DNA of 11,449 bases, taken from positions 1-11,449 of the forward strand of contig JADGJL010000973.1 in NCBI GenBank assembly GCA_027600665.1. Direction: 5' to 3'. Positions 1-11,449 of this stretch are shown here, in pieces (position 1 is the stretch's first letter; every line of letters starts with the position of its first letter). Under the pieces are notes generated by a model that had not been told where the DNA came from, searched no databases, and was given only the letters and a program-made list of their open reading frames with translations. This DNA comes from Irineochytrium annulatum. Taxonomy: Eukaryota > Chytridiomycota > Chytridiomycetes > Chytridiales > Chytridiaceae. Position numbers and translations under genes: made by a program.

Positions 1-451
1 ACAGGGGAAGGGTCGAAGGCAGGGATGGCCGGCGGGCATCCCTCGCCGGCTTGAGAGAGGACTTCAGCTTCCGGTCAAGGCCGCCCTCGTTCCCCGCTCC
101 CGCTTCGGCCCCGACTGCGGCTCCGGCTCCGGCGGGTGCAGGGAAGTCCTCTGCCCGGTGGTGCCCTAGCATGTTGAAGTCGGGCGTTGTGAGTGGTGTG
201 TGTCCTCCTCCTGAGACAGGATCTCTCATCAGGGTGATTTTGACCACTGCCCGTTCAGCACCCTGCGAAGCGGCGGAAGCCGCAGGCTGTGGGGCCGCGA
301 TCATCCGGAGCAGCTTGATCGGCTTTATCGGCGCGGTCGGAGGCGGCGGAGTGTCGAGCTCGTCGAGGTCGGGTCGCGATGTCGGCACCTCGACGTGGAC
401 GGCGACGCGAGCTGGCGCGAAATCACGATGTGACGGGTGCTGACCGGCCAT
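1..451 (-). CDS. Partial Pro/Ala/Gly-rich protein of unknown function, runs off the left edge
   Basis: On the minus strand an ATG at 451-449 opens a frame that stays open to base 1, giving 150 codons plus one base with no stop. The start is supported by an in-frame TGA 18 nt upstream of the ATG. The N-terminal part contains an acidic/proline stretch (DELDTPPPPTAPIKPIK, about residues 30-46). The middle is more ordinary (ERAVVKITLMRDP) and is followed by an Ala/Gly/Pro-rich stretch rich in GAG-type repeats and a basic segment. I do not recognise the family. The opposite strand is also open here (51-443), but it starts with TTG and reads as a GC-rich shadow. Real gene status is plausible rather than proven, because GC-rich DNA makes long open frames by chance. 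An intron inside this span cannot be excluded. Confidence 0.55.
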   Translation of the reverse strand, partial: MAGQHPSHRDFAPARVAVHVEVPTSRPDLDELDTPPPPTAPIKPIKLLRMIAAPQPAASAASQGAERAVVKITLMRDPVSGGGHTPLTTPDFNMLGHHRAEDFPAPAGAGAAVGAEAGAGNEGGLDRKLKSSLKPARDARRPSLPSTLPL

Positions 452-893
452 CGGATCGCTATCAGGCTTTCAAGGGGGTCGCGCGGGCTGTTGAGGCTGT
501 TGCGGGTGCAGTGGGTTTCGATGTCGCGTCAGCCCGTGGTAATTCGAGATGAAGACTTCAAGGACGGAGGCGGACCGCAGGACCAATGAGCTGTCAATTA
601 AACCTCAACTCGAACCCGGACGGAGATCGTCAACGATCAAGATCACATCTGAATATTCCAACCCCGACCACCTCCCCTTCGTCTTGACACCGACCGACGT
701 AATGTGACCAGCGAGATTGAGAGATGGATGGAACCAGAGGACAATAATGCAGGTCATCAAAATAAACACATATACTTTTGATAATGTGACTGCACATATT
801 CTCGCGCGTCTTTACTACAAATGATTATAATTGAACGGGGAGAAGAGATGAAAGCTCCAAAAAATTCCAAAAACAGAATGTACGTGGGAAATA
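452..893. other. Intergenic region between the left partial gene and the prolidase-like gene
   Basis: This 442-bp stretch lies upstream of the left partial minus-strand gene and downstream of the minus-strand prolidase stop codon. It therefore should hold the promoter of the former and the 3' untranslated region of the latter. It turns from GC-rich (452-560) to AT-rich (about 720-890). I see no open frame of note, no RNA gene, and no textbook AATAAA for the prolidase transcript, only AT-rich runs of the kind fungal poly(A) sites often use. Confidence 0.5.
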
Positions 894-2902
894 TTACATC
901 CTCGTGATAATGCGCTTGATTCCGTCGTGGTCGATCATAATGACGTCTTCTATCCTAACGCCGCCCATATCGACATAACCTCCGTGGTCAATCTTATCCC
1001 AGTTAACGAAGTCGCGCCTGCCGGAGCCGTCTCGATCCTCCCTGACGAACTGGAGGAGCTCGGGGATAAAGTAGACGCCAGGTTCAACGGTCGTGATGTG
1101 GCCCCTTCATAATATAAATCCGTCAACTCGAAATCAGATGTTTTGAAACGGGATAAGCTCTAACCTGAAGATCTCATAATCAGCCACCGCCGACATCCCT
1201 TCGTTTGAATCCTCCTCCCATTGACCGGGCAACATCTCCACACCATCCGCCAACAACCCCATACCCGTCCCTTTCCCCATCATCACATGCTTCACCGGCG
1301 TAGGGTCATGCACCTCCAACCCGATCGGATGGCCCAACCCATGCGGCATGAAAACGCCCCACATGCCCCTTTCCACGAGCTCGTCTAGCGTCGCATTCAC
1401 GAAGAACCCATTTTCCAACAGCTCCCCCGTCAGCTCCCTCATCGCCGCGGCGTTCAGCGCAGCCCATGACCCGCCCTCGAAATAGTGGTCCCGCATGACG
1501 GACTCCTGGACGCGGGAGACCATGCCATGAACCTCCAGCATCTGACGCGTCGGACGGCCGCGGAAGTAGGTGCGCGTCAGGTCTGACGTGTAGCCGGCGT
1601 GCTCGGGGGAGGCGTCGATGAGGATCAGGGACGGGTTGGCAATGGGGATGTAGCCGGCGGTTTCGTTCTCGCCGGTTCGGTAGTGGAGGACGGAGGAGTG
1701 CCAGCCGGCTCCGACGATTGGTGGGTATGCCTGCGATGCAAACGTTTAGGCGATATGAGGCCACGCGAAACGCTCACCTGGAGGCTCCCACCGCAAACGG
1801 CAGACAGCCTTGTGAACTCGGCTTCGATGGCAATCTCGGAGATCACCCGCGCCGAGTCGATCAACGTCTCCTTGACCGTGTCATGGACCCACCGAGCGAG
1901 CCTCGACGCGAACGTCAAGACTTCAAGCTCCGACTCGCTCTTGACAAATCGCGACTCGATAAACGCCTGCGCCACGTCCTCTGACTGCCGCACTTGAAGC
2001 CCGCTCTTGCCGAGCTCCTCGGCCACGGTTGTGCCGAGGGAGGACAGAAGCGCCTTTGGTGGGACGGTCGTGAGGATGCGAGAACTGCCGTTGCGGGACG
2101 ACTGGAGGGACAGGTCAGAAACAAGCGCCGTGATGGGCTTGACGTCGTGGATGTGGTGGTGGGATATTAGGAAGGATTTGGACGGGAGCGGGCCAGTGAA
2201 AACCATCTCGCGCTGGCTTTGCTCCGGGAGGTAGATGGTGATGTCGAACGTGTTGTTCAAGGTTGTGCGAGTGCGCGTGAGGGCCACGGCCGCGCCTGAC
2301 ACGTAAAACGGTCCAAGAACTGAGGTGGTGGCAGAATAGTCAGTACTTCTGCATGCGGAATGATCTCCAAGCTACTTACGGTACTGCACATTTGCAGTCT
2401 GCTTCCAGTCTGCGAATTCCGAGTCGCTCTCATCGCGAATAGGTCGTTGCGCCGTCGGCAGTAAGATAGTGATATCTTCGTCGTCCTCGGCGCTGCTTAT
2501 CGCGTCACTGAGAATCGTCATGAGCCTAGGCCTGTTCTCCAGGAAGATCCTCTTCTCTTTTGGGGCCTCAAACGGGCACACTAGCATCAATCGGTCAGCG
2601 TTTCCATCATCAGGCATCCGCGAATGCAGGGATGCAAGCTCACCATCAACGGGGGACCTGCCGGGCCTATGCCACTTCCACCAGTCCTTCCAAGAGCGGC
2701 CGGTGGAAGTCTGTTCCGGCTGATCCTCGTTAGGAACGAGGCCGAAACGGCGATCCAGCGAGTGCGAGATCGTCGACCCGAGGAGGACGATCGCGAGCAC
2801 CAGGGCGACGACGGTCCGCGTACGGGCCTGGCGCGGCCTCGCGACCCACTCGCGATCGGGTGCCGAGGAAGTCGGGAGCAGGGTCTTCTCGTCCTTGCTC
2901 AT
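894..2902 (-). CDS. Membrane-anchored Xaa-Pro dipeptidase (prolidase-like, peptidase family M24), four exons
   Basis: Spliced model on the minus strand: exons 2902-2380, 2319-1778, 1730-1165 and 1104-894. Introns are 60, 47 and 60 nt, all GT..AG with consistent phases, and the product is 613 residues. The family hydrolyses X-Pro dipeptides with a dinuclear metal centre. All five expected ligands are visible: D394 and D405 in the IDASPEHAGYTSDLTRT segment, H489 in HGLGHPIGLEVHDP, E551 in TTVEPGVYF, and E596 in GGVRIEDV. H371 and H496 match the conserved second-shell histidines. An aminopeptidase-P-type N-terminal domain (about 110-340) carries the usual F-Y-x-S-G turn (FYVSG) just after intron 1. 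Residues 31-46 are a strongly hydrophobic segment after a basic stretch (RPRQARTRT), suggesting a type II anchor with the catalytic domain in a luminal or extracellular space; soluble human prolidase is about 490 residues. The start chosen is the ATG at 2902, with A at -3. The longer frame to 2977 begins with GTG. No inactivating change was seen. Confidence 0.92.
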
Positions 2903-3123
2903 GCTGGGTGGGGATGAACTGAACTTTTCGTGGGCCGCTATCCCGACAGCTGGTCGCGACGCCACACGAACTCCCACTATGCGCCTGCGCCATCGGCCGA
3001 CAGCGAACCGGCTTGCGACTTAAAGAGATCTACGCGTCAGGATGACCGGCGCTGGAGGTGATCCTAACTGCGATTTGCAACGGCACTCTAGCAACCTCGC
3101 AAGATACGCACGGCCAACGCACT
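2903..3123. promoter_or_regulatory. Divergent intergenic region, candidate bidirectional promoter
   Basis: Only 221 bp separate the start codons of the minus-strand prolidase-like gene and the plus-strand class C receptor gene. Both promoters, or one shared bidirectional promoter, must lie here or inside the flanking coding sequence. No clear TATA box is visible; the nearest AT-rich element is TTAAAGAGAT around 3020. A short hydrophobic reading (VILTAICNGTLAT, 3058-3096) lies in frame with the receptor upstream of its first ATG and may belong to an unrecognised signal-peptide exon. In that case the true intergenic space is even shorter. Confidence 0.5.
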
Positions 3124-6027
3124 ATGGCGGCCCCCGACGCGCGATCGCGCCAGTCCGTCGACATTCTGCTCGTGCTGCCCTATTCCATGAACTACCAGGG
3201 GCAGCCGGACGCGCTGACAGTCGATGTGATAAGGAACGCGGCCGGCGTGCAGGTGGGGGACGAGAAGCGCGTCAAGCCCGTCGTAACCGCGTGTTTCCTC
3301 CGGCCAGGTGGCCGTCGCGGAACACAACAGCGACCCGAGGAGCAACTTCACCATCAGGCTCGTGCCGGTCGACAATTGGGACCCCACCGGCTCTGACGAC
3401 ACGAGCTTCGACTCCGGCGGCTTCTCGGCGGTTCAGGTTCACGAAGCGATTTTAAACAACAACGGTTTGGGCACTGAACGCGTTTCGCCACTCTAATGCC
3501 GCGTGTGCAGTCGCTGGGATCGTCGGGGACTACTTCTCGACAACAACCCTGTAAGTTTGGATACAAAGTGGCGTAAGCACTCACGCGCTTATCAGCTTCA
3601 CCGCGCAGGTTGCAGGATACTACCATGTTGGTAATGTTGCATTCAGATTAAGCTGATGTTGTTTAGAAACCGATGTGCGGAATGACTCAAGGCAGTACTA
3701 CGCTCTCAAACAAGGCCAATTACCCTTATTTCTGGCGATTGATGCCCTCGAAGGTGACACCTATATTATTAGGAAGCGTACTGACGTAGGTAGGGCCTCG
3801 GTTTGCATGTCATGGCGCTGTTTCGTCATTGGAATGTCAAGCGGTTCGCTATTATTGCTTCGGAATCCGACTCCTTCAGCCTAGCGTGTACGTATAACGA
3901 CCGATTTTTTTCTCGTCTGATAGTCTAACGACTCAATGTAGACGCTCGGGACGTAACAGACGCGGCCACCGCTGCCGGTGCTACGTGGACGCTCATCACT
4001 ACCACTCCCGACCAGGAAAGCGCTGGGGACTTCAGCTACGCGCTGAGGCAGCTTAACACATTAGACTACCGCTATATCTTTCTGTCCTATCAGCCGGACC
4101 TCATTAAGCCCTTCTACTTGGCTGCCTACAACGACAGCCTTGTCGACCCAGAGCATGTGTGGATCTCCTATAACCCGCCTTTTAATGCACCGACCGATTG
4201 TGAGTTTTGCGTGAATATAAGTTTCTATGTCTGTCGCGCTGAATACGTTGTTAGTCAACGATACGACGTTTGAACCGTTCGTCGGTTTCCAATTCATCGG
4301 AATGGCGGAAACTGTCAACAATACCGCCTGGGAAGGTGAGCGCCAGTTTGACTATGTCGCTGACTGCATATATTCAAGCGTTGAATCAAACTTACTACGA
4401 AATGAACGCCGTCGATCCGGCCACGTACCCCATTGACGAGAATTACCCCGGGGAGATGGTGTTGGCATACGACTGCCTCAAGGTCATGGCCAAGGGTCTT
4501 GAAGAGGCTTTGGCGGGCCAGCCGTCGGCGGACCCGCTCCAGCTTACAAGCGGTGTACTCGGCAATCAGTTGAACTTCACCGCATTCCAAAATACAGGTT
4601 TGTAAATGCATGCAATGACAAGATAAGCGTAACCACAATAACAGGATACGTCACGGTCGACTGGGGGTCATTTCAGCTGAATCAATATGGTAAACATCCT
4701 GCGCGACGTATACATTGTAACGCATCTTTTTGCTTTCAGGCGACGTGGCCGCACCCCGACTTTTCATGTCCCTTAACTTGAGCAATTACCAGAGATTCAA
4801 CTTCCTCGGCTATGAGGATGCCTTCGGGGAAACGAGCGCCGACGCCACCGAATGGTTTCAGTTTCCCGGCCCGCAGATATTCTACGGAGGTCAGGTTTTC
4901 CAATTAACCTCCTTTAACGCGATACTTGGAACAGGCACGTTAACGCCACCACCCGATCGCGGCATCCTCACGGAGTTGGGTATCTTCCCCAACACGCCCC
5001 TGGGCGACGTTGTGTGGCTTTTCCTCGCTGTCGGCATGTTAACCGTCGCGCTCACGCTGCTAAAGTTGCTGCACATGTTTGTTACGGTGCCGTCGTCGGC
5101 CCGCTGGCGGAGACAGCTGCCACTGATGCTCTTGACGGTAACGGGCTCGTTTTTAAGCCTGCTGTCGCTTGTGTGGGCCATTGGGAGAGTCACGCTTGAT
5201 TCTTGCAGGCTTAGGGTAGGGCTATGCGCGTTGGGGGTGTCGCTTGTGCTCGGGTTCGTCATGTTATCGAGGCGCTTTCGCTAAACTTGACTGTGCAGAC
5301 CACACCTAAGCTCAATCCTACATATCAATCAATGCAGACGGAACAGGTTGCGGAGGGACAAAGGAAATCCGATGATTGACTTTGCATGCGGGTTACTATT
5401 GAGCGCGATTGCTATCATTTTGATCTACGTAGGGCGGAACGCCTTTGAAAGCAAATGATTAACTCGACAACATTCATTCAAGTACGCTGAAAGATATTTT
5501 GCCACCGCTGACGGATGAAAATTAGGTTTGCAGTCTGAACGTTCAAAAAAGAGATTCTGCGCCTGTGCTGGCGATGTACGCTATTGAGATTTTTATCCTC
5601 CTTCTCTCGGCCGTCATGGAGAACAAGAAAAACCGAGAATTCAGCTTTCGGAATGGGTTTTACAAGGTACTCGTTGAACGGCGTGATTGCTTTCTCTATC
5701 TTACACTCTCAGTTTATGGTGCTTTGCATTGTCATTGTTAGTCTTATCAACGAAGCTACAACCGCGAGAATCTTTGTAACGGTATGACCGCAAAGTTTAG
5801 AGTATGTTAACCCTGTCCAGAATTTGGCCATCTTCTTCTTATCGATGTTATGCCTCCTTGGCGTAGCTATATTACTATTTTGGCCGAATTTAGTAGGTAC
5901 GACGGTGCTGGAAGCAACCCCGGAGACGGATGACTCGGATGACAACGAGCGAGAAGAACCAGCTTTAAGGAAATATGCGCCAAAGGCAGCCGCCTCCACG
6001 GAGCAATTTGTGCGCTCTCCTTTATGA
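3124..6027 (+). CDS. Class C (GABA-B/metabotropic-type) seven-transmembrane receptor with ANF/LIVBP-like ectodomain, about 15 exons
   Basis: Exons in my model: 3124-3252, 3308-3464, 3511-3550, 3596-3626, 3667-3753, 3794-3887, 3942-4199, 4255-4335, 4379-4597, 4645-4689, 4740-5262, 5299-5428, 5526-5666, 5713-5781 and 5821-6027. All phases agree, giving 736 residues. The ectodomain (about 10-460) reads as a ligand-binding receptor domain: VAVAEHNSDP, VAGIVGDYFSTTTL, LSNKANYPYFWRLMPS, FRHWNVKRFAIIASES, EHVWISYNPPF. Seven hydrophobic segments follow: about 470-491, 507-529, 537-554, 580-598, 611-629, 646-658 and 670-690, then an acidic tail. C536 at the start of TM3 and C600 in extracellular loop 2 match the conserved class C disulfide pair. 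The family acts at the plasma membrane and couples to heterotrimeric G proteins; the ligand is unknown. Weak points are the start (no signal peptide from the ATG at 3124), the donor GTTGGT at 3627, and the TM3-TM4 junction. At that junction an in-frame TAA at 5282-5284 must be spliced out with donor GTTATC at 5263. Without this splice the protein stops at residue 561 with three TM segments. Confidence 0.83.
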
Positions 6028-6233
6028 TTTTTTTATGCATTAATTTCTTGTTAAGGGCGTGGCTTTCGTTCAGCGGAGTCAGACATTTACGGCCTGGACT
6101 GCACCAAAGCTGGCGCTTATCTCACTGATAAAGCGTAAGAATCCGCGACGGACTTCAATGGTTATCACGGAGGTATAAGACTGTTCATAAGAAGCGCTTC
6201 CAAGTGATTCGCATTACAAAACCATAGTCGGAC
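6028..6233. promoter_or_regulatory. Receptor 3' region and candidate promoter of the small downstream ORF (TATAAGA at 6174)
   Basis: The stretch starts with a T-rich run just after the receptor stop codon (about 6027-6052), a plausible 3' untranslated region. Near its right end TATAAGA (6174-6180) stands 54-60 nt upstream of the ATG at 6234, a reasonable place for a TATA box. There is no other evidence of promoter function. Confidence 0.3.
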
Positions 6234-6467
6234 ATGGCATCCATCATTAACCTAAACCCATTGCGGTCCGAGTTTATCACTGAAGATGGAAAGGAAGGAA
6301 CCATCACGCTGACGACCAAGAGTGCTGTGATCAAGATGTTAGCTACAGATGAAGAGCAGAGGGGCCGCCTGCGAACTGGCCTACATGAGGTTGCTTCGAC
6401 AAATGCTCTGCGCTCAATGATGAAAGCCAGGGAGATGTCGCTTGCACTGCAAGGTGGGACACCGTAA
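6234..6467 (+). CDS. Small hypothetical protein, 77 residues
   Basis: The ATG at 6234 has G at -3 and G at +4, a good eukaryotic start context, and a TATA-like element lies about 55 nt upstream. The product is soluble, charged and of normal composition: a beta-like first half (GTITLTTKSAVIK) and a helical second half (NALRSMMKAREMSLALQ). It has no signal peptide, TM segment or cysteine. I do not recognise it. A possible donor (CAAG|GTGGGA) sits eight residues or fewer before the stop, so the last codons could instead be intron and the gene could continue to the right, though I found no convincing next exon. The opposite strand also has a 115-codon frame (6532-6185), which looks less protein-like. 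Confidence 0.4.
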   Translation: MASIINLNPLRSEFITEDGKEGTITLTTKSAVIKMLATDEEQRGRLRTGLHEVASTNALRSMMKAREMSLALQGGTP

Positions 6468-7365
6468 TATTTGAGGCATGATTGTGTTTGCATATCAAAA
6501 TGTACTATCTCAACCTGAGCACAACAATACATCCTTCCATAAAACTTTCAAAAAAGTAATCAACTTATCCCAGCCGTCTAATCATATTGGTCCAGCAATC
6601 ATTCCTTGCTATTAAGCTGTGGTGTTCAACCTTTATTGGTGGTTGTGTCAGATAAATGCCAAAAAGGGGACAACAATCCGATGTGAGACCATAAGTGCCA
6701 CGTCCACTGCCAGGAAGCCAACTTCCTACCTCAGAGTAGGTAAAGACGAAGTCATCCCTATAATGGAGTGCAACGGACATTCTTTGTCTAGTGACACATT
6801 CAAAGGTCAATGCCACCTGCATTACACCTGCTGGTACCAAAATAGAGCTTGTCAGCGCCACTTCTTAAAAAAAGTCCTGTTTTGTTGCTCCCATTCACAA
6901 GGCATCAGCTGCTTTATGATGATGCCCTCCGACAGAATCTGCTATGTTAATTGGAAAAGATAAAGCGCAGTATATTACTTCATGTTCTTGTCCATGGCAC
7001 GGCCAGCTGTTTGTCATATCTCATCTGTTTTCCCGTCGTTATTTGACATTTGCTTCACGATATGGAAGAGAATCGTTACATTTATAATTGGATATCCAAG
7101 TGGTTTGATTCCTATCAGGTAAAAACCGTCGTTTCGCTATTTGATCAAGTCCGTTATAGCGGGCTTGGTCGTTGGCCTGACATTGCTCTTCGAATTCGTA
7201 GCGAGGCAGGTGTATCGTTTGCTCAAGAATTGAACTTGAGATGTGCAACTGAAAATCAATTGTTGATTGTGCGCATTCCTCCGCCTGATTGGACGTTCTG
7301 AGGCAAACGAGATGATTGTGCGGAGTTTGACATGCTCCCAATACTCTGACTGATCGTATGCTCTG

Positions 7366-7388
7366 CGTCTCATTTCGAGAATGAGACG
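7366..7388. repeat. Perfect 9-bp inverted repeat with 5-nt loop
   Basis: CGTCTCATT at 7366-7374 is followed by TCGAG and then its exact reverse complement AATGAGACG at 7380-7388. No T-run follows and there is no gene immediately upstream, so a terminator or RNA role is not supported. It may be chance or part of a decayed element. Confidence 0.6.
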
Positions 7389-7613
7389 TTGCATAATATA
7401 GTACACTTGTGCAGTATTGTCGATTCATGAAATGTCATAATAGAGAGCATCCGTAGTCCAGTCTAATCACTGAATAGAGCGTGGGATCGACCCAACTTTG
7501 AATGTTACGTATACACGTTTTACACCGTATGTCGCCTCCTTGAGTAATCTTCATAACTTGCTCAATGTCGATGATGGGTAGCTAGTCTCTTAAATTATTA
7601 GCAATCAAGTAGA

Positions 7614-8034
7614 TCTTCGGAGGATCCCGTGGATTTCAGCAACTGTATTGGCGGGTCCTTTGCTCGCGTCGGACAACGCTCGCTGAGTCTCCCTACTTTG
7701 CTATACTTAAGGATTTTGACTCTATTCCACCAATAACGCATTGGTGTTGCTCTTTCCCAAGGAACGAGCGTGATTCCTATCGGATGGGAGCATTTGGAAC
7801 TTAGTGCCACATCACCTCTTAATGATTTTGGCGTATCAAACCTATATGTATACCAACATATACGTGATACTGCGTTCCGCCCGACAATTCCGAATCAATC
7901 AAAGGTCCACTACCAAATTGGCTACACTGTGGTTTGAGCCTAATCCACAACTATCGCTGTGGAACGTCGTCTTGATGATGGAGGGAATACCATTGCTACC
8001 TCCGTATTAGATATTTCTTGGGTTCAATTCTTGG
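7614..8034 (+). pseudogene. Possible decayed coding remnant, unrecognised
   Basis: One plus-strand frame reads protein-like across about 420 bp, broken only by TAA, TGA and TAA codons. Readable pieces include VALSQGTSVIPIGWEHLEL and SPLNDFGVSNLYVYQHIRD, followed after two close stops by ERRLDDGGNTIATSVLD. The complementary frame in the same register is also fairly open (7810-7598), so the coding strand is uncertain. I cannot assign a family. It could be a degenerate gene or transposon fragment, or simply chance. Confidence 0.2.
7833..7870. repeat. Nested two-step inverted repeat (imperfect hairpin)
   Basis: The outer arms are GTATCA (7833-7838) and TGATAC (7865-7870). The inner arms are TATATGT (7843-7849) and ACATATA (7856-7862) around a 6-nt loop. 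Together they give a 13-bp imperfect stem. Function is unknown; AT-rich DNA yields such structures by chance. Confidence 0.5.
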
Positions 8035-8040
8035 GTTGAA
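8014..8040. repeat. Short tandem direct repeat, two 13-bp units
   Basis: Two adjacent near-identical units of TTCTTGGGTTCAA / TTCTTGGGTTGAA, differing at one base. It is too short to assign to any element. Confidence 0.55.
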
Positions 8041-8159
8041 TTCTTTACCCATAATTTATCTCTCCTAGACGCGGGGGACATTCATTGGCTGTGCAATAGT
8101 TTACTTGTGTATCAAATTGGAACGGACTTTTCCACCTTTTGTTCAATTTCAGTGGAGAA

Positions 8160-8580
8160 GACGGAAGCGGAATTGGCCACTGTTTATCCTCCAAAATGGA
8201 ACGGAGGCGGAATTCAATTCTGTTTTCCATCATCAGCTGGAACAGCAGCGGAAATGAAATGTTACTGTTCTGTGGCACATTGGCCTTCCGCCGAAATTGT
8301 TTAGGCTTCAGGAGGGCTTAAAACAGCTAAAAATCGTGTTTCGAGCGACTTTTTCTTAAACAAGAGCCCGTAATAGCGAAAAGATTCCGTTTTTAGCGGA
8401 ATTCCACCTGGTTTCAGCGCAATGGAGCGGAAACGGAAGGTCCTCAAAATCTTTGAGAGTGGGATTTCAGCGGAACGGAAGCGGAATTGACACCTTTTAT
8501 TCGGCCCGTCGCGGAACGAAATAGGAAAAACGAGAATTCTATTCCGTTTATTCTGAATTCCGTTCCATTTCCGTTTTGTT
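8160..8580. repeat. Cluster of GCGGAA/TTCCGY motifs in opposing orientations, candidate decayed mobile-element repeat
   Basis: GCGGAA occurs on the plus strand at 8167, 8207, 8248, 8396, 8427, 8470, 8481 and 8511, often flanked by further GGAA (ACGGAAGCGGAATT, GCGGAACGGAAGCGGAATT). The right part carries the opposite orientation, with TTCCGT at about 8543, 8558 and 8569. AATGGAACGG at 8196-8205 has an exact inverted copy, CCGTTCCATT, at 8560-8569, which frames most of the cluster. There is no coding potential I trust. A MITE-like or otherwise decayed inverted-repeat element is the simplest reading. A GGAA-type protein-binding cluster is the alternative. Confidence 0.45.
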
Positions 8581-9012
8581 GAGATCCTAGTCAATAAGGC
8601 TAGAAGTACAGGTTGAACAATAAGTGACTTTGACAGCTGGAGCTGGAATATCTCAGAATGGCAACGTTGGAATGCACACAACGCTGCCAGATTGCTGGGT
8701 TAGTTTGCGTTCAAGATTGCCATCCTCTTCCTTTAATCTCAACAGTTCAGCTGCAAGCTGCACACAATCATGTGTTGATCAAAACAACAAATCCGCAAGA
8801 GATTGCAACTATATATACAACTATGACAAGCACTTTACACGCATGAAGCACAGCAGAAGTGGAAAAGGTGAAATACGAGGCGACATCTAAGACAAGCACA
8901 ACCAATAATGATAGCTTATTGAACTCCCCGCACCGACAGAACAATAAGAAAGGAAGCAAACCACCACCAGACCTGGGTGGAACCAAATACATCACAGCGA
9001 ACTTGAGATCAA
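8581..9012. other. Gene-poor stretch downstream of the multi-SIM gene
   Basis: This covers the 3' side of the minus-strand gene ending at 9013 and the edge of the repeat cluster. On the minus strand an AATAAG-like hexamer lies near 8917, about 95 nt past the stop codon, and could serve poly(A) addition. A hydrophobic minus-strand frame (8992-8768 from its first ATG) and two short plus-strand frames are present, but none looks like a gene. Confidence 0.4.
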
Positions 9013-11374
9013 TCACTCAATATCACTGAGGAAGATATGAATCTCGTCATCTCCTCCAACCTCCTCGCCATCTTTCGCTGCCGCAAACAACGCCTCATCA
9101 TGTTCGCACCTCTCTATAACAGCCTTCTGAAGCTGTCTCCGGATCCGCGACCTCCTTGATAAAGGCCGGTGGTGCACATTGACCCTGTCCTTAATATTTC
9201 CCCAGTTATTCAGGACGTCGCCACGGACACACCGAATATCACCGCCGAATCTCCTCGTGGTCACTCCCACAAACGCAGGTAGGAATGCTGTCGCCCTTTG
9301 CTTGGTTGCGACATCATGACGCCAATGAACTTGAGTCAACCGGGTCATCTCCACCTCCCAATCACCATAACTGCAAAGCTGAGTTGGTGGGAGCCCGCGA
9401 CCTTGCTCCACTACCTCCATCTCATCACACACCAACATTGACTCACACGTCTTGGTAGGAGAGAAAGGTAAGGCACCAAGACCCTCCACATCATCCCTGA
9501 GCACGCCGCCAACCTTTCCTGCTTGAGCCCGATCAATGTTGACTTGAATTCCTTGGGAAATATTGTCGCTGTTGCTGTCGCAGACAATCCCACATGTTCC
9601 ACGCGTCCGCGCGGCCTTGGCGCTAATCTTAAGAGGCATATCTTTGTCGCTATCAATGACGATGGTTGGTTTCTGACGAACTCGAGCTTTGAGGGGCACG
9701 TCATCGTCGCTGTCGCTATCTTGGACTAGGATGGGTTGCTGGTGGATGCCCGTGACGGGGTGCGTAAGGGATTTGACGTCGTCGCCGTCGTCGCCGTCAT
9801 CCAAGGTAGAAGGAGCGGTTACTAGCCGTAAACCCGTCATTGCCCTCCCGCCACTGTAATTTCTCCGTCCTCCCTGCGTCATAACGAAGGCCGAAGAACG
9901 ATTCCGCTCCTCAACGGGCGCCTGAAGACGAGCTGCGCGCTCCGTAATAATCACCCTTGCGCGCACTTGCGCGACACCGGCCACCAAGGGCCGACCCTTC
10001 GCGTTCGCGAGTTGCTTAGGTCCGGTCGCGCGCTCCCTGTTCGCTACGCCGCCATCCCTCGACCGCACCGACGCGATCCTGGCCTTTGTGAAGTGCCTCT
10101 GCTGATTTTTGAGCTGCCAAGGACGTGTGCCAGCCGAGCGTACAGGCGGCGGACCGACGCAAGCACGGTCCGGCTTCTCGACGACGCGCACGACCGCTCT
10201 TGATGTCGCTGTGGTGGGCTTATCGAAGCTTGAAGTTTTTCCGACGTCCGGATGCTCATCGAGCAGGCTGCTCAAGTGCGTCCGGGGCATCTGCGGCGGA
10301 GACCGGCGGAAAGGGACGTCGGCGTGAAACTCCCACTGCTTCGTAGGCGGCAGAGGCGGCGGAGGGGGCGGCAACGAGGATTGATCCTTGTCGCTATTGA
10401 AGAAGCATGCCTGTGTTGCGGGCCGCATCAGTAGCGGAGGAGAAGCTTGCGGAAACAACATGGCCGGGTTATCCGCTTGGGCCGAATCGATGTGGGAGAA
10501 TGTCTTACGCAGACTCGGGTTTGATGGGGAAGCGAAATGGGTTGAGGAGAAACAGTGCTTGTTCTGCAACTTCTGCAGGCGCAGCTGGGAGGCCGACGTC
10601 ACTGACATTGTGACGGCTTTCGACTCAGGTGGCGCGGGTGGGGCGGGGAGGGCAGTTGATGCGGGTTGGGGATGTTTTCGTGGATCTCTGGGGTTTCCGG
10701 GTCGAGCGCCAACGTTCTGCTGCGGCACGGTCGCGACGGCGGGAAGAGGGGGGGAAGGTGGCGGTGGAAGATCAAAAGCGACGGGTTCGCTAATTGCAAC
10801 CGCGACGTTAATGTGTTCGGCAAAACGAGGCTGACGATCCCGCAGGTTGACGAGTCCACTGCCCACGTCTTGCTGCGGTGCGGTCACGACGTCGGGTGAT
10901 AGGGGCGGTGGCGGCGGTGGGGGCATGTCTAGACTGCGGGCAGCAGCGCGGTTCATGTCCCCACATGTCCAGCCCTGAAGGGGTTTCAGGGTCCCGCTCG
11001 ACGGACGAGGTGACTCCTGGCCCTTCAACGGTCTCGGTCCTTGATAGCCGTCATCGGCGTTGGTGCTGTGGCGGAACGTCGGCCCCGCCCCGTCCCAGTC
11101 CCACGGCTGGTGTGGCGGCCGGGATGGATTCGGCGAAATGCGGTTGCGATCGAGATGGGAAGGTAGGTTCCGCATCATCTTGTAAAGGGGATCGTCACAG
11201 CCATCGCGAGCGTCGGGGTGATGCCTGCTGAAGGAGAGGCAATTAATGACGGATGTTTTCAACGGTTATCGGCGACGATACATCGAAGACGGGACTAGAG
11301 GCTCACCTGGAGTAGGACGGCGGGATCCGACTGCTGCCGCTGCCGTCGTCGGAAGCCGGCCGTGTGGAGGTCAT
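9013..11374 (-). CDS. Large disordered proline-rich protein with an array of SUMO-interaction-like motifs, two exons
   Basis: Model on the minus strand: exon 1 11374-11307 (ATG, 22 codons plus 2 bases), an 82-nt GT..AG intron 11306-11225, and exon 2 11224-9013, giving 759 residues. The reading open to 11262 without the intron starts at TTG, so the spliced ATG is preferred. The first ATG inside exon 2 (11178) is a fallback. No enzymatic domain is visible. Poly-proline tracts lie at about residues 124-130, 176-181 and 308-316, and the first two sit in a 52-residue tandem duplication. A basic, Arg-rich middle (about 400-465) precedes three hydrophobic-plus-acidic motifs: PILVQDSDSDDD (520-531), PTIVIDSDKD (542-551) and GIVCDSNSDN (568-577). 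These match the type of SUMO-interacting motif in which a short V/I core precedes Asp/Ser. The C-terminal part is better ordered, with a basic helix-like segment (LSRRSRIRRQLQKAVIERCEHDEAL, shown here only as positions 711-735) and an acidic end, EIHIFLSDIE. A nuclear scaffold role is inference. Confidence 0.72.
10675..10929 (-). repeat. Internal tandem duplication (two copies, 156-bp period) within the proline-rich gene
   Basis: Copy 1 (10929-10831) and copy 2 (10773-10675) encode parallel segments: DMPPPPPPPLSPDVVTAPQQ then DVGSGLVNLRDRQ, and DLPPPPSPPLPAVATVPQQ then NVGARPGNPRDPR. The period is 52 residues. The resemblance also shows in the DNA, for example the stretches containing TTGCTGCGGTGCGGTCACGA and TCTGCTGCGGCACGGTCGCG. 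This indicates a fairly recent in-frame duplication. A weaker third proline block follows at residues about 214-222. Confidence 0.7.
11225..11230 (-). promoter_or_regulatory. Tandem NAGNAG splice acceptor
   Basis: The intron of the proline-rich gene ends CTTCAGCAG on the minus strand, so splicing can use either AG. Because exon 1 ends in phase 2, both choices stay in frame and differ by one serine at the junction. Confidence 0.5.
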
Positions 11375-11449
11375 AATCAGAGCAGGATGTGTTGAAAATT
11401 GCCGACAATCGAGTCCGATATCGATATCCAATGCCAAATTCCTCTCTTA
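11375..11449. other. Upstream region of the proline-rich gene, to the window edge
   Basis: 75 bp of 5' flank on the minus strand, containing the palindromic run GATATCGATATC (about 11417-11428). It should hold 5' untranslated sequence, but no core promoter element can be assigned. Confidence 0.3.

Follow-up and report, generated by a model that had tools for sequence, protein, structure and literature searches.

Class C G-protein-coupled receptors (GPCRs) have been described in early-diverging fungi as well as in animals. The accessible text of a 2012 report on early-diverging fungi lists 96 such receptors in four species, namely 78 in Allomyces, 14 in Spizellomyces, 3 in Batrachochytrium and 1 in Rhizopus (PMC3251606), and that of a 2025 survey gives 918 class 16 sequences across 1357 species, with enrichment in Blastocladiomycota and Chytridiomycota (PMC12842992). 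As far as these parts of the two papers describe it, receptors were selected by a 7tm_3 match together with the predicted number of helices (PMC3251606; PMC12842992). For the anaerobic gut fungi, about 100 class C receptors were reported, with a signal peptide identified in about 30% and, within the accessible text, none carrying an ANF-type ligand domain (PMC5168858).

Chytrids are among the fungi that retain many animal-type class C receptors. To our knowledge, no ligand has been assigned to any chytrid class C receptor, and none of the five papers listed in an open-literature search for Irineochytrium has a title on receptors. Here we describe a gene of Irineochytrium annulatum that is very likely a diverged GABA-B-like class C GPCR working by a mechanism of the family type. 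Class C receptors in chytrids are already documented, even in the portions of the surveys available to us, and the gene is therefore less surprising than a first-pass annotation of this DNA had implied (PMC3251606; PMC12842992); what is new is a diverged member of that set. The useful outcome is a corrected gene model and a reason for the gene's invisibility.

The locus and its gene model

The stretch of DNA analysed (the window; 11,449 nucleotides) is contig C1056 of the I. annulatum assembly, which comprises 26.9 Mb in 1082 contigs. The species belongs to Chytridiomycota, Chytridiales in the NCBI taxonomy, in keeping with the compact fungal genome that the first-pass annotation had supposed. 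The assembly contains bacterial sequence as well, since a bacterial rpoB frame, free of introns and 1188 aa long, lies on a 62.6-kb contig (C392:23500-28500, L037).

The receptor gene was modelled from reading frames and splice sites, followed by spliced alignment with a purpose-written aligner. The resulting model runs on the plus strand from an ATG at 3124 to a TGA at 6025-6027 and predicts 718 aa from 16 exons (Table 1), so that the coordinates proposed earlier are retained and the proposed translation of 736 residues is not. All 15 introns are GT-AG, 14 of them spanning 39-55 nt and one 97 nt, and every exon is open. An initial model of 726 aa, with a GC-AG intron at 5272-5337 and no intron at 4890-4934, was replaced for two reasons: the paralogs described below and the Rhizoclosmatium protein P0001 favour GT-AG introns at 5254-5298 and 4890-4934, and the spliced scores rose from 911 to 955 against the paralog on contig C308 and from 763 to 783 against that on C316. 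With intron 4890-4934 removed, the linker reads IFYGGTLTPPPDR, as in the relatives.

Table 1. Features of the receptor gene, in window coordinates.
Feature	Position	Strand	Basis
Whole receptor gene	3124..6027	+	Spliced model, paralog spliced alignments
Exon 1, start codon and first ligand-domain strand (SVDILLVLPYS)	3124..3252	+	Spliced model
Exon 2, ligand domain lobe 1	3308..3464	+	Spliced model; PF01094 residues 41-383
Exon 3, ligand domain	3511..3550	+	Spliced model
Exon 4, ligand domain	3596..3626	+	Spliced model
Exon 5, ligand domain (KPMCGMTQGSTTLSNKANYPYFWRLMPSK)	3667..3753	+	Spliced model
Exon 6, ligand domain	3794..3887	+	Spliced model
Exon 7, ligand domain, also in HK101_011957	3942..4199	+	Spliced model
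Exon 8, ligand domain, also in HK101_011957	4255..4335	+	Spliced model
Exon 9, ligand domain, also in HK101_011957	4379..4597	+	Spliced model
Exon 10, ligand domain, also in HK101_011957	4645..4689	+	Spliced model
Exon 11, ligand-domain end	4740..4889	+	Spliced model
45-nt intron, multiple of three, stop-free	4890..4934	+	P0001 alignment; same residue in C308, C316
Exon 12, GGxxPPPD linker, TM1, TM2, C521 before TM3, TM3 start	4935..5253	+	Spliced model, hydropathy
45-nt GT-AG intron in TM3	5254..5298	+	Same residue in C308, C316
Exon 13, TM3 end, basic intracellular loop 2, TM4	5299..5428	+	Spliced model, hydropathy
97-nt intron at extracellular loop 2, length outlier	5429..5525	+	Spliced model
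Exon 14, loop-2 C582 (IYVCSLNV), TM5, basic intracellular loop 3	5526..5666	+	C308, C232 joins
Exon 15, TM6	5713..5781	+	Spliced model, hydropathy
Exon 16, TM7 and acidic C-terminal tail of 48 residues	5821..6027	+	Spliced model, hydropathy

Elsewhere in the window, an aminopeptidase-P-like gene at 894-2902 on the minus strand is the divergent neighbour of the receptor gene, their start codons lying 221 bases apart; it has a Peptidase_M24 match (E 2e-24) and a second M24 piece (E 5e-4), its introns are short, and a hydrophobic stretch lies at its N-terminus. A proline-rich open frame of 750 aa occupies 9013-11265 on the minus strand; Pfam gives it no match at E<=1, and a genome search turned up no further copy at E<=0.001. 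The segment 8100-8580 is AT-richer and by eye contains scattered GGAACGGAAGCGGAATT-like words; no tandem array was reported there, and a DNA search returned the window copy alone. Neither Rfam nor a tRNA search gave a match in the window.

Ligand domain, linker and export signal

The N-terminal part of the 718-aa model matches PF01094 (ANF_receptor), the domain named in the earlier proposal, at 72.5 bits (cut-off 25.4; E 4e-20; residues 41-383); Peripla_BP_6 also matches (39.4 bits). Pfam gave no match to the cysteine-rich NCD3G domain in this model at E<=10. The linker GGTLTPPPDR, which follows the ligand domain, corresponds to PPADQT in GABA-B1 and PPKDKT in GABA-B2. Hydropathy (19-residue window, threshold 1.3) yields seven peaks, all past residue 400, at 455-473, 492-510, 525-543, 566-584, 593-611, 630-648 and 652-670, which bears out the earlier reading, in which seven hydrophobic segments are attached to a ligand domain. 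Lysine and arginine together number 4, 6 and 5 in the intracellular loops versus 3, 2 and 0 in the extracellular ones, a pattern that fits an N-terminus predicted to lie outside. At the level of sequence, this anatomy, comprising the gene structure by homology, the domain order and the seven hydrophobic segments, is established.

Two ligand-domain cysteines, C123 and C325, are invariant across the window gene, the paralogs on C308, C316 and C232, and P0001, and possibly form a disulfide specific to the fungal family. The ligand domain holds seven glycosylation sequons versus a shuffle mean of 3.8, a weak excess that 6.8% of 2000 shuffles reach.

A leader scan covering 14-60 residues within 500 nt upstream, with YAG acceptors, GTR donors and introns of 35-129 nt, found no signal peptide for the window gene or for C308, a very poor one for C316 (0.02) and a plausible one for C232 (2.71), against a background in which 2.6 is reached at 7% of 300 random positions. 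In the window gene and in C316, the start MAA stands directly before the first ligand-domain strand. Three accounts may be offered: a leader exon of another make-up or one lying further upstream, where it would overlap the divergent neighbour; an unusual mode of export; or decay of the gene. Since C308 and C316 are likewise without a clear leader, its absence is not peculiar to the window copy.

The 7TM half by profile

The first-pass annotation had let its reading hang on a PF00003 (7tm_3) hit in the C-terminal half, and here the outcome came close to contradicting it. The initial model had no 7tm_3 match, nor did the isolated C-terminal 289 aa of the 718-aa model at E<=10; the revised model as a whole gives a sub-threshold match of 13.4 bits (cut-off 33.5; E 0.062) over residues 451-672, covering model positions 5-250 of 251. 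The two nearest paralogs behave similarly, with 21.4 bits for C308 and no match at E<=10 for C316.

Profiles reach further. One built from the 7TM parts of this trio only, and therefore containing no strong 7tm_3 member, has its GABA-B1 match (E 3e-8) in profile positions 6-151 of 267, which correspond to TM1-TM4; all ten of its PDB matches at E<=10 are class C chains (six GABA-B1 and four mGluR1), the mGluR1 matches extending to TM7 at E 0.09-0.47. An hhalign comparison of the trio alignment with that of C232, C827, C733 and P0001 gave 97% probability (E 1e-10; columns 1-232 of 268). A family profile of five sequences, among them C232 and P0001 with strong 7tm_3 matches of their own, aligns to GABA-B2 through TM7 at E 1.2e-38 (profile positions 97-682 of 688), and the best 15 of the 55 PDB sequences listed for it are all GABA-B subunits. 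This evidence outweighs the weak 7tm_3 score, and the class C assignment made earlier stands: by profile, the predicted 7TM half is class C. The support is firmer for TM1-TM4 than for TM5-TM7, where it comes from the paralogs C308 and C316 and from profiles including C232 and P0001.

Paralogs and intron positions

The window gene aligns by spliced homology to C308 (score 955), C316 (783) and, along its length, C232 (538). Its 7TM part scores 195 on C308 and 173 on C316, where six shuffled queries on both loci score 35-62; its scores on 14 further locus strands lie at 38-56, apart from the loci of other class C genes (C827 102, C232 84, C26 76 and C733 69, with C603 at only 48). TM4-TM7 alone scores 124 on C308 and 91 on C316, versus maxima over 60 shuffles each of 52 and 54, the alignment on C316 using introns that differ from those of the spliced model, one of them 221 nt long. 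Against C232, TM4-TM7 alone scores 35, not above its 60 shuffles.

The aligner was blind to the intron positions of the window gene, and identity between the window gene and C308 is about 36-37%. Twelve of the 15 window introns nevertheless fall at the same residue in C308, as do six in C316 and four in C232; of the four that lie within TM3 or beyond it, C308 has all and C316 one. This intron sharing with C308, together with the conservation of TM4-TM7 in C308 and C316, is the main evidence that TM4-TM7 belongs to the gene. In a nine-row tree, the window gene, C308 and C316 form a clade with support 100/99 and C308 nearest, and three of the six inner branches are not resolved.

A 7tm_3 search of the genome gave at least 35 matches, merging to at least 21 loci, with at least 20 at E<1e-3; these counts are lower bounds from an exon-by-exon search in which only the best candidates were scored. 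C232 has a 7tm_3 match at E 3e-40. The window gene and C308 are missing from this list, and C316 appears only at E 0.03. Among single-sequence protein matches, the only one at E<=0.001 in 7994 scored candidates is P0001, a protein of Rhizoclosmatium sp. JEL0117 named 'Metabotropic GABA-B receptor subtype 2, isoform C' (E 1.6e-30; 24% identity over 71%).

The deposited protein

A profile search of the protein database retrieved HK101_011957 (P0002), a 386-aa protein of I. annulatum that can be read from the window without any mismatch. In the aligner's mapping, a two-residue leader is followed by sequence from within the ligand domain, the 45-nt intron 4890-4934 is retained as coding (reading GQVFQLTSFNAILGT), and the donor at 5254 is joined across a 643-nt jump to another reading frame of the last exon, a frame that differs from that of the TM7 exon. 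By reason of this start and this jump, the protein is without exons 1-6, exons 13-15 and most of exon 16, and it contains part of the ligand domain and TM1-TM3 with TM4-TM7 absent. The part of the ligand domain that it lacks is conserved in C308, C316, C232 and P0001. The record carries zero precomputed Pfam domains, and a predicted structure of P0002 with P0001 and P0004 was too poor for use (mean pLDDT 41.1, pTM 0.28). HK101_011957 appears to be mis-spliced. The first-pass annotation had joined the TM4-TM7 exons to the ectodomain; the deposited annotation skips this join, which is favoured by the conservation of those exons in the paralogs and by the matching intron positions in C308.

Splicing at extracellular loop 2

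The 97-nt intron 5429-5525 produces the join IY/VCSLNV, comparable to IY/ICSLSV in C308 and to IYVCQ in C232, and its Tyr/GT donor has counterparts in C308 (TAT/GTGGGC) and C316 (TAC/GTAGGT). With it, extracellular loop 2 falls short of its C308 and C232 counterparts by about 17-20 residues. The alternative is a 52-nt intron, 5482-5533 (GTACGC...TTGCAG), of the usual length and meeting TM5 in the correct frame; exon 5299-5481 would then contain an in-frame TGA at 5456-5458. On these comparisons, intron 5429-5525 is the probable choice. The C308 intron at this loop measures 112 nt with the window gene as guide and 55 nt with C232. The C308 locus (L028) was also seen to have a long open frame continuing past TM4 into the intron that precedes TM5, and its own loop-2 splice is ambiguous.

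The choice affects the cysteine pair that the first-pass annotation had named as C536 and C600, presumably C521 and C582 in the present numbering. C521, before TM3, is invariant in all five aligned rows. C582 aligns with a cysteine in C308, C232 and P0001, though not in C316, and depends on the 97-nt intron. Given the two splice readings of loop 2 and a signal peptide that was not found within 500 nt, the earlier description of the copy as intact is not established.

Discussion

If the window gene functions in the manner of its family, its two-lobed extracellular domain would close on a small ligand, and, because no cysteine-rich domain intervenes, the movement of the lobes would reach the 7TM bundle directly by way of the short linker GGTLTPPPDR. 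The receptor would probably act as a dimer, and its basic intracellular loops 2 and 3 may engage one of the organism's G-alpha proteins, for which the genome has at least four loci above the Pfam cut-off. We infer ligand gating, dimerisation and G-protein coupling by analogy with the family. In the alignment to GABA-B1, TQGST faces GSSSP and WRLMPS faces FRTHPS. The GSSS and FRTHPS stretches of GABA-B1 are ones that we take to line the GABA site, and their divergence in the window gene hints that GABA is not bound; the ligand is probably another.

Several other readings of the locus must be considered. It is unlikely, in our judgement, that the gene is a decaying or dead GABA-B-like copy whose true exon 13 runs to 5481, with translation stopping at the TGA 5456-5458 in loop 2 and the signal peptide lost. 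The 52-nt intron does have the usual length and leads in the right frame into TM5 at the cost of one stop, the 97-nt intron is an outlier among the 15, no signal peptide was found within 500 nt upstream, and the 7tm_3 score of the trio is weak or absent. Nevertheless, the 718-aa model has open exons throughout and only GT-AG introns, the donor at 5429 has its counterparts in C308 and C316, the IY/VCSL join restores the cysteine, and a clear leader is missing from C308 and C316 too. That the deposited 386-aa model is correct, the protein ending in a short unrelated tail after a partial ligand domain and TM1-TM3, is highly improbable. HK101_011957 is annotated in this way and has the donor 5254 in common with the 718-aa model, but the TM4-TM7 that it omits is conserved in C308 and C316 well above the shuffle maxima (124 and 91 versus 52 and 54), and the ligand-domain part missing from it is conserved in these two, C232 and P0001; in addition, it reads through the 45-nt intron and finishes in a frame other than that of the TM7 exon. 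The conserved exons and intron positions lead us to favour the 718-aa model.

The idea that a periplasmic-binding-protein-like domain is fused to an unrelated membrane domain, outside class C, drew on the non-significant single-sequence 7tm_3 score and on the C-terminal 289 aa without a match at E<=10. It is largely refuted, and we give it almost no weight: the trio-only profile matches class C chains only, hhalign joins the trio to the other class C sequences at E 1e-10, and the family profile matches GABA-B2. More tentatively, and with rather low expectation, we suggest that the window gene, C308 and C316 might represent a chytrid GABA-B-like subclade beyond the reach of 7tm_3, with no signal peptide of the usual kind and, for the window copy, hardly any extracellular loop 2. 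Its members could serve as hidden sensors, or else as partner subunits that do not signal; TM1 would act as a reverse signal anchor for their export, and they would respond to a non-amino-acid ligand. In that case, the numbers published for class C receptors in chytrids would be too low.

On the GABA-B-like reading that we prefer, the case points to a wrong public gene model. Such receptors escape surveys through very short introns, truncated gene models and diverged 7TM regions that fail the Pfam cut-off. As the gene lies below the 7tm_3 cut-off and the deposited protein has TM1-TM3 only, surveys selecting in the way that the available text of the two papers describes would be expected to miss it (PMC3251606; PMC12842992).

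Among known systems, GABA-B1 and GABA-B2 of animals are similar to the window gene in having a Venus-flytrap domain, a PPxD linker adjoining TM1, no cysteine-rich domain and a 7TM region. The relationship to GABA-B1 is distant, the single sequence of the initial model matching it at E 1e-4 over residues 82-255 only. In contrast to animal GABA-B receptors, the window model has a very short extracellular loop 2, a 48-residue tail and no signal peptide seen within 500 nt. Rhizoclosmatium P0001 resembles the window gene in its linker, GTTTPPPD, and differs in its strong 7tm_3 match (76 bits), longer loop 2 and long C-terminal tail. The gut-fungal receptors are likewise class C 7TM proteins of early-diverging fungi, whereas the window gene has an ANF-type ligand domain, a feature that sets it apart from them as far as the accessible text describes them (PMC5168858). 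In both its kind of architecture and its phylum, the window gene agrees with the fungal 'Glutamate' family, or class 16, GPCRs as presented in the available portions of the two surveys (PMC3251606; PMC12842992).
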